Of a DNA stretch of 42,603 bases, positions 1 through 42,603 are shown piece after piece. Position 1 is the stretch's first letter; each line of letters begins with the position of its first letter. The notes under the pieces were generated by a model. It was not told where the DNA came from and did no database searches. It was given only the letters and a program-made list of their open reading frames with translations. The stretch is from NCBI GenBank assembly GCA_945863035.1, contig CAMAZH010000021.1:1-42603 (forward strand), read 5' to 3'. The translations under genes and the position numbers were made by a program. The stretch is from Chitinophaga pinensis (GTDB lineage: Bacteria; Bacteroidota; Bacteroidia; Bacteroidales; GCA-2748055).

Positions 1-144
1 TTCTATTCGTCAGACCGGGATTTTGCCTACGGCTTCCTTCAGATTCCATCTCACGATGGACACCCTTGCCTTTGGCTAACGCTTCCTACTGTCAAGGCGC
101 GTTCGGGACTTTCACCCTATAGTCATCGCCCATGCCGGGCGCAC
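1..144 (-). mobile_element. Group IIC intron, 5' end (domain I), truncated by window edge
   Basis: Read on the minus strand, the first bases inward from 144 are GTGCGCCCGGCATGGGCGAT, the GUGYG 5' splice-site start of group II introns. The rest of the 144 bases follows, block by block, the domain I core I recall from the Oceanobacillus iheyensis group IIC intron of known structure: a GGGTGAAAGTCCCGAAC block, a CAAGGGTGTCC block, GATGGAATCTGAAGGAAGC, and a GGTCTGA(C/G)GAA block. The intron lies 7 nt behind the stem of the HU-gene terminator, and insertion behind terminator hairpins is the known habit of class C introns. It continues past base 1, so its reverse transcriptase/maturase, catalytic domain V and 3' end cannot be seen, and neither can whether it is intact. 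The match is from memory, not from a covariance-model search. Confidence 0.9.
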
Positions 145-181
145 AAAAAAAGGCTGTCTCAGTTTTTGAGACAGCCTTTTT
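145..181 (-). terminator. Bidirectional rho-independent terminator of the HU gene; intron target
   Basis: A perfect 10-bp stem (152-161 with 167-176) has a five-base loop and is flanked by seven A (145-151) and five T (177-181), so it can terminate on either strand. On the minus strand it follows the HU stop codon by about 20 bases, and its seven-U tail runs directly into the first G of the group II intron at 144. Confidence 0.9.
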
Positions 182-199
182 AAAGCAATAAGAATATTT

Positions 200-472
200 T
201 TATTGAACTGTTTTTGCCAATTCGCTACCCGCTTTGAATTTCACAACTTTCTTAGCTTTAATAGTGATAGGTTTTCCAGTTTGTGGATTTCTACCAGTTC
301 TGGAGTTTCTTGCTGAAACTGAGAAAGAACCAAATCCAACCAAAGCTACGCGATCGCCTTTTTTAAGCGCTTTTGAAGTGGTTTTTACAAATGCATCGAG
401 AGCTCTTTTTGCATCAGCTTTAGTTAATTTAGCTTCAGCAGCAATTGCATCAATTAATTGTGCTTTGTTCAT
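200..472 (-). CDS. hup: HU-family DNA-binding protein
   Basis: A 90-residue histone-like protein, the standard length for HU. It starts [11 protein letters not shown], has the two N-terminal helices, the VGFGSFSV turn around residues 45-52, and the beta-arm [15 protein letters not shown] (about 55-69), whose proline intercalates into DNA. HU acts as a dimer that bends and compacts DNA non-specifically in the nucleoid. The gene is monocistronic: it has its own consensus promoter (521-551) and a strong terminator (145-181). The group IIC intron inserted behind that terminator leaves the reading frame and the terminator stem untouched. Confidence 0.97.
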
Positions 473-520
473 AATAAAAAAATTTAGGGTTAGTAATCAT
501 TAAAGTGTCAAATGTTAAGG

Positions 521-551
521 CAAATATAGGGGATTTAACGGTTTTAGCAAA
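521..551 (-). promoter_or_regulatory. Promoter of the HU gene, Bacteroidota consensus
   Basis: On the minus strand, TTTG (548-551) is followed by exactly 19 bases and then TATATTTG (521-528), a perfect match to the Bacteroidota sigma-ABfr consensus TTTG-N19-TAnnTTTG. Transcription would start near 514-516, giving a leader of roughly 40 nt. Confidence 0.85.
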
Positions 552-692
552 TTTAGGCGCTAAAAAATGTGCATTTGTTGATAAACTGATAAAAAAAGTT
601 CATAAATGCGGAGAAAACGCCCATTTAAATGAGGTTTCAGCAGGTCGGGCAAGAGTTAACAACCATATTTTTTCTCGAATTTCAAATTTAGA

Positions 693-723
693 TTTCACCA
701 TAATAAAAATTGTATTACTTTTG
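693..723 (+). promoter_or_regulatory. Promoter of tRNA-Ser
   Basis: TTTC (693-696), then 19 bases, then TACTTTTG (716-723), a perfect TAnnTTTG -7 box with a one-off -33 box. The predicted start near 730 leaves about 60 nt before the mature tRNA, to be removed by RNase P. Confidence 0.7.
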
Positions 724-791
724 CGACCTGTTCATTTACACATTCTATTTAAAGAGACAGTATCTCCTTCGTTAAAGCTACGGGGAATAAA

Positions 792-878
792 GGAGGAATG
801 GCAGAGCGGTCGAATGCGGCGGTCTTGAAAACCGTTGTACCTTCGCGGGTACCAGGGGTTCGAATCCCTTTTCCTCCG
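792..878 (+). tRNA. tRNA-Ser (anticodon UGA)
   Basis: The acceptor stem GGAGGAA (792-798) pairs with TTCCTCC (871-877), with discriminator G at 878. The D arm starts GGCAGAGCGGTCGAA, the anticodon loop is CTTGAAA with anticodon TGA, and the T arm is AGGGGTTCGAATCCCTT. Between them lies a long variable arm (about 836-853), which marks a class II tRNA. The 3' CCA is not encoded and must be added enzymatically. Confidence 0.97.
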
Positions 879-888
879 CACATCAAAA

Positions 889-914
889 AGCCCGGTTGCA
901 AATGCAACCGGGCT
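889..914. terminator. Bidirectional terminator after tRNA-Ser
   Basis: The inverted repeat AGCCCGGTTGCA (889-900) and TGCAACCGGGCT (903-914) is flanked by A residues on the left and TTTT on the right. It terminates the tRNA transcript on the plus strand and could also stop the facing aldo/keto reductase gene, whose stop codon lies about 80 bases away. Confidence 0.85.
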
Positions 915-994
915 TTTGTATTTATTCTACTTATAAAAGCCTTTCTTTAATCTGTGGCTTTATTACTCTTAAAGCCCACCGATATAAACAAGCC

Positions 995-1858
995 TCACCC
1001 TCTCACGCTGGCCTCCGGCAGTCGTTTCTGAATATCCTTCAGCTGCTCGATACTTTCAATCCCAAGGGTAAAAGCATCGATGAATTTTGCCCCGGTGTGA
1101 AATTCCAAACACTCGTCCTTCTTATGAACCAACTTGCCCGCACCATAAACCTTCATCCCAATTATTGCCTTTCCATTGGCTTTCATGCGGGTGAGAACCT
1201 TTTGCACTTCATCGATATCGGCATCCATGGCCACACCTCCGGGATTGTAACGGGCAAGGTCAACATCGACCCAGGGTTCATCCGCAGCTGTTTCAAGAGC
1301 GCCAATGGAGTGGCAGGAAATCCCATGAGCTTTAATTATCCCCGACTCCTTCGCCTCGGCCAGAGCCTCCATAGCCCCTTTCATGTTCATATTCCACTTT
1401 GAATCGGTTACGGCATGAAGCAGAACCATGTCGAGCCGGTCGGTTCCGATTTCCTTTCTGAAACGATCCAGATCGGCCTTTACACCATCATAGGTCTTGG
1501 AGTTGGTTTTGGTGAGTATCACAACCTTGTCCCGGTCAATTTTCGTAAGGGCCTCTTTAAGATGAGCATGCGTGCCATATTGATCGGCAGAGTCCCAGAA
1601 GTTAATACCTTGGTCAAATGCGGCCCGCAGCAAATCGGCCATGCCCTTAATCCCTAGCTGCCGACTCTGATTTGAACTTCCGTTCCATCCGCTTGTTCCT
1701 GTCCCCATTGCCATGCGCGACAACTCAATGCCAGTGTTTCCAAGTCGAACCCTGTCGTAAGGATATAGCTTTTTGTTGCCAGCCAACGCGTAATAGGGAA
1801 AAGCCGAGAGAAGAGCAGAACCGGCCAGACTATATTTCAGAAAGTTTCTTCTTTTCAT
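995..1858 (-). CDS. Aldo/keto reductase with twin-arginine leader
   Basis: A 287-residue NAD(P)H-dependent oxidoreductase of the aldo/keto reductase superfamily, (beta/alpha)8 barrel. The catalytic tetrad is visible as D89 (NFWDSAD), Y94, K117 (ILTKTNS) and H148 (VLLHAV). The protein starts MKRRNFLKYSLAGSALLSAF, a Tat-type leader (RRNFLK followed by a hydrophobic stretch), so it is probably exported folded to the periplasm or anchored there. Bacteroidota genomes carry many such Tat-leader oxidoreductases, and the substrate cannot be told. It stands alone, convergent with the tRNA-Ser unit. Confidence 0.9.
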   Translation of the reverse strand: MKRRNFLKYSLAGSALLSAFPYYALAGNKKLYPYDRVRLGNTGIELSRMAMGTGTSGWNGSSNQSRQLGIKGMADLLRAAFDQGINFWDSADQYGTHAHLKEALTKIDRDKVVILTKTNSKTYDGVKADLDRFRKEIGTDRLDMVLLHAVTDSKWNMNMKGAMEALAEAKESGIIKAHGISCHSIGALETAADEPWVDVDLARYNPGGVAMDADIDEVQKVLTRMKANGKAIIGMKVYGAGKLVHKKDECLEFHTGAKFIDAFTLGIESIEQLKDIQKRLPEASVRG

Positions 1859-2123
1859 TGGATCATAGTTAATGAAGGAGTTTACATCAATTATAACTAA
1901 ACAGTAAATATCTGTTTTTTGTTGACCTATTGAAAAACATTTTTTTTAAAAAAAAGCATTTCTTTTATCTGATAGAAACTCAAAATAAAGGAATTCCAGT
2001 TCTTTGAAAGCAAATCATTACTATTTGTTAAAAAGATTCTGCAACTGTCAACAACTTTAATGATTATCCCCCCTCCCCCCAAAAACACAATCGGCCTTTT
2101 GGCTAATTTTGCAGTTCAGCAGG

Positions 2124-2837
2124 ATGATAAACCCATTAATATCCCATGAAATTGTGAGAATAACACTCAAGATCGCAGCTCATCTATTTACCATATCCTT
2201 ATTGGCGTTACTGATAGCTACCCTTATCAACCCGAAAAAAACCAATCGTTTTGTCAGAGACACTGTGGGACTTACCTGTATTGATTACAAACAAGGGGTT
2301 TATAGCAAAAAGCTGACGAATATAATTCCTGATTATATTGCCCAATCTAAAAAAACCGGAATTATCAAATGTAAGGACGAAAGTGAAGTAATGGAAAGAG
2401 TATCTGCCGGAAAACTTGTAAAAATCAATGATGGAAAGGGATACAATGTGGGGGAATTATCCCATAGCTACCCGTATCTCACCAAAGCTGCGAAAGATCT
2501 GCTTATTGAGATCAGTATACGGTTCAGGGAAAAAATTTCAGATACCCGTCTCAGAGGATCCTCCTTTAAAATCACTTCGCTTACGCGCACAACAGAAAAA
2601 CTTAAAAACCTCAGGGGAGTAAACTCAAACGCTTCCATGAACAGTCCACATCTTTATGGAAATGCATTTGATATAAGCTATATCAGATTCTCAACCCGAA
2701 AACTCTTCGTTACAAACTGCGATGAGAAATACCTGATGGAAGCACTTGCCGAGGTTATCTGGCAACTCAAAAAAGAAAAGAAATGCTGGGCTACTTTTGA
2801 GCGGCAGCAGAATTGCTTTCATGTGGTTGCCCGATAA
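2124..2837 (+). CDS. DUF5715 / M15-peptidase-like exported protein
   Basis: A 237-residue protein with one N-terminal hydrophobic segment (about residues 12-34), a probable signal anchor that places the rest in the periplasm. The C-terminal half resembles the zinc peptidase fold of D-Ala-D-Ala carboxypeptidases and DUF5715. The likely zinc ligands are H176 and D183 in SPHLYGNAFDIS and H233 in CFHVV near the C-terminus. The family is taken to act on peptidoglycan peptides, but the substrate here is inferred. I start at the ATG at 2124. An in-frame TTG at 2109 lies inside a candidate -7 box, TAATTTTG (2104-2111), so it cannot be the start if that promoter is real. No operon partner is seen. Confidence 0.8.
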   Translation: MINPLISHEIVRITLKIAAHLFTISLLALLIATLINPKKTNRFVRDTVGLTCIDYKQGVYSKKLTNIIPDYIAQSKKTGIIKCKDESEVMERVSAGKLVKINDGKGYNVGELSHSYPYLTKAAKDLLIEISIRFREKISDTRLRGSSFKITSLTRTTEKLKNLRGVNSNASMNSPHLYGNAFDISYIRFSTRKLFVTNCDEKYLMEALAEVIWQLKKEKKCWATFERQQNCFHVVAR

Positions 2838-2949
2838 AGAAACCATCCGGGTAGATTATTCAAGTCGGAAATGAGTTGGTAAAATCTTATGGTATGCCCT
2901 TTTCAAACTTTTTATGCAAAAAATAAGACCGCATTCATAATACCAAATT

Positions 2950-3717
2950 TTATCTGAAAACATATCCGATTGTAAGCCGAACCCTGCTGTATGCTTCTGT
3001 CCGGTCCCTCTCCTGAACCCACTGGTGAAGCGGGGTAAGATGATAATTAAGCTTTTGGAAATGATACGAAAAAGTAAAAAGAAATGAGGCATTGTCGTTG
3101 AGAATTCTTTCAACTCCGGCTCCAATGGTTGAATGCAATCCCCCGTAACTTTTATAGGAATAATCCCAATCATTTGCCCTTTTTTCACCCGGGATGGTAT
3201 AGCCGGCACGGAGAATCAGCAATGGAGAAAGTGAACGGATATTGGAACGAATTCTTATGCCGGCTGAAATGGGAATTTCCATCCGCTCATAAAACTCCAT
3301 TCCTACCTCTCCCGATGCTGTCAGGTAAGAATTATAGCGATAACCCAATAATACGCTTAGGCCTGGAATAACAGCACTTCCTATGGCGCTGTTTCCGGAG
3401 CGAATCAGAAGTTCGCCGTTAACCCCAAACTCCAGACCCGGCTTGTTAAACTGCAAAGCTTTGTACTCAAAAAGCTTTTCTCTTGTCAGGGAGTCAAGTT
3501 CTGACCTGTCGAAAACCCACAAATCTCCCGAATGGCTTAAAATTTTAACCTTTCCGGAGATACTGTCAGGAATTAAAGAACCCCGGAGAATACTTCCATT
3601 CGACAAATAAACAACATCTTCGAAGCGCTGAGCATTAGCACTGCTCATGAAAACAAGTTGAATAGAAAGGAATAAAAGGATTACCAGGGGATGCAATGAA
3701 GATTTGAGAATGTTCAT
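2950..3717 (-). CDS. Secreted outer-membrane beta-barrel-like protein of unknown function
   Basis: A 255-residue protein with a signal peptide (MNILKSSLHPLVILLFLSIQ through ANAQ). A short N-terminal region (VVYLSNGSILRGSL) resembles the opening of many Bacteroidota outer-membrane proteins. The rest alternates hydrophobic and polar residues (GLEFGVNGELLIRSG, SYLTASGEVGMEFYER, FLFTFSYHFQKLNYHL) and ends VRLTIGYVFR, with an aromatic-basic terminus typical of a small barrel. The start at 3717 is preferred over an in-frame ATG at 3753, because the latter would lie upstream of a clear -7 box at 3741-3748. No specific function is recognised. Confidence 0.75.
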   Translation of the reverse strand: MNILKSSLHPLVILLFLSIQLVFMSSANAQRFEDVVYLSNGSILRGSLIPDSISGKVKILSHSGDLWVFDRSELDSLTREKLFEYKALQFNKPGLEFGVNGELLIRSGNSAIGSAVIPGLSVLLGYRYNSYLTASGEVGMEFYERMEIPISAGIRIRSNIRSLSPLLILRAGYTIPGEKRANDWDYSYKSYGGLHSTIGAGVERILNDNASFLFTFSYHFQKLNYHLTPLHQWVQERDRTEAYSRVRLTIGYVFR

Positions 3718-3740
3718 CAGAAAAGGTTTATATATGGATG

Positions 3741-3748
3741 CAAAATTA
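3741..3748 (-). promoter_or_regulatory. Promoter -7 box of the beta-barrel gene
   Basis: TAATTTTG on the minus strand matches TAnnTTTG exactly. A weak -33 element (ATTG) lies 17 bases upstream. The leader would be about 18 nt. This box decides the start codon of the gene at 3717. Confidence 0.6.
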
Positions 3749-3757
3749 AACAAATAC

Positions 3758-3792
3758 GTTGCGCCAATACAATTTTGGTATTCCGACGCAAC
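3758..3792. repeat. Interrupted inverted repeat in a divergent promoter region
   Basis: GTTGCG (3758-3763) and AATAC (3766-3770) are mirrored by GTATT (3778-3782) and CGCAAC (3787-3792). The arms have slightly unequal interruptions (2 and 4 bases). It sits between two divergent genes and overlaps the expected -33 region of the minus-strand gene, so it could be an operator or an RNA stem. Confidence 0.45.
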
Positions 3793-3850
3793 CCATTGAA
3801 ATGTTTTTTCATCTTAAAAACAGTAAATGTAAAAATATAAACTATTAACC

Positions 3851-5140
3851 ATGAAAACCTTAAAAAATCTTTTATTAATCAGTGCTCTGGTACTTATTTT
3901 CGGCGGTTGCCAGGAGGAAATTACGGAGACTTACATGGTAAACGTGCCGGTTTACATGGACAGACAGGATTTTAGAAAATCCGTGAAAATTACTGAATCG
4001 GAAAATATTGTTGAACCCGGAAAAATATACTTCAAGGATAATCTAATTTTTATCAACGAAGCTTTAAAAGGAATTCACGTGATCGATAACCAAAATCCCT
4101 CTGAACCTGTTTTTCTGGCATTTATCAATATTCCTGGAAATATGGATATGGCAATCAAGGACAGCATTCTTTTTGCCGATAGTTTTATTGACCTGGTTGC
4201 ACTGAGTATAAGTGATATCAATAACATCAAGGAAGTTGGCCGGGTTGACAGCATTTTCCCATACACTCTTCCTCCCCTGACAGGGGGAAACCAATTTCCA
4301 ATCGGTGAAATTGATGCAACTCAGGGTATTGTTGTTGGTTGGGAAACTAAGGAAGTGAAGATGAAAGTTGAAAGTCAGAATAACTTCCCATTTTTGCGGC
4401 GCTGGGATTTCATGGCTGAAGACGCAATGTTTACCAAAACCGCCAACAGCATAGGTGGATCCAATTCAATGTCGGTGGGTGTTGGTGGTTCAATGGCACG
4501 CTTTACTATTTTCAATAATTTCCTGTATACGGTCGACCAATATAACCTGAAGACTTTCGACATCGATGAGCTTTCACAACCACTTCTGGTTTCTGATCAG
4601 GGCATTGGATGGGGAGTAGAAACTGTATTTCTGTATCAGAGCAAGTTGTTTTTCGGTACACAGACAGGAATGATTATTTATAGTCTTAATACGCCTGCAA
4701 GTCCTTCCTATCTATCCACCTATAGCCATTTCAAAAGTTGCGATCCTGTTGTGGTTGAAGGAAATTTCGCCTACGTCACCCTAAGGGCAGGTAACCTTTG
4801 CGGGGAAGCAACCAGCCAGCTTGATGTAATTGATGTCACTGATATTTTAAATCCAAAACACGAAGAATCCTACCCCATGCAGGAGCCTTATGGACTGGGT
4901 ATTGACAACAGTACTCTTTTTGTGTGCGATGGAGAGGCAGGTCTGAAAGTTTACAATGCCAGCAATCCGAAAGATCTGGTTCCAATAACTGTTTTCCCGG
5001 ATGTTAATGCCTTTGATGTTATCCCTTTTAACGGTGTTTTAATGATGATTGGTAAGGATGGGCTTTACCAGTACGATTATACAGGGCCTGAGAATATGAG
5101 TCTGCTGAGCTACATTGCAATTAACAGTCAGGGAAAGTAA
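3851..5140 (+). CDS. LVIVD-repeat surface lipoprotein
   Basis: A 429-residue lipoprotein. Its signal peptide ends in a lipobox with Cys20 (IFGGC). The mature protein begins CQEEITET, acidic residues right after the lipidated cysteine, which resembles the Bacteroidota export signal that sends lipoproteins to the cell surface. The rest consists of repeats of the LVIVD type (KGIHVIDNQNPSEPVFLAFI, TSQLDVIDVTDILNPKHEES, AGLKVYNASNPKDLVPITVF), which fold into a beta-propeller. The molecular role of LVIVD proteins is not established. The gene is followed by a 16-bp perfect hairpin (5145-5179). The neighbours do not point to a pathway. Confidence 0.85.
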   Translation: MKTLKNLLLISALVLIFGGCQEEITETYMVNVPVYMDRQDFRKSVKITESENIVEPGKIYFKDNLIFINEALKGIHVIDNQNPSEPVFLAFINIPGNMDMAIKDSILFADSFIDLVALSISDINNIKEVGRVDSIFPYTLPPLTGGNQFPIGEIDATQGIVVGWETKEVKMKVESQNNFPFLRRWDFMAEDAMFTKTANSIGGSNSMSVGVGGSMARFTIFNNFLYTVDQYNLKTFDIDELSQPLLVSDQGIGWGVETVFLYQSKLFFGTQTGMIIYSLNTPASPSYLSTYSHFKSCDPVVVEGNFAYVTLRAGNLCGEATSQLDVIDVTDILNPKHEESYPMQEPYGLGIDNSTLFVCDGEAGLKVYNASNPKDLVPITVFPDVNAFDVIPFNGVLMMIGKDGLYQYDYTGPENMSLLSYIAINSQGK

Positions 5141-5144
5141 AGGG

Positions 5145-5179
5145 TTCACGCAATCCCGATAGTATCGGGATTGCGTGAA
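5145..5179. repeat. Perfect 16-bp inverted repeat without a U tract
   Basis: The arms 5145-5160 and 5164-5179 are fully complementary around a three-base loop, with core CCCGATAGTATCGGG. It lies 5 bases after the LVIVD stop codon, so it probably ends or protects that mRNA. The bases that follow are A rather than T, so it is not a textbook intrinsic terminator on either strand. It may belong to a dispersed repeat family. Confidence 0.75.
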
Positions 5180-5256
5180 AAAAAAACAGTTTCGCGCTAA
5201 GACTCATAGAAAATGGGTTATCCTTCCCCTCTCCCAAAATAAAAAAACTTTGCGCC

Positions 5257-5538
5257 ATGCAGATTATTGAGGAACGACTCTCCAAAGCATTCTTTTTCAA
5301 TGCTTACTCAACACAAGCTCTGATGCCCGGCAAATTAGTTGCCACCAATGAATATAATGATATTGACGGAATGATCTTATGGCTGGTAAAAATGGAGAAT
5401 TTCCTCACACGTCCCTATGAGATGCGGGCCGAGTCGAAAAGCTCCAATATCTGGGCATGGGCGGTATCAGTTGTGTATGTTGTGTTTGTGGGAGTCGGCC
5501 TGGTTTTGAGGCTTGTCAGAAAGATGGATACTCAATAA
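5257..5538 (+). CDS. Small hypothetical protein with C-terminal membrane segment (doubtful)
   Basis: A 93-residue open frame starting at ATG 5257. The N-terminal 70 residues are soluble and match nothing I recognise. The C-terminus contains one hydrophobic segment, WAWAVSVVYVVFVGVGLVL, followed by RLVRKMDTQ, which would give a single-pass tail anchor. An imperfect -7-like sequence, AACTTTG, stands just before the ATG, so a nearly leaderless transcript is possible. The end overlaps the TonB-receptor gene by 7 bp in convergent orientation. It could be a real small membrane protein, a remnant of a larger gene, or chance. Confidence 0.4.
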   Translation: MQIIEERLSKAFFFNAYSTQALMPGKLVATNEYNDIDGMILWLVKMENFLTRPYEMRAESKSSNIWAWAVSVVYVVFVGVGLVLRLVRKMDTQ

Positions 5539-7784
5539 ATACTTCCACTGAACCTCAATCCAAAACTCCTTTGCGGTCTTATATCCCCTGGCCTACCCAT
5601 ATATTCGGCATTCGTCAGATTCTTCACTGCAAATGAGAGCTTGTAATGTTCGGTTATGCTATAGCCAAGACCCATATCCATTAGTATGTAGCTGCTACTG
5701 TTGCGGTTCCAGTAATCGAAAAAACCGGGGAGAATTGCCTCCCGGGTTTCTTCACCCAGAAACACATCATCGATGTTGAGAATTTTTGATTTGGCAAACC
5801 AGTCTATGCCAATATCAAATCTTCTGTAAGTCGAATTTATGCTAAATTTACCGGAGTGCTTGCGGCGGTATTTAAGGTAAACATCTGAATTCTTATGGGC
5901 AATGTCATCGTATTCAACCGGGTGCAAAAAAATATAACCACCTGAAAAGCTTGTCCTTACTTCACCTGAAGTGTAATTCAGAAAATATTCCATTTCAAAC
6001 CCATAAACCCTCGATTGTTCAACATTGGTAGCTTTAAAACCAAAATCGAAAATTCCGGATACAGGGTCTGGATAAATACCAAAAACATATTCGATCAGCT
6101 CGGTATTCCGGGAATAGAAAACCGACAAATCGGCCTGTCCGCTTAAATTACCCAATCGCACGCCCTGTTTAATGCCTAATTCGGAATTCCAGCCTGACTC
6201 TGCCTCAATGAAAGGATTGGGAAAAATTCGTACACTTCCCAAGCTGGTTGAAGCATGTTTTTCCGCAATGGAAGGGTATCTGTATCCCTGACCGAACGAT
6301 GCCCGAAGAAAAGTATGATCACTTGTACGGTAATTAATGCCGGTTCTGAATATCGGCACGATCCTGTCGCTTATCCCGTCAAGCGAATTATATTCCAAAC
6401 GCACACCGGCAATAAACTTCATCCGGTTGATCGGTTTAACTTCTGCCTGAGCCATCCCTGCCAAATTGATGCCTTCGTGATTTCCATAGAAATTTGAAGT
6501 GATGAGGCTGTAATTTTCCGATATCCCCAGGTTCATGCTGAGAATATTGGATAATTTGTACCAGCTCTGATATTCCGCAAACCAGTTCAGGGCTTCAGAG
6601 TTGTTTTGTTCTTTCTCGGGATAGAGGTTCTGATGGGATTGAATCCTCATCCGGAGATCGTGTTTGTATCGATCCGATTTTTTCAGGCTTAGGAAAGGAT
6701 CCACAGCGAGGAAATTCCCATGGAGCTGCAAAGCAGTCGAACCGGCTTGTTTAAGAGCTCCGGTGCTGGCATTTTCCCACAGCAAGAAATCTCTTTTGAC
6801 AGTAATTCCTGTGTTGAGATTTACACCATAACTTAATCCCTCTATATTTTTATTATGCTTTTTCAAACTGAAACTTAACCTGCCAAGTTTTTCATCGTTC
6901 TTACTTCTGTAGCCTTCGTCGGTGAGGGCGCTTACCGCAATTCCAATATCGGTATTGCCATACTTCTGCAGATGGGAAAATGAAGCAGCGGCGTTCATTC
7001 TTGGGGAGTCCCACCATATCCAGCTATTTTGCTTTGGTTTATCGTAGAAACCCGATTCGACAAAAAAATGAGTGACAGGCTGTTTACTTGCCTCAGCGGT
7101 TCGGAAATTTATTACCCCGTTTAACGCCGAGGATCCATACAAAACGGAGGCTGCTCCTTTAATAATTTCTACCTGCGAAAGGTTTTCAAGCGGCAGAAAC
7201 TGCCATTTTATGTTCCCGGCGTCGGCCGAAACAACCGGCAAACCATCAATAAGTGCCAGCACCCGGCTCCCCGCTCCGTAACTGAACCCGCTTCCTCCGC
7301 GAATGGACGCCTGCCCATCGAGAACCTCAATCCCGGGGCTTTTGTTGATTAATTCCTCTGCGTCGGTGATATGGTTTTTTGAGAGGATATCCGGCCTGAT
7401 AATGCTCAGAGAAACCGTGGACTCGGATATTTTCTGCTCGGTTCGATTGGCACTTACAACGATCTGATCAATTTCGTTTATTACCTGCTCCAAACCCACA
7501 TTAAGCACTATTGTGTCCCCCGGATCCAAGTGTAAGGATTTGGTAAGGGATTTATACCCGAGGTACTGAAAAGCAATACTGAGGTTGCCTAGGGCTGCTG
7601 AAAAACTATAAAAGCCATTTGCATCGGTAATTGTACCTTGCTTCTTACCATAAATAATATTTGCACCGATGAGCGGCTCCCCCGAAACACTGTCAAATAC
7701 CTTACCTTTTACAATCCCGGTTGTATCAGAAGCGTTTACATTAATGGATAGCAACAAACATAATGCAGCAAAAATGCTTCGCAT
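5532..7784 (-). CDS. TonB-dependent outer-membrane receptor
   Basis: A 750-residue receptor for TonB-driven uptake across the outer membrane. A signal peptide is followed by a carboxypeptidase-regulatory-like domain (about 24-110: GIVKGKVFDSVSGEPLIGAN), then the plug (about 115-235, with RVLALIDGLPV and VEIIKGAASVLYGSSALNGV), then the beta-barrel, ending SFGLRFSGSIY with an aromatic last residue. At 750 residues it is the size of a siderophore, cobalamin or metal receptor rather than a SusC protein (about 1000), and no SusD gene follows. The start is taken as the ATG at 7784, which shares its A with the TGA stop of the upstream lipoprotein gene (TGATG). A GTG one codon earlier is less likely. 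No riboswitch is visible upstream, so the ligand is unknown. Confidence 0.92.
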   Translation of the reverse strand: MRSIFAALCLLLSINVNASDTTGIVKGKVFDSVSGEPLIGANIIYGKKQGTITDANGFYSFSAALGNLSIAFQYLGYKSLTKSLHLDPGDTIVLNVGLEQVINEIDQIVVSANRTEQKISESTVSLSIIRPDILSKNHITDAEELINKSPGIEVLDGQASIRGGSGFSYGAGSRVLALIDGLPVVSADAGNIKWQFLPLENLSQVEIIKGAASVLYGSSALNGVINFRTAEASKQPVTHFFVESGFYDKPKQNSWIWWDSPRMNAAASFSHLQKYGNTDIGIAVSALTDEGYRSKNDEKLGRLSFSLKKHNKNIEGLSYGVNLNTGITVKRDFLLWENASTGALKQAGSTALQLHGNFLAVDPFLSLKKSDRYKHDLRMRIQSHQNLYPEKEQNNSEALNWFAEYQSWYKLSNILSMNLGISENYSLITSNFYGNHEGINLAGMAQAEVKPINRMKFIAGVRLEYNSLDGISDRIVPIFRTGINYRTSDHTFLRASFGQGYRYPSIAEKHASTSLGSVRIFPNPFIEAESGWNSELGIKQGVRLGNLSGQADLSVFYSRNTELIEYVFGIYPDPVSGIFDFGFKATNVEQSRVYGFEMEYFLNYTSGEVRTSFSGGYIFLHPVEYDDIAHKNSDVYLKYRRKHSGKFSINSTYRRFDIGIDWFAKSKILNIDDVFLGEETREAILPGFFDYWNRNSSSYILMDMGLGYSITEHYKLSFAVKNLTNAEYMGRPGDIRPQRSFGLRFSGSIY

Positions 7785-8197
7785 CACTTCGATTTAAAAG
7801 TCATACGTATTTTCATCACCCCGGCAGCAGGATTGTCCATGTCGGGAAATCCGGTGGTAATCTTCAGGGAATTCTCGGTCAGCTCTTTTATTTCATTGGT
7901 TATGGGGAATGGCAGGGAATCGGTAGAAATAACAATTTCCGTGTCGTTGTAAACTAATTTCCAGGTTCCTGTATATACACCAAACACACCTGTTCCATCC
8001 TTGCTAAAGATGACCTCGCCATTGAATTTCTCAAGGGCCTGGCCGGGACCGCTCGCATCAACACCATCGGCGAGCAAACTGTCGGAAACCCACACCGGGG
8101 TGGTTAGCAAAACAAACCGGTCGGAAGGTCCTTCGTCCTCGCAACTATAAAGAACCAATCCACTTATTATAATTATTGTCAGGAGAAAATTTTTCAT
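7784..8197 (-). CDS. Small surface lipoprotein coupled to the TonB receptor
   Basis: A 137-residue lipoprotein starting MKNFLLTIIIISGLVLYSC. The lipid cysteine is residue 19 and is followed by EDEG, the acidic motif linked to surface export in Bacteroidota. The mature part (GEVIFSKDGTGVFGVYTGTWKLVYNDTEIVI) has the look of a lipocalin-like beta-sandwich seen in many small Bacteroidota lipoproteins, but I do not assign a family. An in-frame ATG ten codons upstream (8227) would put extra residues before the signal peptide, so 8197 is preferred. Its stop overlaps the receptor's start (TGATG), which implies coupled translation and a joint role in binding or uptake of the same ligand. Confidence 0.8.
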   Translation of the reverse strand: MKNFLLTIIIISGLVLYSCEDEGPSDRFVLLTTPVWVSDSLLADGVDASGPGQALEKFNGEVIFSKDGTGVFGVYTGTWKLVYNDTEIVISTDSLPFPITNEIKELTENSLKITTGFPDMDNPAAGVMKIRMTFKSK

Positions 8198-8407
8198 TGA
8201 ACCAAAGTTTGTGAATATCATGCCCAATTAACAAAAAAACATCGAATATTCCTAAGGCAATGGCCCACTTTAAAAGGTAATGCAGGTTAATGCGATCGCT
8301 GTGTCAATGATATTCTTCATTTCTTTGCTTCAGGTTCGATCCTGATTCACAAAAATTTCTAATCAGGCAATGTATACCCTTCCCGGATTCAAATGAGTAA
8401 TTGCTTT

Positions 8408-9715
8408 CTATTTCCCAAAATGCATATCAGCGAAATTAAGGTAGCATTCCCAATCAAAATCGGTAACATCATGCTTTCCCTTACGGATGTGATAACCGAT
8501 AGTACTCATTACCGGCAGGCCCGGGAGGGGACGGGCTTCAGCCTGTAAACCATCGGTGCCGAGAAGTTTATAGACAGGCGAGGCATGCAAAGCACTCAGA
8601 AATTCCCCTTGAGGATCGGCCCATAAATCTTCTTCGGCACTTGCAACGTAAAGTGGTCTTGGTGCGATGAGCGATAAAAGCATGTGCTGATCGAAAGTCA
8701 GTGAGCCTTCATTTTCTCCGTACTTGAGGAAGTTATCGCAAAACCAGTGCGGGAAAACTCTATTAATGCGGCCAATTGTTTCTCCGTAAGCCCTTTTCGA
8801 CAGTGCTGCTCCCCCACAACCCGAATTATTTGAAATCACAACAGAAAAACGCTGATCCTGAGCTCCCGCCCAAAGTGCAGCTTTTCCGAGCCGCGAATGC
8901 CCCATTAGTATAACACGGCGGGAATCAATGTCTCCATCCGTTTCCAAATAATCCATTGCCCTGCTGTATCCCCAGGCCCAGGCTCCAATAGAGCCCCACT
9001 CGTTTGAATTTGGAGAGGTCTGACCGGACTTGTAAAACAAGGGATGAATCCCATTTTGAAAACCATCATCAAAATCAGGATCAATATCCTCATAATAAAT
9101 GGTCGCTAAACCATAACCTCTTTGAAGAATCATCTCTACCGGCCACCGTCGGCTTGCTGATCCCCGGGAATCAGCAACTGTCTTACTGCCATTACTTAAG
9201 GATTCCCTATTTACTTCCAGCCAGGATCTGGTAATACTTACTCCGCTATCGGGATGAATGGTGTGATTCCCGTTAAAATTCATCGCTAGGAAAACCGGCA
9301 CCTTGCTTTCTACATGGTTGGGCAAATACAGGAGAATAACCATAGAAGGCCCTGACTTGTCGGCAGTAAAATATACGGTTATCTCCTTGCGGGTGGCTAT
9401 TCCTCCCAGCGCGTTTTTATCGAGGGAGGTAAGTTCAAAAGATACCGGTAATTTCATATCCGGGGTTTTTCCGAACATCTCGTTTTCAAACATTTCCATA
9501 ATTTCCGGACGGCGAAGGCTCCACCATGTCGCTGTATCGAGCACTGCATCGCCGCTTCCAAGAATTAACGGGTCGGGGAGTTGAAAAGCAGGGACAGCCT
9601 TCTCGTCGTAATTGGCAACCGGATTCTGGGCAAAAAGAATTGGGGCCGACAAAACACAAATCAATAAGCTGGTGAAAAGTAAGCAAAGACTGCTGTTTGG
9701 GGATTTTGATGTCAT
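8408..9715 (-). CDS. CE15 glucuronoyl methylesterase (exported)
   Basis: A 435-residue alpha/beta hydrolase of carbohydrate esterase family 15. The signal peptide covers about residues 1-29. The nucleophile is Ser274 in MGHSRLGKAALWAG, the bacterial form of the family's G-x-SRxGK motif. The acidic residues around 361-363 (ASAEEDLWAD) and a histidine in GYHIRKGKHD (H415 preferred over H409) complete the active site. CE15 enzymes cleave the ester between 4-O-methyl-glucuronic acid on xylan and lignin alcohols. The gene is divergent from a GH51 arabinofuranosidase only 89 bp away, which supports a joint role on decorated xylan. No T9SS tail is present, so periplasmic or non-T9SS export is likely. 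Confidence 0.9.
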   Translation of the reverse strand: MTSKSPNSSLCLLFTSLLICVLSAPILFAQNPVANYDEKAVPAFQLPDPLILGSGDAVLDTATWWSLRRPEIMEMFENEMFGKTPDMKLPVSFELTSLDKNALGGIATRKEITVYFTADKSGPSMVILLYLPNHVESKVPVFLAMNFNGNHTIHPDSGVSITRSWLEVNRESLSNGSKTVADSRGSASRRWPVEMILQRGYGLATIYYEDIDPDFDDGFQNGIHPLFYKSGQTSPNSNEWGSIGAWAWGYSRAMDYLETDGDIDSRRVILMGHSRLGKAALWAGAQDQRFSVVISNNSGCGGAALSKRAYGETIGRINRVFPHWFCDNFLKYGENEGSLTFDQHMLLSLIAPRPLYVASAEEDLWADPQGEFLSALHASPVYKLLGTDGLQAEARPLPGLPVMSTIGYHIRKGKHDVTDFDWECYLNFADMHFGK

Positions 9716-9752
9716 GTACGTTTTTTTTGTTTTAACGGGGGAATTTTACGAA

Positions 9753-9783
9753 TTTGCGCAAAAGTTAGTAAAGATTATGTTAT
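9753..9783 (+). promoter_or_regulatory. Candidate promoter of the GH51 gene
   Basis: TTTG (9753-9756), 19 bases, then TATGTTAT (9776-9783), which keeps the TA and two of the T residues of TAnnTTTG. The start would fall about 10-15 bases before the ATG at 9805, giving a very short leader. Confidence 0.45.
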
Positions 9784-9804
9784 TCTAAAATTCAACTGCC
9801 AACT

Positions 9805-11805
9805 ATGAGAAAAAAATATGTGATTCCGCTAATCCTGCTAAGTCTTCTGACTCCAAATGCCATAATTCAGGCTCAGAACACTGTAACAATCGATGCATCT
9901 CAGGCGAAATTCCGCATCAACCGAAACATCTACGGACATTTCTCGGAACACCTGGGGCATTGTATTTACGAAGGATTATGGGTTGGCGAGAATTCCCCCA
10001 TCCCCAATAAAAACGGCCTCAGGACTGATGTTGTTGATGCCTTGAAAAACCTTAAGGTGCCTGCCCTGCGCTGGCCAGGCGGATGTTTTGCCGACGAGTA
10101 CCATTGGCGCGACGGAATAGGTCCCGCAAACCAACGCCCGACGATGATAAACACCAACTGGGGCGGGGTAACCGAAGACAACAGCTTTGGAACTCACGAG
10201 TTTATGGAACTTTGCAGGCAACTCGACTGCGAACCCTACATAAGTGGTAACCTTGGAAGCGGAACGGTACAGGAAATGTCGCAGTGGGTTGAATACGTAA
10301 ACTCCGACAATGTGAGTCCTATGACCGATTTGCGAAAGGCAAACGGTCAGGAAAAATCCTGGGGCGTGAAATTCTGGGGAATAGGTAACGAATCATGGGG
10401 CTGTGGCGGAAACATGCGCCCTGAGTACTATTCGGATCTTGCAAAACAATATGGCAATTTCCTGCGCAATTACGGAAGCAACTCCCTCGATAAAATAGCC
10501 GTGGGTCCAAACGGTGACGATTACAACTGGACGGATGTTGTGATGCGCGAAATGGGACCCAGCATCTGGGGCCTTTCATTGCATTACTACACTTGGGCAA
10601 ATGGAGGAGAAACCGCTACCAACGTAACAGAGGAAAACTGGTTCGGAATGCTTCAAAAGACGCTCAAAATGGAAGAGCTGGTAACCCGGCATTCTGAAAT
10701 TATGGATAAGTATGATCCGGGAAGAAGCGTTTCCCTGGTGGTTGACGAATGGGGTGCATGGTACACCGTGGAGCCTGGCACCAACCCTGGGTTTCTTTAC
10801 CAGCAAAACACAATCCGTGACGCGCTGATTACAGGGATAAACCTGAATATCTTCCACAACCATTGTTCTCGCGTGCGAATGGCCGCTGTGGCTCAGGTGG
10901 TTAACGTGCTTCAGGCCGTTGTGCTTACCGATGCGGAAAAAATGCTCCTCACACCTACCTACCATGTTTTCGACATGTACAAGGTTCACCAGGATGCATT
11001 GATGGTGCCATCGGAATTGAAATGCGATAACTATGAATATAACAATTCAAGCATACCGGCATTAAGCGTTTCAAGTTCAATCGACAAGGATGGGAAAATG
11101 CATATCTCCATTTGTAATCTTAATCCAAATGAAGAAGAAAAACTCAGTTGCCTCCTTAACGGATTTGACGCAAAAACCATATCAGGGACCATAATAACAT
11201 CATCGGAACTTAATTCCCACAACACTTTCGAAAATCCTTCCGAAGTTGGAATTAAGTCATTCAGCAGCTTCAGGTTAAAAGGCCAAAGCATTGAGGTTAC
11301 GGTTCCAGCACATTCGGTAATTACCTTGGAAATTATTGGGGATTTCAAGGCGAAAGCTGTAAACAAAATCGACAAGAAAAGCCTGAAACAGGGAATTCAA
11401 TACAGTCGATATGAAGGGAATTGGACAAGAATTCCCGATTTCTCCAGCATGGTTCCTACAGGATCGGGTATTGAGAAAAATTTTGTCTTCCCAAAGGGGA
11501 TGCCCTTGTCGAACTTTGGTCTGGTATACTCGGGATTCTTTGAAGCTAAAGCCGATGGATTGTACGACTTTTATTTAACTTCCGACGATGGGGCAAAGCT
11601 AACAATTAACGGGGAGGATGTAATAATTCACGACGGACTTCACGGCATGACGGAAAGACAAGGCACTTTGTTCTTAAACAAGGGTCTGCATTCAATAAGT
11701 CTGCCGTTTTTCCAGGCGGGCGGAGGAAGCGGACTGAAGCTTCAATACAAGGAACCATCGGGCGAAAAACTTGATATTCCTTATGAGTTTCTTTGGCATA
11801 AATAG
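9805..11805 (+). CDS. GH51 alpha-L-arabinofuranosidase with C-terminal PA14 domain
   Basis: A 666-residue exported glycosidase. A signal peptide (to about residue 23, IIQAQ) precedes a GH51 catalytic barrel. The landmarks are GHFSEHLG near the start, [12 protein letters not shown] (about 90-101), the acid/base Glu196 in WGIGNESWG, and the nucleophile Glu315 in VVDEWGAWY. The C-terminal beta-sandwich of GH51 follows, to about 515. Residues about 545-660 form a PA14-type domain ([40 protein letters not shown]), which probably binds glycans. The enzyme releases terminal arabinofuranose from arabinoxylan or arabinan with retention. Many GH51 enzymes are cytoplasmic and lack PA14, so this is a secreted variant with a binding module. 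Confidence 0.93.
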
Positions 11806-11831
11806 AAATACATCAGGCCAATGATTTGAAA

Positions 11832-12791
11832 CTATCTTTTAACTAATATATAATTCTTAAATTCTCCCAGGCGCATCCCAAAGAGCAGGTACTTCTCTAT
11901 CCAGCTCACTACACGGTATTTTACCTTCTCGTGCTTATTCCGGATGGGGTTTGTGGTGTCACGTTGGCCCTCATAGCGCAACTCATGCTTCCAGTTAAAC
12001 TTATCGATCCATTCTTTCATTACAGCAGGATGCGTCCCTTCAAACCGGGTAAGACAGGATAAGTTGCCGTAATCGAAAACCTTATCGTACAAATGCTCAT
12101 TAACCTGCTTTTCAACCGAAGCCTTCCCCCTGTGGTTCATACTGAAAACCTTGATCTTGTTCTGCATCAGCGCCGGTGGGCGAACCCAGCCATAATGATA
12201 CACCGATGCTCCCGAATCGGCAACCTTCAACTTGTAGGTGCCTTCCTGCTGCCGGTAATTCAGATTGTCAAATTGAGGGATCTTGCGAAAGCTTTGAGCC
12301 GACTCCCATGAATGGATTTCCGGTTTATTCCTTATGATTCTGATTTCTTTTCGATACCAGCAATGGCCATCCTGATAATGCTCATAATCGCCCCAGAAAT
12401 GAATATAATCGAAAACAAGCCCTTCAATTTCCTTGTCGTCCAATAAATCCTGGCATCGTTTTTGTAAACCTGACAGGTATCGCTCATGAATCACCTCATC
12501 ACTCTGTAAGTAAAAAAGCCAATCACCTGTGCAGTAGCTCTTTGCAATATCAGTTTGATGGGCATGTTCCATTCCCCTGGGATATTTTTCTATATCCCAA
12601 ACAGTATCCACAATTCTGATTTTGTCGCTGCCGATACTTAAAATCTGCTTGCGGGTCTCATCGTCCTCATCGCTGTTACCCAGGGCCACGACAAACTCGT
12701 CAACAATAGGCAGAATGGACATCACCGCCTGCTTCATCGGGTAGTATAGCTTTACCGCGTTCTTGCCCATCGAAAATCCGCTAATCTTCAT
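11832..12791 (-). CDS. Family 2 glycosyltransferase
   Basis: A 319-residue protein without membrane segments. It resembles GT-A-fold family 2 transferases: an opening MKISGFSMGKNAVKLYYPMK, a nucleotide-binding region with ALGNSDEDDE, and an acidic LFYLQSDEVIHE motif (about residues 92-103) in the place of the metal-binding DxD. GT2 enzymes transfer a sugar from a nucleotide donor on the cytoplasmic face. Donor and acceptor cannot be told. The start lies 13 bp after the stop of an MsbA-like exporter, so the pair probably builds and flips a lipid-linked surface glycan or modifies lipopolysaccharide. Confidence 0.75.
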   Translation of the reverse strand: MKISGFSMGKNAVKLYYPMKQAVMSILPIVDEFVVALGNSDEDDETRKQILSIGSDKIRIVDTVWDIEKYPRGMEHAHQTDIAKSYCTGDWLFYLQSDEVIHERYLSGLQKRCQDLLDDKEIEGLVFDYIHFWGDYEHYQDGHCWYRKEIRIIRNKPEIHSWESAQSFRKIPQFDNLNYRQQEGTYKLKVADSGASVYHYGWVRPPALMQNKIKVFSMNHRGKASVEKQVNEHLYDKVFDYGNLSCLTRFEGTHPAVMKEWIDKFNWKHELRYEGQRDTTNPIRNKHEKVKYRVVSWIEKYLLFGMRLGEFKNYILVKR

Positions 12792-12804
12792 CCTTTTTGG
12801 CTAA

Positions 12805-14625
12805 TTAATACATTTGTAATTTATGAAGCTTCTTATACGTCCCCCCTTTTAACTCAAGCAGCTCATCATGCTTTCCTACCTCAACAATTCTGCCTTCATC
12901 GAGCACGATGATCAGATCGGAATGCTTCACCGTTGAGAGTCGGTGTGCAATCACAATCGATGTGCGGTTTTTCATGAGGTTCAGAATCGCTTCCTGCACT
13001 AATCTTTCAGACTCGGTATCGAGAGAAGAGGTTGCTTCATCGAGAATTAATATCGGGGGATTTTTCAAAACAGCCCTGGCAATGCTGATTCTCTGGCGCT
13101 GACCGCCCGACATCTTGCTGCCGGCTTCTCCCACATTGGTGTAATAACCGTTTGCTGTTTCCATGATGAAATCGTGAGCATTAGCCACTTTAGCCGCGGC
13201 GATTACATCCTCCTCCCTGGCATCATTCATCCCAAATGCGATGTTGTTAAAAAAGGTGTCGTTAAACAAAATCGATTGCTGACTAACGATTCCCATCAGC
13301 TTACGTAAATCGTGCAGCTTGAAATCCTTAACGTTAACACCGTCGATTAACACCTCCCCCGAAGTGATATCGATAAAACGCGGGATAAGGTCAACAATCG
13401 TCGATTTCCCCGAACCGCTTCTGCCAACCAAAGCAATCGCTTTTCCCTTCTCAATGGTGAAGCTGATGTCCTGTAGCACGGGATCCTTTTCATATTGGAA
13501 ATTCACATGCCGGTACTCAATGCTGTGTTTAAATTCGGATACCAAAACCGGTTCTTCCTTTTCTTTGATTGAAACTTCCGCATCCAGAATCTGATCAATC
13601 CTGTCGCTCGATGCCAATCCCTTTAAAATATTGTAATAGGCAGTGGTAACCGATTTTGCGGGATTGATGATCTGTGAAAAAACCACCAGGTAGGTAATCA
13701 GCACGGATGAAGTTAAGGTGCTGTTTTCGCCCAATACCATTGCGCCTCCGTACCATAAAACAATTACCATCACCATTATGCCCAAGAACTCACTTACGGG
13801 GCTGGCAAGTTGCTGTCGACGGAAAATCTTTTCCTGCAAGTTGGTAAAAAGGTTATTGGTACTCTCAAAGCGGTTCTGCATTTTCTCTTCCGCATTGAAT
13901 GCCTTGACAATACGAAGCCCTCCGAGGGTTTCTTCAAACACTGACATGATAAGCCCGAGTTTCTTTTGGCCCTGGAGTGAAGTGGAGCGAAGGGTTTTAC
14001 CGATACGGCCAATAATAATCCCGCTGACGGGCAAGAGTACCATAACGAATAAACTGAGTTTTGGACTCATGTAAAAGAGCGCTGCCAGATAGGTGATAAT
14101 CAGAATCGGATCGCGAAAGACCATCTCCAGTGAGCGGACAACAGATACTTCAATTTCCTGCACGTCCTGTGCCATTCGCGACATGATATCGCCCTTCCTC
14201 TCTTCGGAGAAATAGCCCAGAGGAAGCACAAGCACTTTCTTGAATATCTTGTTTCTAAGTTCACGCACTATCCCGGTGCGAATGGGAATCATAAAGAATT
14301 TGGAATAATAAAGAAACACGTTTTTGAGCAAAGAGGTGCCAAGTACCATTATTCCGACAAAAACCAAGGCGTGCACCTTGCCTCTTCCAATAATTATCTG
14401 GCTAAGGATGTAGTTGAAATAATGAATTGCTGCTGATGCGTTAAGTTCAAATTCACCCGGCTGGGTCACAAGATCCGTTTCGCCAAAAAGGACTTTTAAA
14501 AAAGGGGCAACCAAGGCCAGGCTGAAAAGTGAAAAGAAAGCGGACAGAAACACAAATAATATACTCAGAAACGCCAATCCTTTGTAGGGTATCAGATATC
14601 GGATAATTCTTGAGAGACTTCTCAT
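12805..14625 (-). CDS. MsbA-like ABC exporter (fused permease and ATPase)
   Basis: A 606-residue half-transporter that works as a homodimer in the inner membrane. Six transmembrane helices lie in residues 1-330, with the usual cytoplasmic loops. The nucleotide-binding domain (about 365-606) has Walker A GRSGSGKST (401-409), the signature MSGGQRQR (505-512), Walker B ILILDE with D529/E530, and the H-loop His561 in IVIAHRLS. All catalytic residues are intact. Length and layout match lipid A/lipid-linked-oligosaccharide flippases of the MsbA type, but multidrug exporters look alike. It is 70 bp downstream of purB and 13 bp upstream of a glycosyltransferase gene, which favours an envelope-lipid role. 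Confidence 0.88.
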   Translation of the reverse strand: MRSLSRIIRYLIPYKGLAFLSILFVFLSAFFSLFSLALVAPFLKVLFGETDLVTQPGEFELNASAAIHYFNYILSQIIIGRGKVHALVFVGIMVLGTSLLKNVFLYYSKFFMIPIRTGIVRELRNKIFKKVLVLPLGYFSEERKGDIMSRMAQDVQEIEVSVVRSLEMVFRDPILIITYLAALFYMSPKLSLFVMVLLPVSGIIIGRIGKTLRSTSLQGQKKLGLIMSVFEETLGGLRIVKAFNAEEKMQNRFESTNNLFTNLQEKIFRRQQLASPVSEFLGIMVMVIVLWYGGAMVLGENSTLTSSVLITYLVVFSQIINPAKSVTTAYYNILKGLASSDRIDQILDAEVSIKEKEEPVLVSEFKHSIEYRHVNFQYEKDPVLQDISFTIEKGKAIALVGRSGSGKSTIVDLIPRFIDITSGEVLIDGVNVKDFKLHDLRKLMGIVSQQSILFNDTFFNNIAFGMNDAREEDVIAAAKVANAHDFIMETANGYYTNVGEAGSKMSGGQRQRISIARAVLKNPPILILDEATSSLDTESERLVQEAILNLMKNRTSIVIAHRLSTVKHSDLIIVLDEGRIVEVGKHDELLELKGGTYKKLHKLQMY

Positions 14626-14695
14626 TATAGCGCTTCTAATTCAGGTAGGATTCAACAGATTTATGCACAAACTAAACGAAAAACATTTGATTTTC

Positions 14696-16039
14696 TTATA
14701 AACCGGTGTAGTTTTTTGGAGAAATGTTCTTTAATTCCACTTTTAGCGTCGGTTTAATATCCAACTGATCAATAAAGTCATGAATTGCCTGTTTATCGAT
14801 GGGTTTATTGGTTCGTGTCAATGCCAGCAAGGCTTCGTAGGGTTTTGGATAAGCCTCTCTTCTCAAAACGGTTTGTATTGCTTCAGCAACCACCGCCCAG
14901 TTGTTTTCGAGGTCTGAGGAAATCCGGGGTTCATTAATGAGTAATTTGACAATTCCTTTCTCGAGGGATTTAAAGGCAAGAAGCGAATGAGCCAAGGGTA
15001 CTCCGATATTCCGAAGAACAGTTGAATCAGTCAGGTCGCGCTGCAACCGTGAAATGGGCAATTTTGAAGAGAGGTGATGGAATAAGGCATTGGCAAGACC
15101 CAGGTTTCCCTCAGCATTTTCAAAATCGATAGGGTTAACTTTATGAGGCATAGCGGACGATCCTATCTCCCCTTGCTTGATCTTCTGTTTGAAATAGTCC
15201 ATAGAAATATACGTCCACATGTCCCTGCTGAAATCGAGCAGTATGGTGTTAATGCGTGACAGTGCGTCGCAAAGGGCGGCCATGTTGTCGTAATGTTCAA
15301 TCTGGGTTGTTGTTTGGGAGCGGTCGAGCTTTAAAACCTCATTCACAAAATGGTTGCTGAACCCAACCCAATCGTAAGCGGGATATGCAACATGGTGAGC
15401 GTTCAAATTACCGGTAGCACCTCCGAATTTCGCCGAAAACGGGATGCTGCGAGCCTGTTCCACCTGCTTTTTAATGCGTTCGGTGAAAACCAATAACTCC
15501 TTCCCTAGTCTCGTGGGAGACGCCGGCTGGCCGTGCGTTCTGGCAAGCATCGGGATATCTCTCCATTCTGACGACATCTCATCAATTCTTGCAACGAGCA
15601 ATTCCAAGCGCAAGAAATACACCTCGCCCAGTGCATCCTTAATAGATGCCGGAACCGCTGTATTGTTTATGTCCTGCGATGTGAGGCCGAAATGAATAAA
15701 CTCCTTGTAATCCTGCAAGCCCAGGAAATCGAATTTCTCTTTCAGAAAATACTCCACCGCCTTTACATCGTGATTCGTGGTGTTTTCAATATCCTTGATG
15801 CGAAGCGCATCCCCATGGGAAAAAGTGTTGACGAGATCCCGTAGTAACTTCTCCATTGAATCAGTGAGCTCAGGCAAACCTGTTACTCCCGATTTCATTA
15901 AACTGATAAAGTACTCGATTTCTACCCAAAGCCGGTATCGGATCAATCCAAATTCGGAAAAATATTTCGCGAGCTCCTCTGTTTTCGACCTATAACGACC
16001 GTCAACCGGAGAAATAGCTGTCAGATTATCTAATTTCAT
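14696..16039 (-). CDS. purB: Adenylosuccinate lyase
   Basis: A 447-residue member of the fumarase/aspartase superfamily. It catalyses two steps of purine synthesis, removing fumarate from SAICAR and from adenylosuccinate. It starts with NLTAISPVDGRYR, characteristic of the E. coli-type PurB (456 residues). The general-acid region is THGQPASPTRLGKE (H169), and the superfamily signature GSSAMPHKVNP lies at 293-303, with the catalytic serine expected in SS (294/295). It is a cytoplasmic tetramer. A perfect -7 box (16059-16066) precedes it by about 20 bases. The MsbA-like exporter follows 70 bp downstream. Confidence 0.97.
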   Translation of the reverse strand: MKLDNLTAISPVDGRYRSKTEELAKYFSEFGLIRYRLWVEIEYFISLMKSGVTGLPELTDSMEKLLRDLVNTFSHGDALRIKDIENTTNHDVKAVEYFLKEKFDFLGLQDYKEFIHFGLTSQDINNTAVPASIKDALGEVYFLRLELLVARIDEMSSEWRDIPMLARTHGQPASPTRLGKELLVFTERIKKQVEQARSIPFSAKFGGATGNLNAHHVAYPAYDWVGFSNHFVNEVLKLDRSQTTTQIEHYDNMAALCDALSRINTILLDFSRDMWTYISMDYFKQKIKQGEIGSSAMPHKVNPIDFENAEGNLGLANALFHHLSSKLPISRLQRDLTDSTVLRNIGVPLAHSLLAFKSLEKGIVKLLINEPRISSDLENNWAVVAEAIQTVLRREAYPKPYEALLALTRTNKPIDKQAIHDFIDQLDIKPTLKVELKNISPKNYTGL

Positions 16040-16058
16040 TCTATACTGATTAGAAAAA

Positions 16059-16066
16059 CAAAGTTA
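16059..16066 (-). promoter_or_regulatory. Promoter -7 box of purB
   Basis: TAACTTTG on the minus strand is an exact TAnnTTTG match, placing the transcript start near 16052. I find no good -33 TTTG at 17-21 bases. Confidence 0.5.
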
Positions 16067-16216
16067 AGAGTTTTTTTTATGCGAACTCAGACTGTTAATA
16101 ACTGTGGGATATTTTTACCTTTCGCCAGCTCAAAATCGGTCATCCGGTTTCAACTTTGTCGAAAGCACCAAATAAAACACTGCATTAACCTAACACTCTG
16201 TTAAGATTAGCTGAAA

Positions 16217-16249
16217 TTTGATTTTTCTCAATCGGATTAACTATTTTCG
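16217..16249 (+). promoter_or_regulatory. Promoter of mqnA
   Basis: TTTG (16217-16220), a 21-base spacer, then TATTTTCG (16242-16249), one base off the consensus -7 box. Start expected near 16256, about 16 nt before the ATG at 16272. The same -7 variant precedes gldF. Confidence 0.6.
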
Positions 16250-16271
16250 TGCTCTAATTTCACAAAATCAC

Positions 16272-17033
16272 ATGAGCAAGATCAGGGTATCTGCTGTAAG
16301 GTACACGAACTCCATTCCATTTATATACGGGTTGCAAAACTATTCCCTTGAAAAAGATATGAGCTTAAGTCTGGATACTCCGGCCGATTGTTATCAAAAT
16401 CTCCTTGGCGGGAATGCGGATATAGGCCTTGTTCCGGTAGTGCTTAAAAATAAAATACCCTCTCTTCGGCAAGTGAGCGATTATGGCATAGGAGCAAACG
16501 GAAACGTCCTGTCGGTTATTATGGTCGCGCAGGTTCCTATCGAAAAGGTCACAACAATCCATCTCGACTCCCAATCAAAGTCATCCGTAATGCTGATCCG
16601 TTTGCTTTGCCGCGACTTTTGGAAAATCGCCCCTGAATTTCGCGAAGCTCTTCCAGCCTTCGAGCAGAACAGTTACAGTCCAACGGAAGCAAGGCTTATC
16701 ATTGGCGATCGCGCTTTCCCTTTCCACAACCAAAAAGATATTTTTGTAACCGACCTGGCAGGGGAATGGACTAAATACACCGGCCTGCCGTTTGTTTTTG
16801 CGTTCTGGGCATCACGTAATGGTTTGACGGAAAGTTTTGAGCAGAAATTCAACGAAGCCCTTAACTTCGGAATGACACACAAAGTGAGGCTGGCCAAGGA
16901 ACTTGCCGGCAATCCGGAGTATGCATCAATTGACCTTCCGAGCTACCTTAACGTGAATATTATTCACGAAATCAATCCAGCTATGAGGGAAGGAATGAAT
17001 TTATTCTTACATTTAATTCGTGATTTCCAATAA
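16272..17033 (+). CDS. mqnA: Chorismate dehydratase, futalosine menaquinone pathway
   Basis: A 253-residue protein that starts MSKIRVSAVRYTNSIPF, the typical opening of MqnA, and folds like a periplasmic binding protein but stays in the cytoplasm. MqnA removes water from chorismate to give 3-enolpyruvylbenzoate, the first committed step of the futalosine route to menaquinone. The NADIGLVPVV segment is conserved. The frame is open further upstream, but that extension crosses the predicted promoter, so the ATG at 16272 is chosen. The gene is 13 bp upstream of nfeD. No other mqn gene is in the window. Its presence suggests that this organism makes menaquinone by the futalosine route rather than the Men route. 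Confidence 0.93.
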   Translation: MSKIRVSAVRYTNSIPFIYGLQNYSLEKDMSLSLDTPADCYQNLLGGNADIGLVPVVLKNKIPSLRQVSDYGIGANGNVLSVIMVAQVPIEKVTTIHLDSQSKSSVMLIRLLCRDFWKIAPEFREALPAFEQNSYSPTEARLIIGDRAFPFHNQKDIFVTDLAGEWTKYTGLPFVFAFWASRNGLTESFEQKFNEALNFGMTHKVRLAKELAGNPEYASIDLPSYLNVNIIHEINPAMREGMNLFLHLIRDFQ

Positions 17034-17046
17034 CAAATCTATTACC

Positions 17047-18465
17047 ATGAGAACTCCTTCAATGTTGAGGAAATATCTGCTTTTAATTCTTTCTGTTTTC
17101 CTTTTCGTTTCAGCAGGGGAGATAAATCAGGAAGGCCCGCGGAAATTTATCGTTTACAAATACAGCATAAACGATCAGATTGCAAAACCCATGTGGCGGA
17201 TCACCCAAAAGAGTTTTGAGGAAGCCGAACTGCTTAAGGCCGACATTATTCTCATTCAGATGAACACCTATGGCGGGCTTGTGGATGTTGCCGACAGCAT
17301 ACGCACTAAAATCCTTAATAGTACCATTCCTGTATATATTTTTATCGACGACAATGCCGCCTCTGCCGGGGCATTGATTTCCATAGCTTGCGACAGCATA
17401 TACATGCGTGCAGGCGGGAAAATCGGCGCGGCTACGGTTGTCGACCAAACAGGCGCTCAGGTTCCGGATAAGTACCAGTCGTACATGCGCGCCACAATGC
17501 GCGCAACCGCCGAAGCACATGGCAAAGACACCATTATTTCAGGAAACGACACGATTATAAAATGGAAGCGTGATCCGCATATCGCCGAGGCTATGGTTGA
17601 CCCATCCATTTATGTGCCTGAAGTTAGCGACAGTGGCAAAGTTCTCACTTTCACCGCTGAAGAGGCTATAAAATATGGCTTCTGTGAAGGTTTGGCTACC
17701 AGTGCCGCGGATATTATGAAAAAAGCGGGAATCGAAAATTATGAGATTGTAGAGTTTAATCCGACCACTCTCGATATAATCATTAATTTCCTCCTGAACC
17801 CTGTTATTCACAGCCTTCTGATTATGTTGATAATCGGGGGCATTTATTTTGAGCTTCAGACACCAGGCATAGGCTTTCCTTTAGCCGCCGCAGCTCTTGG
17901 CGCAGTGCTTTACTTCGCCCCTCTTTATCTCGAAGGACTTGCTGAGAACTGGGAGATCCTGATTTTTATACTTGGAATTATTCTTCTTGCGGTGGAGATA
18001 TTTGCTTTACCGGGATTCGGTGTTGCCGGTATTGCAGGAATAATTCTTATGGTCTCCGGACTTACGATGGCTATGGTAGATAATCTGGTTTTTGAAGGAG
18101 GAGACATCCCTCTTGCTGTCAATACAGTGATGAAAGCACTTATGATTGTTCTGCTTTCCCTGCTCTTTGCGGTAATCGCCTCTCTGTACCTTGGGAAAAA
18201 ACTGCTCACCTCTACTGCTTTTCCCGGCATTGCACTTAAAGAAACCCAGAAGAAAGAAGACGGCTTCACCAGTGCCGATCTTTCGGAGCAAAAACTTGTG
18301 GGTCTTACCGGAACTGCATACACCGTGTTGCGCCCTTCAGGAAAAGTAGAGGTAAACGGAGATGTTTATGACGCAAAATCGGAATTTGGCTTTATTGATA
18401 AAGGTTCAAAAGTCAAGGTTGTTCGGTACGAATCGGGGCAGCTTTATGTGGAGAAATCCGAGTAG
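17047..18465 (+). CDS. NfeD-family membrane-bound serine protease (ClpP-like)
   Basis: A 472-residue long-form NfeD protein. A signal peptide or first helix is followed by a ClpP-class protease domain (about 30-230), with nucleophile Ser106 in DDNAASAGALIS and likely general base Lys142 in DKYQSYMRATMR, a Ser-Lys dyad as in the archaeal 1510-N protease. Several transmembrane helices follow (about 245-395). The cytoplasmic or periplasmic OB-fold NfeD domain comes last (about 410-470: GLTGTAYTVLRPSGKVEVNG). Long NfeD proteins are thought to act in membrane quality control with stomatin partners. No stomatin gene follows here. The start at 17047 leaves 13 bp to mqnA, while an in-frame start at 17020 would overlap mqnA. 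Confidence 0.9.
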   Translation: MRTPSMLRKYLLLILSVFLFVSAGEINQEGPRKFIVYKYSINDQIAKPMWRITQKSFEEAELLKADIILIQMNTYGGLVDVADSIRTKILNSTIPVYIFIDDNAASAGALISIACDSIYMRAGGKIGAATVVDQTGAQVPDKYQSYMRATMRATAEAHGKDTIISGNDTIIKWKRDPHIAEAMVDPSIYVPEVSDSGKVLTFTAEEAIKYGFCEGLATSAADIMKKAGIENYEIVEFNPTTLDIIINFLLNPVIHSLLIMLIIGGIYFELQTPGIGFPLAAAALGAVLYFAPLYLEGLAENWEILIFILGIILLAVEIFALPGFGVAGIAGIILMVSGLTMAMVDNLVFEGGDIPLAVNTVMKALMIVLLSLLFAVIASLYLGKKLLTSTAFPGIALKETQKKEDGFTSADLSEQKLVGLTGTAYTVLRPSGKVEVNGDVYDAKSEFGFIDKGSKVKVVRYESGQLYVEKSE

Positions 18466-18607
18466 TTTTTTTAGCGGGGGATTTTTATCGTGTTGGAGAG
18501 CTATTGGCAAAAGTATGAAGCAGCGAACCGGTTTCGCTTCCAGGTCGGCAAGGCTCTATCGGTAATCATGTGATGTTTGTGAAACAAACAAATTGGAATT
18601 ATTGTCT

Positions 18608-19066
18608 ATGAATGCAAATACAATTATTACAAGAGACTACGTTTCTGAGGACTATCCTCAACTGATAAAATTATGGAAGGATACCGGTATAGGAAACCCT
18701 GAGCGAGGCGACAATGAAAAGGTTATCAGAAACTGTCTCAAAATCGGAGGGAAACTATTGGTTATGGTCGACACCGAGACAGGGATTCTCATGGGCTCTT
18801 CCTGGATGACTTTTGACGGGAGGCGGATGTTGCTTCATCATTTTGCCATTAAGCCGGAATACCAAGGCAAGAGACTGGGCACGCGTTTGGGCAAAGAGTG
18901 TATCGAATTCCTGAAAAAAGCCGGTTACCAGGTAAAACTGGAAGTCCATAAAGAAAACCTGATTGCAAAACGACTTTATAAAAAGCTGGGTTTTTTTGCT
19001 TTTACCAATTACGATATATTTATGATCAGGGATATACAGGGAAATGCATGGCCTGAAAATACCTGA
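18608..19066 (+). CDS. GNAT-family N-acetyltransferase
   Basis: A 152-residue acetyl-CoA-dependent acetyltransferase. The acetyl-CoA pyrophosphate-binding motif is HHFAIKPEYQGKRLGTRLG (QGKRLG loop), followed by the helix KECIEFLKKAGY and the C-terminal VHKENLIAKRLYKKLGF strand-helix unit typical of this superfamily. The acceptor cannot be predicted. ATG 18608 is chosen because an upstream in-frame TTG (18593) adds only five residues with no support. The next gene, a cellulase, begins 39 bp downstream, so the two may share a transcript, though a functional link is not evident. Confidence 0.85.
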   Translation: MNANTIITRDYVSEDYPQLIKLWKDTGIGNPERGDNEKVIRNCLKIGGKLLVMVDTETGILMGSSWMTFDGRRMLLHHFAIKPEYQGKRLGTRLGKECIEFLKKAGYQVKLEVHKENLIAKRLYKKLGFFAFTNYDIFMIRDIQGNAWPENT

Positions 19067-19105
19067 TTCAGCCTCAGAGTTCGAACTACAAAAACTACTA
19101 AACAA

Positions 19106-21778
19106 ATGAAACAGTATGTAAAATCATTTCTGTTGGTCTTGGCATTCGGTATTGTCATGAATGCGCAGGCTCAAACCGGAGCGATCAGGATCAACCAGGT
19201 CGGGTATTATCCTGACGCCAATAAAATCGCCCTTGTTGTATACACCGATGCCAGCACTTTTGAAATTGTAAATATTGAAGATAACGTTATCGAACTAAGT
19301 GGCAACCTCTCAACTGAAGTGTATTGGAAAGATGCCGGAGACAGTATCAAGCGCTGCGATTTCTCGGCCCTTGTAAAACCCGGAACCTATAAGGTTCGCA
19401 TCCCGGGATTTGGCGAGTCTTTCCCCTTTGAAGTATCCAACACTATCCTGCGAAAGGCTGCCTATGCCTCCTTAAAGTCCTATTATTACCAGAGAAGCTC
19501 TTATGAATTAACAGCGCCCTTTGCCGGACTTTGGTCCAGAGCTGCTGGTCACCCCGACACAGCTTGCATATTTCATTCCTCAACAGGCAAAACCGGAAAA
19601 CTCTCCTCCCCGGGCGGTTGGTACGACGCGGGCGATTATGGGAAATACGTTATAAATGCAGGGATATCTGTTGCCTCCATGCTCTCCTTTTACGAAAATT
19701 TCAATACCTTCTTTGCCGATGGTTCCATTCATATTCCCGAATCCGGAAATGGGAAAAATGATTTGCTGGATGAGGTGAAGTTTGAACTCGATTGGCTAAA
19801 AACAATGCAAGACAGCGACGGTGGTGTTTTTTTTAAACTTACAACACTCAATTTCTCTGGCATGGTAATGCCTGAAAAAGACAAGGCTGCCCGTTATGTT
19901 ATTGGCAAGACTACTGCCTCAGCCCTTGATTTTGCAGCTATGATGGCTATGGCAGGGCGTATTTACGCAGAATATGATGCCGATTACGCGGCAGACTGCA
20001 TAACCCGTTCAGAAAGCGCATGGGAATGGGCAAAGCTTAATCCCGCAATCTATTTTAAGAACCCTGCCGATGTTTCCACAGGTGAGTATGGCGACGGTAA
20101 TGTTTCGGACGAATTCATCTGGGCTGCTGCGGAACTGCTCATCACAACCGGGAAAGAGGAATACAAAACCTACCTTAGAGGGAGAAGCGGCTCTTTAAAA
20201 TATCTGAGTGCTCCCGGATGGCCATCGGTTCAGCCTTTGGCGTCACTGTCGCTGGCTACCCGCGCCAATACCTTGGATGAATCCATTCTAACCACAATAA
20301 AGAATTCAATCACAGCAACCGCCGACACCTGGCTGAGCCAAATCGCCTCCAATCCTGCCAGAATTCCCAGCTTTGGATACAACTGGGGATCCAACAGCGC
20401 AATTGCCAATCAGGGTGTAGGATTGTTGTATGCCTATATTCTTACCAATGACTCCAAGTACATAAAAGGTGCAGCAGAATGCGCCGACTATTTGCTGGGG
20501 AAAAACGCGACGGGTTTTTCTTTTGTTTCCGCATACGGAAGCAAAACCCCAATGTTTTTCCATCACCGCCCCTCGCACGATGATGGGATCCCTCAACCCA
20601 TACCTGGTTTTGTTGCGGGAGGACCGAATTCGGGAAAACAAGACAGTGAAAAATATCCTTTTAGCGAGCCGGCAAAATGTTTTGTTGATGTAATGGGCAG
20701 CTATGCATCAAATGAGGTTTGTATTAACTGGAACTCTCCTATGACCGCCTTGTTTGCAGGTATCGACGCAGTATTGGGAGATGGCTCGGCTGTTGAATTC
20801 GAAGTCCAAACCAGCATGAACAACCCTCCTATCGTAACCATCAACTCACCCGGCTATGATTCGAAAAACGGTTCCGATAAAACCCTGACTGCCAAAGTCA
20901 CAACCACCGACCCCGATGGAATCGCTAAAGTTGAGCTCTATATAAATTCACGTTTTTGGGGATCCTCTGCAAACAGTCCATTCGAATGGAATTTGAATTC
21001 CCTTCCATTCGGCAGCTATACGGTAACCGCTTTGGCTATCGACAATAAAGGGCTTGCCTACGACAAAACCAACCTGTTCTCCTATTACGCTGTTAATCAG
21101 GTCCCGGGAGTCGTTGAAGCCGAAGATTACTACAATATGTCCGGAATTTCCACCCAAACCACAAGCGATACGGGCGGAGGCTTAAACGTCAACGGCATTG
21201 CCACAACCGATTGGATTGATTTTAGTCTAAACGTATTGGAAGCCGGAGATTACCGCATCGAGTTTCGTGTTGCTAGCGCATCAGCCACAGGGAAGTTGGA
21301 GTTGCGCAAAACAACCGGGTTGGTCCTTTCCGCTCAAAACATACCGAATACCGGTGGGGCTCAAAGTTGGATCACCCTTTCCGACACAATCAATCTTGCA
21401 GCAGTGAAGCAAACACTTCGAATTTATGCTGTTGCCGGCGGATGGAATCTTAACTGGATCAACTTTGTACGCCTAAGCCCAACCTCTCTGCAGGAGCTGC
21501 CGACCTCGGAAAAAGGGTACGCCCTTTCTATTGCTCCCAATCCGGTTACAAGTACCTTCGCTTTGATCTATCAACTCGCAAAACCAGAGCCTGTTGAATT
21601 TTTGCTTTACGATTGTAAAGGTACCCTTCTCGACCGACAAAAAACCGAGGATACTGCCTCTCGCACCGGTGAATACAATTGGGTTTTCAGCAACCCCCTT
21701 GTGGCAGGCATTTATTATGTAAGCATGCAGCAAAATGGCATTAAAGTGGCAGCGAGCAAGCTCGTAAAAGCATTGTAA
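19106..21778 (+). CDS. Multidomain GH9 cellulase, T9SS-exported
   Basis: An 890-residue secreted endoglucanase. Order: signal peptide (1-22), N-terminal Ig-like CelD_N domain (about 25-110), GH9 (alpha/alpha)6 barrel (about 113-560), Ig-like linker domain (about 573-662), a CBM6-type carbohydrate-binding domain (about 668-790, GVVEAEDYYNM to NLNWINFVRL), and a type A T9SS sorting tail (about 805-890, IAPNPVTSTF to KLVKAL). GH9 catalytic residues are present: base region D174/D177 in GGWYDAGDYGK, HHRPSHDD (486-493), and acid Glu537 in SYASNEVCINWNSP. It hydrolyses beta-1,4-glucan with inversion, outside the cell or on its surface. A cytoplasmic cellobiose phosphorylase (31341-33779) would use its product. 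Confidence 0.95.
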   Translation: MKQYVKSFLLVLAFGIVMNAQAQTGAIRINQVGYYPDANKIALVVYTDASTFEIVNIEDNVIELSGNLSTEVYWKDAGDSIKRCDFSALVKPGTYKVRIPGFGESFPFEVSNTILRKAAYASLKSYYYQRSSYELTAPFAGLWSRAAGHPDTACIFHSSTGKTGKLSSPGGWYDAGDYGKYVINAGISVASMLSFYENFNTFFADGSIHIPESGNGKNDLLDEVKFELDWLKTMQDSDGGVFFKLTTLNFSGMVMPEKDKAARYVIGKTTASALDFAAMMAMAGRIYAEYDADYAADCITRSESAWEWAKLNPAIYFKNPADVSTGEYGDGNVSDEFIWAAAELLITTGKEEYKTYLRGRSGSLKYLSAPGWPSVQPLASLSLATRANTLDESILTTIKNSITATADTWLSQIASNPARIPSFGYNWGSNSAIANQGVGLLYAYILTNDSKYIKGAAECADYLLGKNATGFSFVSAYGSKTPMFFHHRPSHDDGIPQPIPGFVAGGPNSGKQDSEKYPFSEPAKCFVDVMGSYASNEVCINWNSPMTALFAGIDAVLGDGSAVEFEVQTSMNNPPIVTINSPGYDSKNGSDKTLTAKVTTTDPDGIAKVELYINSRFWGSSANSPFEWNLNSLPFGSYTVTALAIDNKGLAYDKTNLFSYYAVNQVPGVVEAEDYYNMSGISTQTTSDTGGGLNVNGIATTDWIDFSLNVLEAGDYRIEFRVASASATGKLELRKTTGLVLSAQNIPNTGGAQSWITLSDTINLAAVKQTLRIYAVAGGWNLNWINFVRLSPTSLQELPTSEKGYALSIAPNPVTSTFALIYQLAKPEPVEFLLYDCKGTLLDRQKTEDTASRTGEYNWVFSNPLVAGIYYVSMQQNGIKVAASKLVKAL

Positions 21779-21825
21779 TGATAAAAGCCAGAAGTAGTAA
21801 TTTTGATCGCAAAAGATAACACAAT

Positions 21826-22461
21826 ATGATAAAATCCCTTTTCACATTCCTGTTTCTCATTTGCCTCTCACAAATATACGCACAGAAACTCATTGATGAG
21901 GAAATCTGGAATAAATGGGATCCTGCCATTCTTGCCAGTGCAAATACTGCGATGAATGCAGAATATATGTCGGGGGAGGAAAAGCTGGTGGTTTTGCTTA
22001 ACAATCTGGCACGGATCGATGGATTGCTATTTTCCGAAACTTTTTTAAACTCGTATCTCGAAGGAGATGAAACCAATAAGTACATCAAATCTTTGTACAA
22101 AGACCTCAAATCAGTTAAAAACCTTCCTTTGCTCTATCCTGAAAAGGACCTATACGAGGTTGCCCTGGGACACGCTGAAAAATCTGGCAAATCAGGGCAT
22201 GTTGGACATCAGGGCTTTGATGCAAGGTTTAAACCTTTAATGAAGAAATACAACAACGTGGCAGAAAATTGCGCCTACGGCTATGAAAAAGCAATGGATA
22301 TCACGATCCAACTCCTTATCGATGAAGACGTTCCTTCTCTGGGGCATCGGCTAAACATGCTGAATCCCGAATACAATTCAATCGGAGTATCAATCCAGCC
22401 ACACAAGGAATATCAGTTTAACTGCGTGATGAATTTTGGGAAAATTACCAAGGAAAGATGA
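21826..22461 (+). CDS. Secreted CAP-domain (SCP/PR1-like) protein
   Basis: A 211-residue exported protein. After a signal peptide (to about residue 20, IYAQK) comes an alpha-beta-alpha CAP fold. The signature features are GHVGHQGFDARF, the VAENCAYG block and the GHRLNMLNPEYNSIGVSI block, which contribute the histidine/glutamate cluster of the CAP cavity. Bacterial CAP proteins are common, and most have no proven activity. It lies 47 bp after the cellulase and is followed by pyk with its own intergenic region. There is no T9SS tail, so it is probably periplasmic or surface-released. Confidence 0.88.
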   Translation: MIKSLFTFLFLICLSQIYAQKLIDEEIWNKWDPAILASANTAMNAEYMSGEEKLVVLLNNLARIDGLLFSETFLNSYLEGDETNKYIKSLYKDLKSVKNLPLLYPEKDLYEVALGHAEKSGKSGHVGHQGFDARFKPLMKKYNNVAENCAYGYEKAMDITIQLLIDEDVPSLGHRLNMLNPEYNSIGVSIQPHKEYQFNCVMNFGKITKER

Positions 22462-22565
22462 TTCATTCCGGAGTTGAAATATTATAATTCTTCGCTCCAA
22501 GAGGGCTGGAACCCAAAATATACCAAGCTTTTTTATAGCTTTACATCTACATTAAAATCATTTCT

Positions 22566-23993
22566 ATGAGACTTGAACGTTCACATACCAAGGTAATTGC
22601 CACCCTCGGCCCTGCTTCACAGGATAAAGAGGTACTGCGCCAGATGTATGAGGCAGGCATTGATGTTTGCCGTCTTAATTTTTCGCACGGTTCGCATGAG
22701 GACCATCTGAAAAACATTCTTACAATTCGCGAGCTAAATATTGAGATGGATGTGAATGTGGCTATCCTGGCCGATCTGCAGGGACCCAAACTAAGAATAG
22801 GGGTTGTTCAAAACAACGGAGTAGAACTCGTAAACGGAAGTGTGTTTAAACTGGTTTCCGAGAAATGTGAAGGGACTGCCGAAAAGGCTTATATGAGCTA
22901 CGAAAAACTCCCAAAAGATGTTAAAATCGGTGAGGTTATACTCATCGATGACGGTAAAATCAAACTCGAGGTAACCGACACGAATCTCATAGACACGGTT
23001 ACAACAAAAGTAATTTATGGCGGAATCCTATCCTCAAAAAAAGGGGTAAACCTGCCAAACACCAAAGTATCGCTTCCAAGTCTTACCGAGAAAGATATCG
23101 AAGATGCTGTGTTTGCGCTTGAGCATAATGTCGATTGGATTGCCTTGTCGTTTGTGCGCTCGGTAAATGACATCATCGACCTGAAAAAACTCATTAAACA
23201 AAGTCGCAAAACCACCCGTATCGTCGCCAAAATCGAAAAACCCGAGGCAATTGATGAGATCGACCAGATTATCGATATGACGGATGCCATAATGGTTGCA
23301 AGGGGCGATCTTGGGGTTGAAGTTGCGTTCGACAGAGTTCCCATGCTTCAAAAACAAATCGTTGAAAAATGCATCATGCAGTCGAAACCCGTAATCATTG
23401 CCACCCAGATGATGGAGAGTATGATTACCAATTTCCGCCCCACCCGCGCTGAAGCAACCGATGTAGCCAATGCTGTCTTGGATGGAGCCGATACTTTGAT
23501 GCTAAGCGGTGAAACCTCCACCGGAAAATTCCCGGTAGGAGTCATTCAGTCGATGCAGAAGATTATCGATTGGACCGAAGAAAACGGATTCAAATATTTC
23601 AGGAATCATCCCCCGAAAGATTTCTCCCTTACTTTCATGCCCGATTCGATCTGTTACAATGCCTGCATCATGGCAGAGCAAACCCAGGCAAAAGCCATAT
23701 TAACCTTTACGCATTCGGGCTATACTGCCTTCAGGATATCTTCCTACCGTCCAAAAGCCAATATTTTTGCTTTTACGGTAAACAAAAGTCTCCTGCCGGT
23801 ACTTAGCCTCGTATGGGGCGTGAGAGCCTTCGAGTCGACGGAGTACCAGACAATGGAAGCGTATATCAATTCTTCAATTCAGTTTTTGTTGGCCAAAAAC
23901 CTTATAAAGCACGGGGATGTAATTGTAAGTGTCGGAAGTATGCCTCTTCTCGAAAGGGGTAAGACCAATATGCTGAAATTGAATTACATTTAA
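22566..23993 (+). CDS. pyk: Pyruvate kinase
   Basis: A 475-residue glycolytic enzyme that transfers phosphate from phosphoenolpyruvate to ADP. Visible landmarks: RLNFSHGSHEDH (36-47), ADLQGPKLRIG, the active-site signature IVAKIEKPEAIDEI with Lys222 and metal ligand Glu224, and MVARGDLGVE (about 243-252). The barrel, B domain and C-terminal regulatory domain are all present, so it is full length. A second gene, an HD-domain protein, starts 4 bp after its stop, so the two are surely co-transcribed. Confidence 0.97.
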   Translation: MRLERSHTKVIATLGPASQDKEVLRQMYEAGIDVCRLNFSHGSHEDHLKNILTIRELNIEMDVNVAILADLQGPKLRIGVVQNNGVELVNGSVFKLVSEKCEGTAEKAYMSYEKLPKDVKIGEVILIDDGKIKLEVTDTNLIDTVTTKVIYGGILSSKKGVNLPNTKVSLPSLTEKDIEDAVFALEHNVDWIALSFVRSVNDIIDLKKLIKQSRKTTRIVAKIEKPEAIDEIDQIIDMTDAIMVARGDLGVEVAFDRVPMLQKQIVEKCIMQSKPVIIATQMMESMITNFRPTRAEATDVANAVLDGADTLMLSGETSTGKFPVGVIQSMQKIIDWTEENGFKYFRNHPPKDFSLTFMPDSICYNACIMAEQTQAKAILTFTHSGYTAFRISSYRPKANIFAFTVNKSLLPVLSLVWGVRAFESTEYQTMEAYINSSIQFLLAKNLIKHGDVIVSVGSMPLLERGKTNMLKLNYI

Positions 23994-23997
23994 GGGA

Positions 23998-24897
23998 ATG
24001 GCTAAAGAGGTGGATAGCACAATGACAGAGGATTTCAAGCAATTGCTCAAAGAAGTTGAAGAAACATGGCTAACCAGTCTTTACAGTCATGTCAGGGAAA
24101 CTTTCGCGTCTGAGCCTTTACCCTCACATAACGAGGAGCATCATATGCGGGTATGGAATTACGCCCGTGCATTGATGTCTGAACTATCTTCCCGTGGGGT
24201 AATTATTGATAAGAGCTCACTCGAAAATCTAATAATCGCAGTTTTCTTCCATGATACGGGCATGAGCATAAACCGGGCTTCCGATCATGGCAGGGAAAGC
24301 CGTAAGTTGTGCGAGCAATGGATGGTGGCGAATCATATCCCCCGAAATGAAAACATGGATAAAGTACTGAATGTGATTGAGCATCATGATGACAAATCGT
24401 ACCTGTTCTCAAGCGGGTTAACCACCGACAATCGGATCAATCTGCTCTCGGTTCTGAATGTTTGCGACGACCTGGATGCATTCAGTTACTGCGGGATTTA
24501 CCGATACAGCGAAATATATCTTTTACGCGGCACAGGCATTGAAGATCTTGGGCAACAGGTAATTTCCAATGCCAGCAAAAGATTTGGGAATTTCATGGCA
24601 AATTGCATGTTGCTTCCCGGAATGATAAAAACACACGCCAGCCGATACGATGTGCTGGAGAACTTTTTCCGCCAATACAATGCCCAATTGCGCAAGGATC
24701 CAACCGGAAGAAGCATTGACCACGGACCGGTAAATATTGTGAAGATATTCTATCGCCAGATTCTCGGGGGAGTGAATTCAGTTGAGAGCCTCTGCTCTTC
24801 CGCCATAAGCGAGCATCAGGGAATGTATGAAAAAAGCTTTTTTGAAAGCCTCAGGAAAGAATGGTGTACCCCTTCCCAGACAGAGCCACTGGCCTGA
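23998..24897 (+). CDS. HD-domain phosphohydrolase-like protein
   Basis: A 299-residue protein with an HD-superfamily metal-binding domain. The ligand set can be followed: His in PSHNEEHHMRVW (about 43-54), the HD pair in AVFFHDTGM, further histidines in SDHGRES and IEHHDDKS, and the late aspartate in NVCDDLDAFSYCG. The family hydrolyses phosphomonoesters or nucleotides, including some signalling nucleotides, but no GYP or RelA/SpoT features are visible, so the substrate is unknown. The start lies 4 bp after pyruvate kinase, which hints at a link with central metabolism. The stop is 1 bp from the end of the convergent hydrolase gene. Confidence 0.8.
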   Translation: MAKEVDSTMTEDFKQLLKEVEETWLTSLYSHVRETFASEPLPSHNEEHHMRVWNYARALMSELSSRGVIIDKSSLENLIIAVFFHDTGMSINRASDHGRESRKLCEQWMVANHIPRNENMDKVLNVIEHHDDKSYLFSSGLTTDNRINLLSVLNVCDDLDAFSYCGIYRYSEIYLLRGTGIEDLGQQVISNASKRFGNFMANCMLLPGMIKTHASRYDVLENFFRQYNAQLRKDPTGRSIDHGPVNIVKIFYRQILGGVNSVESLCSSAISEHQGMYEKSFFESLRKEWCTPSQTEPLA

Positions 24898-24898
24898 A

Positions 24899-25510
24899 CT
24901 ACTTCACGTAGAAATCCAGCAGTTTATTTTCTTCCAGATATGCCGTAAGCCGGTCTCCAACTTTTACAGGCCCCACTCCTGCCGGGGTTCCGGTATAAAT
25001 GAGATCGCCTGTTTTCAGGGTAATGAATTGCGACACGTAGGAGATAATATGCTCGAAGGAGAAAATCATCTCGGAAGTGTTACCGGTCTGAACGCGTTGT
25101 CCGTTAATATCAAGGTGGAAATTCAAATTATGAATATCGGCAAAGTTCGTGATCGGCAAAAATTTGCTTACCGGAGCCGAATAATCGAAGCCTTTGGCAA
25201 TTTCCCAGGGTAGTCCGCCTTTCTTGCATTCGGCCTGCAAATCCCGTGCAGTAAAATCGATGCCCAGTCCTATTTGGGAAAAATAACGTGAAGCGTATTT
25301 CGTTTCAATCGATCGGCCCAGGCGTTCAATTTTTATTACAACCTCAAGTTCATGGTGAATGTCGCTTGAGAAATCGGGATAATAAAACGGCCTGTTGCGT
25401 ATCACCAGCGCAGAATCGGGTTTCATGAAAAATACCGGTTTAGCGGGAACCGGGTTATTCAGCTCTTTAGCGTGTTCGTGGTAATTACGACCGATACATA
25501 TTATTTTCAT
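24899..25510 (-). CDS. Fumarylacetoacetate hydrolase family protein
   Basis: A 203-residue FAH-fold enzyme, the short form lacking the N-terminal extension. Metal ligands are recognisable as E54 and E56 in DIHHELEVVIKI and D85 in GIGIDFTARD-like context (GLGIDFTARDLQ), followed by the GFDYSAPVS and YTGTPAGVGPVKVGD segments typical of the family. Members act as acylpyruvate hydrolases, oxaloacetate decarboxylases or isomerases; which one applies here cannot be told. It is 21 bp downstream of the DEDDh exonuclease and probably shares its transcript. Confidence 0.9.
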   Translation of the reverse strand: MKIICIGRNYHEHAKELNNPVPAKPVFFMKPDSALVIRNRPFYYPDFSSDIHHELEVVIKIERLGRSIETKYASRYFSQIGLGIDFTARDLQAECKKGGLPWEIAKGFDYSAPVSKFLPITNFADIHNLNFHLDINGQRVQTGNTSEMIFSFEHIISYVSQFITLKTGDLIYTGTPAGVGPVKVGDRLTAYLEENKLLDFYVK

Positions 25511-25531
25511 ATCCTTTGATTTTGATCCGTA

Positions 25532-26299
25532 CTACTTTCCGAAAGTTCGCAACTTAATGTTTGTGATAACCTTTTTTGTGTGCAAGGGGAAATCCCCATT
25601 CATAAGCCATCCGAAATAACCAGGATCCTTGGCGAGCACTTCCTCAACTGACTGTCCCTTATATTTCCCAAAATTAAAGACTTCAACTTTCTTGTCATTA
25701 AAGATGACCCTACCGGCAAAATCAACATTTTTATTGTGCGAAGAAAACTCAGCCAGAGCAGCCATATCGTTTTGCAATGTAGGATAACGGTCGAGTTGTG
25801 CCTTGAGAATTTCATAGGTGGCTTTGGTATCGGCTTCAGCGCTGTGAGCGTTTTCCAAATCCCGATCGCAATAGAACTTATAAGCAGCGCCAAGCGTGCG
25901 TTGTTCCATTTTGTGGAAAATGACCTGAACATCGATGAACTTGCGTTTGGTCATATCGATATCAACATCTGCACGCAAAAATTCTTCAGCCAGAAGCGGT
26001 ATATCAAACTTGTTGGAGTTATAACCTGCCAGATCACAACCTTCTATCTCCCGGGCCAGACTTTTGGCAATGGAAAGAAAGGTGGGAGCATCCTTGACAT
26101 CCTCATCCGTGATACCATGAATTGCAGTTGTTTCGGGAGGTATAGGAATTGTTGGGTTAATCTTCATGGTCTTGCTGCTCTCGTTACCATTCGGCTCGAT
26201 TTTCAAGTAAGACAATTCAACGATACGATCGGTGGCAATATTGATTCCGGTGGTTTCGAGGTCAAAAAATACAATGGGATTCTTAAGGTTGAGCTGCAT
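25532..26299 (-). CDS. DEDDh 3'-5' exonuclease (DnaQ-like) with C-terminal extension
   Basis: A 255-residue exonuclease. The metal-binding residues are D13 and E15 in FFDLETTG, D99 in YNSNKFDIPLL, and H152/D157 in AHSAEADT, the complete DEDDh set used by the epsilon proofreading subunit and RNase T. Residues about 210-250 add a small module (FNFGKYKGQSVEEVLAKDPG, then YFGWLMNGDFP) known from DUF3820-type and putative nucleic-acid-associated extensions. Role in proofreading, repair or RNA trimming is open. It is downstream of dnaN (100 bp gap) and upstream of the FAH-family gene. Confidence 0.9.
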   Translation of the reverse strand: MQLNLKNPIVFFDLETTGINIATDRIVELSYLKIEPNGNESSKTMKINPTIPIPPETTAIHGITDEDVKDAPTFLSIAKSLAREIEGCDLAGYNSNKFDIPLLAEEFLRADVDIDMTKRKFIDVQVIFHKMEQRTLGAAYKFYCDRDLENAHSAEADTKATYEILKAQLDRYPTLQNDMAALAEFSSHNKNVDFAGRVIFNDKKVEVFNFGKYKGQSVEEVLAKDPGYFGWLMNGDFPLHTKKVITNIKLRTFGK

Positions 26300-26319
26300 A
26301 ATGTTTTTTTAAAATTGAA

Positions 26320-26365
26320 GCACGCAAAGCCGCGGTTTTATTTTATTAAACGCGACTTTGCGTGC
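26320..26365. repeat. Long imperfect hairpin between dnaN and the exonuclease gene
   Basis: Arms 26320-26334 and 26351-26365 pair over 15 bases with one mismatch, around a 16-base A/T-rich loop. On the minus strand it follows the dnaN stop by about 35 bases with only a poor T tract, so partial termination or mRNA processing is possible. Confidence 0.6.
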
Positions 26366-26399
26366 CCAGTAAGAACGAGTTTAGCTTTTCGAAGCTCTA

Positions 26400-27530
26400 T
26401 TAAGCGTTGATCATCATAGGCATCAACAACATAAGCACGTCTTCATTTTCATTTGCGGACTCGGCCGGAAGAATCAGACCTGCACGCGTTGGATCGCTCA
26501 TCTCAAGAACCACTTCGGTAGCGGCTAGGTTTGAGAGTATCTCGATTAAGAAGGTCGATTTGAAACCGATTTCCATATCATCTCCCTCGTAAAGACAATT
26601 AAGCCTTTCGTAAGCAGAGATTGAGAAGTCAATGTCCTGTGCCGACACAGTGATCTGATTTCCTTTGAGCTGCAACTTAATAAGGTTTGAAGCTTGATTG
26701 GAGAATACAGAAACCCTGCGCAAGGTGTTGTAAAGTTCCAGCCTGTCGATATGAAGTTTATTGGGATTATCTGTAGGAATCACAGAATTGTAACTAGGGT
26801 AATTCCCTTCCACAAGCCTGCAAACCAGTGTGTAATCGGTAAGGGTGAAGGAGGCGTTTTTCTCATCAAACTCAACTCTCACGCGGCTATCCTGTTTCGG
26901 CAGGATGTTTTTCAAAAGATTCGCCGGCTTTTTGGGGAGTATAAAAGAAGCCGTTGCATCGGCTTTGCCATCGGTTCTTTTGTACCGAACCAACTTATGA
27001 GCATCGGAGGCAACAAATGTAAGATCATCGGGAGACATTTCGATGAATATCCCGTTCATTACAGGGCGAAGCTCATCATCGGCAGTGGCAAAAACAGTTT
27101 TAAGAATCCCGCTGAGCAATAGTTCCGAATCCACATCGATACTTACCTTTTTATCGTCCTTGAGTTGTGGCATTTGGGGGAATTCGTCACCATTCTGGCC
27201 CATAATAGTAAAACGGCCATTTTCGGAGTTTATGACAATATTATGGGTATCGTCGTTGATCTCGAACGTCAGAGGCTGGTCGGAGAACTCCTTGAGTGTA
27301 TCGGTAAGAATACGGGCAGGGATGGCAATTTTCCCACCATCACTGGCATTGGCTAAGGTCAACTTGGTAATCAGAGTCGATTCGAGATCAGAAGCTGTAA
27401 TTTCCAATTGTTTGTCTTTCAAGGAAAAAAGGAAATTATCCAAAATGGGAAGGGTATTCTTCGAGCTTATAACTCTGCTGATTGACTGCAGGTGACTTAG
27501 AAGTTCAGTACTTGAAACAACAAATTTCAT
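26400..27530 (-). CDS. dnaN: DNA polymerase III beta subunit (sliding clamp)
   Basis: A 376-residue ring-forming processivity factor, normal in length. It begins MKFVVSSTELLSHLQSISRV and has the three repeated clamp domains, the IPARILTDTLKEF and NGIFIEMSPDDLTFVASDAHKL segments, and a C-terminus LMLLMPMMINA, in line with the conserved hydrophobic end that closes domain III. It encircles DNA as a dimer and tethers polymerase and repair enzymes. It is not next to dnaA or recF here, which is usual in Bacteroidota. Confidence 0.97.
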   Translation of the reverse strand: MKFVVSSTELLSHLQSISRVISSKNTLPILDNFLFSLKDKQLEITASDLESTLITKLTLANASDGGKIAIPARILTDTLKEFSDQPLTFEINDDTHNIVINSENGRFTIMGQNGDEFPQMPQLKDDKKVSIDVDSELLLSGILKTVFATADDELRPVMNGIFIEMSPDDLTFVASDAHKLVRYKRTDGKADATASFILPKKPANLLKNILPKQDSRVRVEFDEKNASFTLTDYTLVCRLVEGNYPSYNSVIPTDNPNKLHIDRLELYNTLRRVSVFSNQASNLIKLQLKGNQITVSAQDIDFSISAYERLNCLYEGDDMEIGFKSTFLIEILSNLAATEVVLEMSDPTRAGLILPAESANENEDVLMLLMPMMINA

Positions 27531-27722
27531 TCTTTTTATTTTTTAATTTAACGATTCTTTTTTGCGGCAAAAAAATGCTCATTTACAATAAACGCGGAAT
27601 CACCTTAAGAAATTCAGTTGACGATAAAAATTAAATCATTATATATCAAGCCATTCCGCATTCCTGAGCGCGACTTTATCAACTATCAATAATACAAAAA
27701 ATTTGCGAGATGGTATGCTAAG

Positions 27723-30700
27723 CTATTTTTTTCTTTTGATAAACTTCAGATTCTGCAGGTTTGATCCATCTGACAGCTGAATTATGTAAATCCCTTCAGA
27801 AAGATGTGATACTGACAGTTTCAGGCTATTTGGGGAGGTGATTCCAACGGGTTCCAGAAAAACAATCTTGCCCATGATATCATAAATCCGGCAGATTATA
27901 TCCTTCGAATTTTGACCGGATGACAAAACTATATTTATTTCTTCTTCAGCAGGGTTAGGGAAAATTGTGGTTGCCAGGATTTCCAATTCAGCAGAACGAT
28001 CCGAGATATCGCACCTCACGAAACCTGTCCCGGGCGATCCCCCGATACATCCGGGAAACCAGTTTGTCGGATCACAAAGATCCAGATAAGGATCGATTAA
28101 TTCCAATGTCACACCCTGGTCATAGGGTTCTGTAGGCCAGGGTTTTGTGCTGCAGTATTTTAGACCTGCCACCAAGATATTATTTTGATCATAAAGCAGT
28201 ACACTATCGGAGGCAGAACCGAGCCCAAACCCAAACGAACCCATAACATTTTGCACCCCCGGATAGGCATTGTTGAATTTACTTATGCTTGAAGCAAGCA
28301 CTAGTCGACCGTCGACCGGCAGATCATAGGAACCCAGAATGCCCCATTTGTGATCAGAATTCTCATCGGTTATATACCAACCCTCAAGGTTAATTGATCT
28401 TTCTCCAAAATTATGCAGTTCCACCCAATCGGTTGATGGAAAAACGTCGGTTGACCGGTAATTGATTTCGCTTATTGTGACCGCTTGTTCCGGAATTTGC
28501 CTTTTAAATCTGGCAACGAATTTATGCCCATTGGTTTTAACGTCGGCTTCGATCACAGGATTATTGACATCCTGAATGAAATTATTCGGTTCCCATGCGT
28601 CAAAAACGTAATTGCCTGATCCTTTTGCTTCCATGCGGACCGGAACACCGGCAAAATAGACTCCCTGCCAAGGGTAATCCTTAGGGAAAATGGTGTTTAT
28701 CCCTATGGTACCGGCATTCTCGGGTTGCACCTGCAGTTCTATGGTGTATTTCGCCGACAAACTAAAATTCTTCAGAATGTTACTTCTTACAACATTCGAT
28801 CTTTTATTCAAATCGCTCAGAAAATAAGACATATTGGAAGCATATTGAATCATTTTGCCATCTGCCTGGGATTCACCACCTCCCCATAACACATATTCGC
28901 TTCGCATTTCTGAGAAGGAGGAATCATAGACCGCTTGCGCCAAGGGAAAAGTTTCCGCGGGCAGATAGTAGGAATTCATAATGTCGGCAAACCTGTTTAT
29001 GAAGCTATTCTTATACTTCGGACTTTTGATCATTTCCTTCCAAAACCTCAAATAAGGAACGTCTTGACTGTAATCGAGCATAAACTTGATGTGATCGGTG
29101 TAATAATCAGTCCAACCATTTGGATTAAGTCCCCATTCCAGATCCTGCAGGATGAACCGCCAACGGTAATCGGTGAAATCCCCATTCACGATTTTAATGT
29201 TGTTGTACGGCCAGTCAGTATTTGTCATCCAGGATTGGGCAATGATGTAATCGGTATAATAGTCAATATCCAATATCTCATCAGCTTTTTCGAGGTAAAC
29301 CGAATCAGAGGGATCCAATGTCAGGAATCGTTCATAATCGCTAAAAAATGTATCAACGGAACCGTTTAATGCTCTTAGAACCGAGTTATAATAGTAACTA
29401 AGTGAAAGTAGATGAAATGCACTATCCACATTGGCTTGGTAATTTTTTTCGAAGTATTGGTCATTGAGCTTTTCTCGCATATCGTACAGGCCGAAATAAC
29501 TGCCGTTTATGTATACAACTGCAGGGGTTGAAGCCGAATAATAGTTAAATGTATTATTTGCTGCAATTTTGCACTGCATCGCATCCTTAAACGGAAAAGT
29601 TAGCCATTGATTGCTGCCGTTGCGCAAGTAAACAGATTTGTAATCATCCCGCTCTGTACGATCCGCAAAAAGGGGGTATTCCAAGTCTTCGTCCCCATAA
29701 AGATTGTTCCCGAATTCCAGCCGAAAAGAATGTTGGGGATTTGAGCGACTACCTCCGGCACCGCCATCAATTTGAATACCCGAGAACTGTTCGAATTCCT
29801 TTTTTCCTAAAGCGTCAAAATATTCAACATAGCAAGGTCTCTCCCATTCCTGAAACCAGTTGTCGAATATCCCCTCTGTCCCATAAAGGTTCACGCTATT
29901 CGTAATAACAGAAAGCACAGGTAATGAATGCATTGTGTTGTTTATGAAATATGAATTAGCAACCGAGCGGCTCTGCAAAGTATCGGCCGTACTGAAACAT
30001 ATCGCACGCAGCACTTTCGATGTGGGGATAACAATCGCGGCAGAGTCAAATAAAGGCGAATCTCTGTCAGGCTCACTGCCATCAAGTGTATAATGGATTT
30101 CAGAACTTGGGGAAGAAGAGCTGAGAAAAACCGACTGCTCACCGGGAAAAAAACCTTCTGCAACTGAAAATATGGGTTCCGGCTCCCGAAACATTGAGTA
30201 AAGCTTTGTATTGTTGGGCTGCGATGGCGTAGGCTGAATAAAAATACCCCAGATATCCGCACCATCGGTTTCGCGCCCCAGGGACCAACCGTGGTCCAGA
30301 TTATGAACCCATACTGTCTCAAAAACTCCAGACCCTGATTTTGACAGGTAGATTTTTTCACCAGAGCCGCTGATTTTAAAATTAGTGTGGAATGAATTCA
30401 GTTTCGTGGGAAGCAACCATGAAGGGGATTTTTCGAAAACAGATAAGGAATCGTCAATCAGGAATGACAAAAATGGGATAAGACTTAAATCCGATGAGGT
30501 GCTGTCGACATTGTGAACTTCGATAGCCAACACGTTTTTTCCGGTAAGCAAAAGGGAATTCACGAAAGCCGTATCGAGGAAAAAGCTCTCTGGCAAGCCG
30601 CCAGAATACATCATGGCTTCATGGTTCGATGCAGCAGGAGAATTCCAGGCAGGATCCCCCTCAATATTTGAACGAGCAATCTCAACACCATTTAGCCAGG

Positions 30701-31274
30701 CAATAAACCCATCGTCGTAATCGACATGCAAAACCACATCGGCAAAACGAAAATCCTCAGGTACGAGAAAACTGTCCCGAGCATACACAACCAATGTTTT
30801 ATATGAAACAACGGAGGAATCGTCTTCATCCCCGTAACCAATCCCCGCCTTTCCGGCATTCCATTCAACGGGAATAAAATCGGGGTGCTTCCAATTTGCA
30901 GGGGTTGTATCCGAGGGAACCGTATATGAAAAATTATGTTCAGGCAAAACCGCGCTCTCCCAATGCCATGAACCTTCGGGAAATTTGTTTTTTCCGGAAG
31001 CAAAAACAAGCAAATGTTCGCCAGCCTTAAGATCATACGAAGAGAACCCCCACTTCTCAATTTGTGCGGAATCGTCACTTAAATAATACCCAAGCAAATT
31101 ACAAACCGAATCGGAAGCATTAAAAAGCTCTATCCAATCTTCAACTTCATTATCCCCATCCAGAACCTGTCCGGAGTTCCTGTTTGATATTTCGTTTACA
31201 ACTATTTGTGCATCAGAAAAATTAGAGGTGACAAAAGCTAAAAAAAAAACAACAATAAATGTAATCCTGTTCAT
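27723..31274 (-). CDS. CotH-kinase protein with two lamin-tail domains, T9SS cargo
   Basis: A 1183-residue exported protein (residue numbers here count from a TTG one codon upstream; the ATG at 31274 is preferred). Order: signal peptide (to about 23), lamin-tail domain (about 25-130), jelly-roll-like region (about 150-275), chitobiase-type FN3 (about 365-440, IHYTLDGSEPDRDS), CotH kinase-like domain (about 450-840), a beta-rich stretch, second lamin-tail domain (about 930-1065), and a T9SS sorting tail (about 1105-1184, IFPNPAEEEI). CotH landmarks are GLYDMREKLNDQYFEKNY (596-613) and QDLEWGLN with D712. CotH proteins phosphorylate proteins in spore coats and fungi; the target of this surface version is unknown. 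Confidence 0.9.
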   Translation of the reverse strand: MNRITFIVVFFLAFVTSNFSDAQIVVNEISNRNSGQVLDGDNEVEDWIELFNASDSVCNLLGYYLSDDSAQIEKWGFSSYDLKAGEHLLVFASGKNKFPEGSWHWESAVLPEHNFSYTVPSDTTPANWKHPDFIPVEWNAGKAGIGYGDEDDSSVVSYKTLVVYARDSFLVPEDFRFADVVLHVDYDDGFIAWLNGVEIARSNIEGDPAWNSPAASNHEAMMYSGGLPESFFLDTAFVNSLLLTGKNVLAIEVHNVDSTSSDLSLIPFLSFLIDDSLSVFEKSPSWLLPTKLNSFHTNFKISGSGEKIYLSKSGSGVFETVWVHNLDHGWSLGRETDGADIWGIFIQPTPSQPNNTKLYSMFREPEPIFSVAEGFFPGEQSVFLSSSSPSSEIHYTLDGSEPDRDSPLFDSAAIVIPTSKVLRAICFSTADTLQSRSVANSYFINNTMHSLPVLSVITNSVNLYGTEGIFDNWFQEWERPCYVEYFDALGKKEFEQFSGIQIDGGAGGSRSNPQHSFRLEFGNNLYGDEDLEYPLFADRTERDDYKSVYLRNGSNQWLTFPFKDAMQCKIAANNTFNYYSASTPAVVYINGSYFGLYDMREKLNDQYFEKNYQANVDSAFHLLSLSYYYNSVLRALNGSVDTFFSDYERFLTLDPSDSVYLEKADEILDIDYYTDYIIAQSWMTNTDWPYNNIKIVNGDFTDYRWRFILQDLEWGLNPNGWTDYYTDHIKFMLDYSQDVPYLRFWKEMIKSPKYKNSFINRFADIMNSYYLPAETFPLAQAVYDSSFSEMRSEYVLWGGGESQADGKMIQYASNMSYFLSDLNKRSNVVRSNILKNFSLSAKYTIELQVQPENAGTIGINTIFPKDYPWQGVYFAGVPVRMEAKGSGNYVFDAWEPNNFIQDVNNPVIEADVKTNGHKFVARFKRQIPEQAVTISEINYRSTDVFPSTDWVELHNFGERSINLEGWYITDENSDHKWGILGSYDLPVDGRLVLASSISKFNNAYPGVQNVMGSFGFGLGSASDSVLLYDQNNILVAGLKYCSTKPWPTEPYDQGVTLELIDPYLDLCDPTNWFPGCIGGSPGTGFVRCDISDRSAELEILATTIFPNPAEEEINIVLSSGQNSKDIICRIYDIMGKIVFLEPVGITSPNSLKLSVSHLSEGIYIIQLSDGSNLQNLKFIKRKK

Positions 31275-31340
31275 CAATATTAGTAAGGTGCATTGTAAAA
31301 TTGCACTTTATATTTCAAAATTCATAACTAAAGGCAACAA

Positions 31341-33779
31341 TTATCCCATTATTACCTCAACAAAGTGATCTTTTTCAGGGGATAATAACGGAATACGGTT
31401 ACCCTGGACTTGCTTGCCATCAACAATAATTCTCTTTACACCTTTTGATACTCCATCGGGATTCGAAACATTGATGTGATAATTTGCACCTCTGAATTTC
31501 CGGATTACTTTAAAATTTTTCCAGTCCTTTGGAATGCATGGGTCAATCGACAAACCGTCGTAATCGGGCCTGATTCCCAAAATATACTGGGTTATTGCAT
31601 AATAGTTCCAGGCGGCAGTACCCGTAAGCCAGGAGTTTTTGGCTTCGCCGGGCTTAAATGCATCTTTTCCTGCAACCATCTGGGAATATACATAGGGTTC
31701 GGTTTTATGCAGATCGCTGATCTCTTCCAGATAGGCAGGGCAAATTTTCTGATAATACTCCCACGCCCTGTCTCCGCGGCCAATAACGGTTTCCCCAATC
31801 ATAATCCAGGGGTTGTTGTGACAGAAAATCCCGGCGTTTTCTTTGTATCCCGGGGGATACGTGGAAATTTCGCCGTACTCGATAAAGTATTTGGTAAAAG
31901 CAGGGTTGTTAAGTACAATGCCATATTTGGTATCAAGTCGTTCTTTAACCGCATCCAACGATTTAAGACACATCCCTTCTTCCTTGCCGATAGCGGCCAT
32001 GGTACACCATCCCTGAGATTCAATAAATATTTTCCCTTCTTCGTTCTCATGGCTGCCTACCTTGTTGCCATAATAGTCATAGGCGCGGATAAACCACTCT
32101 CCGTCCCAACCGTGTTTCATAACTGTCTGGATCATTGTGTCGACATGCTTCCGGGCGCGGGCTGCCTCATCTGTTTTTCCCAACCTTTGGCATAGTTCGA
32201 TATAATCCTGACCATAGATCACAAACATTCCTGCAATCATTACCGACTCGGCTTTTGTGCCTTCCGATTTGTTCTCTGTGGTCTGAAAAGATTCGTTCGG
32301 GTCGTTTGAGAAGCAGTTCAGGTTCAGGCAATCGTTCCAGTCGGCTCGGCCAATGAGAGGTAGTCCGTTGGGACCAAAGTTATTCACAACATGGTCGAAT
32401 GAAACACTCAGGTGGTCGAACAAGGTACGGGCCAAAGACCAATCGTTGTCAAAAGGGACCTTCTCATCGAGAATTCCAAAATCGCCAGTTTCCTTAATGT
32501 AGCTGATAGTTCCCAGAATAAGCCATAGCGGGTCATCGTTAAACCCTCCACCAATATCATTATTCCCTCGTTTGGTAAGAGGTTGGTACTGATGATAACA
32601 TCCGCCATCAGGAAATTGAGTAGAGGCAATGTCGATGATTCTTTCCCTCGCTCTTTCAGGAATTTGATGCACAAAACCTACCAGGTCCTGGTTCGAATCG
32701 CGGAATCCCATCCCCCTTCCAATCCCTGACTCGAAGAATGATGCCGAACGGGAGAAGCAGAAAGTCACCATGCATTGGTACTGGTTCCATATATTAACCA
32801 TGCGGTCGAGTTTCTCGTCGCCAGAATCCAATGTATACACGTTAAGGAGCTTATCCCAATACTTATGCAGCTCTGCAAGCGAAGCGTCAACCTTTTCGGT
32901 TGTGTCGAACTTTGCGATTGCCTCTCTGGCTTTTTGCTTATTGATAATGTTTTTTGATTCCCATTTCTCATCTTCATTATTTTCAACATAGCCGAGCACA
33001 AAAATAAAGTCTTTGGTTTCCCCGGGTTTAAGCTCAACTTCGATAAAGTGGGATGCAATGGGCGACCAGCCATGAGCTTCGGTGTTGCGGGATTTGCCAT
33101 CGGCTACAACCTGCGGTTCATCAAAGCCGTTGTATAATCCTATAAACGATTCGCGGTCGGTATCGTAACCTGAAACCGGTGTATTTACCGAGTAATAGGC
33201 ATAGTGGTTTCTGCGTTCCTTATATTCCGTTTTGTGATAAAGTACGGACCCGTCGATTTCGACCTCACCGGTGGAAAAGTTGCGTTGAAAATTCTCCATA
33301 TCAGCAGCGGCATTCCACAGACTCCATTCAATAAAAGAAAAAACCTTAAGCTTTTTAACTTCGTTGGAATGATTCGTAAGGCTGAGTTTCTGAACTTCAG
33401 CCCATGTCTTAAGGGGAACAAAATAAAGAGCTGTGGCGGTGATATCGTTCTTCCGTCCGGAAATCCTCGTGTAATTCATCCCGTGGCGGCATTCGTATGA
33501 GTCCAATTCTGTCTTGCAGGGCTTCCATCCAGGCGACCATATTGTGCCACCGTCGTTAATATAGAAATACTTCCCTCCACTGTCCATGGGAACGTTATTG
33601 TAGCGATAACGTGTGAGTCGGCGAAATTTCGCATCCTTATAAAATGAGTACCCGCCGGCGGTATTGGAAATAAGAGAGAAAAAGTCCTCATTTCCCAAAT
33701 AGTTAATCCATGGCCAGGGAGTACGGGGATTTGTAATAACATATTCCCGGTTTGTATCGTCAAAAAATCCGTATTTCAT
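31341..33779 (-). CDS. Cellobiose phosphorylase (GH94)
   Basis: An 812-residue cytoplasmic enzyme that splits cellobiose with phosphate into glucose 1-phosphate and glucose, saving ATP. It has no signal peptide. From memory it closely parallels the Clostridium thermocellum cellobiose phosphorylase throughout: [49 protein letters not shown] (478-490) with catalytic acid Asp483, and the C-terminal [10 protein letters not shown]. The strong likeness supports cellobiose rather than cellodextrin or chitobiose as substrate. It lies 164 bp downstream of a sodium:solute symporter and behind a Nudix-type regulator. Confidence 0.95.
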
Positions 33780-33916
33780 TCTGTAACAATTTTGATTTTA
33801 AAGGTTTAATAGCTTGTCCGCCTTAGTCAGAGAACCGCACATGATGGATTACCAACAGGTCGCTTTTGTGATGCAAATAATCAAAGGGTTTGCATTAGGC
33901 TGAGTTGATATTTTAA

Positions 33917-33925
33917 TTATTGTAA
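33917..33925 (-). promoter_or_regulatory. Possible half-operator upstream of cellobiose phosphorylase
   Basis: TTATTGTAA on the plus strand is identical to one arm of the palindrome at 36622-36642. It lies between the symporter and GH94 genes. The second arm is absent, so this may be chance in an A/T-rich gap. Confidence 0.25.
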
Positions 33926-33943
33926 AAAACGTTTCGTCTTTTC

Positions 33944-35809
33944 TTAAATATTCTGATGTTCAAGTTTATCCCACCATGTGAATTTAAGCAGAGTAGTAGT
34001 AACAGCCGCAATGATCAAAACAACCGACATGGCTCCAAATTTATGAAGAACAAAATAGATGGGAAGCATCACCAGCGATGTTTGCCAGATAATTCCAACT
34101 CCCACGTTCAACATATCGATCTTAAAATTTTTGTTTCTGACAAATAAAGGGTTTTCGGCAACCACCTGATCATGTACAGGCTTCCAAAATCCCCACGGTC
34201 TTACGTTTTGATAAAATCCCTTCAATGTATTCATATCGGTAGGCTGGGTTAAGTATGTAGCAACAACGCAGCCAATGAGGGATGGCAATAAAATAAACGG
34301 AAAGAAGTACAACACTCGGATATCCGGAGCACTGTCGGGGAAAAGGGCTTCGAGTACTCCCGGGAAAAACATAGGTACAGAGCTGGCGAGAATACCTGCC
34401 AGCATGCCCCAGAAATATCCGTTTGAATTAAATCTCCACCAATACCATTTAAGCACGTTGGCGGCAGTATAACCGCCCCATAACGCCGAAACGAGGAGCT
34501 GAAGAACCTGGTTGACATTTTTTGCCATCATACCCAAAACAATACTCACAACAACAACAATTATCCCCACGGTGTAATTGGTTCGTTTAATGGTTACATT
34601 ACTTGCCTTTGGCCTTATATATTTCAAATAGATGTCATTTGTAATATAAGCCTGAGCAGCGTTTAGCGTTCCGGCAAATGTGGACATGAATGCAGCAAGG
34701 AGACCGGCAAGCAGCAAGCCGAGCAAGCCGGTTGGAACAAACTGGTCGATTGCGGATGGGAGAATCTGTTCAAAATCGATTTTCCCTGCAACCATAAGAT
34801 CCAACCTGTCATAAAAAATGATGCCAAGAACAAAGAATCCGGAGATCATGAGATATCTTACAGGCATGAGCACCAGGGAAACAAACCCGCTCATCTTGGC
34901 TGCTTCCGCGGGGGATTTTGAAGCCAGGATTTTCTGCATATCGTAATTGGGTGCAGGCCCGGCCACGCTCAGCAGAATACCTTTGCAAAGCATCATCATG
35001 AAAAAAGCAGAAAATAGGGTATAGCCGTCATCTCTGACCTTCTGATTAACGTCGGAGATGTAATTTGTCCAATCTATATCGAGTGTTCTGCCAAAAAACG
35101 GACTCATCCAACCTTCAGGAACATTTATACCATTTGAGCCAACAGCATTAAATGCAATTATAGCTACTGCTATAGATGCCAATGTCATGATGGTGTATTG
35201 CAACACATCTGCCCAGACAATGCTAATCATTCCTCCTAGTACCGAATAAAAAACAGCAAACAAAGTAAAAGCTATTCCATAAAGATGCGGCACGTATTGG
35301 GGTGCAACATTGAGGTTCAGGTATTGATTTACCACCTCCCAGGGAATGAAAATCTCCATAAACTTACCCAAGCCAATAAAACCATAAGCTAAAAAGCCCA
35401 AACCACTTATTAGTGCAAAGATTACAACAATTCCATGGGAGAGCTTGCTTCCGGTATCCGTTCCGAAACGTGTGGTAATCCATTCCGCACCGGTAGTAAC
35501 ATTAGAGCGCCGTAGCCATGCAGACAAAAACATCATCAGGAAAATCTGATTAAAAACAGGCCAGAGCCAGGGAATCCAAATACTTTTCAAGCCATACACA
35601 AAACCTATTGTAACAAGCCACATGGTGCCGGAAATATCAAACATTCCCGAGGCATTCGACAAACCCAGCATATACCAGGGCATTGTATTGCCACCGAGCA
35701 AGTATGAGTTTTTGTCTTTCTCTGCCCTCTTTTTCAAGAGAAGGCCAATAACCACTGTTGAAGCCAGATAGGCAAGGATTATTAATACATCGATCAGGTG
35801 CAGGGACAT
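33944..35809 (-). CDS. Sodium:solute symporter (SSS family), probable cellobiose/sugar importer
   Basis: A 621-residue inner-membrane transporter with about 14 hydrophobic helices spread over the whole length. The N-terminal SYLLGGNTMPWYMLGLSNAS block and the GGMISIVWADVLQ block are typical of the SSS/SGLT family, which uses the sodium gradient to import sugars or other small solutes. Substrate is inferred from position: 164 bp upstream of cellobiose phosphorylase and 35 bp downstream of the regulator on the same strand. Uptake of cellobiose would fit, but glucose or another product is possible. Confidence 0.9.
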   Translation of the reverse strand: MSLHLIDVLIILAYLASTVVIGLLLKKRAEKDKNSYLLGGNTMPWYMLGLSNASGMFDISGTMWLVTIGFVYGLKSIWIPWLWPVFNQIFLMMFLSAWLRRSNVTTGAEWITTRFGTDTGSKLSHGIVVIFALISGLGFLAYGFIGLGKFMEIFIPWEVVNQYLNLNVAPQYVPHLYGIAFTLFAVFYSVLGGMISIVWADVLQYTIMTLASIAVAIIAFNAVGSNGINVPEGWMSPFFGRTLDIDWTNYISDVNQKVRDDGYTLFSAFFMMMLCKGILLSVAGPAPNYDMQKILASKSPAEAAKMSGFVSLVLMPVRYLMISGFFVLGIIFYDRLDLMVAGKIDFEQILPSAIDQFVPTGLLGLLLAGLLAAFMSTFAGTLNAAQAYITNDIYLKYIRPKASNVTIKRTNYTVGIIVVVVSIVLGMMAKNVNQVLQLLVSALWGGYTAANVLKWYWWRFNSNGYFWGMLAGILASSVPMFFPGVLEALFPDSAPDIRVLYFFPFILLPSLIGCVVATYLTQPTDMNTLKGFYQNVRPWGFWKPVHDQVVAENPLFVRNKNFKIDMLNVGVGIIWQTSLVMLPIYFVLHKFGAMSVVLIIAAVTTTLLKFTWWDKLEHQNI

Positions 35810-35844
35810 AATTTAAGAGTGTTAAGTAGTTTTAGCTTCCTTTT

Positions 35845-36579
35845 CTAAATAAAATATGGACGTTCCTTTCGCGTCCGTATAAAAATATCGCGACTGAACA
35901 TATATAGTTGAGCAGGCTTATGTGGCACTCCCTTTTGCTTTTCCTTCAAGGGCACAACATAATTCATCTGAGCCACCTTTTTTCTGAAATTGCGCTTATC
36001 GAAACTCGTTCCCAAAACCGCTTCATAGAGCTTCTGCATTTGAGATAAGGTGAATTTATCGGGAAGAAGTTCCAAACCGATGGCATCATGCTGCAACTTA
36101 TATCGTAGGTGGGATAGTGCCTTTTCCAGAATTTGGTTGTGGTCGAAAGCCATGTTTAGCACTTCGTTAACTGAATACCATTTGACTACTCTCCCCTTTT
36201 GGGCTATTTTGACATTGGTGGAAGGAAGAAGTGAAAAATAGCCTACGGTAACTACGCGGTTGCTAAACACATCCCCAAACTGCTCATGCCAAAGTTTATC
36301 GTTCGGGTGCTCAAGGCGATCCAAAGCGCCAAAGGTGTAAAATTGCTCAAGTACCAGATTACCCAAGCCTGTAAGATCCTTAACAATTCGGGCAGCAGCC
36401 GAGTCAAGATCCTCGTCCTCATAAATATGATATCCTGTAAGTGAAAGGTCGGAGAAGACGATCTTCTTTTTGTCAGCGGTTCTGAGCGTGCGTTCTACCA
36501 ATAAAACTTTAAGCTGATCGACATCAAACCCAAAAATCACGCAATCAACCGAAAGGTTTGGTTCCCATTTATGTGACAT
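35845..36579 (-). CDS. NrtR-type transcriptional regulator with a decayed Nudix domain
   Basis: A 244-residue protein. The N-terminal half (about 8-145) is a Nudix-fold domain and the C-terminal part (about 160-235: KFTLSQMQKLYEAVLGTSFD, RNFRKKVAQM) is a winged helix for DNA binding, as in the NrtR family and the Bacteroides arabinose regulator. The Nudix box should read G-x5-E-x7-REUxEExGU. Here the core reads ARIVKDLTGL: the arginine stays, but the glutamates that bind metal are replaced. It is therefore a ligand sensor rather than a hydrolase. Its gene precedes symporter and cellobiose phosphorylase on one strand, so it probably regulates them and itself. Confidence 0.9.
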   Translation of the reverse strand: MSHKWEPNLSVDCVIFGFDVDQLKVLLVERTLRTADKKKIVFSDLSLTGYHIYEDEDLDSAAARIVKDLTGLGNLVLEQFYTFGALDRLEHPNDKLWHEQFGDVFSNRVVTVGYFSLLPSTNVKIAQKGRVVKWYSVNEVLNMAFDHNQILEKALSHLRYKLQHDAIGLELLPDKFTLSQMQKLYEAVLGTSFDKRNFRKKVAQMNYVVPLKEKQKGVPHKPAQLYMFSRDIFIRTRKERPYFI

Positions 36580-36607
36580 ACTTTCTTAAACTGATTAGAT
36601 ATTTAGC

Positions 36608-36640
36608 GAAAGATACTATAATTAGTGTAATAATTACAAT
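36608..36640 (-). promoter_or_regulatory. Promoter of the Nudix regulator operon
   Basis: On the minus strand, ATTG (36637-36640), a 21-base spacer, then TATCTTTC (36608-36615). Both boxes are one base off TTTG and TAnnTTTG. The leader would be about 20-25 nt. Confidence 0.5.
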
Positions 36641-36642
36641 AA
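36622..36642. promoter_or_regulatory. Palindromic operator candidate for the Nudix regulator
   Basis: A 21-base palindrome with central A at 36632. Nine of ten base pairs match: left arm TTAgTGTAAT, right arm ATTACAaTAA. It covers the -33 element and most of the spacer of the regulator's promoter, so bound protein would block RNA polymerase. Autoregulation is the natural reading. Confidence 0.6.
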
Positions 36643-36700
36643 CTACCAAAAAAATACATTTTTTTTTTGACATTAAAACAAAAGCGGTATTCAAATATTG

Positions 36701-37621
36701 CTATTCAGACTTAAGAAAATGATCTCTATCCTGAAGCAGAAGGTCCAATACCATAAACCTCGTTACTTTTAAGCCTGGTTGGTTATTGAATTGTACCAAT
36801 CCCTTGTACATATCCTCCCCCTGAGGGTGGAGATAGGGATAAACTTTAAGTTCATATTCCCGTCCTCTGACATCCTCAATCTTTAAAATCCACCGAGCTT
36901 CTTCCTTACTTTTCAAGTCATCATTTTCGGTGTAATCATAGAAAACATTGCCGAAATAGCTGAGGTAAAAATCCAGTTTTTCTTTGTCGACCCGCGTTTC
37001 AGAGATTTCAATGTCACTGAATCCCTCGTAAAGCTTTGCAACGCCCTCCGACTGAACAATCCGGAAATCCTGATCCGGATTATATGGGTAAAGCACTGCG
37101 ACTTCGAGTATTTCAGATGGCTTAAGATTAATAAGAGTCCGGTCGCTCCAATGATCCATCTCAGCACTTACCAACTCCGACGGATTGGTATCGGGAAATC
37201 CGCTCACAACAATTGAAAAACGCTTTTCAGAGCCCTCCTTCTGCAGAAATGAGATCCCTTCTGTTTCATAAAAGCGAAACGAATGTCTTTTTCTTCCCTC
37301 GAAAACATTCAACAAAATATCTTTTTCCCCATGCAGTTCAGGCTTACTGATCACCCCTGTAACCCCAATTCTCTGAAAGGCAAACAGGAAATTATTAATA
37401 GCCACATAACTGGCATTTGGCTTGCCGTTGAGAAGCCAGAAACCATCCTGCCGGAAAAGGATAATGCTGTCGGCGGAGATTATTTCGATGCGATTCACTG
37501 AAGCAGTGTCGGCAATTATAAAATTGTTCTCCTTGTTAAGAAAACTCCCCAGCTTTCCCCGAAACAAAAATCCGGCGAGTACCAGGCATGAAATAATGAT
37601 TAAATAAGCAATTTTTCTCAT
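36701..37621 (-). CDS. DUF4340 domain protein, gldFG-associated
   Basis: A 306-residue protein with a single N-terminal membrane helix (about residues 4-20) and a mostly beta-rich periplasmic part. It matches the DUF4340 family by its layout: a segment SVNRIEIISADSIILFRQDG near the start, repeated KLEY/FYLSYFGN-type units, and its position after gldG. DUF4340 proteins occur next to GldG-type auxiliary components of ABC-2 exporters. A gap of 105 bp separates it from gldG, larger than within the gldF-gldG pair, so it may have an extra promoter. Molecular role unknown. Confidence 0.8.
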   Translation of the reverse strand: MRKIAYLIIISCLVLAGFLFRGKLGSFLNKENNFIIADTASVNRIEIISADSIILFRQDGFWLLNGKPNASYVAINNFLFAFQRIGVTGVISKPELHGEKDILLNVFEGRKRHSFRFYETEGISFLQKEGSEKRFSIVVSGFPDTNPSELVSAEMDHWSDRTLINLKPSEILEVAVLYPYNPDQDFRIVQSEGVAKLYEGFSDIEISETRVDKEKLDFYLSYFGNVFYDYTENDDLKSKEEARWILKIEDVRGREYELKVYPYLHPQGEDMYKGLVQFNNQPGLKVTRFMVLDLLLQDRDHFLKSE

Positions 37622-37726
37622 TCTTTACTTTTTTGCCTATCCTAAAAAGAGAGGGGAAAATCCATTGAATACCATTGAAACTATAAAAATGCTTGTAATG
37701 TCGCTTAAGTTCCACACTATAATTTT

Positions 37727-39436
37727 CTATTTCAAGTACTTGCGTCTTCTGAAAATACTGAATGCAATGCCAAAAACAAGAATAACAGATACAGGTAAAA
37801 CTGTATTTATCAACTTCCACTTAAATTTCATTTCCGAAGTGCGAATTCTCGTTTTATCGAGAAGCCTCAGCTTGAACTCCCTAGACCGCAAGGCAATGAG
37901 CCCCTGATCATCGGTCATGTAATTAATCACATTCATCACAAACTCCTTGTTCCCAAAAGTTTGCCGGGTATCCTTGTCATATCCCAGGATCATAGGGATG
38001 TTTCCGTCTGCTGTAACCTGCACATCGTTCCGTATCATATCACCGTCCCCAGCCACGAAAATCATGGTTGGCTTCGATCTCTTCAAAATTTCGACATCCT
38101 TGGGTGAAACGCCTTCCGGAGCCCCATAGTTTGCGTAAAACGATTCGAATTCCCCTTCGGCAAGAATAGCAACAGGCAAGCGGGATTTGTTGAAAGTGCC
38201 TCGATTTGGAGCACGTGTTACCTCTTCCATAGAAATATACACAGGATTGTCAATCCTTGCGCTGGTATCGGAACTCGCAAGCAATACCGTGCGTTTCAAT
38301 CCGGGAATAACTACCGGTGTTGTGTCTATAGCACTCACAAATTCCCCTTTAACATAATTAAGTCCACGGGTAAGCATGTTTTCGGGGGAGGCTGTCATAA
38401 GCGGAAAGTACCACCATGGCATGAAAGAGGTAGTCGGATCCTGTCCGTCAACAGAGCTCTCGACCTTAACATAGTTGCATTGAATATCTTTTATCAGATT
38501 GTAGTCGATCCGTATGCCATATTTAAACAACAGATCGTACAGATTAACATCATTGAATTCCGTAAACGTCCGTCCGGAAACCAGGCTGTCGGCATGGGTT
38601 TGCACAGGATCCAGGAAAAACAGGACCTTCCCGCCCCGCATAATATACTGATCGATAACAAATTTATCCCGATCGTTAAACTTATTCAAGGGTTGTGCAA
38701 TAATCAATGCTTTATAATCAAGCAGGTTTGTCAGATTGCCGTTTATCGAACCGCGGTCGACCTGAAAAAAGAGGCTTAGTTCCACACTCAGGTCATTTAC
38801 CTGGAAAAAGTCAAGCTCATTATGTCCTTCGATGAAGGCTATTTTCTCCACCTTTTTCGAGGACAAGCTTTTTATTGCCCTTATAAATTCATATTCAAGT
38901 GATTGAACCGAGTTATTCAGGTTTATCTGGTAAGACAATCCCGGATTGTTTTTCAAAAGATTCACAGGAAAGTCGATTCCCTGATAGCTCAAAATAGCAC
39001 CGGGAAAAATAATCTTTGTGGAAGTCCCGCCCTCGGCATCCTTGATTCGGATATCGGTTACACGGAGTCCTCGCTGGGCAAGGTTCTGCATAACCTGGTT
39101 TCGTATTTTCACATCCGGTTCGGCATAAAGATTCACAAATTCAAAGTCAATATTACTTCCCGCATAAGCACGGAATTCCAGAAGCATTTCCTTAATCGAC
39201 TGACGGAACCTAACCAAGTCGGAAGGGAGCTCTCCCTCGAGAAAAACACGGATATACACAACATCATCCAGGTTCTTTAGAATTTCGCGGGAGTTGTGAT
39301 TCAGGGAAAAACGTTTCTCGGAGCTCAGATCTAAACGGAAGAACTGCAAACCTGCTGCGAAGTTTGCCAGTAAAACCAGCAATATTACTGTCAGTAGCTG
39401 GACAAGATGCTTACGTCTGAGTTCTTTCCTGTTCAT
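37727..39436 (-). CDS. gldG: Gliding-motility-associated ABC auxiliary protein GldG
   Basis: A 569-residue protein with one transmembrane helix at the N-terminus (about 12-32) and one at the C-terminus (about 542-562). Between them lies a large periplasmic region of the GldG/ABC-2 auxiliary type (SLNHNSREILKNLDDVVYIR, VEKIAFIEGHNELDF, QYIMRGGKVLFFLDPV). In Flavobacterium, GldG works with permease GldF and ATPase GldA in gliding. In non-gliding Bacteroidota the same genes occur with unclear roles. It starts 9 bp after gldF, so it is in one operon with it. No gldA-like ATPase gene is present in the window. Confidence 0.9.
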   Translation of the reverse strand: MNRKELRRKHLVQLLTVILLVLLANFAAGLQFFRLDLSSEKRFSLNHNSREILKNLDDVVYIRVFLEGELPSDLVRFRQSIKEMLLEFRAYAGSNIDFEFVNLYAEPDVKIRNQVMQNLAQRGLRVTDIRIKDAEGGTSTKIIFPGAILSYQGIDFPVNLLKNNPGLSYQINLNNSVQSLEYEFIRAIKSLSSKKVEKIAFIEGHNELDFFQVNDLSVELSLFFQVDRGSINGNLTNLLDYKALIIAQPLNKFNDRDKFVIDQYIMRGGKVLFFLDPVQTHADSLVSGRTFTEFNDVNLYDLLFKYGIRIDYNLIKDIQCNYVKVESSVDGQDPTTSFMPWWYFPLMTASPENMLTRGLNYVKGEFVSAIDTTPVVIPGLKRTVLLASSDTSARIDNPVYISMEEVTRAPNRGTFNKSRLPVAILAEGEFESFYANYGAPEGVSPKDVEILKRSKPTMIFVAGDGDMIRNDVQVTADGNIPMILGYDKDTRQTFGNKEFVMNVINYMTDDQGLIALRSREFKLRLLDKTRIRTSEMKFKWKLINTVLPVSVILVFGIAFSIFRRRKYLK

Positions 39437-39445
39437 AAGATTTGG

Positions 39446-40177
39446 TTACCATTTTCTGCTCTGCAGACTTGTTTTGGTTAAAAAAAGAAAGAGAAATATA
39501 ACGGACAAAAAGTAAACAATATCGCGACTATCAATAACACCACGTGAAACCGACTGATAATGGTAATCGATACCAAACATCTCGATTATGCTCACCCAAT
39601 TACCAGAAGAAGCAATTGAGGCAATAAAGCCGAATCCCAGGTAAAATAAGAATGAAAAGAGTACCGCCAATATGAACGCAACGATCTGGTTTTCGGTGAG
39701 GGAAGAAGAAAAAACCCCGATAGATGAATAAATCCCACCTAAAAAAACCAGCCCGATATAGGAACCCCATGTTCCTCCAATATCGAGGTTTCCCGGGGGA
39801 CTGCCCAACCTGTATATCGAATAAAAGAAGACTAAAGTGGGTAACAGTGATAAGATTACCAAGGTCCAGGTTGCCGCAAACTTGGCCGCTACAATTTCAA
39901 TTTCTCTGACGGGACGGGTGAAGAGTAATTCCAATGTGCCTGAACGTTTCTCCTCGGCAAACATGCGCATGCTTATGGCTGGAACGAGAAACAGGAACAC
40001 CCATGGAGCCAGTGAAAAAAGGGTGTCGAGGCTGGCGTACCCGTTATCGAGAACATTCATCTGTCCGCCAAAAACCCACATAAAAAGGCTAGTAAGCAGA
40101 AGGAACACCACTATCACCAAAAGTCCTGTGATTGAGCTGAAGAATCCCCGTATTTCCCTGGAGTAAATTGTTAACAT
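39446..40177 (-). CDS. gldF: Gliding-motility-associated ABC permease GldF
   Basis: A 243-residue inner-membrane protein of the ABC-2 permease type with about six transmembrane helices. The conserved FAEEKRSGTLELLFTRPVRE (about 73-92) cytoplasmic segment after helix two is characteristic of GldF and of Nos-type ABC-2 permeases. It would pair with an ATPase encoded elsewhere (GldA) and with GldG. It has its own promoter (40197-40227) and is followed by gldG after 9 bp. Confidence 0.92.
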   Translation of the reverse strand: MLTIYSREIRGFFSSITGLLVIVVFLLLTSLFMWVFGGQMNVLDNGYASLDTLFSLAPWVFLFLVPAISMRMFAEEKRSGTLELLFTRPVREIEIVAAKFAATWTLVILSLLPTLVFFYSIYRLGSPPGNLDIGGTWGSYIGLVFLGGIYSSIGVFSSSLTENQIVAFILAVLFSFLFYLGFGFIASIASSGNWVSIIEMFGIDYHYQSVSRGVIDSRDIVYFLSVIFLFLFLTKTSLQSRKW

Positions 40178-40196
40178 AATAGTATCAATGGATGCA

Positions 40197-40227
40197 CGAA
40201 AATACTGTAAAAGTTCGATTAATCAAA
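40197..40227 (-). promoter_or_regulatory. Promoter of gldF
   Basis: TTTG (40224-40227), 19-base spacer, then TATTTTCG (40197-40204). This is one base from consensus with perfect spacing. Start expected near 40190, with a leader of about 13 nt. Confidence 0.7.
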
Positions 40228-40309
40228 CCCAATATACCTGAGCTTTTTTGACTTGTAGGTGAAGACCCTTCAAATCTCAGTTTTTGGAGCTGAACAGGAA
40301 GAAGTCGTA

Positions 40310-41500
40310 CTATTTAAAATCTTCTGGCAGCTCTGACTCTGGGATATCGTCGATTTCAACAATCTGAACATTATAAAAATAAAACCTCAGGATATCGGAG
40401 GCTGAAAAACCCTGCCTGGCCATTTCCATCGCGCCCTCCTGACTCATGCCAACCCCGTGTCCGTATCCCTTTCCCCGTATCAGAACCATATCACCTTGTC
40501 TCTCCATCGAAAAAAATGCCGATCGTAACATCAGTTCACTGCGGATATCAGCCAGCCTGAGGGAATCATTACCCAGAATGAAATGTTTTTTGCGGTGGTC
40601 CTGAAGAATTAAAAGCTGGTCGTCATTAAGTTTGCTGATATCGGATTGACATTTTCGCTGAAGGAATTCCTTCCATTCGGCAAAACTTATGGATTTCTCC
40701 CATTTAGCATTTCGCTGTCCGAGAGAAAATGGGTCAAGAACCGCCTGCAGGTATTCCTCTCCGCTGTTCCACACATCGGTAGCCCTTTGAGTTTCGCCAC
40801 CGCTGTTGGAATGAAAAATAGCTGAAACGATAGAAGAACTCTGGTCTGCCAGCACAAGCCCATGGCTTGCCAGAACGGCATCGTGAATCATTGGGTTTCC
40901 CTCGCTCACACCGTGATATGCCTGGCAATGTGTGTTATCGCACAAATTGAAATTCTGGCCCGGATGTTTCCCCCAGTTATTGATGGCATAGCTGCGACAA
41001 AGGATGGCCTGTGCCTTGTAAAACTCAAAACCAGCAGTTGACCCGCTTTCTGTTTCCACAACCCCCGCCAGATACTCATCAAGGGGCAGTTTATTGATTA
41101 TCTGAATGGTTCCGTGAAAGAGATTAATCTCCAAACTTCCGGGATACTGGCGGGTGTCCCACGCGGGATCCACCAATTTCAGCCGGAAATTGCTTTTGGA
41201 GGCTACCTCCTTAATTTCCAATTGATCGAAAGCTCCGAAATGCAATTCACCATCCATAAGCACCAGTTTCCCATTCATCAAGCTGATGTAAACGAGCTCC
41301 CCGATTTTTATCTCCCGGTAGAATACCGAATCACCATAAGCATGATATGATCCACCGACACAATGAAAAACAAGGGTCTTAGGGGACTGGTCATCGAAAA
41401 GACCGACCCGTACCTCCTGTGCAGCAAGCCTGAACGTGAAAAGCCATACCAGCAAAAGATGTAAAAGCAATCTCAATATCCTTCCCCTGTTAATTCCCAT
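40310..41500 (-). CDS. SpoIID/LytB-domain secreted protein
   Basis: A 396-residue exported protein. A hydrophobic signal (ILRLLLHLLLVWLFTF) ends at about residue 27 (LAAQEV). The SpoIID domain follows: LPLDEYLAGVVETESGS (138-154) with the likely catalytic Glu151, the FYKAQAILCRSYAI helix, HSNSGGETQRATDVW, and the closing GKGYGHGVGMSQEGAMEMA. SpoIID is a peptidoglycan lytic transglycosylase in Bacillus sporulation; in non-sporulating Bacteroidota the domain probably trims peptidoglycan. The ATG at 41500 lies 28 bp inside the end of lpxB, and no later Met precedes the signal peptide, so the overlap seems real. Confidence 0.88.
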   Translation of the reverse strand: MGINRGRILRLLLHLLLVWLFTFRLAAQEVRVGLFDDQSPKTLVFHCVGGSYHAYGDSVFYREIKIGELVYISLMNGKLVLMDGELHFGAFDQLEIKEVASKSNFRLKLVDPAWDTRQYPGSLEINLFHGTIQIINKLPLDEYLAGVVETESGSTAGFEFYKAQAILCRSYAINNWGKHPGQNFNLCDNTHCQAYHGVSEGNPMIHDAVLASHGLVLADQSSSIVSAIFHSNSGGETQRATDVWNSGEEYLQAVLDPFSLGQRNAKWEKSISFAEWKEFLQRKCQSDISKLNDDQLLILQDHRKKHFILGNDSLRLADIRSELMLRSAFFSMERQGDMVLIRGKGYGHGVGMSQEGAMEMARQGFSASDILRFYFYNVQIVEIDDIPESELPEDFK

Positions 41501-42597
41501 ATTCGTTTTGCTATCCTGTTCGATGTACCATCACTACCAAGCGTAGTTATGATTTGTTCGTATCCTTCAAGTATTTCATTTCTTCTTTTGCTTTCCACTG
41601 AGATTTGCCTGAGCTCTGTCTCAATATCCCTGGCAAGGTTGAATTGCAGGAGTTCTTTAACCAACTCCTTTTCGGCAATCAGGTTTACAAGTGAGAAAAA
41701 CCTTATTTTTATCAGCAACCAACCAATAATATAGGTAATCGGACCGGTTTTAAAGACAACCACCTGGGGAACCCTGAACAATGCGGTTTCGAGTGTTGCT
41801 GTACCTGAAGTAACTACAGCCGCATAGGCATTCTGAAGCAGACTGTATGTTTTATTGTAAACAACCTTAATGTCTCGTTCCCCGAGAATTTTCCGGTAAT
41901 GCTCTTCGGAAATTGATGGTGCCCCGGCCACAACAAACTCGAAATCAGAAAATTCCTCAGTGGCTTTAACCATTTCGGGCAAGCAGCGACTGATTTCATG
42001 CCGCCGGCTACCGCTAAGCAGCGCGATAATGGGTTTATTGGAGAGATGATTCTCTTTTCTGAAGTCACTTTCCGGATCGTTGTTTTTTTGAAACTCCGAC
42101 AAAGCGTCTTTCAGGGGATTCCCATAAAACTCCACTTCCATGCCGTTTTCCCGAAAATACCCAAGTTCAAATGGGAAAATGACAAAGAGTTTGAAGATAT
42201 ACTTTTTCAGCTTTTCAATCCTTTTCTTTTTCCATGCCCATACCTTGGGAGCAATATAATACATGGTCTTTATTGAATTCCCGTGGGCGAATTCCGCGAT
42301 GCGCAGGTTGAAGCCGGCATAATCGATAAGGATGAGCACGTGGGGGTTAAATTCGAGGATATCCCCTTTGCAGATTCGCAGATTGCGGGTAATGGTGCGG
42401 ATGTTGGCAAGCACGTCAACGAATCCCATAAAAGCCATTTCACGGTAATGCTTTACCAAAGTGCCTCCCACGGACTTCATCAGATCACCCCCGTAGAACC
42501 GGAACTCGGCCTGTGGGTCTGTTTCTTTCAAAGCCTTCATCAGGTTCGAACCATGAAGGTCACCCGAGGCTTCTCCGGCTATAAGGTAGTATCGCAT
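41473..42597 (-). CDS. lpxB: Lipid-A-disaccharide synthase
   Basis: A 374-residue GT19 glycosyltransferase (E. coli LpxB is 382). It joins UDP-diacylglucosamine and lipid X to form the disaccharide of lipid A, at the inner face of the membrane. Landmarks: MRYYLIAGEASGDLHGSNLM at the start, MAFMGFVDVLANI, LILIDYAGFNLR, the donor-binding ALLSGSRRHEISRCLPEM and VVTSGTATLETALFRVPQVV. The ATG lies 6 bases from the window edge, so any upstream partner is not visible. The gene end overlaps the SpoIID gene by 28 bp. Confidence 0.96.
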   Translation of the reverse strand: MRYYLIAGEASGDLHGSNLMKALKETDPQAEFRFYGGDLMKSVGGTLVKHYREMAFMGFVDVLANIRTITRNLRICKGDILEFNPHVLILIDYAGFNLRIAEFAHGNSIKTMYYIAPKVWAWKKKRIEKLKKYIFKLFVIFPFELGYFRENGMEVEFYGNPLKDALSEFQKNNDPESDFRKENHLSNKPIIALLSGSRRHEISRCLPEMVKATEEFSDFEFVVAGAPSISEEHYRKILGERDIKVVYNKTYSLLQNAYAAVVTSGTATLETALFRVPQVVVFKTGPITYIIGWLLIKIRFFSLVNLIAEKELVKELLQFNLARDIETELRQISVESKRRNEILEGYEQIITTLGSDGTSNRIAKRIWELTGEGY

Positions 42598-42603
42598 CCC
42601 GTT

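Follow-up and report, generated by a model that had tools for sequence, protein, structure and literature searches.

Sequence evidence for a group IIC intron at the terminator hairpin of an HU gene in an uncultured Bacteroidales genome

Background

Class C (group IIC) introns settle immediately behind Rho-independent terminators (PMC8919778; PMC4424553; PMC7161350). The element described here shares with the introns of the B.h.I1 and GsI-IIC type, as far as these are portrayed in later accounts (Robart et al. 2007 via PMC4424553, PMC8919778 and PMC7161350), the GUGYG 5' end and a D1-D4-3 domain I, a D5/D6 region with a ...CUACUCGAU end, and insertion in the U tail a few bases past the terminator stem with T as the first base of the 3' exon. 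The reverse transcriptases (RT) of its relatives are, like those in the same accounts, without an endonuclease domain, and they are closest to the GsI-IIC RT. Measured against what these accounts report, we see no difference in kind: the element is a Bacteroidales sequence lineage, found here at the terminators of HU and tRNA-Cys genes.

The group IIC-attC introns (for example S.ma.I2, which inserts at TTGT/T in attC) belong to the same ribozyme class and also recognise a hairpin. The intron of this study departs from their rule, with a terminator U tail (TTTTTTT/T) as its site and no attC.

Results and discussion

The window analysed is the whole of contig C21 (42,603 nucleotides), which comes from a draft genome of 241 contigs and 92 % completeness. 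Near its left end the minus strand carries a gene of 90 aa for an HU-family DNA-binding protein (200..472, minus strand; ORF, PF00216 E=1e-34) followed by its intrinsic terminator (145..181, minus strand). Read on the minus strand, the terminator consists of AAAAA (181-177), GGCTGTCTCA (176-167), AAAAC (166-162), TGAGACAGCC (161-152) and TTTTTTT (151-145), so that a perfect 10-bp stem (176-167 with 161-152) encloses the loop AAAAC and is followed by a tail of seven U (151-145). The first-pass annotation had described just this arrangement, an HU gene, a perfect hairpin with a seven-U tail and an intron base next to it, and the minus-strand sequence and the Pfam match bear it out. The sequence itself, RNAfold and 94 % conservation in a congener (G019) all point to a terminator, which would provide the intron with both its target hairpin and a U-rich IBS1. 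The 45 nt before the intron fold at -22.6 kcal/mol, below all 3240 background windows. A simple terminator scan did not list the HU hairpin, probably because the stem is able to extend into the U tail. Further along the window, a tRNA gene, apparently tRNA-Ser (792-878, plus strand; RF00005, 58 bits), has a strong terminator behind it (886-917) that is without an intron in the source genome.

From position 144 the minus strand opens with GTGCGCCCGGCATGGGCGAT, oriented like the HU gene; the base right after the seven-U tail corresponds to the intron G1. The opening GUGCG fits the GUGYG start of group IIC introns. The Rfam model RF02001 (group-II-D1D4-3) matches window 60-1 on the minus strand, scoring 55.6 bits where the gathering score is 32, and the match is cut off only by the end of the contig, whose first base falls inside the intron. 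A covariance-model match to the proposed domain I had been suggested as a check. When the 144 nt are aligned with 12 relatives, the domain I helices covary, with double changes that keep the pairing in 14 of 29 consensus pairs. Matches to the 144 nt are present in 11 of the 28 genomes of the family, the window's own genome counted, and the relatives in other family genomes are 75-98 % identical over the matched part. By these family matches, the covarying helices, the RF02001 score and the second copy described below, we identify window 144-1 on the minus strand as the start of a group IIC (bacterial class C) intron, consisting of the GUGCG 5' splice site and the first part of domain I. Its exon parts are visible as UUUU in the 5' exon and U in the 3' exon, while the contig breaks off before EBS1 is reached; EBS1 loops sought by eye in the relatives gave nothing clear.

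An ordinary non-coding 3' region or an sRNA after HU could resemble an intron by chance, and the position after a terminator would suit it, with nothing further in its favor. The Rfam score lies 23 bits over the cut-off, the helices covary, and chance likeness is already refuted by an identical copy at another locus together with the absence of the intron from the HU locus of the congener. We give it practically no credence.

The identical copy is found on contig C64 of the same genome. This contig opens with all 144 nt at 100 % identity plus five A, and its intron copy sits behind the terminator of tRNA-Cys(gca). The first base of C21 is the same intron position as that of C64, and exactly 149 nt are common to both contigs. 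A third contig, C137, terminates in exactly 148 nt of intron comprising the C-terminus of the RT, domain V/VI (RF00029, 40.8 bits with a GA cut-off of 40) and the 3' end ...CTACTCGAT, after which follows a gene for a SpoU-type methyltransferase. The RT C-terminus, AGYVFLKDYYESVRVVY before the stop, amounts to the last 17 residues, the only part of the RT of the HU copy to be assembled, and is similar to the C-terminal AGYVFLSDYYCKVSS of a relative in G162. Evidently the assembly broke at this repeat, of which there is more than one copy, and contig C21 therefore starts within it; we infer that the 149- and 148-nt overlaps are the mark of a collapsed repeat. The two identical 5' ends suggest that the intron has been mobile recently.

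The first-pass annotation had called for a class C RT, a domain V and a 3' end to the left, with domain V or the RT expected within about 2-3 kb. The window starts at the first base of its contig, so this distance has no literal meaning here, and the missing part lies on C137: domain V/VI, the 3' end and the C-terminus of the RT are present there, and the RT body of the HU copy was not found. Missing from the assembly is the interior of that copy, with domains II-IV, the remainder of domain I and the greater part of the RT, and the search of the source genome bin turned up a single 3' end, with no second one for the tRNA-Cys copy.

To place C137, we compared the locus with G019, the single other genome of the genus in the comparison. 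There the HU gene and its terminator are 94 % identical and without an intron (contig C37), the empty site reading TGAGACAGC-T9-GCC after the gene, and the C137-type SpoU methyltransferase lies directly downstream of HU, at about 0.5 kb on the same strand. As the HU terminator and the methyltransferase stand together in G019 with no intron between them, C21 and C137 are evidently the two sides of one insertion, on the strength of synteny with one congener, the 149/148-nt overlaps and a short junction match, there being no read or contig that spans the join. The joined exons of C21 and C137 read GAGACAGCC-T8-GCCACTCCT, those of G019 GAGACAGC-T9-GCCTTCTTCCT, and only a few bases match beyond the T run. 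By this reconstruction the insertion point lies within the U tail and the first base of the 3' exon is T. The comparison with an intron-free relative, which the first-pass annotation had proposed, is thereby provided by the HU locus of G019 with the flanking gene of C137 nearby.

It is conceivable that C137 is the 3' side of another copy, given that at least two copies exist and the bin yielded a single 3' end. The position of the methyltransferase in G019 speaks against this, as does the rebuilt junction, where the T tail followed by TGCC matches the empty site. The tRNA-Cys gene of G019 is also without an intron, and the region downstream of it is a different one. We therefore regard an origin of C137 from another copy as very unlikely.

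Alternatively, what follows the HU terminator could be no intact element but a fossil, a IIC intron fragment of 144 nt that has lost its 3' part. Several genomes of the family have only 5'-end pieces behind terminators (36, 67, 76 nt and longer), continued by unrelated sequence, and the RT body of the HU copy is not in the assembly. Against a fossil stand the syntenic partner C137, which carries a 3' end with D5/D6 and the RT C-terminus, the 100 % identity of the two 5' copies, and the contig breaks at both ends, which fit a recent multi-copy repeat; we consider the fossil improbable. Almost certainly, then, a mobile group IIC intron has entered this locus immediately after the HU terminator, in the orientation of the gene.

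The anatomy of this intron was taken from L104, G131, G282, G361 and G162. In HyVt-375 (L104) the same 5' end is followed by a group II core and then an RT ORF. G131 and G361 hold complete relatives, each about 1.9 kb long, with a terminator, the 5' end, the RT, D5 and the CTACTCGAT end. The RT has RVT_1 and a GIIM maturase domain in the closest complete relatives, and no endonuclease domain. In a comparison with PDB the RT of the G162 relative, whose insertion is also behind a hairpin, has the GsI-IIC RT as its best match (E=3e-113), compared to 2e-45 for LtrA (IIA).

To examine the target rule more widely, we gathered 27 intron copies and relatives from the family, the named genomes and the order, with 3240 windows from the same loci as background. 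A hairpin of -12 kcal/mol or below precedes the intron in 25 of the 27. The median folding energy of the upstream 45 nt is -20.6 kcal/mol compared to -5.9 in the background (Mann-Whitney p=1e-18), where copies within one genome share descent and are not fully independent, though their flanks differ. A strict context (MFE <= -12 and at least 6 T among the final 10 nt) was found for 22 of the 27 copies and for 0.09 % of background windows, in agreement with the class C target rule invoked for the HU site. The weaker hairpins belong to a diverged intron on contig C226 (-10.4) and to one copy in G003 (-10.0). In G025 one copy follows a hairpin that lacks a clear U tail, as would be expected if the hairpin itself is recognised. 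G025 has at least five copies (contigs C6, C20, C10, C23, C30, C61 and C65), all at contig ends and with the 5' end GTTTG rather than GTGYG.

Remnants limited to the 5' end lie behind terminators in many family genomes (L041, 36 nt; L036, 67 nt; L031, 76 nt; L045-L048; L053), and when complete copies were sought in the family, most internal matches proved to be 3'-truncated fragments. Loss of the 3' part runs against expectation, since it is the 5' end that should be missing when target-primed copying stays incomplete; the remnant search used a 5'-end query, and the excess of 5'-only pieces may be a bias of that search. A copy behind tRNA-Cys(gca) occurs in two genera of the family, in L047 (G027, contig C126) and in the source genome (L013, on C64), with unlike terminator sequences. 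Either the locus was used repeatedly or the two genera share an old insertion.

In the source genome a complete RT frame was found only in the intron on C226. This too belongs to the group II introns; its RT frame is open (RVT_1 and GIIM), and it matches RF02001 and RF01998. It differs in being 76 % identical over the common 124-127 nt, and its upstream hairpin is weaker and without a U tail. We rejected C226 as the missing body of the HU copy, as it is a different intron, and likewise the RT locus on C194, which is degenerate and of another lineage.

A second IIC-like lineage is present in the same order, with the 5' end GTGYGCCCTGCATGAGCAG and insertions at ...TGT/T sites (L123, L126, L128, L129, L130, L131 and L133, and L012 on contig C194 of G000, a degenerate copy). 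It follows a common block such as CACTGAACCCC..ATTTTATA. These sites resemble the TTGT/T rule of the IIC-attC introns and suggest attC-type cassettes in these Bacteroidota.

Following the literature on IIC introns (PMC4424553, PMC7161350, PMC8919778 and PMC7923331), the complex of intron RNA and RT would recognise the terminator DNA folded as a hairpin, in place of an IBS2. EBS1 would form a short pairing of 3-4 bp with the U tail, which acts as IBS1; the T that opens the 3' exon would serve EBS3 as IBS3, and the intron would then reverse-splice into DNA. Because the RT is without an endonuclease, copying would presumably use a strand of the replication fork as primer. Behind the terminator the intron may seldom be transcribed and may leave the HU gene unharmed; that it instead alters HU 3'-end formation or read-through, as a regulatory effect and not as a neutral passenger, is hardly to be expected.

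Conclusions

The first-pass annotation holds, both in what it observed and in how it read it. The intron is an ordinary further member of a known element class at a typical site and leaves the knowledge of the mechanism unchanged. Its neighbor had been singled out as a highly expressed gene, which is not in itself unusual for elements behind terminators, and tRNA terminators also serve as sites. The empty site of the congener and the roughly 25 relatives, mostly located behind terminators, make the intron a clean additional example of the class C target rule among uncultured Bacteroidales. Class C introns break metagenome assemblies, and contig ends behind terminators are therefore a place to search for more of them.
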